Shown here piece after piece: positions 1 to 64,000 of a DNA stretch of 64,000 nt (positions are counted from its first letter, which is position 1; each line of letters starts with the position of its first letter). The DNA lies in assembly GCF_949628265.1 (NCBI RefSeq), contig NC_088786.1:8680001-8744000 (forward strand), given 5' to 3'. The notes under the pieces are model-generated. The model had not been told where the DNA came from, ran no database searches, and was given only the letters and a program-made list of their open reading frames with translations. Origin of the DNA: Cloeon dipterum. Lineage: Eukaryota > Arthropoda > Insecta > Ephemeroptera > Baetidae. Position numbers and translations under genes: made by a program.

Positions 1-349
1 AAATCCTCTGCTACAAAGCAATCTAGTATTTCCATTTATTTCAGCTAAAAAACTTCAGAACTATTTTCGGGACTGTCTGAATCTGTTTGCCAAGTACATT
101 TGGATGACATAAAATTATTTAAACTATCTTAAACTTTTTCGAATGTTACGCTTGCGTAGCAGATTCGCTCGTTTGCATTGATAAGTTGAACATTGCATTG
201 TAAATGAAAGCATAAAATATTTTCTTAGGTACCATGTTTATTTAAACATTGGATATTGAGTATGGGAAGAGTAACATAATATAATATGATGAAATCAGTC
301 ATTTTGGCGTCTTGCTGAGAATGCAAGAGAGCCGATTAAATCACTTTCT
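1..349. other. 3' flank of the metallothionein-like gene
   Basis: No coding exon seen. On the minus strand an AATAAA hexamer (plus-strand TTTATT, 237-242) lies about 110 nt past the stop codon of the metallothionein-like gene and is the likely polyadenylation signal. The rest is AT-rich spacer. Confidence 0.5.
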
Positions 350-819
350 TCACCGCGTGCCTTTTTTGCATACGCAGCAGCCTTTGCTTCCACACTTGCA
401 ACAGCACTGCTGGCAGCCGTTTTCCTGGCAGGTGTCTGAAAGCAAAAATCATGTTTTGTGAAATAAATAGACAAACGGACATTCTCATCAAGAACTTAAA
501 TAACATCTGTAAAAAACAATAAATATTGGATTCCACTTGTTTTTTTTAACATTATGAGCTCAGATTTTTCTAGGATTGATTTAATTACTTAAAAATAGAG
601 CTTTTCTACAGATTGGAATCCTATTCTTTTGAAATTTTTGTTTAATATTTTTAAATACAAAAATAAAGAATCGAATTTAGAAAAAATCCTTACGCTTGGA
701 ATAAAGTAGAAAAATATACTTTCTCTATGTATACTAAAGAATAATGGATCCAATTGAAATTTTTCAAGTCCAAAAATACACTTACTTGGATAATTTTTGC
801 AGCTCGTTTCGTTGGGCAT
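350..819 (-). CDS. Metallothionein-like Cys-rich peptide, two exons
   Basis: Two coding exons on the minus strand, 819-786 and 435-350, are joined by a 350-nt GT-AG intron (donor GTAAG, acceptor TTTCAG) in matching phase. The predicted peptide has 39 residues, 10 of them cysteine, and no aromatic residue except one Tyr in exon 1. Exon 2 carries the pattern C-x4-C-x2-CCC-x-C-x4-CC-x-C and ends in a Lys-rich tail. Small size, Cys-x-Cys and Cys-Cys clusters and many lysines are typical of metallothioneins, which bind Zn, Cu and Cd through thiolates in the cytosol. The spacing does not match the Drosophila Mtn peptides I know, and the triple Cys is unusual, so the family call is inference. A TATA box and two metal-response elements upstream support metal-regulated expression. 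The start ATG is the first in the transcript and follows AACA. Confidence 0.72.
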
Positions 820-887
820 GTTGTTTTCGGTTTTGGTTGTTTGTAGGACTGAAAATTGGTTAGTAAACTCAGTAGGCGACGCCGCGC

Positions 888-1007
888 TTTTTATATTGCT
901 CGAGAGAGACTAGGATAATGAACAAAGCCCCGCCTAGTTTACCCAATTCTTAGAAAAAAAGCGCAGACGGCGCGACCTTCTTTTACCTTTGCGCACCGTC
1001 TGCACCC
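888..1007 (-). promoter_or_regulatory. Metallothionein promoter: TATA box plus two MREs
   Basis: On the minus strand TATAAAAA occupies 895-888, about 70 nt upstream of the ATG at 819, which predicts a start site near 860. About 95-110 nt further upstream lie TGCGCAC (990-996) and TGCACCC (1001-1007). Both match the metal-response element core TGCRCNC bound by MTF-1. Each 7-mer can occur by chance, but two within 18 nt upstream of a metallothionein-like gene is meaningful. Confidence 0.65.
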
Positions 1008-2262
1008 GGCTTCAAATCTACGCATCACAAAGTCCAGGATAATAACAAAAATAAGCTCTTTGTGTACTTTCTTGAGTCAACTAAATTATCGCAGAAAGTC
1101 AATGACCGTTTATCAGCCGCATTCGCAGACGGTTTTATCCTAAAAATTTTAACATCAATTTTTCGTTTTCCACATACCTCATATTTTCTTTTTAATTGTT
1201 TTTCATCACTTTGAATCAGTCTATACTTTTTAATAATTTTCAAGAGCTATGTTTAGAATTTTTGGATTTGTTGCAGGAATTTTAATTTTTATGTTCAGAG
1301 CATTCAACGAGGAAAAAATTGTTTTAATTCTGAATTTGAGGCAATTTTCTCGAAACTTGCCTGGCTTTTTGTTACTAATTTAGATTGTAATCTATCCAAA
1401 ATTATGTGGTTTGCACAAAAAATTTCCGTTTAGTACATAGTGAGGGAAAAAAATTGTAATTCTGTGGACACATGCTGTGTTCATCTAATCCTTAAAAAGA
1501 AAAAAATGGGAGCCAATTTATTGCGGATATTTACTTCTGCAACTTGACAAAATTTTAGGATATTGTGATTTGACCCAATTTTTGGAGAGCAAGCATTAAA
1601 ATTAAAAACATTTCCCTAAAACCAAAATCCCACAATTTCCACGATTTTTATGAATTATTTACAATAATATATTAAAAGTTGGCTGACCAAAATGTAATAA
1701 TTAAATTTTAGGTGGTACTTCTCAAAAGTATTGAAATTTTTAACTATGAACTAATTAGTATTCAATATTGAAAATATTAGTATTTCTAGATGCAAAATTT
1801 TGCGAAATTCAGATACACGTGGGGAAAACAAAAGATTATTTCTCCGGCTGGTGGTATGTGGTGCATTTTTGCACATAGCAAATTTGGTGAACCCTGCTCA
1901 TTATCATTATACTGGACTTTAAAATTATTAAAAAGTTATCATAAATTTATTATACCAAGCTTTTACGTCACTGATACGTCAATCCGGAAAATTCTTCGCA
2001 GATATCAATGACTTATTAATTCCATTCAATAATTCAGTTCAATGTGAGAATTTTCCAGCGCGGCATCTATATTCAAATCCACAGAGCCAAAAGGGGGCGT
2101 GGCGGCTGTCATGCAAACAAGATCTCTGTATCTGAACGCCTTTTTATTTTGTGGGCCATTGAGTAATCTCTGACGAGAGAGAGAGGGAGATCGTTGACCC
2201 GAGGCACAGTCAAAGAGATTTGGCAGATTGTTAGTTTTGCAAGCAGTAGTCCGTGCAGAAAG
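1008..2262. other. Divergent spacer, metallothionein to Gnpda
   Basis: AT-rich, with only short shadow reading frames. The last 100-150 nt before 2263, with a GA-rich stretch near 2178-2190, are probably the Gnpda 5' UTR and core promoter. No TATA box is obvious there. Nothing else recognised. Confidence 0.4.
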
Positions 2263-4355
2263 ATGCGTCTCGTGATCCAGGACAACGCGAGCGAGGTGTC
2301 CGACTGGGCCGCCAGATATGTCATGCGAAAGATCAACGACTTCGGTCCTTCGGACGATCGCTTTTTCGTCCTTGGCTTGCCCACCGGTAGGTTTATCACA
2401 TTAATTAAATTCCAAACATAATTTCTCTCCTGACCGTGCCCAATTCTAGCACTGACAACTCCGCAACTTTCACATTTCGCCTATGCAAAATGATGCCTGC
2501 AAAAATTTGTCTAGTTTTTTTTCCAATAATTAGAATGAAAAAATGGACAAATCTTTGGGATAAGAATTTAATTTGTGTTCTTTATTCTTTAATTCATTTG
2601 ATTTTTTCACACATTGTTTTCTCCTTTATTCGTTTATAATTAATTTAGTAAATAATTATTTCCACAGGTGGCACGCCATTGGGCATGTACAAAAAGCTGA
2701 TCGAGTTGTTCAAAGATGGCAAAGTGTCCTTTAAATACGTCAAAACATTCAACATGGATGAGTATGTCGGTGAGCAATTCAAAGAATTTACAAAAAAATC
2801 CTTTTTAATTAATTTGGATTTTAGGACTGCCACGAAACCACCCTGAGAGCTACCACTACTACATGTTTGAAAATTTCTTCAAGCATATTGACATCGACCC
2901 CAAGAATGTGCACCTGTTGGACGGTAACGCGCCCAATCTGGAAAAGGAATGCGTCGAATATGAAGAGAAAATCAAACAATCCGGAGGCATCGATTTATTT
3001 GTTGGAGGTGCTGCACTTAATTAAATGCAATTAAAATTTGGTATCTAATTTTGTTGGGATTTATGTAGGCATCGGCCCTGACGGGCACATCGCTTTCAAC
3101 GAGCCTGGCTCGTCGCTGGTCTCGCGCACCAGGGTCAAAACTCTGGCCCAGGACACTCTGGAGGCCAACGCGCGCTTCTTCAACAATGACATTTCCAAAG
3201 TGCCTAAGCAAGCTCTCACCGTTGGGGTTGGAACCGTCATGGACGCCCGAGAGGTATTATTTTATTCCTTACTCATAGGCGGGTGTGTTTATTAATCATT
3301 TCCTAAATGTTTGAAACTGACCATCAAGGTTAAAAAACTAGCTTTGTGTTTCGTTCAGTTTATTTTAAATTAACTAATCAAATAATGCATTTTTTTATTT
3401 TTGGAATAGTAGAAACATTAAATGGTTTAATGAAGAAAAATTGAGGGCAAAAAAAATATATGATTGATTTCATTTTTTTTTTAAATCTAAGACAGCTTAA
3501 ATTGAAAATCAAGGTTTCATGGAAAAGTAATTTTAAAAAATAGTCTCTTCACTCTGTTCTCGCCCACAATGTTGATTAAAGTCGATTTTAAGACGCCATT
3601 TAGGAAATCAGGAATTTCTTATAAATTTTGAAATGTTGACACTTGCCGCCTTTAGCTTTTAGGCTTTTAGCTTTTAGGGGAAAAAACAGTCAACCAACTA
3701 AAAACTCTCAATAGTTAAATGATGATATATTTCATTTTACCTGAGAAAAGAGAATCCTGGGTACATTCCGTTCTAACATGTAAAATTTGTTCCTAAAATG
3801 TGTAGAATTTCATGAAATTATTTTTATGAATATTTGGCAAACATCACTGTAACGGGAAACCTAATAAATATCATTTGGGAAATTATTGACGCATGATTTT
3901 TTTAGCTTCTAGAAATTTTTGTAGAATTTCTAACAATGTATGCCAAACCTAAAATGTATAGAATTTCATGAAATTTGGCACAGTAAAATGCAAACGTTTC
4001 CTCGTCAATTGAAAGCATCACCCATCAGTCTGATTCCTAGACGTAAACTTAAGGATCATCATCTCCCCCTGTCCTCAGGTAATGATCTTGATCACTGGGG
4101 CCAACAAGGCGTTCGCCCTGTACAAGGCCATCGAGGAGGGCGTGAACCACATGTGGACCGTGTCTGCTTTCCAGCAGCACCCACGGACCCTGTTCATCTG
4201 TGATGAAGACGCCACTCTGGAGCTTCGCGTCAAAACTGTGAAATATTTCAAGGTATAGTAGGAGAAACAAATAAAACCGCTTGCCGACTTGAATTTTGCG
4301 ATACGTGTTTCAGAATTTGTGGAGTGTGCACAGCAAGTTGGTGGACACGATCTGA
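2263..4355 (+). CDS. Gnpda1: Glucosamine-6-phosphate deaminase (GNPDA)
   Basis: Six exons, 2263-2386, 2668-2769, 2825-3007, 3069-3253, 4079-4252 and 4314-4355, encode 269 residues. The enzyme is cytosolic and converts glucosamine-6-phosphate to fructose-6-phosphate and ammonia, the catabolic branch opposing hexosamine synthesis (in arthropods, also the chitin precursor route). Family signatures seen in order: [11 protein letters not shown] near the N-terminus (phosphate and substrate loop), [19 protein letters not shown] (catalytic Asp region), [17 protein letters not shown] (active-site His region), and [19 protein letters not shown] followed by [10 protein letters not shown]. The protein aligns along its whole length with animal GNPDA1/2 but ends at KLVDTI, lacking the roughly 20-residue tail of the human 289-residue enzyme. 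Introns are short except intron 4 (825 nt). The start is the first ATG in frame with the conserved N-terminus. The neighbour on the minus strand, PGAP5, is convergent. Confidence 0.95.
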
Positions 4356-4433
4356 CTGAACTAACTCATTCCCAAAAATATTATGTCTTATTCCATTCCT
4401 TCCGCGTGAAAAGTTTATGTTTTCTTGTTGAGT

Positions 4434-4439
4434 AATAAA
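4434..4439 (+). terminator. Gnpda polyadenylation signal AATAAA
   Basis: An AATAAA hexamer lies 79 nt after the Gnpda stop codon and is followed by a GT/T-rich stretch, as expected for a short 3' UTR. Confidence 0.65.
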
Positions 4440-5460
4440 AGGCTTTACTGGGCATGTTATTTTAAATTAACACGAGTTTTATTATTTGTTGGTTATTATT
4501 AATAATAATTATTACTGCTTACGAGTTTGGACTCGGAAATCGGTCTTTTGGATAGTGGAATGGCGTTTTGAACAACATTTACAAATGGTTAGGTATCAGA
4601 AGACTAGGGTTATCACATTTAAGACACATCAAGTACAGCACATACATCAACATTAATAATATATATACATTGTAATAAATAACTTAATTTGTACCAATGT
4701 CTTATAGAAATTAATTTGCTTCGTCAACATAGTAGTTCACAAAATATATTTATATTTCAATTATTTATTGCTAACAAATTGAGAGCAGGCTAAAATTTGT
4801 AAAACTTTTATTGAGAAGCTAAGAGTAGGCAGTAAAAGGACCTGGCCAGTGCATTTTGTGATCAAACGAGAAAAGTCAAGCTTCACCTGGGAATTTATTT
4901 CTGCCGTAACATTAAAATCGAATATTTCAGACCAAAATTACGAACAACTTGACTTAGGCTTACAAGAAATCACTTTAGGATTTGATGTTACTATCTAGTA
5001 TCCAACGAGTTACAAAATTTACTCGAGAAAGCTTTTAATTTGATAATTTCACTTTTTTTTAACTAAAACGTTAAATCCAGTTTTTTTAATTAGCCTGGCA
5101 TAAAAAATACTTACAGTTAGTGGAGAAAAAAAATATATTCCCAGTTTCTATTCATTGCTTTTCAATTTTCTTCCAACCACAGGAAAATTCAGTGCAAAAC
5201 TAATTATTTTCAGCTGCCAATAAACAGATTAGTAAACATTTATCATGTACAAAGGCAGCTTCACAACATCCCAATTCCATTGTAGATTTTGATTTACATT
5301 ATCATGAAGGCTTATGCCATAGGCGCAACAAATTCACCGCCAAGTGAGTTCAGCAAAGCTTTAGAACGCGTGGTTAACAAAACGTTGGTCTCCTCTAGCT
5401 AAGATATATTAGGGTGAGGGAAAATAAGAGGAGCAGCAGGGAACCAAGCAGGAGGCCTAG
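4440..5460. other. Convergent spacer and probable PGAP5 3' UTR
   Basis: AT-rich, without a supportable exon. Several minus-strand AATAAA hexamers (for example plus-strand TTTATT at 4807-4812 and 4894-4899) could end the PGAP5 transcript; I cannot choose between them. Confidence 0.4.
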
Positions 5461-7899
5461 TCAGCTGTTCTTCACCCTCTTCCACCTCCTGGGGTTGGAG
5501 CCTACGGTCAGGCCGAGGGTGATGCACGCTCCTCCGAAGAGGTACAGGTAGATGACCGTCGACTCTGCAGGCATGTAGCACTTTCCCACTGCGTAATTAT
5601 TGGCCGTGAAAACACCCTGGAATTAAAAAAAAATAGAATGATGTACTTCAAAAAGGAGGGCGTAAAATTACATACCAAAAGAAAGCTAGGGTTGTTTTTG
5701 TTGCGCCAGCTGAATGAGGGAACCGTCCACTCATGGGTGCCATCAGGGTAGATTCTGTGACAGCCGTGGTGAGTGTGGCCAGTGGTGATCAATCTCGGCT
5801 CAAGCATCTCCATCAACTGTATGAAAGGGAAAATACAAGATATATGAATAAATATAACTGGAGGATTGCGAAAACATTTTTTTAGAGATTTAAAAAAACT
5901 ATATAAGTGCAGCATTTGTTTTTAAATTTAAAAAAAATATATTTTTATGAGATCAGCTTTATAGTGAAATAGACATCATTTGAAATTGAAGCAATATTTG
6001 ATTTAGAAGCTCGGTTATGACGTTATTGGGACGCAATAATTAATAATTGCGAGCTGGTCACTATCAGGGGGTAGCCCATCTAAAAAAAGATAGACTGATG
6101 AAAAATCAACCATTATAAAAATAAAACTAATAAGCTTGGGAATTTAATAGGACACCAGCAGAATTTTTTTTAAACCCCAGTGGCCATCCACATTGCGTCC
6201 ACGAAACCTCAAAAATTGACACACTATTTTCTGCTCAATGGCACTTAGGATTTTTCTCCTCATATTAATTACATAATATTAGGCAGGATGTGCAGAAACA
6301 ATTGGTCAATCACGCCATTCCTTTAAGATAAGTATGCTGGTTTTAAAACCATAGAAGGGTTGAACACATCTTATGACCTTATGATACATTTAAAAGGCCT
6401 CCAGAGCATATTTTTTGGCTTCCTTACCAAGTCTGACGACTCTCTGGAGAGACACTCCCATCTCTCTCTGAACTTTTGCTTCTTTTCATCTTCCGGCGCC
6501 TGATCAGGGCCACTGCAGTTGATATCAGACTCTCGGAACATAGGGAAATGCTGGAAAATATCATTTAAACCTGCAGAAAAAAGTTTAAAATTAAATCCCA
6601 CCTGTAGTAAAATCGGTTTGCTGTATTGACTTAATTTTTGGATTTTCTTGCACTTTGCCGTTCCCTTGGTGCACTTTAGTCGGGCTGCAAAAATTAAATA
6701 GTGATATAAATTAAGAGTTATTTGAGGTTATCTTTACTTGAAATTTGCTGAAGATGGATTTGAGCCGGTCTGCACAGGAAACAGCCATCACCCTCCATCG
6801 CCATCGAGTTGACTAGCACAAAATGAACACCGCGGCGGGACAAAATTTGTACTGAGGGTGCGTCCATGGCTGTGGCAAATCTCTCTTGTAGATACGGACT
6901 TATCCTAGAAATTTACACCAAAAATAGCATTTAAGTCAAATCGGAAAATAGACACTCTTTAAATAATGGTAAAAGATTTTTTTTCCAAAATTATAAAAAC
7001 AGTATAAAGTAAAATAATTAAAATTTTATTTATAGATAACACGATTTATCTATCTAGAACTGGATTTTTTTAATTTCTTGCTTTATTTTTGTACTTGTTT
7101 CATTAAAATTTTGGAAAACCTTTTCTAATTTCAAATAGAAAATTTTTAATTTACGCTTCTTTAAGTAATAGCTTCTACTGCCTAGTCTGTCATCTATTTA
7201 AATTTCATTTTCAGTTTTAGCAATAACATTTAAATGATAATAAACGCACCCATAATGAAATCCAATGTCGTGGTTGCCGACTACGACGTGAAGCTCTGTG
7301 TTGTCCGGCACACTGAACAGCGTCCGAAATCTTGCTACGTAATTATTGAATTCAGTTTCGCTGCTCCAGAGGCCCTCATCAAACACGTCTCCCAAGACGA
7401 AAACTATGTCCGGCTTGTGCAGAGTGACTGCAGATTGAAATGCACGATGCATCTGCCACTCCCTGATTTTAATGAGTTGTTGTTTGAATTACATTTATAT
7501 TTGTACACTAACTGAATAAATTCATACCGTCTTAATTTATCGAACCAATGTCCTCTCCTAGTTCCAAGCAAATGCGTGTCTGCGATGAACATCGCCCGGA
7601 CAGGCTCCTCATCTTTGTTGCTCACGGTTATTTTCTTGTCCTCCAAAGCCGAGTTCAACTCTGGCCATGAACACTGGATTTATTTTCAATCAATTTTAAC
7701 TACTAAATAGTAAATATAAAAATTACCTGAAATAGGACAACATAGTAAATGAGGAACTCACAGTAGACCATTAAACTGAAGACCCCAAAGAGTGTCCAGC
7801 TGATCAGGTTGGTTTTGTGACCGCCAAAGCTGACTAGAATGGTTTGACATTAAATGCATGATTTTTGCATTGAACCTATATGGTGTGATTCTTACCCAT
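5461..7899 (-). CDS. PGAP5: PGAP5/MPPE1, GPI-anchor remodelling phosphoesterase
   Basis: Nine coding exons (7899-7896, 7833-7727, 7673-7528, 7462-7250, 6904-6738, 6684-6602, 6550-6428, 5816-5676, 5616-5461) give 379 residues, close to human PGAP5 (396). The protein is a Mn-dependent calcineurin-like phosphoesterase of the early secretory pathway. It removes the side-chain ethanolamine phosphate from mannose 2 of GPI anchors, letting GPI proteins leave the ER. Seen: an N-terminal membrane segment (from [14 protein letters not shown]), then metallophosphatase motifs [34 protein letters not shown] and [10 protein letters not shown] second hydrophobic segment ([19 protein letters not shown]) sits near the end. 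The last residues, KRVKNS, have Lys at -3 and Arg at -5, resembling the KxKxx retrieval signal of this family. The first coding exon is only ATG plus G; an internal ATG in exon 2 is the alternative start. Confidence 0.92.
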
Positions 7900-8816
7900 C
7901 TTGCCTTTCGAGATTTGGGCCCAGCAGTGAATTAATTTCTAGATTGAAACAGTCCGGTGCCGAAGAGAAGAATCTGAGCTGCAGAATTGCGCTGTGTTTC
8001 GTTGAGAATATGTACTACTAGTAGTGTTTGTTGTAGACTAATAAAGAAATTATGTTCGGTACTTTGCAGAAACTTCAAAACGACAACATCGGTCCATCTG
8101 ATACGCTGAACGACGCCCACTTTTCGCCGTGCGACGGCGCGCAGGGAAAAACTCAACACACGCTCGTGGTGAGTTTTACAAAAAAGAAAAAGGAATAGTC
8201 AAGTTGCATTGAAATTACTTAGGGGTTTGATCGAAAACAGTTTGCTTACCAGTTTCCATTATTAGTAAAATCGGAAGCAAATTTATTTATTTGGCATGAA
8301 TAGAAGATACTAAAAAAATGAAGCGACTAAAGCAGAGATAAAAACGATAATATGATGAATCTTTAGAAACTGATTTTTTTAAATCATATTTTGGCCATCC
8401 CATGAAATATGATGTTCTTGAATGTATTTTTTTTCTCTCAAAAAAAGCTGCAAGTTGTGAACTAAAAACTGTCAAAACCAGCTACAAACCACAAAATTTA
8501 TTTTTTACACCATAATACGCACATTCTAAAAATAGTCCACTAGAAGTAAGTGAAATTAACCGCCCTACAAAAGGGATTTAAAGCTCTGCGAATATTTATC
8601 AGTAATGGTAGCCCTTGTTTGATCGATGAAAGTAAACACAAAATTTATTGTTTCATTCCAAAATATATTTTTCATATAAGAGAGCAGCCAATTCCATTCG
8701 AGATCAAGAAATAAAGTAAATTCCCTTTTATCATTCCACTCCAACAAGTCAAAATTAAAAACTACACTTTTTGGCATAATTATTATACATATTAATTGGA
8801 TATGCGGTATGATATT
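7900..8816 (-). other. PGAP5 upstream region and IFT121 3' UTR
   Basis: The part near 7900-8170 should hold the PGAP5 5' UTR and promoter; it is moderately GC-rich near 8080-8170. The part near 8480-8816 should be the IFT121 3' UTR: minus-strand AATAAA hexamers are at plus-strand TTTATT 8644-8649 and 8497-8502, about 170 and 315 nt past the IFT121 stop. No further gene seen. Confidence 0.45.
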
Positions 8817-9573
8817 CTAGTGAGCCCTCCTGCTGTGGTCGTGACATAGAGGGCAGGTGTTGCGGGTTGCCATCTCGGAGGCGAGGGCCGAGTGCTTGCA
8901 CGTGGCGCAGGTCCACGCGCGGTGGATGTCCGGGATGGAGCAGCCGGTGGCCACGCACGTCACGAAGGGCGACTCGCACGACGGACACGATGTGCTCACC
9001 CCCGGCACCAGCGTCTCGCAGTTCGGGCACTCGATCATGCCCGATGCCCCAGAAACGCCGCCGCCGCCGTCCCGCGCCGCGAACTTGGTGAACAGCTCCA
9101 TCGCCAGGTCGGCGTACTTCTGGCGCCTCGACTCCGACACCTGATTGGACGTTACGTAATATTTGAGATGGGATTTAAAAAATTTAAAATGGAACTCTAC
9201 AAAATGGAATTTTAGTAGTTGACTGAATAAAAATGTTTATTTTCATCAAAATTAATAACTTTTTACAATTGATCATTGTTTACTGCGTGAAGCCATACTA
9301 AACAACACTCCTTTCTCTAAATTCTCAATTAATAATTAGTTGTTTAATCCATTTCAAATTAATTTCATTTGCGTAATATCAAATATTATTTTTAATGAGA
9401 TATAATATGAATGTATATGATACTATTAAACATTGTCAAGATATTTTATGTATACATAAAAAGTAGATAACAAATAATGTTTTGTTCCTAGCCATTTTTA
9501 AAATTAAATTGAGAAGAAAAATTAAAAATATTTTAATTCAATTCTTAAAATTAAAAAATTGATATATATTTTG

Positions 9574-9645
<72 letters not shown>

Positions 9646-12600
9646 AATAGTTTTTACAAATATTTATCAATTCTACAGCAAATTTTAAATTAGCACTATG
9701 ATTTTGTTACCTCATCTAAAGCTTCTAGTCTGATGAACGCTTTTGAGCAGGTTCCAAACGCCTTATTCGCACAGCTGGCCAGCGCAATGACACAGTAGAC
9801 GGTTTCAGGGTCCAGGATATTTTCATATTGCTGCAGCTGCAGGGCAGTTTTCAACGCAGCATCAGTGAAACCTGTAGAATTTAATTAGTTGAATTATTTA
9901 TCGCAGAAATAATTTTATTCCAAATTTGCGTTGGCTTTATAAAATATAGGGACACAAATTTTCTGTGGTGAACAACCCATAATTACTAAACCTGGATTCA
10001 AAATTTAAAAATTAAATTGTAGTTTACCTCTGTAAAGCTGCCTTTGAGACAACATGAGGTAATGGTAAGCTTCGACTCCACGCCAGGGGTTCTCAATGCC
10101 GAGAAGAGGATCAGTGACACCCCTCCTTGCATTTTGGTTGACTACCCCTGTCCTCCTGGTCTCCTTGTACTTGTCGACGAGGAGAGCTGCCAATAAGTAA
10201 ATCTTCTTGATGTACAGCAACGGACTATTTTTCGCCTGAGCAGACTTCGCCAACTGCAATATTCAAATTAACAAAACTTCGGTAAATTAATTGTTTCACT
10301 CACGTTGATTAGAATTTTCACCGCTTCGACGGTGCATCCAGCCTTTCTGTAGAGCTCAACCGCCTGCGTCAGGTCTCCTTTGTTGAGCAGATACTCGGCG
10401 TACTGAGCCAGCAAGCCGTCGATGTCCTCCACCTGGTGCTCCTCCGCCAAGGCTACGGCTTGGCTCCACTGCTGCAGCTCAACGCACGTGTCTACTGCTA
10501 GTCGAATGCAATTGCACTGTAAAATACGCATTTTATTATAGGATTATTTATTATTTTAAAGAAAATTGTACATATATTTGAAATAATCTATAAAAAATGC
10601 GGAAAATAACGTCTGAACAAATCAGAATTTTATATGTAATCATATATTAATCTTTTGATTGTAAATTTTAAGTATGACTGTACTGTTAACATTTATTTAA
10701 CATTACCACAATTCATAACAAGATAAAATCAGAAGACATGCTCCACCATCGTATTATTTGCTGTTGTGCATCCTACTAAATTGAAAAGAGGCCGTTTGTT
10801 ACCTTGATATAAGCCTTGACTGCCTGTTCACACAGCCCAACAGACGCAAGCCGGTCAGCGATGACAGGCAGGAGTGGATGCCCTTCCGGCAGTTGGTTGA
10901 CAACACTCTCCAGGGCTTCGTACTCTTCCAGGTTGTAGTAGCACTGGACCAGTTTTTCGTGGTTGTTGCCCTTCTCGTAGTACTCTTTGGCTGCCTCCCT
11001 GTATGTGGTTCAATGAAAATTTTTAAATAAAATTTTGAAATGAAAAAGACCCCCCTAACCATTTGTGCCGGTCTGCCAGGAAATCTCCAATGCAGTTCCA
11101 GGCTACTTCAATTTGCGTGTCAGTGCCGCCAGGGCCCATTTTAATCAGCTGGATCACCCTGAACCAGTCTCCAAGCCTCTCTCTAAGAGCAACTGCTAAA
11201 TCTCTGAAAAATTTATTATATAAAATAAATCAAATTAAGATATGATTCGATATAGGCACCTTCTGTCAACGTCCAGGTATAATTTCTCAGCCTGGTCGAA
11301 TTTCTTGAAATAGGCAGCCACCTCTGCCTGCTTTAGAATGTCGTTGTTCATACTCTGCAGCCTTTTGATCAACTGGATGCCAGGATAGTCTCTGCACCGC
11401 ACAAAAGCCGTCTCCGCCACTTGCAAGTTCAACTGTTCCACTGCCGCCTCAGCCAAGAGACGCCTGGAAATAGAAAAAAAAACATAAAATCTGTACGTAA
11501 AATTAATAACAGTCAATTTTACCATAATCTGGGATGCGGATTGTCTTCGATAAAGGTGGCAGCTTCTGTGAGGCCAACTTTTGAAAGAAGCTCTCTGGTG
11601 TCTCGCAAAGACTTCACCTCCAGTTGCAAAAGGTGGTGTGGGCCGGGCAGGCTGGTTTCTTGGATCACTTCGTCCAGCAACACAGCTTTCAGCTCCAAAT
11701 CCTATATTAATGTTAAAATTACAAAATTTAAGGCCAAATAGACCATCCTCACCTGAAAGCTGCATATGTATCCTGAGCTTAGGATAGGCTCTTCCGGGTC
11801 CAAATTACGGAAAACGTACATCCTGGTTTTTTCCATGATGGCGAACAGCTCAGCGTTGTCACTGGCCCACTTGATGTCCCAAATGTCCCTCCGTTCGAAG
11901 CCTTTCAGGGCGTCGCTCATGCCTTCAACAGAGCTGGGCTCCAGCTCCATGAACGTCATTACTCCGTTGACGTCAATTACGGCAACTCTCCTAGAATATT
12001 AAGATTCGTTTTAATTAAAATTAACCACTATTTAGGAAAATAAAAATCAATACTGACGTGGAGTCACAGTTGATAGCCATTTTATAAGGTCTCGTAGCAA
12101 GGTTGATTCTGCTGATCAAAGCGACCTGCGGAAGGGTGTACCTCTGAACAAGTCCAGATTCTCGGCCAATCAGAATTGTTTTGTCGGAGCACGCGATGCA
12201 GCAAATAGGGTCAACAATCGGCAGAGTCTGGTCGTAAATTTTAATTTATATAAAATAGGAGAGATCACCATAAAAGAAACTCACAGTTCTTGATGTCATG
12301 TTATCAGAAATAATTTTGTCCGCTGCGCCTGAGGGTGCATCATCAACATGGTAAATACGCTCTTTGCGATCCATCCGAGCTAATTTTGAGAAAATTTTAA
12401 CAAATTTCAAACAGAAAAATATATTAAAATTACCAAATTCTATTGAAGATCTAGATTTTGGTGTCCTGAAGTTCCACACGTAAAATTCGCTTTTTGACGC
12501 GATTATCACGTGCGTCGGGTTCATCGTGATGTTCAACGGTTCGATTTCAATGAATTTTGCTACAAGGAAAATTTAATCACGCGGTCAGTCTAAAAATAAT

Positions 12601-14629
12601 AATCACTCACTGTCCACAGGTGTGCCAATTGTGTTGCAGAGGATCAATCCGTATTTTCCACTCTGCGCAGTATTTTCTTCAGAGCGGGTTGCGAGAACGC
12701 AGTGTTCCCCTGCAGCTGATATGCCTAACAGTCGGCTTACATATTTTGAGTAACACTGCGAATATTTAATCACAATTAATTTTAATTTCCAGAAATAATT
12801 TTTGAAAAATTTCGTGGTGTTTCAACAATACCAATTTTTACCTCATTATTTTTCGTGTCCCAAAAAGTGATGCAAGTTTCCGGTCGGTCTGCTTTGATCG
12901 TCGAGTAGACGACCGTGTTGGAATAATAGCCCCACTTGTAATTCGGTCTCAGATTCGCAAAATAGATGTAAGAGTCGACTGCGAGTGCCAGGCGCAGAGA
13001 TCCTCCCTCCCAGACGCAACTGCTAACGTGGGTGCCGGGAATTCTCAACGTCCGCAAATGCTGCATACGATGAGAGGGTATTATCTCATTGATCGTATTT
13101 GCTTATTATTAAAATTACCTCTCCGTAAGGCGAGTATAGTTGAAGCATGTTTGATATTGGATTTTCTTCGTCGTCAGTCGTCATTGTGCCTGTGACAGCC
13201 AAGACACTGCCGTTGTGATTCCATTGGCAGCACGTTGCACTCATGTTAGTTTTTACTAAAATACCTATTAAACATTTATGTTAAAAATTATTTTTAATAT
13301 TTTAATGAAAAGTGAAACTAAAACAAAAACTAACATAGCACACGTATTAAATATTTTTAATTTTTATATAAAAATTATCACAAATAAAATATAATATTTT
13401 TAGTTTCTTTTTGTTTAAAAATTTTAAATTAGTCAGATTTCCCTGCGTGCTAGTCACACTATAAACATAATTTTCAAATATGGGAACGGGTTTATATATT
13501 ATATATCTGTAATAAATATTGTCATTGAAAGGGAATAATGATTATGATCAGCCCGTATACTATCATTTATGATTAACAGATATTGAAATACAAATTTGTT
13601 ATTTATCATTATTATATTTTAATTTTTTTTAATTTTTTATCTCTCTTGGTTCCCTCTGCACTGATAAGTTGAAAATTAAATTAAACAAATATACCATCAT
13701 CATTAGCATCCTTGAGCAACAACAGGTGTCCGTTGCTGTAGAGAATGGCGAGCACCGGACAGTTCGGTTCGTAGTAGCCTTGCTTTCCGTTGTACCACTG
13801 CATGCCAACGACGGCGGCCTCGGGCGGAGCAGTGATGTTCAGTTTCATCTGTGGCTGTATAAGTGAGCAAAATGTGGACAAAAAGCAAAAAAACGACGCA
13901 CCATGAAGAGCCCTTGCGAGTCGTAAGCGTGAATCTCGCCGTTTCGCAGGGTGAATAATAAAAATTGCGAGTCCGGCGACCACTCAATGCCGGCGAGGGC
14001 GGTGCCTTTCAGCTCCTTGCCCCAAATGCGGTTGCCGTCCACGGAGCCCATGATGATGGCGCCATCCTCGTACACGATGCAGATTTTCTGGCCGTCGCAG
14101 CTCCACGCCATTCCCCGCACCACCGACTTATTTCTGTTGTTGATCATTTCTTCATACCAGGAGCCCTGATTTTTTCAAATTTTAATCTGGGTTTGAATTA
14201 AATTTTAAATTGGGCACCTTGTACAGCATCCAGACGATGATTAGACCGTATTGGTCACTGCTGGTTAGTTTCTGATGCACTTCATTCCAGGCGACAACCT
14301 GAATTTGGCCGTTGTGCCCCTCGAGCGTTTGGTTCATCGACAGATTCGAGGCAGCTGCCAGTCCTTTGGCTTTTCCATCTTTGGCTGAAGTTTTTTATTT
14401 TGTTTAGGTAATTTAAGTTGAAGTCTAATATATTATACCTGAGTCGAGTTTCAGAATTTTTAAAAGACCGTCGTCACCGCCGCAGGCTATGTAGCCCTGC
14501 TCTTTGTTCCAAGCGAGACATTTCAGTTTTATATTATTTGGAATGGCAATCTGGAATATCAGGAGATTTTTTATTGCTGTAATAGTTATTTTTTGGGAGA
14601 AATACCTTTTTGCTTAGGTAGAGAAACAT
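8817..14629 (-). CDS. IFT121: IFT121/WDR35, IFT-A complex subunit
   Basis: Twenty coding exons encode 1170 residues, the usual length: 14629-14606, 14550-14439, 14384-14218, 14165-13902, 13854-13695, 13264-13119, 13060-12842, 12755-12611, 12559-12434, 12379-12285, 12227-12058, 11990-11753, 11701-11523, 11463-11260, 11203-11060, 10998-10803, 10516-10304, 10253-10028, 9871-9711, 9140-8817. All phases agree. IFT121 is a core subunit of the IFT-A complex, which runs retrograde transport and membrane-protein entry in cilia. In insects that means sensory neurons and, where ciliary, sperm. The N-terminus [14 protein letters not shown] and [13 protein letters not shown] begin the WD40 propellers. Diagnostic blocks follow: GDGAII-like repeats, [52 protein letters not shown] and [22 protein letters not shown]-like helical region then runs to [20 protein letters not shown]. 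The last exon adds a Cys-rich end with four CxxC pairs. Exon 5 may start 6 nt later (13848), since two in-frame AG acceptors adjoin. Confidence 0.96.
9579..9642. repeat. (AT)32 microsatellite in the last IFT121 intron
   Basis: An uninterrupted alternating AT tract of 64 nt lies in intron 19 of IFT121 (between exons 9871-9711 and 9140-8817). It is probably length-polymorphic. Confidence 0.95.
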
Positions 14630-15725
14630 TTTTAGTGGTTGTAATCTATTGATATGTTTTATTTATTCCTAGGAAAGTAAATTGGTCTCAGAAATCCATT
14701 TTGCAGTTCCTGCGGAAACGAAAATATTTAATTTTTTTAAATGCTGCCAAATTTGAGACAGTCTTCTCTTTCAAAATAAATTGTCGCCACTCACCATTAA
14801 ACTGAAGGCATTTTACAGAAAAAAACTGGAATAACTAAAAAAAATTCAAAACATTTCCAGCAAGCGCAGAGAATGCGAGTAAATTCTAATTTATTTTGAT
14901 TAGAATGACACAGAGCAAAGTGTTTCCTAAACGCACATTTCTGTAAATGTTTAGACCGGTGGTAACCAAGGAAACGGTGCTGCGCGACGTAAAACCAAAA
15001 CAGAAAAGTCCTGGGAACAAGAGCGAACATTCCCTTATGAGAGAAAATTACGCTCCAAATGCGTGAGAAAATTGACAGTTATATTTTTATCACGATCTTG
15101 GCACCTAAGGAACGTGATAATTGCGCCGGTGAGCAGGTACTCTGCTGAATTAAAGTTAATTTGTGATAAAAAAATCCTCAAAGGCATTGAAGCGGAGAAT
15201 TTTTTAACTTGGTCCACCGCATCAATTTGCGGGAGCAAACGAGACAATAAAATGCACTCACCCTGACGCACACCTGAGTGTTGCGGTGTGCGGACCGGTT
15301 GTGGGGCACCTGTGCGTCGAGCGCCACCACCTGGCCAAAGTCGAAATTAATTCGTACCTGCGCGAATAACTGCACAAAACGCGGAGGAGGAGCGAGAGCA
15401 GCGTCGCGTCGGGAGCGTCACCTGTCGAGAGATCTGCGTCGATCGCATCCCCCTGGATTCTAGTGCGGAGGGTGCAAAAGACGGAGTTGCCGGTGTCGCA
15501 GTCTCCGAAATTGGATGACACGGGCAGCGTGAGTCACCCACTCGTGCAGCAGCAGCAGCGCCGCAGGAGGCGAGGGGCATTGGCCTTGCTTGGCGTTTTC
15601 AAAAGCTCAGCAGCTATCGAGTTCGCTTGCTTGCTTGCTTTCGGTTAGTCGTGCATGAAGAAAAGGGTGTGGTGGTCAGCTTTTCGCGCCGGACACTAGC
15701 TGCTGGCCGCACGGCCCGCCGAGAG
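14630..15725. other. Divergent spacer between IFT121 and Gliotactin
   Basis: About 1.1 kb separate the two start codons. It holds the IFT121 5' UTR and X-box on the left. On the right, GC-rich sequence from about 15270 is probably the Gliotactin promoter and 5' UTR. A CAG-repeat-like run (15547-15562) sits in the latter. Short open frames here look fortuitous. Confidence 0.45.
14962..14975 (-). promoter_or_regulatory. X-box-like RFX site upstream of IFT121
   Basis: GTAACCAAGGAAAC matches the RFX/DAF-19 X-box consensus GTHNYYATRRNAAC at 13 of 14 positions, the exception being AA for AT in the centre. It lies 333 bp upstream of the IFT121 start codon. RFX factors are the conserved activators of intraflagellar transport genes in worms, flies and vertebrates, so the position fits. 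Confidence 0.6.
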
Positions 15726-18700
15726 ATGCTCAGCACCGTCGTGTCCGTGCTACTGGTGCTTCTGGGGCTGCAGGGGTGGCTCGGCGCGGCCCAGGAGGGC
15801 GCTCGCCTCCCCTGGGACCAGACCAGAAGTCCACTCGACCAGCAACAGCAGAGGGAACAATATGAGAATAACAGGTGAGCCTTTTGAGTTTTCTGTTGCT
15901 CTCTTCTGATGTCTTTTCAATTAAAATAGTTAGAAGGTTACAAAAAACCCGCATTTAAAAAAAATGCAGTGCAGTACAGTAAAAACGTTTTTTCCTAACT
16001 TTTACCAGTTTCTTGCAGGCAGAGTTTTCACCCTACTTTTCAATAATTTTCTATTCAAGCTTTTATGACCTCGAATTAAAAAATTGACAGAGATAAATTT
16101 TTGGAGAAATTGATGAGGCAGCAAAATGGCAATTCGAAAGAAAATTTCTGCAGTGGAGGACATTTTGACCACTCCGATTTTAAATTTTTAGTGGGGGAAC
16201 ATGAAATAAATTCATTTCTTGCTCAAGAAATTGGAAAAAATTGAGTGGTAAAAACCGTCAGAAACCAGTGGTGAAATCATAATATTTTGAATAATTGTAC
16301 ACTAATGTTAAAATAATTGTAATATTTTATTAAATAAGTAATTTTTATGCAAACTCAATTATACTATTTATTTGACTAATACTGTATTAAACGTTATGCA
16401 TTTTTTATAAATAAATTTAATTATATTTTATTTTGTTTTGTGATAAAAACTTACAACTGTAAATAAAAAGTAAAATAAAATTGTTTATTTTTTTAATAAT
16501 TTGTAAATTATTAAAGTAATGTACAAATTTTTCAATCTTAAAATGCAATGAGGAAAATTGTGGACTTAAAACTGATGGTCTTGATTAGTTGTTTCTTTAA
16601 GTATATGAAATCATTAATTTTTATTAAAATAAATATAGCTTGAGCAAGGCAACAGCTCTAGAATATTTCTTGTAATGTAACGATTGAACTATTTTGCTTG
16701 ACTTATTTAATAAACAAAATACTCACATCCCCGAGGCATCAAATTTTTAATTTATCTAAACAAATTTCATAGTTTAAGGAAGGTATGGGTAAAAGTAGAA
16801 AAAAAAACGTGGACACGCTGGTATTTATTACCCTAGGGGAAAAAACAGGTTTTATTTCAATTAGTCTCTACACTTTTGGGAATATATAACGATTTCAAAC
16901 TAAAAGTACGTTCACAAGATTGAAAAGCTAATATTGGACCTAATTTTTCACCCACTAAAACTAATAATGCAGCCAAATTAAATTCAATAACTTTGAGTTG
17001 TTACTCTTCCTTAAAATAGGTTAAAATAGGTCACGTTAAAAAATGAATGTTTTGAGCATACTAAATTACCTTTAAAATCCAGATTTTTTGAACTATTAAG
17101 AATATTAAATTAGTTAAGTACGTCAATTTTCGTGGTATATTTTTTTTAATTTGTACAATGCATTTTAAGACAGCTAATAGTTCTTGAGCCGGTTTAAGTG
17201 TCCAATACAGTTCATTAATGTCACAAATTTTAATTTTCAATATTTCATAATTATTTCGCGGAGAAAGTCAAATTTGCCTGTTCTAGTAAATTTGCACAAA
17301 CTTGAGGGTTTCTGCAGCATTAGAATTGACCCATATACAATCAAAATGTTTAGACGGTTTGGCGAGTACGTGGACAACAACCAGCAGCGCAACTGGGGCT
17401 ACCCTGACCGCGGCTACGGCCACCAGCAACCGGGAGGCGTCGGCTTTGATGGTCACTACTTCAACACGCGGCTGCGGGGCGGCGTTGGCGCCGGAGGCGT
17501 CGGGGGCAACTTCTACGGCAATCGGTACGACGACCCGCAACACCCGACACCCTTCCCGCAGCCGGGCATCCTGGCAGGGTGGCGGCCCGACCTGCAGGGT
17601 CGTCAGCGACCCGACTCGATCAATTTGATCAACGACCGCGACGTCTACGTCAGCACGCCGTTCGGCCAGATCCAGGGCTTCAAGGTGCACCTCTACGACA
17701 ACCCCAATCCGCTGTCCTACTACCGGCCGGGACAGTCGCCCGTCGACCGCATCCAGGGCAACTGCAGCGTCTTCCTCGGCATTCCTTACGCCCAGCCGCC
17801 TGTCAGGGAAGGCCGATTCAAGGTACGCTTTATGAATTTTTGATCAGGATTACGCGTGCAATGGGGAAAGTTCGGTAAAATACACGCGTGCAATAATCCC
17901 TGCAGAGTGGTGAACCAATAACGATCTATTAATAATGTTTGCCAACCTTATTTTTTAATTACGCTTTTAAAGTAAATTTATAAACTAAATTCCCATGAAG
18001 ATTTTTCACAACTGAAAGTGATTGAAGGTTTAAAATACTGGTGATTTAAAATTGTCTAATATTTCTCTTAAAATTGAACGTCTCATTCAGTCTACAGACG
18101 GAAACAGCTGTTAATGATGTCACTTTTACAGCCTGTTGATTTTAAGAGGAGAGAAAACGTTGGTTCAGTTATCAAAATTGTAACCATATAAGTCCGTGAT
18201 TATTTCAATCATGAGTTTACACGGATATGGAGAGAAATACAATTTTATTTCATAGTTGAAAAAAATATTCTTCGATTTTTACTTGGTTCTGTTTATGTAC
18301 TCTTGTCAGTCGACACGCAACAAGTATTTTATTTAGAAGTGGTCAAAAAACTCAGAAATAATTATTTGTTGAATTGAAAGATACGCCACTTAAAGAGAAA
18401 ATAAAAAAGTACTAGCAGGTCTTAAATTATTTTAAGAGGATTTGAAATCAGTTGATTTTGGTAAAAAAATATTTTTGTCTAAAAATACACAAAACTCTCG
18501 GATTGAGTGGAAGATAGTATCTAAAGCAATAAGAAACCCTGTAAAATAAAAAAGCGTGTATTCAAATAAGCTTTTTTTAACTCTCATGTGATTTAAAAGT
18601 GAAGATTTAAAAGAAATTTCCAACGATGGTGTATCATAATATATTTAATAAAAAGCTTGGTCACTGAAATAGAATATAGAAACTACAGGGCAAAACTAAA

Positions 18701-21700
18701 GATCCTATCTGGATATGCTGTAAATCGATAATTACCATAGGGTATCAGTTTCCAATTTTCAAATTTGCAGCAGAGCACAATCTTCCCCCGTTTTGTCAAA
18801 TTCAGTAGAGATTGTAAGTTGAATAAAACTATAAATACATTTAATTAAAAATTTTAATTTATAAATAATAAATATCCTTATGGAGTGGATTTTCCCACTT
18901 TTTCTATTTTTAAAACCATTTAATTCTCGGAAAAACTATTTTCCAAGACCCTATATTTTCTTCGGGACATGAGCTAAAACCCTTTAACATTTTAACAATG
19001 AAGTAACGGCTAAGTGCGTTAAGGATTTCGCGTTCAAAGCTTCCGAAAAAATGAATCCACCGTTAATGTCTACATCTCTTCCGCTCCGATTTCAGATTAA
19101 ATCCTGCGTCTGTGTGCATGTTTTAGTCTTAAAAAATTACGTGACTGCACTAAAAAAACATCAGAAATGTTTTAGAATGACTCATGTGTTTTTCTTCTCG
19201 AAAGAATTTTCGTCGTTCCTTGCACTATTTTATTGACAGGTATACTGTTTTCAAATTATGGGAGCCAGACAAAAATATATCACTGCTCTAATTTAATTCA
19301 TATACATTCCTCCAGCTTTCATTGTTAAAGAGACCGCTGAAAGAAAACGAATCTGTTCACGTCGGGTCCGAAAGAAACTTCTTTTTATCATGCTAATTGA
19401 ACTGAAAGCTCGTCGCTGCTCAAGTTGAGAACAAACAGCAGCTTCTATGCTCCTCCATGTAGAGGCAACTGGTGCATCGTCTGCGCGAAATTGCTCTCCG
19501 CGTAACCTTGAAGCTTGGGGGTTTTATTAGTGTATAATTGGCATGAGTTGTTCTCTTACTGAGTAAAATTGCGAAAGAAATGCTATTTAGAGATGAGATT
19601 TCCTTCCTTTCCCCCCCCCCCCCCCCAAAATTGGGACAATTTAGGCGAGGCATGTGGGAATCAAACTAGCGCGATAAAGGTGCGTGTGAGACAGATTGTG
19701 CGTTATCTGCGGGAGCAAACACAGCTTCAGCTGGTGAAACGGACTGTGTTAGTTAACTTCCCAGGACACGTCAGATTTTAATCACCTATACGCGGCTGAG
19801 TCAAAATGGAATGAGCGGAAAAGATAAAATAATTGTGACGTGATATGACTCAAGATTTCACTGATTGACAAAGTGTCTGTCTATATTTGCTCACGCTCTA
19901 CATTGAATTAATTCATCGCATTCACTTTCCAAACTGAATTAAAGATAAATGCAATCAAAATTTATGAATAAAAATTTAAACTTGCTTTATCGTCAAACTG
20001 GATCAAAAATCGAGATTTATGCTGTATATAACAATAAAAAAGATAGTAAAGAAACTTTTATCTCAAATTCCCGAAATTTTTTAAAATTTTCAACTGATAT
20101 ATCAATCTCCTGCTTTTTTCCCTCCTTTATTTTCTTCAAATTTCGTTTGAAATAATAAGACATATTCTGACATCTTTCAAAAATTTTACCTTTCAAAAAT
20201 TCTTCAGTGTTAAATTTCCTAACCGATCGCCATTCATTAATTTTATTTTTGCAAACTAAATTTTTTATATTTTGTTTTCCAGCCACCAAGGGCTCACAAG
20301 GGCTGGCAGCTTCTGCAAGCCGTTGATTTTGGTCCAGCCTGTCCTCAGCCTCTAAATAATATCGGTGCAACGAAGGGAATACGAGACGTTGATGAGGACT
20401 GCCTCTACCTGAATGTTTACTCACCACATGTAAGTTAACTAATAAAAATTGAGAATAATTAAAATTGAAGAGGAAAACCACATATAATAAATTATCAATC
20501 AATTAAATTAATACATTTCAGACCCAGTCAGGCCTCGCACAACCTTTTCCTGTGATGGTCTACATCCACGGTGGTGATTACCAGAAGGGAGCCTCAAACC
20601 TGTTCCCAGCACATGTACTGGCGTCGTTTTATGACGTGGTCGTCGTCACCATCAATTACCGTCTCGGCGCCTTGGGTATTACTCGGACATTTTTTTATTA
20701 TTTCAATAATTATGCTGAATAAATTCACTAGGTTTTTTGAGCACGGGAGATGAAAATTCGCCAGGAAATTACGGAGTACTCGATCAAGCAATGGCTTTGC
20801 GCTGGGTGCACGAGAACATTGAGTTTTTCAACGGAGACAGAAATCTGATCACGCTGTTTGGGCCTGGAGCGGGCGCTGCTTCCGCCGGGCTGCTCATGGT
20901 GGCGCCGAGAACCAGACAACTCGTGTCGAGGGTCATTGCCCAGGTACGTTTCAAACCACTGAGAGTGATGTGATTTAATTGAAATTAAAAATTTAAAGAG
21001 TGGATCCGCTTTGGCTGACTGGGCAATAATTGAGGACGTGTACCGCGTTCAAAACACAAGCCGCGTGTTCTCCCGTCTTCTCGGCTGCAACATCGACTCA
21101 TCTTGGAACATCGTCAGCTGCCTCAAGCAACGCCATTTCCACGAGCTGGGAAATGCAGAGTTTCCGGTTTGTAACAATTTTCGTAAAGAGAATTTTATTT
21201 AATTTTTAATATTTCAGCCTGATGTTGGCACCTTCCCTTGGGCACCTGTGCTGGACAAAGGCTTCAAAGTGGCCGAAGACAGCTGGTTTGACGGCTGGAA
21301 GGAGAAGGACTGGCGCATGTTCCAGGAAATGCCTGAGAAGTCGATTAAAAAGGGTGACTTCAACCATGGACTCTCTTACCTGAGCGGCATCACACATGAT
21401 GAAGCTGCCTTTTTCATCCGTAAGGAGAAAAGCAACAAAATATTTATAATTTTAAAAATTTTCGTATTTAGACAACAATGAAAGTCTGGCACCAGACTAT
21501 GAGGTTGATGAAAAATTCTTCGACCAGAAGATCAGGGAGTTTGTCTTCAAATACAACTACACGCTGAATCCAGAGGGCGTTTACGACGCAATTAAATACA
21601 TGTACACCTACTGGCCCGATCCACACAATGTTACGCACATCCGCGAGCAGTATATCAACGTGAGTTTCAAAATGATTTAAAAATTGGCACTGTTAAGAGA

Positions 21701-24700
21701 GGGCAGGTTGCATTTGAATTTTATTTGGGGGAAGAGACAATTTTATAAATAAAATATTTATGATAATTAATTTTTTATTCTTCGTCAGTTTCTCTCTGAC
21801 TTTTTCTACCGGGCGCCGAGTGACAAGATGGCCAAACTGCTTGTCGAGAAGAACATTCCAGTGTTCCTGTACCACCTGAACACGTCCGTTGAGGCCCTGA
21901 GGGCGCCTTACTGGCGCAGGGTGCCCCACGACACGGAATATTTCTTCCTCACTGGAGCACCTTTCATGGACCACGGTCCGTTTGTTCATGATTATACCAT
22001 TAATACAGTTTATTAAAAAATTTCTTTCTAGAATTCTTTCCCTTGAAGTTGAGACTGGAGAATGTAAGGTGGACCGACAGTGACAGGAACATGAGCCACT
22101 TCTTCATGAAGGCCTACTCGTTCTTCGCACGATACGGGTATTTATTTTGCCCAATAGCAAAATTTCCAACTTGCTAAACGTTTTATTCTCTTGCAGTCAT
22201 CCTTCGCACGAGCAAATTCTTGGTTTGCACTTCCAGCCTGCACAGACTGGTCGGCTCTACTATCTCAATCTCAACACGACCTACAACTCCAGCATCATGG
22301 TCAACTACAATCAAAAAGAGTGTGCCTTTTGGTCCAATTATTTACCCAGCGTGATTGGAATTCTGGTGCCAACCTATCCTCCCACCACTGAGGTGAGATT
22401 TTAAAATATTACAATCAAAAAATTTAAAAAAAATCATTTCGCAGTTTTGGTGGGAACCAAACCAGCCGATTCAGGTTGCATTTTGGAGCATCACGTCGAT
22501 TTGCGTGCTGCTGCTCGTCATCATATTCATATGCTGCGTGCTTTGGAGAAAAGCAATAAGGTAAGAAATCGAATTTTTCTCTTGCGAGAGACGCGTGCTG
22601 TATATATGCGCGGACTGCACACTGCTCGAGAAAGAGTGAGAGTATAGCAAGCACAACACGGTATAGGAAAACAATACTTCACATTCTGTTCATGAAAGCT
22701 TTTAGCGCCGCAATAGGGCTGAGCCTTAGGCAGCCTTATAAATCCTCGAGGAATCGCTTATAATCACTAACTCTGTTTTCCAAGCAGCAATTATAACCAA
22801 CTTAGGAACAGTACCAGGTGATGGATGGAGTTTGGATGACAATTTTTTAACATTAGGCAGAGCAATGCTTCCTAATGACAAAATTACACGGATTAAAATT
22901 TTAATTAGTTAATATGGGGCTGTAATAGTGATTCATACATTATTAGTAATTCTTTTAGACTGTTTCAACTGCGGCTTCCACACATTTAAGAGCTACTCAA
23001 AACATTACAACTTCCTAAAATTGGCACAGAAACTAAAAAATTTAAATGTTAAATCTTTATATTTAATAAGTTTTTTCACGGTTTTAAAAATACGCCAAGA
23101 TGTAAATTATAAATGTATTTGAGCCACATTCCGTCAAAGCAACAAATTTCTGTCCGGGGGTCGATGGATTTTGATGAATTTTTTTCTGCGGTAATTTGGC
23201 CCTAATTGCACTACAATACAATTGAGAAAACTCCGACTTTCCAATTTTTGCGGGTTTTGCGGGCGTTAAAGGGTCAAAATCTGGGAATTTTGAGTACTTC
23301 ATAACTTTGCTCAGGGTGGTCCTAGAACAAAAATTAAAAAACCCGCAAATTCGTCTTAACAAGACAAACAACTTTTACATTGACCTCAAAGTGGTAGGTC
23401 AAAGGTCAAGGTCATAAAAATTGATTTTTTTATTTTGAACTCAAATTTGAAAATGAATATATCGAAATTTTTTATTTTTTTCATGACCATTTTGTAGAGC
23501 ATAAAAAATTGAGTTAAAAACGTTAAAATTTGGAATGGCGTTTTGCCTCATTTTTTTACTAAAAAATGAAAACTTCGAAAACCCTTGTTTTTCGATGTTG
23601 GTAAAAAACGATGATTGACCAAATCTCGACTTCTAGTCATCCGAATTTCCAAAACCGCATACCGTTAGACTCCTCTCGACGTCCCAAAGTGTACTAAAGG
23701 GGTATGAGACCCACCAACCCCCAACCCCCTTTTAACCCCCTAAATAACGTGAAATTTAGAATTTTTCGTCCGTTTCAACACCTTATCATGACGTTGACGA
23801 GTAATTGTCTTCTTCGAACCAATTCATTAACTTAGTTCACTCAAAGACGAGTCAAATGGAACTTATTTTTTGTAAATAGGACCACCACAACCTGAGATTC
23901 GGGTGCACAAAGATTTTTTTCTAAACGCGATGCAATAAAATTCTGGATGATCGACCAAATCTCGACTTCTAATCATCTGATTTTGAAAAACCGCATACCG
24001 TTAGACTCCTCTCGACGTCCCTAAGTGCATTAAAGGGGTATGAGACCCACCAACCCCCAACCCCCTTTTAACCCTCTAAATAACGTGAAATTTAGAATTT
24101 TTCGTCCGTTTCAACACCTTATCATGACGTTGACGAGTAATTGTCTTCTTCAAACCAATTCATTAACTTAGTTCACTCAAATATGAGTCAAATGGAACTT
24201 ATTTTTTGTAAATAGGACCACCACAACCTGAGATTCGCTTGCACAAAGATTTTTTTCCAAACGCGATGCAATAAAATTCTGGATGATCAACCAAATCTTG
24301 ACTTCTAATCATCTGATTTTGAAAAACCGCATACCGTTAGACTCGTCTTGACATCCCCAAGTGTACTAAAGGGGTATGAGACCCACCAACCCCCTACCCT
24401 CATTTAACCCCCTTAATAACGGGAAATTTAGCATTCTTTCGTCCGTTTCAACACCTTAGCACGACGTTGACGAGTAATTGTCTTCTTTAAACCAATTTAG
24501 TTACTTAGTTCACTTCAATACGAGTCAAACGGTACTTAATTTTTGTAAATAGGACCACCTTTTTGTGTTTTGTTCGAGATTTGGTGCTCACCGAGCATTT
24601 TAATGCATCCGCGTCTTAATAAAAAACTTTGTGCCACTCAAATATCAGGTTGTAGTGGTCCTATTTTCAAAAATTAAGTATCGTTTGAATCGTTTTGAAG

Positions 24701-26642
24701 TGAACTAAGTAAATGAATTGGTTTGAAGAAGATAATTACTCGTCAACGTCATGATAAGGTGTTGAAACGACCGAAAAAATGCTAAATTTCACATTATTAA
24801 GGGGGCGAAATGGGGGTTGGGGGTTGGTGGGTCTCATACCCCTTTAGTACACTTGGGGATGTCAAGACGAGTCTAACGGTATGCGGTTTTTCAAAATCAG
24901 ATGATTAGAAGTCGAGATTTGGTCGATCATCCAGAATTTTATTGCATCGCGTTTGGAAAAAAATCTTTGTGCACCCGAATCTCAGGTTGTGGTGGTCCTA
25001 TTTACAAAAAATAAGTTCCATTTGACTCGTCTTTGAGTGAACTAAGTTAATGAATTGGTTTGGAGAAGACAATAACTCGTCAACGTCGTGTTAAGGTGTT
25101 GAAATTGACGAAAAAATGATAAATTTCACGTTATTGAGGGGGTTAAAAGGGGGTTGGGGGTTGGTGGGTCTCATACCCCTTTAGTACACTTTGGGACGTC
25201 GAGAGGAGTCTAACGGTATGCGGTTTTGGAAATTCGGATGACTAGAAGTCGAGATTTGGTCAATCATCGTTTTTTACCAACATCGAAAAACAAGGGTTTT
25301 CGAAGTTTTCATTTTTTAGTAAAAAAATGAGGCAAAACGCCATTCCAAATTTTAACGTTTTTAACTCAATTTTTTATGCTCTACAAAATGGTCATGAAAA
25401 AAATAAAAAATTTCGATATATTCATTTTCAAATTTGAGTTCAAAATAAAAAAATCAATTTTTATGACCTTGACCTTTGACCTACCACTTTGAGGTCAATG
25501 TAAAAGTTGTTTGTCTTGTTAAGACGAATTTGCGGGTTTTTTAATTTTTGTTCTAGGACCACCCTGAGCAAAGTTATGAAGTACTCAAAATTCCCAGATT
25601 TTGACCCTTTAACGCCCGCAAAACCCGCAAAAATTGGAAAGTCGGAGTTTTCTCAATTGTATTGTAGTGCAATTAGGGCCAAATTACCGCAGAAAAAAAT
25701 TCATCAAAATCCATCGACCCCCGGACAGAAATTTGTTGCTTTGACGGAATGTGGCTCATTTACTAACTTTCTATTCAATTTCACTACCAATTTAAAATTA
25801 TTAAAATTTGTACAGAGTTGGCGAACATTTTAAAAATATTTTCATGATACCTGAACAAATCAAGTAGAAAATTTCTAACAAAATCTTGAATTTAATTTTT
25901 CTTTAATACCTTTTAAAAATTACACTGCCAGTCAGGAAATTAATTCCATTGATTTCAGCTTAAAATGAACAACATTTGGGACTAAATTTTTCTCAAATAT
26001 GTTAATAAAGGTATGCATTTTAATAAATTAATCTTAAATCGGAAAGGAAGACTCAATTTTTTTGGAAAAATCATTCACAGCCCTGTATTAATTTGTGATG
26101 GTGCACTTATAAAAAAATTAACAATTTTAAAGCAAATAAAAAAACTCATTAAAAAAGGTGCATCTGATCAATCAGAACTTTAGGTCAAAATTACCTCTTC
26201 GAAGCATTGCTGGGCCTAGTGTGACGCGTGGCCCAAAGGTTAATTGCGCCCTTCAGCCCGTTCTCATTTCAGGGATAACTCGGACCTGTACAGCAGCCGC
26301 GTGCTGATCGACCGCGACAACGAGAGCCATCTGGACACGTACGAGTTCAGCTCGCTGCCGCTGGAGAAGCCGCAGGCGGCCCCGGCGGCCCCGCGGCCGG
26401 CGCTTGCCGTGCAGTCGCACCCGATGCCCCAGCCGCGGGGCAACCACGGCCCCACGAAGGCGATGAGCACGCCGTCCCTGCGCAGTGGCGGCAGCAACTC
26501 GTCCCTCAGGGGCGACGCCTCCTCGCTCAGGGACGAGTACACCACCTCGTCCAGCAGACCTAGTCTCAACCCGCACAACACCAGGTACCCCAAGTCCCAG
26601 AAACAGATGCTGCACGACCTCGTGCCGCAAACGCAAGTGTAG
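15726..26642 (+). CDS. Gli: Gliotactin, cholinesterase-like junction protein
   Basis: Thirteen coding exons give 899 residues: 15726-15874, 17318-17822, 20283-20429, 20522-20675, 20732-20943, 20999-21166, 21218-21419, 21472-21659, 21789-21975, 22032-22137, 22197-22392, 22445-22560, 26273-26642. Gliotactin is a single-pass, catalytically dead cholinesterase-fold protein of tricellular septate junctions, needed for epithelial and glial barriers. Seen: a signal peptide (residues 1 to about 23), a Gly-rich low-complexity stretch, then the cholinesterase domain with [49 protein letters not shown] and [14 protein letters not shown]. The nucleophile elbow reads GPGAG (362-366), so the catalytic Ser is Gly; Glu in THDEAAFF and His in VPHDTEYFF remain. 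A membrane helix spans about 749-772. The 127-residue tail is Ser/Pro/Arg-rich and ends in TQV, a class I PDZ ligand like that binding Discs-large. The start is the ATG beginning the signal peptide; a longer upstream in-frame extension lacks signal-peptide character. Confidence 0.95.
15875..20282 (+). other. Gli: Gliotactin introns 1 and 2
   Basis: Intron 1 (15875-17317) and intron 2 (17823-20282) are long, AT-rich and without a recognised gene or exon. These two and intron 12 are the only long introns; the rest are 51-130 nt. Long first introns often hold enhancers, but I see no specific element here apart from the C tract at 19611-19626. Confidence 0.5.
19611..19626. repeat. Gli: Poly-C tract (C16) in Gliotactin intron 2
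   Basis: Sixteen consecutive C residues follow a pyrimidine-rich stretch. Tract length may be affected by sequencing error or slippage. Confidence 0.9.
23617..24558 (+). repeat. Left-arm tandem array, 336-nt period (2.8 units)
   Basis: Units start at 23617, 23953 and 24289, exactly 336 nt apart, each beginning near ACCAAATCTCGACTTCTA (third copy CTTG). Each carries the landmarks CCGCATACCGTTAGACTC, GGGGTATGAGACCCACCAA and AATAGGACCACC. The third unit stops after GGACCAC near 24558. Copies differ by scattered substitutions, so they diverged before or after the arm duplication. Confidence 0.9.
24590..25261 (-). repeat. Right-arm tandem array, two inverted 336-nt units
   Basis: The same units occur in reverse orientation, with boundaries (GATTTGGTC) ending at 24924 and 25261, 337 nt apart. 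The innermost unit, from about 24590, is the most diverged. The right arm has two units against 2.8 in the left, so the arms are unequal although the outer 496 nt match. Confidence 0.85.
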
Positions 26643-26705
26643 TAAGACTATTTTAAAATGTAGCAGGGTTCCTCGTGTGCAAAGCCTCCGCGGTGTTTGT
26701 TAAAT

Positions 26706-26711
26706 AATAAA
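26706..26711 (+). terminator. Gli: Gliotactin proximal polyadenylation signal
   Basis: AATAAA lies 64 nt after the Gliotactin stop codon. Further AATAAA hexamers downstream (for example near 26886) would give longer 3' UTRs. Confidence 0.5.
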
Positions 26712-29300
26712 GGAACTGCGGGGTCCGGAGGTTTTGGTGCACAAGTGAGGGTGTTGAGTCAAAATTTGAAACCGTCCATTAGATTTTTAAGATGCGCAGG
26801 ATATAGTTTAAGGACTCGGAGAACAGAATTGAAAGATTTGTTTGGTCTAAAGCGAGGAGAAAATTCTATTTAATGGTGAAAATTAAATAAAGGAAGCTGA
26901 AGATTACACGTTAAATTGTAATTGGAAATAAGAAAAAATTGAGTTACGTTTTTCTGTTTTATGATTTTTTTTAAATTTAGTCCAGCAACGTGCAGTTAAA
27001 AGATTTATTACATAAACAATTAAGAATTCTAATTTTTGGAAAAAAAAATCGAAAGTTTCAATGCTTGACATTGGCTCTTCTCGTCAACATCTAAAACAAA
27101 AACCCAAAAATATTAAAGAATATGATTTTATTTTCAAAAATTTAAATAAATTTGTTTTAATTAAATACTAATTGATCTTTCTTGTTTTCCCTCATAATTA
27201 TATTAATTTATGTTTCTTGCAGTGGAAATTTTTGGCTTTAATCTATACATTTCTGGAATTCTTTAAAACTTAATCAAAGTCCTCTTAGTTAGTTTGAAAC
27301 ATTTGTGTAAATTTTAAACTGTTTGCTTCACTAGCTGTTTATTACATAAATATTATTTGTTGAATTTTCAAATTGCAATTAGGCCAAACAAAAAATATAT
27401 TTTTGAGTTTTAAGAGTCCTAGTGTTTAAAATTAAGGAAAACAATGGACAGTGTGCAAGTGCTCAAAAGTCCACGTGCAATGATCTTCAGTTACACTGCC
27501 TTTGAAACGAGTTCATCATCATTTAATTGTTGGTGCAGTTTGCAGATAACGTGTTCGTGTTACTGCCAATCTGCAAATCAAAATTAAGAAAATGTGTTAC
27601 TTATTTTTCACCTGTTAAATTGCAGTAGATTTTCAACAACTTTATCAGTATTAATGTGTATCAATAGCAGTTTAATTGCCTGTTAACATGACATAATAGA
27701 CCGTGTGGTTACAGTTTATTTGACAATAATAGGGTAAATATCCTAGATTCAGCAATATGATAGATTAATTATTTGCAGAAATAGAGAGTGATTGCTTTGT
27801 GAGGAATTGTATGTTAATTTTATATCTACGCAGAGAGGTTTACGTATAATGTATACGTTTTTGTACTGCAATAATACTTCTTGTAAAAAAATCTTTTCTA
27901 CAAAATCAAATAAATAATGCTTTGAAAGCGATTCTAAAATGGTATACTTTTATATTTAGATGAGATAACAAAATAACTAACTGAAACTTGATTTTTCCTC
28001 AACGATGGTTGTTTCCATTTCAATAAATTTTTACCAAGAATTTAAATCAATTGGAAATATAGATTTTACAATTTTAAGTATCATTATAATTATATATTTA
28101 TTAAAAATAATAAATTTTCTGTAATTTGATATGCATGAACAATAAATAACGATATATATTTTGAAGATTTTTGCTACCAGGAAACACTTTCATTTTTCCA
28201 GCCTTTCACTAGTTCAAAACAAACGCTGGGTAAATGACTGAAAATTTGTTCATTTGTTAAAAATTGTTATTGAAAATTTATTTTTTTTTTCTTATTAAAA
28301 ATTTTACTGGGCCTTGAAAAGTTTAGACGGTGTTAAGTACCGCGTTCAAATATAGTTTTATAAATATTTTTACTAATTAAATGGTCCCAAAATGTTTGGA
28401 AGCTCAGAAATAATAGTATTATCGTCTTATTCAGTCTAAATCTCCCAGGCCTAGCCTGTATTACAAGACTAAATAACCATTAATTTAAAAATTGTCATTG
28501 TGCGGCAGGTCTAGCAAAACTGTTCTACGTTGTATGTGGAGTAGTATGTAACTATTAAACTCTACCATGAGCTATAATCAAGCCAGGACCAAGATTATGT
28601 AATTACTTCAATTTCAGATTTTGCCAAATTTATCACAAAAATTAAAGGATTTAATTATCATTAAAAATTGCGCATGTTTTAACTAATCTCGTCACGACCC
28701 ATCGAACTGAGTGTGCTAATTATATGAGCTTAATTTCCCACCTTGTGAGATAAATCACGATTTTTAATAGAGAGACAGTGCTCACCACATTAGGATACAA
28801 ATATTTGGTGCCGATTTTCTCAGAAATTTAAACGGGAAGCTAATCCCAATTTTCAAACAATTGCATCGTATTTTGAAAAATGAAAGTCCACTTTCAATAA
28901 AAACAATTGCCCTCAACTCCCAAGGCACGAAAGAAATATCGTTTAATTGGAAAAAAATCAGATATTGCGCAGCACATACAAAGATTTATTTTTATCCTTG
29001 CTCCTGGCAACCCGCGCTGCTGGAAGGGGCGCGGGAGCGGGCGTCTGCGTAGTACACGCGCTGGTGGGGGTGGTTTCTGCCTTGTGGGCTGCAGCATTGT
29101 CGGGAGCACCAGCCGCCGCGCCGCGCCTGTTCCTCTCCGAAACAGAAGCAGTGTCTCGCGAAAAACAAATAATGCTCGCGGAGCCTTCCGTCGCGTCGGG
29201 GTCGCGGCCGCCAGTTGCCAGCAACAATCACTGACTCCCGCAGCACCGAGCATGGCTTCGGGCGGGCCACCGGGGGCCGGGGCCCCGAGGTGGGCCCGCT
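26712..29300. other. Intergenic spacer downstream of Gliotactin
   Basis: AT-rich with no coding exon recognised. It may contain extended Gliotactin 3' UTR. GC content rises sharply from about 28990, leading into the putative promoter of the downstream RhoGEF. Confidence 0.45.
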
Positions 29301-29414
29301 TCCGAGTCCGCTAGGCCCTCGCCGCGCCGCCTATATCGATTCTCTCAGCACTCAGGCAGAGCCAAGAGGCACACGCACTGCTCCTCGCACCCAACACACA
29401 CACACGCAGTCCAG
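29301..29414 (+). promoter_or_regulatory. Candidate promoter and first noncoding exon of the RhoGEF
   Basis: A CpG-rich stretch (about 28990-29330) is followed by a TATAT motif at 29331, an initiator-like TCTCAGCACTCAG, a CA-rich run and a strong splice donor CCAG|GTGAGT with the exon ending at 29414. The first coding exon of the Dbs-like gene (33567) begins with ATG directly after an acceptor, so it needs an upstream noncoding exon; this is the best candidate I see. Inference only. Confidence 0.35.
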
Positions 29415-32400
29415 GTGAGTTGCTTTTTGTTTTCCAGCCAGCACCCCTCTTGAGGGCGAACCGTTTTCTCGCCTGATTGCCTGCGAGCTGATTGATTTTG
29501 CAACCCGATAATAAAACAGTGGAGCGGCAGGGTGGTGTTCGCGTGCACCCTCGTCTCGTCTCGTCGGCCACTTCAGCCCACGAGCCCCCTTGGCCTAGTT
29601 TTTTTTATTGTCTCTTTACTTTAGGTGGTGAAATCTTACTTACTCCAAAAACTTAAATAAAATATTGCAAATAAATTTAAGTTTAGTTCAACAACTGCAC
29701 TATATATGTCTAAAAAATATTTTACAAAATGTAAATTAACATTAACACTGTTTTACTAGAATCTCTTCAATGAACAAAATTCCAATGTTTTAACAACAAC
29801 CATGGATTTAAAAATGGGCGTTGTCTCACTGAAAGCTTAGAAAATCATAACAACGTTTCCCTGCTTAAAAGGCTTATAAGGAAAACAAGTAGTTTGACAT
29901 TTTAATCTCTTACCTTGTAAGTCATCCGCTGCGAAACGTAAATGTCAAGCTCAAGTATTATTGCACTCCGCGTATCCTACTTGTAAGAAAATCAAGCGTC
30001 TGCTCTACGTGTACTTTACGTTCGAAAGGACATGTGCATGCATCAGTAACTCTGCTTTTTTCCATGCTCATGGTTCGTTTTGTTTTGCACCAAAGTGGAA
30101 TTACAGTGGCAAGTTGTTCAAGTTAAAAACAATCGTTGTGGTCAAATTGATTTATTGCAACAAGTATAGACCAAAAATTATACAGTATAATATTTTGACT
30201 GTTATGGTTTACAAAAAAGCAATTTTAGCTGTGCTATTGTTATCCACTAAAAATAAACTTGTGCAAATTCCATTTTAAATTCATGATATCCATTTAAATA
30301 ATTCCTCTAACATTTAGATTCAGCAACAAGAACGCATGCTATTTTCATCACTAATAAAAACAATTGAAAAATTTATCGTAACATTTATTTTATCAATGAT
30401 TAGTTATTGCTACAGCTTGAAATGAATATTTATTAAACGCAAATCATTTTTCATATATGAAATAGTTTATACAATTAGAAGTTAAAAAATTTTGACACAT
30501 ATTTTTTTAAAAACAAATAAAACATTTATCATTTGATATAGTAATAACAATTTAAAAACAACTTTTACAACAAATTGATACAACTGATAATTTAATCAAC
30601 TGCAAATTGTAGCAGAGGAACTGCAATAATTTCGATAGATGTTCTTTATCAAACCCATTTAACTATTTTCCAAAATTCAGTGTCTGGTTACTTACTTAAT
30701 AACAAATGCACATAAATAATCACTGAGAGTATATACGCGGCAAGAATGGATCATTCCAGAATTATCGCAACACCGGAAACTCGTAAAGAGGGCGAAATTA
30801 AAAGGGCGTGGGTCGTGTTTTTATTTTTTCCCTCGGCCGAGCATTTTAATGACACTCGGTGCCAAGATAATAGGCGAGAGCGGCGGCGGCGGCGGCGGAG
30901 GTGTATGTGTGTGCGAGCAGGCTGGAAAGTATGTGTATATTAGCCCGGCTATTGACTACAGCAAACACACGACCGACCGAACGAACGACCGGCAGGACGG
31001 CCTATCGATTTTCCACCAGCCGCTCGAAGGGCCTTTCTCACGCCGCGCGCAAAATATGCACTTTTTGTGCAAAAGCGCATTAATCGAAAGCAGGCAGGCG
31101 GCTGCATGGCTGGCACACTTGGCAGACGCAAACGAGACACTCTCTGCAATAGAGATGTTGTAGGATCCGGAGTGGCGGCCAAAAGAGCTTTTGCTGCAGT
31201 GCTCTCACATTATTTTGGCTATGTCTATCCGTCTTCTCGACAAATCTGCAGTAAAAGGAGCAATTTAGCGTCTGGAGAGCTTTATTTTCAAGCCGTTTGA
31301 TACAATGTGTGAAATTTGAATAATATATTTAAGACGAGAAATATAACTAAGAAAATTCGGGAATTAGCTACAACTCGACGGTCTAGAAGTTTAGTCCATC
31401 CAGATTTTCTATTTGAATAAAAGATTATCAAGACAACGCTATGTTGTTGCAAAAATTTCCTTCCTTAAATAACGCAGAATTCCACGGCAAATCTGAAAAA
31501 ATTGCACCTATTGAAACGGAAAAGAGTTTGAGTTTGAAGTCACTTGGGAAAATAGAAAAAAATCAAAAGTATCAATATACGAGACATGGAAATATCTGAA
31601 ATAAAATTTGAACCAAAAAAAGCAATTACATAAAACTTAACAAAAACAAATACCGCCTCTCACACCGAGACCTCTCTATCGAAAAACAATAAAAAGGAGG
31701 CAAAAACGCTTGCGGCGCAATTGTCTCGACGGTCAGGCGCCCGCAGGTCGAGAGGCGCCCAAAAGACCTTCGTTTCTTCGGTCGCAGCAAGCCGGAGGGC
31801 CCTTCCGCGCGCGTAACGCCAAGCGCAGAAATGCTTGTACAAATTTAAATTAATTCCCAAACTTTGCTAAAAAATTTTGAATTTATAAATTATTAAATAG
31901 TATGAAAGTAAAGGGTTCTTTTAAAATTGTTAAAAATCGGGTTTGTTAAATATTTTGTCCTTTAATTTCAAAATCTGAACATAAAACTGAAAATAAATTC
32001 GGTAAAATGCTTTCAGAAAGATAAAAAATGACGTTAAAATAGAAGAACATTATTTACACTTTTATTAACAGAAATTTCACATCAAACAAATAATTAATTT
32101 TTACCAACGACTGGTACAAACAAGGTAATTGACTTTTTAGTCATTGGTGAAATTATTGAATTTGAGCAGTGTCCTGCGAGTTGAGAAAAATCCCAAGGGG
32201 GAGTTTGCGAGCTCTAATACGTTTCGAAAAACCTGTAAGCAATAAGTAGTGCAACTGGTACTTCACGTTCAAGTAATTTTCTTGCGGTCTCTACGTGATT
32301 AATTTTGTCGTGTGGCACATTTTGCACATCACTTTAGGTAGTTCTGTCACTTGCATACTGATGGGGGCGCGCATTGAAAACGTGCTGAAATTCATACAAG

Positions 32401-33566
32401 TGCCGGCGGGCGTCTTTTCTCGAGTATCATTCCTCTCTCTCAGCGGAGTAATGCGCTGTTGACCCAGTTTTGCCCTTTTTGATCAAACATGGCACAGAAT
32501 ATTCGAGGAATAATGCCCAAGTTGGTCGCTGAACTAGGCTGCTGGATAATCTGGTGCGATAGCCTTTTGTTCAGATTAGTGCTCGCTATAGCTTTTCAAA
32601 CTGTTTGCATTCTTATTTCAACTATGCACATACCTTCAAATTTTAGTTTTTAGACGCTCCGATGATAGATTATCTCAATTCTTAAGATAGGCAGTTGAAA
32701 ACTTAATTAGTGATGTTTTATTAGGGAAAATAATCTTGATATTTTTTTATTTAATTACAATTCGTGATCCTATTGTGTCATTGTAAATAAAGTATATTTA
32801 AATAATATTAAATATTACTGCATTGCTATTTTAATATTTATACAATTAGTTAAAAAAATAGTGAAAATAGAGCTATTCACCGTTAAAAAATTGTTACAAA
32901 TGAGGATTTTAACCAAATTTAACGAAAATTTCAATTTAGAATTGGAGAAATATAAAAAATATCCATAAAAGTACAAAATTTCTTAGCAGTGTGAAAATCA
33001 GTTTAAAAGTAGAGCACAAAGCAAACTGATTGCTCAGCGCTTTTTCATGCCTGGCAGTTTGCTTCTTATTGAGCTTGGCTGGGCAAACTGAGTGAGCTAG
33101 CCTTTTTCTCATTCACCGCGCGAGCAATGAAGTAATTAAGGGCTTACGCTTCTGACTGAACATCAACATGGGGCCGTCGGAGCCTGCCGCGATTTGCATC
33201 CTCTTTAAACATTCTCACTGCCCCTGGTTGTTCGTTTCAAGCAAGATAGAAGGCCAGGAGAAGGCCACTATAACCGACGAGAACTGAACTGCTGTGACGC
33301 TATTTTCCTTAATAAATTAACGATTGAAGTTTTAAGAAATCATTTGTAACAATTAATGCGGTAAAATATATTTTTAATAATTAGTAGTAGTAAGATGAAG
33401 AGCATGTATTTCTGTATTGATTTTTTTTAGATAAATTATACCCCTAAAATTAAACATTTCCAGGCATCTATAACTTTTCCCGCTTATGTACTTTTTCAAT
33501 TATTGTATTTTTTTCTGTCAAAAATCTACTAGCAAATTTAAGTAGAGCTTTTTGTTTTTGTTCCAG
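29415..33566 (+). other. Probable 5' intron of the RhoGEF gene
   Basis: No coding exon recognised. GC-rich islands at about 30840-31160 (including (CGG)6 at 30881-30898) and 31700-31830 stand out from AT-rich surroundings and could be alternative promoters or enhancers. The stretch around 32390-32470 is pyrimidine-rich. Confidence 0.35.
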
Positions 33567-36500
33567 ATGAGTGACACTTTGACGCATCCGTCGTCGCCAC
33601 GCGGGTCTCCAGGCACGCTGGAGACTCAGCTGGACCACTTGCTGGAAACTTTCAAGCGCGGCGCCACCCGGGCGATGATGGAGTCGCCGGTCTCTAGCTC
33701 TTCATCGACGTCGCAAGACCAAGGCAGCGACACCGACATCCCAGGTACCAAGTTCTTTCCCATCAAAACTATAATTCCTCAACGCTTTCCGGAACTTCTT
33801 AATTAGTTTTACTGCGGTGTAAAAGTTTATTTCCGTGAGAAATTATTTACAAAACGATTACATCAATTTTAACTTCAATTAAAAAGAAGTTACTAAAATC
33901 TTTACCGTCGTAAAATAAATCTTTTATGTAATCAATACCCAAATCATTCCAGTTTTTCAGTGCTGCAGCAATTTCCTATTATTAATGATTCCAAGTAAAA
34001 TTAAATTTGAGATATCCTTCTAAACCAGAAATATCATCTTTGAGTTGAAATAAAACGGTGCAATGTGTTTACATCTAATGACAGAAATACGTGCTCCCAA
34101 ATAGATTTCAAATACCGCATAAGCAATACACTTAAAAAGATTCTTTGGTCGCGTGTGCTGGAGTTAAAATAGACTGTTGGGGGTGTCAATTCACGCTCTA
34201 CTGCTGTGCCAACAGAAACATTTAGATGAAAACACTCTCTTGATGTGAGAAAAGCTCAGCCAAGAGTGTTTTTCTCGCGTGGGATTGATTAACTGTGGGA
34301 AATAGAAAGTGATGATTATTATCTGTGAAACGATTCGGTTTGAAAGATGCCATCAGTCGCTTTGGTTGCTGTTTGCAATCGTTGAATGCTTTTCGAATCA
34401 ACAAATTTTCAATACGATTACAAATAGACAACAAAAAATTTTGTAATTAGAGTATCTTATTAAAAACTAAACGATAACATGTCTGTAAAAACGTTTTTCT
34501 TGTATTTTTTCTAAATTTTCATTTAAAATTGAATCTTTTTTTTTAGAATTTAAGCTAAAACAATCCAAATTAAAACAATGCAAATTTATATGACATGTAT
34601 TTTATGCTTTACTAATTGAAAAGTAACTATATATAAAAAAAGTTGAAGAAACGTTTCCATACAACCTCAATTCTCTCGACTCAACACTGAACCATTTTTT
34701 ACACGTGACTTTATAGGAATATATTTTTAATACTCTAATCATTTTTCAAATAATCAAAATAAAATTGACTTAATTTTTCCCCCACTTTTCCAGGTCGTCT
34801 GCTTCGATTTCGTCTGCCGTCAGCACGGCGTTTGCCGTTCAACCTGAGCCTGAAGCGCAGTCGGAGCGGCGTGAGTGCACTGAGTTCGGAGCAGGAGTCG
34901 CCGCCGTCCGAGGGTGCGACGCCGGCTGCGACGCCGCGGTGCCCGCTGGCGGCGTCGCGCAGCGCCGCCCACGCACCACACCGTCGCTCGCTGCCCGGCC
35001 TGCTGGAGGCCTCAGGGGCCGCCTCCTGCGCCTCCAGTCCCGTGCACCAGCCTGGCGCGAACAAGTGCTGCACCTCCACCGCCGACCTCTCTGCAGCCAG
35101 TCCCCCAGCCCCAGGTGAGAAAATTAACGAAAATTGTATTTTTGCATCACAAATTGTTTAAGATTAAGCAAAACATTATTTTAGAAAGTTATTTACAGAT
35201 TTTTTACGGGCATCTGTTGCTTTTTTAAACGCGTTGAACTCGTTGAAAAAAATTCGTTCAATTCACTGTCAAATTGATTGTTTGTTAAGCTATATGCTTA
35301 ATATCTACGCTGCCACACCAAAATGCGTTCCTTGAAATATGAGAGTTAATTATTGTAGCTTCCCACTTATGGATGGGAAATGAAATGATCTAAAATCCAG
35401 TTAAATAAATTTAGTTTGTTTACAAACCAAACTAGTCATTTCCAAAGAGAATTTTTAGTTTAACGATCAATGTATTTAATTACCTTCATATGGAAATGAG
35501 CATGATCCTCTTGTTGTAAATCATGTATTTCAATTTGATCATTTATCTATGAGTTTTAGTATTTCCTTTTAAATAAATTGTTTGACAAAAAAACATAAAT
35601 GATCGTTTTTGGTTAAGCGTACAAATATTTATACATACCATGATTGACATATTATAAGGAAGTTATTTACTGAAAAACAGCAATGAAACCTGATAGTGCA
35701 TTTTTAAAGTTAGCTTGTGGGAAACGGAAAATTGAATCGTTTGTGGAATCAAGCTACAACGGCAACGTCAGCAACAAACCAGGGTATATATTATTTAATT
35801 AAATTAGACTGTTCCATTATTTGCTATCGAAAACAGGGGGAAATAGTCACGAAATTACCGAAATTCGCGCAACAGATTATGAAATAATTATATGATTGGA
35901 AAAATCGTGAGAACGTTATTATTTCTCTTTAATTAATACATATTAACTTTTTTCGCACACATCTAACATGATAAAAACCACTTTAAAATTTTAATCTTCC
36001 GCATTTTAACTGTTCCTTTTATGTTTTGCAACAATCACGAGAGGACGTAAAATTAATGATCCGATTTAAGCGTCAAATGGACAAGATCTGCCAACCCTGA
36101 TAAAATATACTGGACCACATTTAATGGTGAAATATAATGCCAAGAAAGCATTTTTTTAGTCTGCAACCTGTTCTTCTTGTCAAGATCCATCAGAAAGTGT
36201 ATGAATATGAATAGCAAGGGAATTTTTCTTTTAAGCGACAGAAATAACATTTTCCAGTTCTGTTCGCAAACTGTGCTTGCTAAAAACTTTTGAGCTGATC
36301 TTCTTGGCAATTTACACGGCGCAAACCTGGGTAAAATTAATGAAGACCAGTTAGTTGATGCTCTACGCAAGTCTGCAAGAAGCGTTATTAAAAAATTAAT
36401 TTCAGCTCCAAGTTTTGTTGACGAACCGGAGAACTAGTTTTGAAACAAGCGAACACTTTGTACGACAAAACGTCGGCAAATTGCCAAGTTATATTTTATT

Positions 36501-39500
36501 CTACGCGTACGCTACTATACGGGTTCGTTGTTCGTCGTGCGGTGGAGCGAAGAGAGGCAGCAACCCGCGCTTCGAGAGCAAGGATTGGCGCAGGCGCATT
36601 GGTGTATCAATGTCGGCCGTGCCTCGTCGATATTTTCGCCAAATTACGCTTCGCAGTTTCATTGAAAATCTGCCGAATCGACCGAGATCAGCGGATAAAA
36701 GTGCGGAAAGGTCGATTGGAAGTGTTACGCCTTCAGGATCGAAGACTAGTCCAGTGACGCGAGGTAAGCAAAGCACGTTTTTTCACCGTCTGACGGGAGC
36801 TTTAAGGAGCAAAATTGTTTGTCGCGATGCAGGCCGAGCCATTTTCAGCCTTCACTGCTCAGCTCACTGGTCACAGGGGCAGGGGCGGTGGCGTGGTTTT
36901 TTAACTTTAGCGGCGTGTTCATTTTCCAATTTTTTTTGTTATAGCGTTTGTCTTAAATTGATATCAATTTAACATATGTTTTAACAAACAAATTAAATAA
37001 TTTTATGTAAAACATGTTTCAACGTTAATTCATTTTAATAATATTTTTCTTTTACATTATTTTTAATATATAACAATATTTAAATTATTAAATTTTATTT
37101 AAAACTTTTCTTTGCTAATCAATTTTTAATATAATCAAACATGATTTAATAAATTTAATATTTTGTAAACATTTTTCAATATTTCCAATCTTTCATATAA
37201 ATTACGTTATTGGTGCTCATCGATGTATTTAATAATTGCCAAACTAATACACAATCCGTAAGGAGCGTTGAAAATCCACTGCAAAATTTAACTTCATCTA
37301 ATTGCTGTTAAAATGAAGGGTAGAAATTAAATAAGTGCTTCAATAAGACCAAAATAGCAATAAAAATCTTAATTTGTTTTTACTCAAAATAAAAATAAAC
37401 TAATTTTAGGCAATGGAGGAAGAAAATCGAGAGAAAGAGGCGAGTTTAATCTTGCACTCGATGCTGACCACGAGGCGAGAGCAGCAGCTTCAGCCTCAGG
37501 TTGTGCCCTTGGAATGCGAGGCCTCCAGCAGCACCAACGACCAGCAACTGGCAGCAATGGCTGGGGCTGAAGACGAGGACGACGACGTCAACGTCATGGA
37601 GACAGATGACGATGATTTCGTCGTGTCTGCCGCTAAGGATACTGAGAGCGACGACGAGAGAAAAGAACAAGCCAAGATTAATAGCAAAAAAGGACTGAGA
37701 AAGAAAAGGAAAATTTCTGACTACGTCGCCCAGGGCATCGATCCTACTAAGCTGGAAGACAATGTCGACGAGGTATTTTTTTTAATAAATTTTAATTTAA
37801 AAAATGAAAGAATTAATACACACTGAGAAAACTTAGGAAAACTATAATTATATACTAAAAATTATTATTTTACTTTAATTTGTTGGTCAAGAAGTCCGTT
37901 AAAATCTTTTCCTTCTCTCAAACATGTGTTTTAAATTAAAAAATTATTCAAAATTGTTTCTTCAGGTTGTGAGCAGATTCAATCTTGGCTGCGAGTGCGT
38001 CGAGTCGAACTGCTTTAAAAACCTGAACGCCGAGCTGGTCTACAAGCACAGACTGAACATCGCAGAACTGACCAAAGCCGAGCAAGACATGTACCTAATG
38101 GGCGTCACGATGGCCAGTCTCACAAACCCTGAGACGACGGCCAAGCTGAAGGAGCGCCAGAGACTCAGGGCGCAGTACGTTTACCAGGGACGGAAGGTGT
38201 GTTTGGACGCCTTTCTTTACTTGGAGAACTGCACCCACTACCAGCTGAAGAGGATCAGGAAGCACGTGATGACGCATGGAGTTGTGCCAAGAACCCATGG
38301 AAATTTAGGTATTTTAAATAAAACTAATCTAAATGAAAAATATTAAAAAAAACATTTATTCAGTATTTTTTCTACAAATTTGGTATAATTTTGGATTTTT
38401 AACAGGTAAAAAACCACACAACACTTTCTCCCTGGAAATCTACCGGCACGCAAACGATTTTATTGAGAGTTACATTGAGCCGTATTCAATACAAACAAAC
38501 ACTCAAAGCAAGTCAAAGAATGCAAAAAAGAAAATCACCATCACCCTACCTCAGAGGATCACCAGGAAAACTTTGCATAACGAGTACAAGGAGTACTGCG
38601 AAAAGCTGAGCACCAACTCGAAGGTTTTTTTAGTTTCCATCCATTTTAATCAGGGTTGCAACTTCCTACTGGCTCTTTACTGCTGCAATTTTTCATGCTA
38701 GATTTTTTTGTGAAGAATTGAGGGTTGTAAAGAGGTATTCCTAAATGGGAACATTTCATTTTTTTCGTAAAATTTCAATGTTTTTGTTCTATGATCAAAT
38801 TTAAAAATAGGGAATTTAGTCGGTTTTTCCTAAGTAGTGTGGGTGGCAAGTGTCAACATATATGCTAACGAATAAGAAAATTGTGATTTAAAAAATTGGG
38901 AACAAAAATGCATTAGAAAATTTCATTCTTAACATTTTTCTCACAAGTGGCCGATATAATGCTTTTAAAAATTTAAAATAATCTTCAAAATCAAATTATC
39001 TGGCCCTCCATTAAATTTTTATCATCATAAATGTTGGAAAAACTCCATATACCTCAAAATTCTAGAAGTCAAATTTTGTAAAAAAAACGCATTTTTTACC
39101 TTCAAATTTGAACACCCAAAAAGCAAAATTTTCGCCCCCTTTTTAACCCTAATAATGAATTTTAGATGAACGATAATTTTGGACCAAACATTAAATTTTT
39201 TTACCCAAAAAATTAAACTGAATAAATCGATTTTAGTGCAGCCCTGATGTCATGGAGTAACAAAATAATTAAAATAAAAATCCTTTCCAGACGATGGGTT
39301 ACTCTTCCTTCCGGCACTTTATCAGCGAGCAATTCCCCAACATCCGTTTTGTAAAGAACGACGTGGGCGTGCCAAAGCCTGCTAACCTGGAGTTGTACGA
39401 GCCGAAAGTGATCGAGACCGAGGAGCAACCTCAGCATCCACCGCCACACCCAAGCAGCATGCCGGCCCCTGAGCCGGCCCAAAAGGAGCTGCGGCAGGAG

Positions 39501-42500
39501 GAGACCCTGGTGCTGCCGCAGGTGTCGACAGCCCAGCTGCTGGGCACGCAGCAGGCGGTGGCTCACCCGACCATCATCATGGACGGCGGCACCAACACCA
39601 CCTTCACGACGCCCGCCGGCAACACCTATGTCATCACGCAGGTGCTGCCCACCAGCTTCTGCCAGGTGCCGGCCACCTTCCAGACAGTCAGTATCGCTGC
39701 TGACAGCCAGACCGTTCAGCCGACCACCTTCACCTTCACAACTACTTAAATGTGTAGATTGAAAATGAAAATTAATCAGCAGCAAGCTACCTCAACACCT
39801 CAAGCGAAATATTTCAGATTGATAGAGAATCAGACCAAGCCTTTTTACTTTTAAAAAAAGAATTGACCAAAGCTAAAATATAGAATATAGCCTAGATAAT
39901 CTTGGTTCCAAATTTGTGTTTGTTTTTATTTACTGTCTATTGAGATTCAAGATTCTGAATTTCCCTTGATGAGCAGATTCCATTTAGAATCACAACCAAA
40001 GTGGATATTTTCATGAAATTTTTAAAAATTTATCCTCTGTTGTAGTAATCTGTTCCAAAGACAGGAAATTGATAATGAACTGCTAGTAAATGTATATAAT
40101 AGTTGTAGGTAAATTTTTGCATTGGCTTTTGTTTATTGGTTAATGCAACTTATCTGTGAGTTAAATAAGATTGAATTCTGTGACTTAAACATTTGAATCA
40201 GTACATGCAGGCACAGCTTCCAAAGATGTTTGTACTTCTAACTGTCCCTTATACTTTAAATGATCTCTATTTTTGTAAAAATTGGTACAAATAAAAAGTT
40301 CAGAAATGAAAACCAAAATTCTGAATTTATTAATATAGTTTTGGTTAAAGATGGTACGTGTCTTTTTATGCCTTAATGATTATTTGCAGGGATTTTCAAT
40401 AGATGTGTGAAAAATGAATGAGATTCATTCTCTTAAATAAAAATGAGCAAAATAAAAAAAAAACCACGATGGAATTACGCAGGGCCGAAACAGCTGCTGG
40501 TACAGTGCAAGACCGTGCTATTTGATTTTTCCTCATTTAGTAATATTCATTATTATAGCTAACCGTCCAGAATGAATATTCCACACAGAGCAGATCCATC
40601 CAATTTATCTTAAATTTAAATTTCTAGTTGTTTTAGCAGTGTTAACCCAATAAGTGAAACAATGGCGTCACAGATTGAAAAAAGATGGATTTTTTTTAAC
40701 TGTTCTTTGATGAGTCTGTCATAACAACGCCTTTATCAATAATTTCGATTTTTACTGCACTTATTTCACACCTATTGCATTTTTTACTTTACAATTCTCA
40801 AAATGATAAACTTACCTTCATCTTACTTTTAAGATAATTGTTCTTTAAAATGTATTTAATAAAGAAAACCAGGATATCGTAGTGTGTATACCCTTATAGA
40901 AAATTCTGGTTTGTATACATCCTTGAAATTTTGTTAATTAATCTTTTCCCGCAAAAGTGGCTAGCAACACACATTCCCTGAAATTCGCTTTTTTATATAC
41001 TTCATCTATTAGCGGTTCGTGTTCATTTATCTTTATTGCTGGATTCCAGAACAACGCTGTATCTATCTCTTGTTTATTCCTTTACAACCATAACAACCCA
41101 TTTAATTTTTATTGCATTTGAAATTGATTTTTTGTGTCCGCAAAATGAGAAACGTAGAAATTACTTTCCCATCAAGCGCCGCAGACCGAATCTTCTTTGA
41201 TACACGGGTATAATTTAAGCCAATTTGTTTCCAGCTTTGGTAAAACAATAAATCATTCTGAAACAGGATTAGAGAAGAATATTTTGGCCGCGACAAGCCG
41301 GAACCTTATTTTAAAATTGCAGCGCTGTAAATGGAAAGTTGGCGTAGGCGCCGCGATAAAGAGGAAATAAAGGCAGTGGGATGCACCGCGAAAATAAACG
41401 GTGCGAAAATAATAATGTTTCGTTTGCAAGAGCAGCCAGCAGATAATGAATAATCAGAGCATACGCTTATAAAGCGCAGCTCAACAGACGAATTCCGACT
41501 GGACTCTGGTGCGTGCAGTAAATACTCGATGATGCTACTTTTTCTCGTTTTCTTCCCTGCTTTGCAGCCGCGATCTCTCCGCGCGCGCGTCCAAAGAATA
41601 GTAATTGAGTTCGTGAGTGTAATAATCGCGGCGGCCTTGGTGAGATGCTGGCTGGCTGGCTCGACCAGCAAGACGATCTAATGTGTGACGTTCGTTTTCG
41701 CTGAGTTGGTCTTGAGATCGAGCTCCGCACACGCATTATTTTGTCCTACGCGCGCTTGCCGCTCTAATTTTCTGTGCAAACAAACACCTTCCTCTGCCTT
41801 GTAAGAACAAACACGGCTGTTTTTTGTTGCGTGGTGTTTTCTTTACTGAAATAAATGGCTAATTAAAGGGTAGAGTATTTTCTCTGAAGGAAATATGTTT
41901 TAGAAACGGGTTTGGACTTGATGAAAGTTTCAAAATAGATCAGCACATATCTTTTACGTTTTTTTTTCAGTAATTTTGCCTATTATTAATTTTCAAATTG
42001 GCAATGTCAAAAATTCAAGGTTGCTTATTTTGGCTTCAATGATGAGGGTTTCAGGAAAAAAATCAAAATTAAAGTTTAAGCGATTTGTAAGACTTGGAAA
42101 TTTGAGTCCGTAAAGTCGGTATCTTGGACTCACATAGTGTTGGATGATTCCTGGGAATATTTGATATATGATTTACAATTTTTAAATTTCTTATTACCCA
42201 TTTCGGACGTGCCACGAAGATCAGGGTGAAAATCTGGAAAAGCGGGCTCCCCTTGAGTTCACAAAATCATGAATATCTCGAGTTTAAATGTGCACTTTCA
42301 TTTAAAAAAACAGTTGATTCCAGCGCCTTAACGATTGTAAATTGGATAGTTAATATGATTGTTTTCTTTAATAAGAGCGATGTACCCATTTACCCCAATT
42401 GTTATTTTTAAGAGGCATAGTAGTCAAAGTTCTGCACTCTTTGCCTCGCGGGTCAGCAGAAAACCCGTTTAAACTGCCTCTGTTAACGTTGGCGAGTAAC

Positions 42501-45500
42501 AATTAACTTTGATGCAGAGCAATCTGGAGCAAAACACGTTAAAGAAGATTTCGGAGGCTCTCAACCACGATTTAATTGCTCTGTGATATTCAGAATTGCT
42601 GCCGTTTTCGCATTCTCATTTTCTTTGTAATTGTTTCCGCGCGCGCGCGCGCGCTCAGAAGTAGTTTACTTTCCAAGGATTAAAATTCTCACATGGAATA
42701 TACGATCTTATTTCTAGTGTGGTCGGTGCTTTGTGCGTGAGAGGCATAGGCGCTGAATAAATGTCAATTTATGTGCATTTAATGAATATTATCCATCAAA
42801 ACGGATTACTCTTGACATTCCCTCATCTAGATATTTGCACAGTTATGATATGACGGCAGCCGCAAGTACAGTTTAGCAAATTATCTACTTCTTGAAATCG
42901 ACTGGAATGCGGGCTTTAGAAAAAGCCACAACACTTTCTCATATTTTTGTGTTCCCGTGTCTTCAAAATATTTTCATTGCAGAGCTTGAAATTTCTTTGT
43001 CCTTATTTTGAGCCGAAAAACTAATTATTTTTTAATTAATTTAAAAAGCATTTTCTTAATCTGAGATGTCTTTGAATTTAACCTAGCATATTTGAAAAAA
43101 AGTAAAAAGTAAATATGTAACCTAGCCTCAGATTTTGCAATGAAAAGTTTAGTAACTTTAAACAAGCCAGAGCAGGAAATCTTTAATCGAAATTCTCAAC
43201 AAAGTCGGACTTAGGACTTAGGACGTTGAAAATATTTCATATGTCATATATATGAAACCGTTCAGTTGTTAATTCAGCTTGTTTGTAAAGTTTTGTCAAT
43301 AAAAACATTAATATAATATGTTGCTGGAGTGAGTGGGGGGGGGGCTTCAATGGACTTCGTAAGCACAAACAACGATTATATTTACGCACCAGATCAAGCT
43401 ATATTAATGAATAATATGTTTTCATATTTTAAAAATATTTCGGGGCTTTAAATGTGACAAAACACATACCAAAAAATCGTATTCATTACTGGAGTCAATT
43501 CAGGATAGTTCCACGAAATCCTCGGCACGCGAAGGTACAAAAATACCATCCCAATTATACCGCAAACTATTTTTATTTCCACCCTATTGTCTACTCAAAA
43601 GAGCCTCTAATTTTTTGTCCCAATCGCTTCGGAGCCAGTTTTTTGTTAGCGCACGAATTCCTTGCCCGCCGCGCTGGCTCGCTGGCTGGTCTCGTAATTT
43701 TCCGTTCCACCGCAAAAAGTGCTGAGCGAGTGAGTGAGTGCGAGAGCCCAGCACCATAACACGGAGCGGCTGCATTTGCGTGGAGGGACTGCTGCTCGGG
43801 CACCTACAGAGCGCAACCAACGGTCGCTCGTCACTCATTCAGTTCGGTTTACTCGCTCGGTGCTAGCGGTTGCGTTGCCTTTTTCGCCTCGCACACATGT
43901 GACCTCACCTTTCGTGCCACTTGTGATCAAAATCCGAAGACTTCGTCGCGGCTTTTCAGCCTGGATTTGCACACGTAGAATGGCAATCGTGTAAGGTGAG
44001 ACCGCCAATATACTTTTTTTTCACCTGTGTGGCTTTGGATATTCAATATTGTCATCCTGTGCAAGTCTGCGTGTGAAATTCTCCGTGGCAGTCCGGTAAA
44101 TTTTAAAGTTTCAAATTTTGAACCAGGAAATCGTCGCTGGAGTGAGTGGGAGGGCTTCAATGGACTTCGTAAGCACACAGAGCGATTATAATCACGCGCC
44201 TGAGAGCTTTTAGTGTGTATACATAGTGTAGTCTGGAAGCGTGCGCCTGCTTTTATCTGCTTTTCGGCCTCTAAATATTTCCCTCGCTCAAAGAAGAACT
44301 TTCTCCACAGTTTCAAAAATATTTTCTTTCCCGATGTTGAAAATTCGATAAGAAAATTCACCTGACGGCGCCTCTCACGTCTCCTTTTTAACGCTTTCGA
44401 GGTCTTTCGAGCCAGCCCACGCGATTTTTCCGTGCAGATCGAATCCACGCAGGTATAATTAAATTTTTCGCCAAAGTAGATGCTATTAATACATAAAAAT
44501 GTGAGAAAAAACCTATTTTGATTTGCATATATAATTGGAATTCCCACGAAACCACACGACGTTAAAGGAAATTTGATTTTCCCACACGAAAAACCAGTCA
44601 AACGGACGTCTTATCGGTGATGACACGATTTTCCTGTTTCTTGGTGCAAAAAGGCCGTCTCGTCGGCGAGAGCAGACCGCAAAGACATTCGTATTCGTAC
44701 ATCTTCTTGGCATGCTCGTCACATATCCAAAAGAGCGACAAATGACTCACGGGCTCATTCAGATTAAAAGCACATGACATTAGGCCGCCCTCTCTACTGC
44801 CTCCAGTATATATAAATAAAATAATACTCTTTTGTTGCGTCGGGCGGACGATAGAGCTGCCGATGGATGCTAATTTAATTATGCGGCGCACAAAGCAATA
44901 ACACCAGCGTTTTCTAAGTCACACGTTGCACAATCCAAACTTATCGAGGAAGTCCTAACGAATGCAAAATTGGTTCAACCTTTAAAAAGGATTGAAACTG
45001 CAAAACAAAAAGGAAAAATTCTTGTTAATACCAATGCATAAAATCATCCTTTTTTTAAGGATTCAGTAAAGTCAACATTGATTCTGTAATTTTTTCACCA
45101 AACATTTAGCATGCTTCTCAAGTGGCAAAGATTGTCTCCCTTCTCGAAATCTTATTTGATTTCAAGAAAAAGAGTAAACGTTTTCTTCGCAATTGGATAG
45201 GAATCGAAATCGGCCGAGAAAATATGGAATAACTATTATTATTGTTGTTTATTCTCACATTTTGTCAAATACTTATAGATCACATAGTCGATAAAATTAT
45301 ATAAGCATGTGAGAAAACACTCCTGGCAAACAACTTGCGGAAACCGTTGTAAATTTTAGAGGAAATTGGCAAAATTTGAATTTTAATTGAAGCATGGCAC
45401 TCTTACACCATTTTACATTATAGAATTTACTTTGTAAGACTGTCAATTTGATCAACTGATTATTTTAGACAGCATAATAACAATTATTTTCAATTAATGC

Positions 45501-48500
45501 TCTGTTTCAATCCAGCACTTTATCTACTTCAAAATGACATAATAAGAATACTTCCCTATTTGACCGATTGATGTACAACAAATAAATGTAAACAGGTATC
45601 AACTAATTTGCATAATTCGATTTGACGCTGCCGTGTATGGTTAACCACATCATTAATGCTCAAGTTATCTAGGATGAAAAGGGATCATAGCGTTAACCGT
45701 TTTCCTGATGTTTGTCTTTGGCTCGTGTTGCAGATGACGGAATGGTGGACGTTGATTACGAACTAACTCTCTGCGATGTCGCCGATGTTTTACGCGGCAG
45801 ATACGCGATCATCACAGGTATTTTATAATACTTTGTCACGGTCAAACAGTGCGTGAAGATTAAAACATTCCTTTAATCGAATGTTTGATAAACTTATTTA
45901 CACAAAAATAAGGAAAAACAGAATCGATTGTTTTTGTCAGTTGGTATTATTTTTTGTAATTAAATTTTGATGGTGTCAGGTGGCAAATCCCGAGATGGAC
46001 GGCCACTTATTACTTTCCCAGACCTGGGAAACTTCTCCTTGCTGGAGGACGAAGATTACCAGCGTCTTATGGTGTACCTGACCTCTGTTCCCTCGTGAGT
46101 GCATGATTTAAATTTTTGTTTCTTGGCAATAATTCAAATGCAAATCAAAATATTCAAATTAAAGTATGCAAGAGGCAGATGTGGGTTTCGTTTTGGTGAT
46201 AGACAGACGAAATGACAAGTGGAACTCTGTAAAAACGGTTCTGCTCAAAATCTCAGTAAGAATTTAAAAATTCTAGCAAAAAAAATACTCCTAATATAAA
46301 ATTTCGCAGGGTTTCTTTCCTGGCCTTATACATGTGGCTTACGTCCTGCGTCCGGCAGGATTTCTGCAGAAAGCCATCTCTGAAGTTAGCAACAAACTGT
46401 TCAAAGACGAATTCAAATTTCATGTGAGTTTTTGCGGAAGCGTGCGTCGTGACCAATTTTTATTAATGTTCTCCGTCCTAATATAGATGCAAATCTGTAA
46501 TAGCGTGGAGGAGCTGCACGAGTATATCGATGTCAGCCAACTGACCCCTGACCTCTCAGGTACTCTTCCCTACAGCAACGAGGAATGGCTTCAGCAGAGA
46601 TTTGTGAGTGCAATTTTAATCGATAGGAGATGATTATTTCTCTCCTATAAAAGGACAAGCGATTAATATTTATACCCACGCGCCATACATTTATAATTTA
46701 ACACGCGCTGAATAAAAATAATTACGCGTCATCCTGTTTCGATACAATCACTTATTGCACCTGCGTCTGAAAGGGTGAAATATTTTAGGCCCTGGAGAAA
46801 TTCTCGGCTGTGACGAATGAAGTGTCGAGGCTGCTGCATGACTTCACGCAGCGAATACAGGAGGCCGGTTTTCCTAATGACGTCGCCACCACTACCAAAG
46901 TGATCACTGAGCAGGTCTGCGATATAAATATATATCCTGCGGCGATTTCGATGAAAATACGTGTGTGTTTCGCAGGAGGACGAGTACACAGAGCTTAAGG
47001 AACAAATTTTGGACGCTGCCAAGCACGGTGAAAATTTGCTTTCTGAAATAAGACAATCACCTCAGTCGCAAAGCATATTAGCCGACTCCCATCAAAGTGA
47101 TGCTTATCAAACATTCCCAGACAGAATTTCTAATGTCTCAGCAGTCGAGAGGTTCTTATTATAACACACACGGCGTTTGACATGTTCGTGATTTCCCTTT
47201 CAATTGTAGATTACTGGTGCAGTTGGAAGAGACTGAAAGAACGTTCGACGACTTCTGGCAAAGTCACTACATTAAGATGAGCCAGTGTCTCGAGCTGCGG
47301 CAGTTTGAGCAGAACTTCAGAGAGCTGCAGACCAAGTTCGATGACCACCTTGGCGTCATCAGCCACATGACCGAAATCGGCGAGTCTGTCAATCGAGTCG
47401 ACTATCTGATCCACGAAGCGAGCGAATTCGAAAGGAAATGCCTGGTAAGCAGGAGTGAAAAAGCTGCTGGCTGTGCTAATTTTTTCCCTGCAAAAATTCG
47501 CTTGCAGTTCGACTTGGAGCGTGCCGACGAGCTGCAAGGCATTGGCACCGAACTGATGGCCAGCAGACACTACGGCATGGACTCGATCAGGCCAAAGTGC
47601 GTCGAGCTGTGCAGAATGGCCCAGAATTTGGGCGAGCGGCTGCAGCACCGGCTGGCCCTCTTGGCAAAGTGCAGGGAGCTCCAGGAACGAATAGAAAGGG
47701 TGGGTATTTTAGCACTAAAACAATAATAAACTGTAACAAATTTATCTCGGCTTCAATGCTGCTTATTCACTCAGCTTTGTAATTAAATTAATAATAATAA
47801 AACACAGGCCAACAAATGGTGCGCTGAGGGCATTGAAATGTTGGCTCAGCCAGTGGAGAAACAATCGACCCCCGAGCAGGCGGAACAAGCTCTAGTAGAG
47901 TTGGAGGCTTTTAATGCTGCTGGGGCAGAATGGGGTGCTGTCAATTCCATCGACTTGAAGCAAACCTTCAAAGACGTAATCACGCCAGAGACAAAGGCAC
48001 TAGTGCAGCAGGTACACTAACATTCAAGACTTTTTAACCAGACGAAGATACTCTTGACAGATTATAATTATTTAGAGCACAATTCAATACGTAATTTTTG
48101 TTCAGGTTGTGACCAGGGTGGAAGACGTACTGATGATGGTCGACCGGCGGCATGAGATGCTGAAGAAACTGGCCATCAAACCAGCACCGAAACCTGTGCA
48201 GCAGGTCAACCCTGAGCCTGCCATGCCCCTGGCAGGGTCCTACAGCAGCGGCAGCTCAGACGACTCCAACCAGCCGCCCATCAACTCGAATTTCAAGAGG
48301 ACCAGAGTCATAAGAGTAATTTTTCTTGGTTTATTTTGAACAAAATTGCTCATGATGAAATATAGAAGGAGTCATCCAGCGACGTCAGCAGCTTGGCCAA
48401 AGGGAACAATACCCAACGGACTACAGAATGGCCCGATTCCTCCTCGCCTGACAGTGAAGTGTCCAATCACGACCACGAGGTGCTGAAAACCAAGCGTGGC

Positions 48501-51441
48501 CACGTGTTAACTGAGCTTCTGGACACTGAGAGAACCTACGTCACTGAAATGCTCAGCATATTGAAGGTCAGAGGTGGCTCAATGTTAAAATTTTTAGTGT
48601 CAAATGGCAACTTCCGTAACTTACAGGACCTTTCTGAGATCTAATGAGGTTTTCAAAAAATATAATGTTATAAGGCATTTTTTGCACTTGAAATGATAAA
48701 TTTAATTTTAAAGTAAATCTATTATCAGGGTTACCGTGACGAATTACTCCTAGCTGAAAAAGAAGGACGTGCTCCAGTTCTGCTTTACGGCAAATCTGAC
48801 GTACTTTTTGGCAACCTGGAAGACTTGCATCGATTCCACGCAGACATATTCCTGACAGACCTGGAAAACTGCATTACCACCCCTGAACTCGTTGGGCTGT
48901 GCTTTGTGCAAAGGGTATGTCACCACTCTCAACCTGAGAAAATTAATTAAAATTCTAATTCTTGCAGCGGGAGTCATTTCACCGTATGTACAGCTCGTAT
49001 TGCCAAAACATTCCGCGGTCAGAAGCACTGCGACAAGCCGCTGGAGAGCAGCAGTGTGCCTTCTTCAAAGAGTGTCAGCAGAAACTGGACCACAAGCTGC
49101 CACTGGGAGCGTACCTTCTCAAACCGGTGCAGCGTATCACAAAGTACCAACTGCTGCTCAAGGACCTGCTCCGCTACTCCGAGGACTTGCCCAACTGTCT
49201 GAAAGAGTTGCAAAGCGCGCTGGACTGCATGCTGGTCGTACTCAAGTGCGTCAACGACAGCATGCACCAAATTTCCATTACTGGATTTTGGGTAAAAATC
49301 GATTTTATTGAAATAAAGGAACCAAAATAATGCCTTTGACAGGGCAACTTGATGGAGCAAGGCGAGCTGCTGATGCAGGGCCAGTTTAACATGTGGGTGG
49401 AGAACAAGAAAGATCGTCTAAGAGAATTAAGGCTGAAACCCATGCAGCGGCAAATTTTCCTCTACGAAAAGTCCATTTTATTCTGCAAGAGGGTGGGTCG
49501 CGAGCCTGACACCGCAACCTACCAGTTTAAGACTTTCCTTCAGGTGAAACGTGCTCCATTCTAAGCCACTTTTATAACTAAAATAATATATCAGATGTCG
49601 CAAGTTGGTCTGACTGAAAATGTGCGAGGTTCGAAAGGGGACCAAAGGAAGCTGGAGCTGTGGCTGCAAGGCAGACAAGAAGTTTACACCGTGCAGGCAC
49701 AAACAATGCAGCAGAAAGAGGCGTTTCTGAAGGCCATCAAGCAAGTGCTGCTGAGCCAGCTGGAGCAACTGAAAGGGGACGCCCAGAAGAAGCTGCAGCG
49801 AGGACTATCTCAAAATGCCATACCAGCTCAAAGGTAAAATTGGAGATTATTCCCCATTTTTATTAAAACTAAAATTTTTTCATCCACAGGCCACTACGTC
49901 AAACGACCTCGTGGGAGAGCCAAGCAGGCCAAGCCATCACCTGCATTCCAACTTCGAACGTAACGGTAGTCATCCCTGTGCACAACAACAACGGCATGAG
50001 AAGACGCAGTAGTAGGCACATGAGCACGGACGCATCATCCGCCGCCTGTGCGGCGGAGAGAGATGAAGACGAAGCGGGCTGGAGCTCAGATTACAGCAAC
50101 AGCGACGAGGAAGAGTGCAATCAGGACCCCTTTGGGGCCGAGTCATCTGAGGTGAGCACTGGCCCGCACAAAAAATATTGCAGATTTGAAATACATTTTT
50201 TACAAAAATGTAGTGTCTGGGGTCTCTGAAGGAAGAGGAATATAAAAGTTCAGATTTTCACGTTCATTATTAGAAAGTTACAGCTGTAAAAGCAGATTTG
50301 GGGTCCCTCAACGACCCCCACCCTAATTCACAAGGTTTAAAACAAACTACGGTACAACCCCTCAATTTTAAACCCTTTTCCTTCACTAAAAATCTCTCCC
50401 AGATTTTGTCATTAGATTAATCCCAAATTATCACACCACCTCTCACGGTCGATCACCTCCGCAGTGTGCAGCTTAGAACTTTTCATAATAGATACTCGTA
50501 ACAAAAACTGTCAGTGTATCAAACGCACTTGACAGACGCTCTTGTAACGCTTTTGACGAAGTGTATGAGTGCTCTTCACACGCACTTGAGTTACTTGTTG
50601 AATACTTTTTTATAAAAACTTGTTCAATAATGATTTCAGACTGCTGCCAAAAAATTTACAGCGTTAGCTGATTACTGTGCCATGGGCAGCTCAGAGGTCA
50701 CGATGCACGAGGGAGACGTGATCGAGTTGCTAAAAGTCGGATGTGCCGGTTGGTGGTTCGTTAAAGTTTTAGGTGTGTTCCCTCTGTCTCTCTATCAGAA
50801 AATAATCATACATCAACACAATAAAAGCATGGACGAGAACAATTTTCAAAATTCTTCTCTATGCTTGCGAACGGCTTTTCATCTTTTGCACATCTGCTTT
50901 CGTTTAGCACAAAACGCTGCTTTTAATTCACCAATTGTTCAAAGCCGCTAACTGATCCGATGGCACCACGGTATTCTTATTATTTTTATACATTGCCGTC
51001 CCTGCTACTTTTAATAATTTCTTTTGATGCGCTGGAAAAAAAATTGGTTCAGCTAATTGCCGTAGAAACGAAAAAACAAAAAAATATTTTCTGACGTTTC
51101 TACGAAATTTGCAGGACCCTTTTTTGTTTTCAGCTATGTAATCAAAAGAAACATTTTAAGTGTGCGGATTTACAGGATTAAGTCTAAAGCCGCAGCGGAT
51201 CAGGTGCCTTAAAATCGTTAGTAATCGGTGGCGGCTTCGATCAATAAAGGGTTTATAACGCAAATTGTGCCCGAATAGAATTAAATTTAATTGAATTTCG
51301 AACGCAGGAACTCAACAAGAGGGCTGGGCCCCCTCTGCCTACTTGGAGGTGGTCGGCGGCAAGAAGTTGAGCAGACACAGCTCGCCGTCGGTTAGCAGCC
51401 AGGACAGTGGCATGGGCACCAACGGCCGCGGACCGCCCTGA
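33567..51441 (+). CDS. Dbs/MCF2L-like Rho guanine nucleotide exchange factor
   Basis: Twenty-one coding exons give 1280 residues: 33567-33744, 34794-35114, 45734-45817, 45980-46094, 46165-46255, 46310-46423, 46487-46603, 46789-46914, 46976-47151, 47210-47444, 47508-47699, 47808-48011, 48106-48315, 48366-48566, 48729-48914, 48968-49291, 49343-49543, 49595-49833, 49890-50151, 50640-50772, 51308-51441. The order is a Ser/Arg-rich N-terminus (1-166); a CRAL-TRIO/SEC14-like domain (about 167-345: LITFPDLGNF, LVIDRRNDKWNSVK, QLTPDLSGTL); spectrin-like coiled coils (about 345-650); a DH domain (about 760-950: LLDTERTYVTEML, KLDHKLPLGAYLLKPVQRI); a PH domain (about 960-1090: LKPMQRQIFLYEKSILFCK); an acidic Ser-rich linker; and an SH3 domain (about 1193-1260: FTALADYCAMG, GWWFVKV, GWAPSAYLEVV). 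This matches MCF2L/Dbs, which activates RhoA/Cdc42 at membranes. The first two exons join in phase across 10.6 kb holding a nested gene, so the N-terminal extension is less certain; an in-frame ATG in exon 3 is an alternative start. Confidence 0.9.
36415..36763 (+). promoter_or_regulatory. Candidate promoter and 5' UTR exon of the nested gene
   Basis: A GC-richer block stands in AT-rich intron and ends in a good donor, GCGAG|GTAAGC (exon end 36763). The nested gene's first coding exon begins after acceptor TTTTAG three bases before its ATG (37413), so a noncoding upstream exon is expected. The long open frame through this block runs into a stop when spliced to 37410, so it is not the coding frame. 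Confidence 0.45.
37413..39749 (+). CDS. Uncharacterised nuclear-type protein nested in RhoGEF intron
   Basis: Four exons (37413-37772, 37966-38308, 38406-38623, 39291-39749) encode 459 residues in consistent phase. The order is an acidic N-terminus (EDEDDDVN, ETDDDDF); a basic KKGLRKKRK stretch (likely nuclear localisation); a Cys-containing module (CECVESNCF, AELTKAEQDMYLMG); a QYVYQGRKVCLDAFLYLENC block; and RTHGNLGKKPHNTFSLE. A second block follows (TMGYSSFRHFISEQFP), then a Pro/Gln/Thr-rich tail resembling an activation domain (TYVITQVLPTSF, TFTFTTT). From memory the Cys module plus HGN-x-GkKPHN signature recurs in many uncharacterised invertebrate and fish proteins, some linked to transposase-like domains; I do not know a function. 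No DDE catalytic domain is visible, so it may be a domesticated derivative or a transcription factor. It lies on the same strand inside the 10.6-kb intron of the Dbs-like gene. Start: CAATGG, first ATG after the acceptor. Confidence 0.8.
40290..40295 (+). terminator. Polyadenylation signal of the nested gene
   Basis: AATAAA about 540 nt after the stop codon at 39749, within AT-rich sequence. Another AATAAA lies near 40436. A real end here is needed if the nested gene is an independent transcript. Confidence 0.4.
41468..41800 (+). promoter_or_regulatory. Candidate internal TATA promoter and alternative first exon
   Basis: TATAAAG (41468-41474) precedes a GC-richer stretch ending in GCCTT|GTAAGA (exon end 41800). 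It lies downstream of the nested gene and upstream of RhoGEF exon 3. It could start a shorter RhoGEF isoform that uses the in-frame ATG in exon 3 (45734-45817) and lacks the first 166 residues. Inference. Confidence 0.3.
42638..42654. repeat. CG dinucleotide tract
   Basis: Seventeen nt of alternating C and G in otherwise AT-rich intron, potentially Z-DNA forming. Confidence 0.9.
43323..43390 (+). repeat. Dispersed direct repeat, copy A
   Basis: About 68 nt are closely repeated at 44136-44200. The block 43342-43367 is identical over 26 nt to 44152-44177, and the flanking GCTGGAGTGAGTGGG is also identical. Copy A carries a longer G run (G10, 43335-43344). Confidence 0.85.
43650..43995 (+). promoter_or_regulatory. 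Candidate second internal promoter / noncoding exon
   Basis: A GC- and CpG-rich stretch with GAGTGAGTGA-type repeats ends near ATGGCAATCGTGTAAG|GTGAGAC (possible donor at about 43996). It lies between the two copies of the 68-nt repeat and could be another alternative first exon for the RhoGEF. The open frames through it have no recognisable domain. Confidence 0.25.
44136..44200 (+). repeat. Dispersed direct repeat, copy B
   Basis: Second copy of the element at 43323-43390, 813 nt downstream in the same orientation. It shares the 26-nt identical core (44152-44177) and has a shorter G run interrupted by A. Confidence 0.85.
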
Positions 51442-53380
51442 GTGGAAACGTGAAAACTCATCTAGTCAACTATGAACTCGCGTTCTCCCACGATGGAGAG
51501 AACCACCGCATTATTCAATTACTAATGTCTATGGATATATTCCCCAAGTTGTTTTATACACTCGCCTTTGTGAATCGATGATTTATGCTCGAGCGTAGGT
51601 TTGACACCCTCCAGCAGTGAATTTAGATACAACTTTTCCTTTTTTCTCGATTCAAACGCCATTGATTGATTTTTGGTTTGCCACGAAAATGCTAAAGCGA
51701 TTGTTAGAGTGCCAGAATACTATTGCTAAAACTGAGTTCGTCAATACAGACAATATAGAAAAACTATGTAACTGCAAATATATTGCTCAGTATATCATCG
51801 AGAAGCTAAATCTCGCCCAACAAATCTATGTAAATTTTACTACAGTATATAATATTAAATAGACACCTTGGTATCAAACTACGATAAGACGCAACACGCA
51901 ATCTAATCTCATAACTGTGACTTTTTTATCCTCTAAAATATTCGTACTTCCTCTTCGTGGAAAAGTTCAAATGTCTGAAAAATCTCTCCGGAGCTAGGAT
52001 TGCATTCATTGGCACTGTCTAAACTCTTGTCAAAATTTTTGGGAAACGCAACGTGTGGACTTTGGCTTTTTGTCTCTTATTCACTCCTCGGATCAATGTC
52101 TACAAGCGAGATGTAACCTTTGATGCACAAAAACTAATATACTTAAAATTCATAACGATTCATGGTTTACTCCAATTTTCGTGGCCAGATAATAACAAGT
52201 GACATTTGTGTCTTCCGAGTGCAATTTCATAGCAATTCAAGCAAGACTGCAAGAAAAACAACTGCGTGCGGTCTAGAAATAGTCAAAATTTGTTTTAAGG
52301 ACTTGAACTGGAAAAAAGAAAATTTAAGTAAAAAAACCGCCCCTTTAATTTGACCCTTGAAATCTGTTCAAATAAATTTTAAAAGTTCACGTCCTTAACG
52401 CGTGTAGAATTAAAACTAGAATCAAAATTCCATGATGCTTTCAACTAAATCACCAATTTCTGTCCATGTATATTGAATTAATGGCCACACAAGAAAATGC
52501 GGAATGAAATAGAACGAAGAGCACGGTTCCATGTTAGCATAGCAAAAGCACAACAACTAAAATTGGTGTTCGCAATCGGCCTGCATGAAAGGAAAAAATA
52601 CTAAATTTAGCAAAAATGAATGTTCCTCTCATAAGAATAGTGCGAAAATCTGTCCAGAAAAACAGAATGCGAAGAATTTGCAAAGTGATTTACAATGTAA
52701 TGGTCAGGTCACCAGTGTCCTTTGAATTTACAAGAACATTCTACGTTAATTAATTTTCAACCTTGCCAATTTTTGATAAGAAAACGTCCCAGTTTTGAAT
52801 GTACCCAAGGACAACCGTAGACTGTTTTTATTTTATCTTTTTTTTCTTGTGGGAGCCTCTGGTAAAACGGAATTTATTTAAATAGGTCCCAACGATGGTT
52901 CTCTCAACTAGTTCAAAACGAAATCAGGTGTCTGATTTTTACCAGAGGCGATTCTCTCCAAGAGTTGAAACTCTGCATTTTTGATTTGTACTGTTGTATT
53001 CACGTTATTAATAAAATTAACAATAAAATGAGATCATTTAAAGAAACGTGGGTACTTACATTATTTCCTTCGGCCTCTCCATTGCCTCCAGGTTTCTCTC
53101 CTGGACTGAAGACTGCTATATATCTACAAAATTCTAGAGGCTAAATTCAACTTAAAAACTGGCCTTCTGAAGATCTGGAGGTATCAATAATGATTCATAC
53201 TAAAGCAAAAGGCAAAAAATGAGATTTTTGCATCAAACAATAAATTAAATAATAAATCGGTCTTGAAAAGCGTAGTTTGGATTTGAAACTATCAATAGAA
53301 ATTGGAATTAAAAAAAAAATTATTTGATTAGTTTATATTCCTCATTTTAAGTTTTATTTTTTTAAGTTTAACGATATGAT
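51442..53380. other. Convergent 3' regions of RhoGEF and SBDS
   Basis: AT-rich, no exon recognised. The RhoGEF 3' UTR may end at AATAAA 52371-52376. For SBDS, minus-strand AATAAA hexamers are at plus-strand TTTATT 53353-53358, only 23 nt past the stop, and 52827-52832. Confidence 0.4.
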
Positions 53381-54389
53381 TTAAGTGAATAATTCATCTC
53401 CCTCAGTAACTTCCTTAAGACTGAGAAGTTCCATGCTGCCTTGTCCTCTGGTTCCTGTTCTGATCAGTTCATCGAGCGTCCGGTAGTGCCCAGGGTCAAT
53501 CAAGCAGGTCTTCAAAGAGAATGAAATTAGTCGTCCTAATTTTATTCTTTGAAATTTTCTTACAATAATGAGCTCATCCGAATTCCAGTCTTCTTTTTCA
53601 ATTTTAGCAGCACACGCAACCACTTTTTCTTTTAACTTCTTCGCTTCTTTTGATGGAAGGGTCAGTTTTATCCTCATCTGAGCCCTTTCCAGGGGCAACG
53701 ATTCCTTTAAAGTTGGGATAACCTCCAAAGCCTAAAATATATTAATTGAAAATGTTTAAGATATTAAAAAACTGATTAAATACCTGCTGTTTAGTATTTC
53801 TATTTGGTTTCACAGAAAAATGTACATCCTTCATTGCCTTTTCGATCATTGTCACAGGATATGGCCTTTTTGTTTCCGGATTAACACACATTTCTAGACA
53901 CAATTATTCATTGAAAATAAGCACACAACGCAATAGAATACATAATTTAGAAAATATTAAAGCTGTATTCGAACCTGCAACCGTGTTTGCAATGTCTTTA
54001 TAAGTCGACTCCAGTTGCGCATGCCGCTCTTTGTCGGACACTTGCAACTCTCCATGGGCCAGGATTTCTTTGCAGATTTCCGTCTGGTCCTCCTTGTTGA
54101 ATGCCTTTATTAAGTCCTCTTTCTTTGCAGCTTTACCTTTGCTAACGTTCTCAAAGACAGTGTGTGTTTGTAGGACTTCATCAATGTCTTTCTCTCTACA
54201 AATTAACACACGAAATGAGCGAGATAAGCAGAGCATTACATAATTAAATTCAACTTACACTTTGCTCCTCCACGAAAGAACCTTGTTTTTGTAGCACGCG
54301 ATCTCAAACCGCTTACCACCCTTTTTCATCCTTACGACTGCCACATTGGTCAGCCGAATTTGATTAGTGGGTGTGAAGATTTTCGACAT
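53381..54389 (-). CDS. Sbds: Ribosome maturation protein SBDS
   Basis: Five exons (54389-54259, 54195-53975, 53893-53784, 53731-53564, 53509-53381) encode 252 residues; human SBDS has 250. SBDS works with the GTPase EFL1 to evict eIF6 from late 60S subunits, allowing subunit joining. Seen: the N-terminal FYSH domain ([67 protein letters not shown]), the helical middle domain ([35 protein letters not shown]), and the ferredoxin-like C-terminal domain ([40 protein letters not shown]). All introns are GT-AG and phases agree. Intron 4 (53510-53563) is 54 nt and open in frame. The gene is divergent from the Tec-kinase gene. Confidence 0.97.
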
Positions 54390-54592
54390 AGTGTTATTAA
54401 TAAGGTGGATATGAATTACAACACAAGTGGTATGGGTTAAAATCCGTTATTAAAAAGGTTTCTGGATTGCACTCTGCGACGAAACTGGACGAAACTCTAG
54501 GCGTATGCAGTAAACAAAACAATCACGATCGCGTTGGTTTCTCTACGTTTCTAGAAAGCTGATTTTGTATTTCCATCACATGTTTTTCCCCA

Positions 54593-54604
54593 TGCGCATG
54601 CGCG
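54593..54604. promoter_or_regulatory. NRF1/EWG-type site
   Basis: TGCGCATGCGCG is an exact match to the NRF1 palindrome YGCGCAYGCGCR (insect homologue Ewg). It lies about 205 bp upstream of the SBDS start codon. NRF1 sites are common in promoters of ribosome-biogenesis and mitochondrial housekeeping genes. Confidence 0.6.
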
Positions 54605-54624
54605 CGGTTTAAACCGAGCTACGC

Positions 54625-54654
54625 CTAAGGAGAGTAAAGGTTTACTCTCCTTAG
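54625..54654. repeat. Perfect 14-bp inverted repeat, 2-nt loop
   Basis: CTAAGGAGAGTAAA (54625-54638) and its exact complement (54641-54654) flank GG. The repeat is bordered by direct copies of GCTACGCC at 54618-54625 and 54654-54661, which overlap its ends. It is preceded by the 12-bp palindrome CGGTTTAAACCG (54605-54616). Confidence 0.9.
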
Positions 54655-55239
54655 CTACGCCTTAACCGGTTATTAAATTGGCTATTCATATTGAAATCCA
54701 CAAATTTTCAAAACCTCCTACCTGTTTAAGAAATAAAATCAGCCCTGATAAACATTTTTTCAAATTAGAATGAAAATTGTTGTATTTTTCTTGGGCTGTT
54801 GCTAATCATGTTTACAAAAATCACCAAAACCGGTCAACTCATTCATCACAATGTTTTGTTTTCTTGTGTTTGCAACGCCTGATGGCGCTAGCGTTCCTCG
54901 ACAAAGGAAATTTCGCAGACGTGTGGAATGTAGACTGCGGTGTCCCAATTTGACCAATTTCCCGATTTCATGTCACCATAAGCTGTGTTCGCCTGAATCT
55001 CGGCCCGGGGGTCGTCGAGGGGGTAATGCAGGTGCCCGTGAAGACGGCCGAGCCGCGCTTTTGGTGAGTTCGCCTCCGTGAGAGCTGTTGCGCGGACCCA
55101 ATTAACAGGTGTCAGAGTGTGTCTACCGTCTGCCGCGCGGCCTTCGAAGCAGCAGCAGCGCTCTTGTCCACTCTAAAATTTAATAAACAACATATTTATC
55201 GCAGCGATTTATTGGCATGTCTGTTGGTTTTGCAGAGCG

Positions 55240-58200
55240 ATGGCCCAGAGCAAGGACGAGGTCCTCAAGCAGGGGTTTATGGTAAAGCGGTCGCAGAACA
55301 AAAAACGCTTCACTGCTGTCAACTACAAGCAACGCTGGTTCGTGCTCACCAGGAATTACCTGATTTACTATGATGGAGACTCCTCTGAGGTTCGTCTTTC
55401 TTAATTCGAAATTAACCCGTCTGTACATAAGACTTATGTGCACCTGTAAATTTCACGCAAAAAGTATAATTTAAAAAAAATCAAAGCTCTTCTCCCTTTT
55501 GTGTTTATACTTTTCCTCTTTGTATGATGTGAATTTGTGTGCAAAGAAGATGCAGTGTGAGCGGAGGTGTGTTACTTGATTTTGCAGGAAGTGCCCGATT
55601 CGGTGGCCCTGGCAGCAGTCAACGGGGGCACCAAGTCCTCGTACGCCTCCGAGCTGCCCTGTCTGCAATTGCACTCTCTGCTTAGCCGGGTACGATGATG
55701 AGATAACCTTTGGGGGAACTAACGGCTCTGGAGGTGATGGTGGTGGTCTCTGCATGGTGGACAGTACTCAATTGTAATTAAATTTTTAGCATTACTATCG
55801 TGCTTCCTTTGGAATCTAACCTTTGACTGATACTCTAGAGGCTAGTAGTTACCATTATGTTTTGACTAATAAAGACTAAACGCCTAACACACTGTTTTTG
55901 TATATAGAAGCTTTTCAGTCGAGTGACTTTCAAAAATCGATGAGTATAAATTTAAAGCATGCTCAAAAGAACACGATTTTTTATAGATATAAATAAATCC
56001 TACGTTAACAAAGATTTCTTTATTATAGTGAGAATTTTCATGGCAAAGCAAGGTTACATTTTATTGCCGCGCAATTTGAAATATGACACATCGGGTAGTT
56101 CATTCGAAATCTTTGTTTCTTAAATTTCTCGGGCAACTGTCACGATGATTTTGCTAAAAAAATTTAGAGGTAGCGTAGCATTGCTGTCTGAATACACTCT
56201 ATTTTTCTAATAGCTCTTAGTGTTTAGTTTTTTTTCTGTTTTTCGTTAGAGAAGTTTCTTGCTCAACTAGCGACTGCCCTATAATTTATGAGCCTCCTCT
56301 CCCGTTTTAGGGCAGAGGGTTTCTCAAAAGGTGTTTCAAATTAATAAAATCAGGAAATTTAAATACATCCAGTTGTTATAAAAATTTAACAGGCAGAAAA
56401 TCATTTTTGTAATTAAACAAATTCTAAGCTGAAATTCCAATTGTACACGCACGAGTAGATTCCATCTGATGATAACTCTTCTAACAAACTTCTTACAAAA
56501 TTAACTATGTTTGTGTTAAAACTCCTGTGGGTTTGTTAAGAGGAAAAATAAAAGAAACTAAAGAATTTCCTCTTTTCAAAGGAGCTGTTTTGGCCTGTAA
56601 GGCTTCCTTCGCAACTTTTATAAAGCTGGCAAAATTGCCACCTGCCATGCTGAACGTAGAATTTGTTCAAGTAGATTTTTTATATTCTCTTCGCCTTTAC
56701 ACTCATGGAATGTACATTTTTTAATGAACTATTTTATTGGACACTATAAGAGTAAAACAGACAAGATTTATATGAATATCACCGTTCACTGCTCGTTTTT
56801 TCTTTGTCGCCATAAGACGGTAAATTTTGAGGTGTCAATATTTTTTTGGTAGTTTCACAATTTGTATCATATTGAATTTATATTAAGCTTCCTTGGTGCA
56901 TATCACCCTGGTTATTTTACTAATTTCTAAACTTATTTCCTGCTCAATCAGTTGATTTTTCAAAGCTTCTTATCTTTGCAGGAACACAAAATAAGCAATG
57001 ATCAAGTAATTCCATGCCTTTTTGGATCGGTCTTAAATTGTCAAATACCATTTAAAATTTTTGAACCCCCGTCTTAAAAAGTGTTCCGGGAAAAAATAGT
57101 TTTTGAGTGACTTAACTGCTAAGAAATGAAACATAAAAGTTTATTTCAAAAATAAAATTTAACCAAATTGATGACATGACTTAGTTAAAAATATTAACAA
57201 CAATTCATATTTATAGTATAAAACCCTATGTTTCCATCAGCAGTAGAGTCGGTAGGAAATTAGTATTGAAAAATAACCAGCTTGCTTGACATCGATGAAT
57301 CTGCCTTTGATTATAAATTTATTTTAAAGATGTTCAATAGGATATTTATTATTTATCGCGCTAGCCTTTTTCCATTGTTATTTTTTTTGTGATTTAAAAT
57401 GAAAAATTTAATTTAAAAAATCAGAGTACCCATAATTATCTTGAAATTCAGTGTCTTTGACTTGTTGCACGATCTGAGAATTCATAACAGCGTGAATCCC
57501 ATCTTAACGCGAAACAGGGCAAAAAGCCGCGGAAACGGATAAGCATTTTTGTTTTAAAAACGGTGAGCGCGCGGCCGTGGGTGCTCGCCGCAGACGGCTC
57601 TTGTCGAGGAGTTTTTCACGCGTCGTAGCTTTCTCATAAATTCTGCACGAGCATGCAAAAGCGTGGTCGGTCGGGCGGGCAGGCGGGGGCGCGTTCCGCA
57701 TATTTCGGGGGGAAAAGCAGAGAAAGTGAGTCAGCCGGTCTGCGGCGGTCCGTGGGGAGGGGCGGAGGGTGCACGGACCCCTCGGCGCATGTGTGGCCGC
57801 CAAGGGCTAGAGCAGCCTCTGCAGTCGCAGCCACCCCGTGCCGCCTCCGACCTGGCCGCTGGCCTCCGCCGCCCCCGCCTGCCTCACTCGGTTGACTCGC
57901 AGTGATCGAACGGAAGCGATTTAGTGCTTTTCCGGACGCTCGGTCTGAAAGAGGTGAGCGATCCTCGATGATGGAGCCACGGCGGCGGCTGCGGGATCGA
58001 TAAAATACCGCCGCCGCGGCCGCTGCGAACGCAGACCACAGCTGTTCCGGCCCAGTGCTCCTGGCGGCCCGTCGGTTTCGGCCCCGAGAACGCGTCTCGC
58101 GGGCCGGCCTGTCCGCGGCAGGGTCCGCTGACCGAGTCGCCGCACCGACGGCCCCCAAGTGCGCGGGAGGGCGTGGTGTTCCCTTTATTTCACGCTAACA

Positions 58201-61167
58201 AGCTCATCTCCTTCTCTCTCTGTTGTCAACCAGCTCTTTCATCTGCAATTCGTCGGCGTCGAACAAAGCCCGAGTTTTCGTTAAGGATTCTCTTTATTTC
58301 TCACGCGCGGCCGGGTTTTCCAGCATCCTCGCGGCGCCTGTTGCAATCGGCCGAAAGTGAAATAATGATCTCACTCGCGACGGCGGTGGCAGTGGCACTC
58401 GCTGTGCTGCTGCTGCTCCTGCTGCCGTGGATGTGTGTTTGCCTCTCTTATTGATTTATGCAAGTTCTTAGTAAATAAGCAATGTAGAAAAGTTGAGATT
58501 CAATTTGCTCGGGTCGAGGTCACGCCGGTTTCTGTCATTCACGACATTTGACGTGTGCACTGTGCAGCAGCAACAAAGATTCGTTCTATCTTGAGGAATA
58601 AATCTCACCAAGGGAGATAAATTAATTCTGCTTCGGCAGTTTACTATGGATCATAGAATTTCTCCGACTATTTGAAGAGCACTGGGATGCAAAAGCAAAG
58701 GCTGCAGTAAACTGGGGCACAAAGAATTTTCTTTTATAACGGAATTGCCGATGTAAGACACGAAGTTTGAACTTGTAAAACTGGGTATAGGATCGGAAAC
58801 ATTGAATTATTTTATTTATACTCTTCATTGAACCAAAAATTACACTTATCAGCGACATCCACACAAATTGCTATATAACTTAGACGGAGATTTTTCTTTT
58901 TGTAATATTCTTGTACATTTCAAGATATTTTTCAATCATATTTTATGGATTTTTGCGCTGAAAAAATCCAGCAAATTTGACTTCCAAACGGACTCTTGAG
59001 CAAAAAAATAGCCGTAAAGAATTGCTTAAAACTCTTTTATTGCCACTAAAATATTCAAATTAAGATTTTTTAATCATGAATTTTTGAGCAAGGGAGACTA
59101 GTTTTTTTTTAATTTAGTACAATTATTCGGTTTTTATCATTTAGAACTGATCTTTCGTCTCAAGCATGCCAAGTTCTAAGACCATACAAGACGGATTTGG
59201 CAAATTTAGATAGCTTCAAACGTTTTTTAACGCTTAACAGTTATGAATGGCTCATACTGTGTGCTCATTTGATTTTCCTGGAACGTTTGGAAGTTCATAA
59301 AAACCCCAATCGTTTGAATCCCACAGCGCTACTTATGAAATTTCTACATAAATAATTTTACGCCCCTAGATATTTACAAACAAATTTCCTTGTTGAAATA
59401 TTACACAAAATCTAGTACTAACAAATCCTATTAACATCTACTTTAATCATAAATAAAACGCTTGTTTCCCGTGCATGGTGGTTAAAGCTGAAACTAAAAT
59501 CCAAACAGTGCTTGTACAAGAGCCATTTCAACTAACAGTGTAGATCATGTACAAAAACCCGGGAGTGTTTTGCTCGAGATTAAACGTAGCATAGTATGAA
59601 TAATTAATTATTGCAACCTCAAGTGAGGCGTGCTGCATTACGTCTAGTCTAATAAACACGTGTATGGATTTTGCAGAGGAGGCGAGAAAGAGGGCGCATA
59701 GAACTGAGCAGAGTCAGTGTAGTCGAAACCGCTCAATTAGCGGGGGACGGCGAGCCTCCGCCCCCGGTCGGATTCGCTTTCCAGGTGGGCTACGCCGAGG
59801 GAGGCCAGAGCTTCACCCTGCATTTGCTCGCCAGCAAAGAGCAGGACAGGGCCGACTGGATCAGGTCTATCAGAGCAGGTGCGTTCTCGATGTTCCCTCT
59901 CCAAAATCTCGGGAAAGTTTTATTTATTTACTTGTTTATTCTTGCATAGCACTTAAAATTAAAGTACTTCGAGAAACGGCAAACGAAGGTAGCAAGATCT
60001 TGCAAAAAGATCAATTAAAAGTGAATTTTATTATACAATTTTTGTTATTTTATAACTCTTGAGTTGATGAAGACGTTTTCCTTACAAGGAAACCTCGCAT
60101 ACTGACTGAAAGTAAGTTTTTTTTTAATTTTCTGAGAAACGATCAAATATAGAAAGCGGTGTATGATTTGAACTATGTCAAGAAAATCAATAACAATTCA
60201 TTGGTGAACATCAATTTGCACTTATAATTCTTGAAGATAAAAAATTGGGTCAAAATTAATGGTCAAGTGGGTTATGTGATAAACGTTAAGGACCCTTTTA
60301 AATCTCAATCTTCACTTTCCAAAGGTGAATTTAAAATAAAATTTATCTAGCCAAGCAAGATCCAAATCTTAGGCCCCAGAGGTCAAGGCCAAAATTGACA
60401 TTTTTTATTTAATCGCGATTTAAAAACGTTTTGATCTAAATAAATCAGCTTCCTTACTATACGTCTAATTTATTTTTTATTCTGATATTAAAAAATTGAC
60501 AGATGATTTCCTTTCATTTGCCTAATATTCATATCAATTACTTTATCAATGCAAGTGGAGATTCCGATCTCGTGACGAATAATTTTGCTGATAGCTGGTA
60601 AATGTTCCCCACATTAATCTAATTCTAATCTAGTTCTGTTAATCTCTTTGAAGAACAAGGAGTTAGATAATTTTTTAAGACAGCAACACATCAAGCCGAT
60701 TTCAATAAAAATGCATTTTCGCTAACTTATCTTTCATGTCACTTAAAAGCCTGTCAAATTTTCACACAAAAAAATCTCTTCAAATTCGTCACAGTTTATC
60801 GATTCCCCCATTTAACGCCAAAACACAATTAGGCATCATCAATCGAGAAAAGAACTGCGTCGTTCGACAGTTCAAACAACACTCTCGAGCCAGAGATAAT
60901 CTAATCAGCGGCTCTCGGATTTTTCCGCAGTGTGCGCAGACAACATCAACCTGAGCGAACGGTTTCACGTGGGTGTGTGGAACGGTCGGCGGTGGTCGTG
61001 CTGCAGGGTGCCGACGCGTTCAGCAGAGGGGTGCGACTCAAGCTCGTGGACTCCGCGCAACCAGCAGTCAAACCGCAGCACCAACTCGAACCAGCAAACA
61101 CAGCTGTCGGTCATCAGCGCGCCTACAACAGTGGCTGAGCCGGAGCAGACGCCTTCTACTCGCTTGG
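55240..61167 (+). CDS. Btk29A: Tec-family tyrosine kinase, N-terminal part (Btk29A-like)
   Basis: Four exons (55240-55389, 55588-55689, 59677-59878, 60931-61167) are in phase; the gene continues past the window, so the CDS is partial. Tec kinases are cytoplasmic tyrosine kinases recruited to phosphoinositides; in flies Btk29A acts in ring-canal growth, dorsal closure and epithelial signalling. Seen: a PH domain split over exons 1-3 (VLKQGFMVKRSQNKKR, VNYKQRWFVLT, RIELSRVSVVE, DRADWIRSIRA). Arg32 lies at the position of the phosphoinositide-binding Arg28 of human BTK. The zinc-binding Btk motif has H164, C175, C176 and C186, exactly the H-x10-CC-x9-C spacing of BTK. A Ser/Gln/Pro-rich linker follows. 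Exon 2 adds 34 residues inside the PH domain and is phase 0 on both sides, so it may be a skipped cassette. SH3, SH2 and kinase domains are not in view. Confidence 0.88.
55690..59676 (+). other. Btk29A: Btk29A-like intron 2 with CpG-rich island
   Basis: Mostly AT-rich intron. The block from about 57540 to 58170 is strongly GC/CpG-rich and ends part of its length in a good donor, AAAGAG|GTGAGCG (exon end 57953). It looks like an internal promoter with a noncoding first exon. Frames through it in all directions are low-complexity Arg/Ala/Pro and are probably fortuitous. Confidence 0.4.
59879..60930 (+). other. Btk29A: Btk29A-like intron 3
   Basis: AT-rich intron between the PH and Btk-motif exons; nothing further recognised. 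Confidence 0.6.
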
Positions 61168-64000
61168 GTGAGTTTTCCACTTTTTTTCCCCGCTAGACGA
61201 TCGGGATATTTGTCTGTCCGGTCAGCCGTGGCCTAAGATGCATCGCTGACACCGCTGGGCATAAATTACACTCGTCGGTGCATTTTACAGCGCTCGAGCT
61301 GACGGCACGCCGTTAGCATTAGCATAAAGCTGGAATTTCAATGAATTATGAGCCTGATGGAGATAAGGGGATTGCTTCGGAAGCCTCTGGATTTTGCCGT
61401 TTTGCGATAAAAGCTGGTTTTTAAAGCGCAAATCATAAATTATGGTATTGAGATCGTGGACTGAAACATTGCTGAATTGTGAAGCTTATCTTTGTGGAAC
61501 ATTTGTTGGCGTGGTCTTTTACAAGCTTTTTGGTGCGGAAATTAGAATATATTTTGCTATTTTACTGCCAATATTTAAGATCAAAATGTGGAAAATAAGA
61601 GAGGTGGTACACTGAATGCACGAAATTAATAATATTTTGTTATATACATTTATTTAAAGATAAATATGCTAGAAATGAAAACTTGTGGGATTTTTCTTAT
61701 CTTTTCAATAGAATTCAATGCCTTTTTAACCGTATAATTTTTACGTATCATTATTTGGTTTTTTAAAAATACCCTAATGACCTTTTTCCAGGTTGTCAGG
61801 AAAATTATTTAAATTGCCCAAGAGTAGCAATATTTTCTATTTACTGGATTTTTACCCCTAATGATTTAGAAACCGACCAAATATGTTTCAAAATAGCAAT
61901 CAAAACTGACTTTCAGGTTTGAGAAAATATTTCAACTGAAAAACCAATCAGATTTAATTTCAATATTAAAACAAAGCGACACAAGGTTCCTGACGCACAA
62001 CTTAATGTTGCGCTTTTCCTCGCACTGAAAGTTGATTTAGACCGTATTAGAGGGTTTCATTGTGCCAAAATGGCTATATATTGCATGATTCGTGCTCAAT
62101 TTATCGTCCGATTATGATGGTGTAAAATTCACAGCCTTAATTTAAAAGTATCCAAAGAAAATCACTAGAATCTTAGCCAATTTTCTCCAATATAAAATTG
62201 CACTACTACCCAGGCCAATTTTAGCTGTTAACACTATACCCTCAAGGAGAGTGACAACAAAGATTCCTCTTAATTAACACAAAAAGACCGAAAACACCCA
62301 TTATCTTATTTCTGCTAATTAAAGGTGATTGTTTTGAAGAGCATTGTTCAACGACAACAATCCAGATCCAGAGTAGATTTGTGTTGCTGCTTCTCTTCCG
62401 GCCCTTGCGACACTAATAGCGACGCCGTTGTGACATACCGAAACGACATTATTTAATCTCACGAAATGCTTCTTCGAATTTCGAGTCCCTCAGGCGAGCG
62501 TTATGATTTTTCACCTTCCCCGTCCTTTTTTATGGACACCTGAAGCATCATCGAAACCCAAGCGGCCTCCTGAACGACATCGCTGTAATGTTTACACTCA
62601 CGCAACCACCGTCATAATAAAAATAATACGATTTGAAAGCCAATCTGCTCATGATAAACAACTTGCATCGGCCACGCGTGCTGGACAGTAAACATACAGA
62701 TTGAATGTGTACAGAAAAAAACGCCATCCGGTGACTTTCAGCAAGATGAGAGGAAAAAACCTTTGTTGCGAGAACATCTAATAGCCGCGCTGCAGATGCA
62801 TGTCGTGTGTACGGCATTGCGCATTTTGATCAGAAAATCGCTGCCATAGGTAAACAGTGCGCGCTGGAGGTCACTTGTTTTTACTCAGCGACAGCGTCGT
62901 TAAAGAGCGTGATATTCGATTGCCAGCGCCGCTGCTGATTAGCTAACCCACGCTCCGAGAAGTCGTGTGTGGTTGCCATCCTCGTGTTTATTTATGCCGA
63001 CTTTTTAACATTAATTTAGCAATTTGTATGTGATTACATGATTTAAATGCACGATCATTTTCTGGTGCCTTAATTTGATTAAAAAAAACTCGTTTCTGAC
63101 AGAAAAATTGAACAATTTTACCAAAATATTTTAAAATTCAGATAAGGGGGAAGAGATTTGATTTTGTTTTTTGCTCGGTTACTTTCAAATTAGAATTTAA
63201 ATATTGCCATAGGATTATCTGACTTACTGCTTCTTCCTTCAAGATTAAAAATAATTATTTGAATGAAACCCTTTTAAAATTTCACTGAGTTTGATTTATT
63301 CTAATATCTTTTCTGGTAGTGAGACTGATAAATACTTTTAAAAAGTAAAAATTTAATCTAAAATCAGACTTAAAAATTTAGCTTTCGGAAAAACTGGCCT
63401 GGATTAATTCGCAAATTAGTTGAAGATTCAGACTTATTAAGACAGAATTTAAATAGATTTAAAATGGTTTGAGTGTGCTTTATACTAATTTGAACTATAT
63501 GATGGTGGTATAATATTGTTATGTAGCACTTGAAAGCCTATGAGCTCAGTCAGGTAAATTGTAAAAATGTTATTACATTTTTTCTTCAATTTTAACACTT
63601 TTTAATTTTCATTTAATTTTGACTACATTTACGGTAGTTTCAACATTTAAAAATGATTAGCCAAACAAATTTGACTCTTTTAATTTGAAATGCTATTTTG
63701 TTATAAATCGATTTGCACAGTTCCTGGAATTATTTTATTACTGTCCACAATATGAGAAAATTGTTGAACTCCATTAGAGATTTACTTCCCCTTTAACATC
63801 TTCAAACTTTAATCCCTTTCTAGTGCTCATTCCATATTCCTAACGTTTAATTTGAACTTTTACTGTCAACATCCCTCAAAAATTAATTTTGTCATTCACT
63901 GCTGTGAGGAAAATTCGTTCAATATTGAATTAACCTCCGGGCTCTGCCTGTGTGAGATCGGTCTGGCAAGCAGAGTCGGAGGAGCCGGCCAACAAGGCTG
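61168..64000 (+). other. Btk29A: Start of Btk29A-like intron 4
   Basis: Donor TTGG|GTGAGT at 61168 opens an intron that appears to run to the window end. No SH3, SH2 or kinase exon is visible. GC rises again in the last 80 nt, which might approach another exon or regulatory block, but I see no clear splice acceptor with a recognisable reading frame. Confidence 0.45.

Follow-up and report, generated by a model that had tools for sequence, protein, structure and literature searches.

A probable recent insertion of a non-autonomous foldback DNA transposon in the last intron of a carboxylesterase-like gene of Cloeon dipterum

The interval 23121..25757, analysed within a window of 64,000 nt of Cloeon dipterum DNA, is very probably a non-autonomous foldback DNA transposon that inserted recently. 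The foldback family to which it belongs is young and has many copies, and arm conversion and changes in unit number can be followed from one copy to the next. As far as literature searches show, the family is new, and it is ordinary in kind. No description of it was found by title or abstract, the texts not being searchable by sequence.

The whole element (23121..25757, no strand assigned) measured 2,637 bp and was delimited by its ends, arms and units and by homologous copies. It starts with GAGCC (from 23121) and finishes with GGCTC (to 25757), between two copies of ATTT (23117..23120 and 25758..25761, both without strand) that form the left and right target-site duplication (TSD). A search of the window for a 23-nt end sequence, tolerating 3 mismatches at most, gave two occurrences; 100 shuffles gave none. 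The left outer arm (23121..23616, plus strand, 496 nt), whose final 7 nt are the start of the first tandem unit, was identical at 496/496 sites to the inverted right outer arm (25262..25757, minus strand). The arms stayed nearly identical beyond the 496 nt, reaching into the first tandem unit over a length of 652 nt at 99%. Tandem Repeats Finder gave 2.8 copies of a 336-nt unit in the left array (23610..24559, plus strand) and 2.1 copies of a 337-nt unit in the right array (24574..25268, minus strand). The inner inverted arms (461 nt, 93% complementary) were separated by a central spacer of 96 nt (24559..24654, no strand assigned), and most of the element consisted of these outer and inner inverted repeats.

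The earlier note had described essentially identical inverted arms of 496 nt, 336-nt tandem units (2.8 on the left, two on the right), a spacer of about 95 nt, and inverted GAGCC ends with flanking ATTT. All of this was borne out, the coordinates of the ends exactly, and the arms and units confirmed its picture of a foldback element whose arms carry a repeat array. It had also held that this is not a simple MITE. MITEs are short (under about 0.8 kb) and have short TIRs, and with 2,637 bp and arms over 1 kb the element is ruled out as one. No reading frame of at least 150 aa was found in the element, in line with the claim that no transposase is visible. Stop-to-stop frames of 96 and 109 aa were present as mirror images of each other, and the 109-aa frame had no Pfam match. 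In an Rfam search of the window, nothing reached the gathering score.

The element takes up 71% of its host intron (22561..26272, plus strand; 3,712 nt, GTAAGA...TTTCAG), across which the frame, as read from the sequence, joins in phase. The exon before it (22445..22560, plus strand) reads as a transmembrane helix. The following exon (26273..26642, plus strand) reads as a cytoplasmic tail and ends in the stop TAG, so the intron is the gene's last. The intron borders are GT..AG, and the earlier note had likewise placed the element in a last intron. Pfam COesterase matched four of the eight exon pieces, one of these below the curated cut-off, and Pfam gave no match for the other four. The host gene thus reads as a carboxylesterase-like membrane-protein gene; the name Gliotactin is that of the earlier note. 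Most likely the element is a passive passenger of the intron. Being a sizeable structural insertion within the gene, it deserves a check in populations.

The earlier note had proposed a genome search for other copies with conserved ends, and such copies were found. A 28-nt terminus pattern (up to 3 mismatches) matched 74 ends in the 190-Mb genome, 37 per strand, and had 0 matches in the control. Pairing by hand from the complete coordinate list yielded 27 convergent two-ended pairs of 1,411-3,646 bp, the window copy included, and 20 single ends. The 40 listed matches to the 496-nt arm had identities of 96-100% across 492 nt or more of it; their number is a minimum, 40 having been scored out of 501 first-look candidates. 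Anatomy was read in 41 loci (40 fetched, plus the window). The order arm-units-spacer-units-arm recurred among them, with a unit number that differed between copies and ranged from 0 to 6 per arm, partial units counted; some loci were truncated copies. At 27 of the 41, window included, the flanks matched no other locus of the set. A pattern for the 336-nt unit had 213 matches genome-wide. The 100 listed formed small clusters without any long satellite array, and the longest run among the matches listed was six units, within an element. The array had been called satellite-like, which holds for its anatomy; it does not extend to long arrays among these 100 of 213 matches.

Both ends were located in 34 of the 41 loci. 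Among the 21 copies with exact termini, the 4-bp TSD was perfect in 18 and had one mismatch in three (L041, L042 and L045), which answers a check for 4-bp duplications suggested in the earlier note. The other 13 two-ended loci had a perfect TSD in three cases, one mismatch in four and more in six. For control 4-mers at equal outward shifts, 19/1,768 pairs matched. From the 21 perfect sites came a target motif of about TRT-AWWT-AYA; it is palindromic, a symmetry that is built in by counting both strands. The commonest duplication on this count was A-W-W-T, and individual sites varied (e.g. GACT, ACCT). Since two-ended copies carry 4-bp duplications, the family is established as a mobile element. 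It shows the structural features of the foldback type, namely long inverted repeats, variable repeats in the arms, and dispersed copies with TSDs.

Arm homogenisation was evaluated in 27 elements with both arms complete, grouped into clades at a mean of no more than 15 mismatches. Three clades of 17, 4 and 2 copies resulted, and four elements stood alone. In the 17-copy clade the left-right mismatches summed to 63, against a mean of ~136 on random re-pairing, and 0/5,000 permutations were as low. The smaller clades leaned likewise (5.25 vs 9.2 for four copies, 3.5 vs 9.5 for two). Within the 17-copy clade, 21 substitutions were private to one element and present in both its arms, and 49 were private to a single arm. 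The window copy had two both-arm private substitutions and no single-arm one. Exceptions with many left-right mismatches were L045 (16), L047 (17), L064 (21), L065 (20) and L069 (67). That arms are more alike within a copy than between copies implies arm-to-arm conversion. The authors of Galileo have proposed that arms can grow when one is repaired from its partner (extracts of PMC3573991).

These observations fit the following course of events. The GAGCC...GGCTC ends would be recognised by a transposase encoded elsewhere, none having been found, which would act in trans by cut-and-paste. The copies themselves record insertion into a palindromic, AT-rich site with duplication of 4 bp. Afterwards, the arms within a copy would be kept alike by arm-to-arm gene conversion or by hairpin-templated repair; the statistics demonstrate conversion, with the exceptions listed, and these two are its candidate molecular routes. 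The variation in 336-nt units probably reflects gain and loss via unequal exchange or slippage, and copies would differ in length as a result.

An origin on the spot, by a unique inverted duplication and tandem amplification in the intron and with no transposon involved, would also give identical arms, as expected of a recent local duplication. Copies scattered through the genome, with 4-bp duplications of their own, refute it, and we give it practically no chance: 26 further two-ended pairs elsewhere have like ends and, where read, like anatomy, and the flanks of 27 of the 41 loci, window included, match no other locus of the set. Perfect inverted arms are also a classical assembly hazard, and the structure could in principle be collapsed or falsely mirrored sequence. 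We hold such an artefact to be highly improbable. The same architecture lies in different flanks, with different unit numbers and intact 4-bp duplications, and the inner arms are just 93% complementary, which means that neither side was simply mirrored to make the other.

More weight, though still little, goes to a domesticated regulatory hairpin, in which intron dsRNA would feed siRNAs or editing and affect the host gene. In its favour, the MFE fold predicted for the element (-2012 kcal/mol) joined its left and right halves in 1,162 of 1,204 pairs and included a perfect 621-bp helix. The predicted hairpin persisted when the whole intron was folded. The host-gene transcript could therefore fold into a hairpin of more than 1 kb, from which we infer that siRNAs, editing or back-splicing might arise, as the earlier note had suggested. 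Against this role, the anatomy is common to other copies and hence not specific to the host gene, and the window copy has only two private substitutions, which fits a recent insertion. Domestication thus appears unlikely, and a recent transposon insertion is the preferred explanation.

A transposase, or a longer autonomous copy with GAGCC ends, was not found among the patterns searched and the loci read; the element is therefore probably non-autonomous. Three terminus patterns were inspected genome-wide by eye for an autonomous partner (100 of 106 matches listed for one of them), and no clear long pair was seen. Among the single ends read, L091 (4.0 kb) was a diverged relative whose frames reached 111 aa, and L092 (2.6 kb) proved to be a solo arm, its frames reaching 84 aa. 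In loci L039-L094, frames of at least 150 aa were confined to L081 and to L080, where the frame lies outside the palindrome; the frame in L080 was the only one of this length in the GAGCC loci read.

Mobilisation by a Sola2-like transposase, and with it Sola2-type membership, is a tentative assignment to which we give somewhat less than an even chance. Sola2 termini begin with GAG, and the ends found here agree with this. On the other side, duplications of ~4 bp are not made by Sola2 alone, as the Ginger, Chapaev and Academ superfamilies make them too, and no transposase was seen with these ends among the patterns searched and the loci read. The family's duplications are 4-bp and AT-rich, most commonly A-W-W-T. 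AWWT 4-bp duplications have been reported for Sola2-type elements (extracts of PMC3627910).

At three of the 41 loci, representing two independent cases, the foldback was centred in a larger palindrome. L079 (G000:C3:13649000-13658900, containing L067) holds a 5.3-kb palindrome with the outer 2.4 kb of its arms mismatch-free and mirror-image foldback junctions (AAGT|GAGCC...GGCTC|ACTT). L080 (C4:31017000-31026900, containing L071) holds a 5.8-kb palindrome with two mismatches outside the central bin, and its foldback is missing 36 bp of tip, the same stretch at either end; this case occurs a second time as L072 (C2:16.50 Mb). Beyond the foldback, no match was seen between the arms of L079 and those of L080. 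In each, the first 375-385 bp of the arms were 95-96% identical to one other genomic place, and weaker matches lay elsewhere in the genome. At C2:25.68 Mb, inverted arm (72%) and inverted unit matches shared their centre to the base, as judged from match coordinates alone. At their outer ends, CACTCACAGA or CACACAGAG is read. Possible 2-bp duplications (TA, TT, AA), too short to be strong, lay at five of six places, and L087/L088 had no clear one at their outer ends. One relative of the L080 type, 10.1 kb long, had 2.5-kb arms at 99.8% and a 691-aa frame, which matched Plavaka below threshold only (E 0.033, 13.9 bits vs a cut-off of 26.3).

It is conceivable, although on balance doubtful, that the family acts as a palindrome seed. 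Once inserted in another transposon, its hairpin centre would promote mirror copying of this host transposon into a giant mobile foldback. The mirrored span would then run from the end of the host transposon to the centre of the foldback. Had a foldback simply landed in the middle of a palindrome already in place, its duplication would need to be self-complementary, which AAGT in L079 is not. Alternatively, ordinary arm conversion followed by deletion between two foldback copies would lead to the same end product. In Galileo, both arms may come to include a TE that had inserted in one of them (extracts of PMC4168063), and mirroring thus has a precedent. A foldback acting as seed would, if true, be the novel point here, and the nested palindromes offer a concrete, testable case for the growth of long-arm transposons.

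With Sola2-type elements, as covered by extracts of PMC3627910, the family shares the 4-bp AT-rich TSD. Those elements have TIRs of 12-21 bp and, in some families, a transposase, whereas long arms and no transposase were found here. By anatomy, the closest known elements are Tetris and Galileo, and the TSD length (4 bp here vs 7-10 bp there) speaks against membership in either group. Tetris of Drosophila virilis, placed by its authors with the Mutator-type foldbacks, has a common anatomy of long arms, an outer flanking domain, variable tandem repeats and a middle domain. According to the extracts of PMC4079207, it likewise has no coding capacity, and no autonomous partner was found. Its tandem units are of ~220 bp (336 here), its TSD is of 8-10 bp (4 bp here), and its units form long satellite arrays too, whereas none was seen here among the matches listed (PMC4079207). 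The outer arm and unit of Tetris share 37 bp (PMC4079207), with no counterpart here clearly above chance. In comparisons against shuffles of two-base blocks, 9/100 were as good for tip vs unit, 53/100 for tip vs reversed unit, 43/100 for arm vs unit and 7/100 for arm vs reversed unit. The units of Galileo have been proposed to contain repeats that bind the transposase; for such repeats in the units here, the same comparisons gave no clear support.

Galileo, of the P superfamily, has long arms and, in some copies, tandem repeats, as here, and its arms within one copy are 98-100% identical, a further likeness (extracts of PMC3573991, PMC4168063 and PMC3688188). Its arm extension, including the passage of a TE insertion from one arm to both (PMC4168063), is also similar. 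Galileo differs in its TSD of 7-8 bp and in having copies with transposase segments, end sequences being left out of this comparison. Foldback (FB) elements, mostly assigned to the Mutator superfamily (cited in PMC4079207, in extract), have long, internally repetitive inverted arms like those found here; they differ in TSD, the Mutator link being judged on TSD length alone. With 4 bp in this family, membership was rejected both for the Mutator-type foldbacks (FB, Tetris; 8-10 bp) and for Galileo and the P superfamily (7-8 bp). With its 4-bp duplication, the present case is one more in line with the view, already published, that transposon superfamilies without a close relationship have given rise to foldback anatomy.

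The GAGCC foldback, a probably non-autonomous family with GAGCC...GGCTC ends, was found nested within larger mirror-image elements of the searched genome (G000). In locus L079 (G000:C3:13649000-13658900), it occupied the exact centre of a near-perfect 5.3-kb palindrome (2371-7661 of the locus), and its junctions were mirrored, AAGT/GAGCC...GGCTC/ACTT. A 5.8-kb palindrome was detected in L080 (G000:C4:31017000-31026900, at 2012-7835), with the identical 36 bp of tip missing from each side of its central foldback; a second copy of this type was L072 (C2:16.50 Mb). Inverted matches to the arm and to its 336-nt tandem unit at G000:C2:25682810-25687092 shared a common centre (25684951), and by these match coordinates the region is likely another nested palindrome.

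Several more inverted match pairs, spanning 1.7-3.0 kb, were ~72% like part of the L079 outer arm (for example, G000:C3:8394102-8396841, G000:C5:2704922-2706771 and G000:C1:21522731-21524811). Perhaps they represent a further foldback family in the Cloeon dipterum genome.

Outside the foldback, the flanks of three copies (L073, G000:C4:24.91 Mb; L074, G000:C1:37.45 Mb; L075, G000:C2:15.32 Mb) were 97.7-100% identical, and therefore a larger composite unit was copied. L064 (G000:C5:31954244) and L065 (G000:C5:31962658), 8.4 kb apart with flanks 97-99% identical, are a local duplication that included the foldback element.

Two long-arm elements of equal length (~10.1 kb), both with CACTCACAGA ends, were located at G000:C2:16173837-16183958 (L081/L082) and G000:C3:32338182-32348303. 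The former, the one of the two that was read through, had 2.5-kb arms matching at 99.8%. Both may be autonomous and related to the outer elements of the nested palindromes; the 691-aa frame inside L081/L082 matched Plavaka below threshold.
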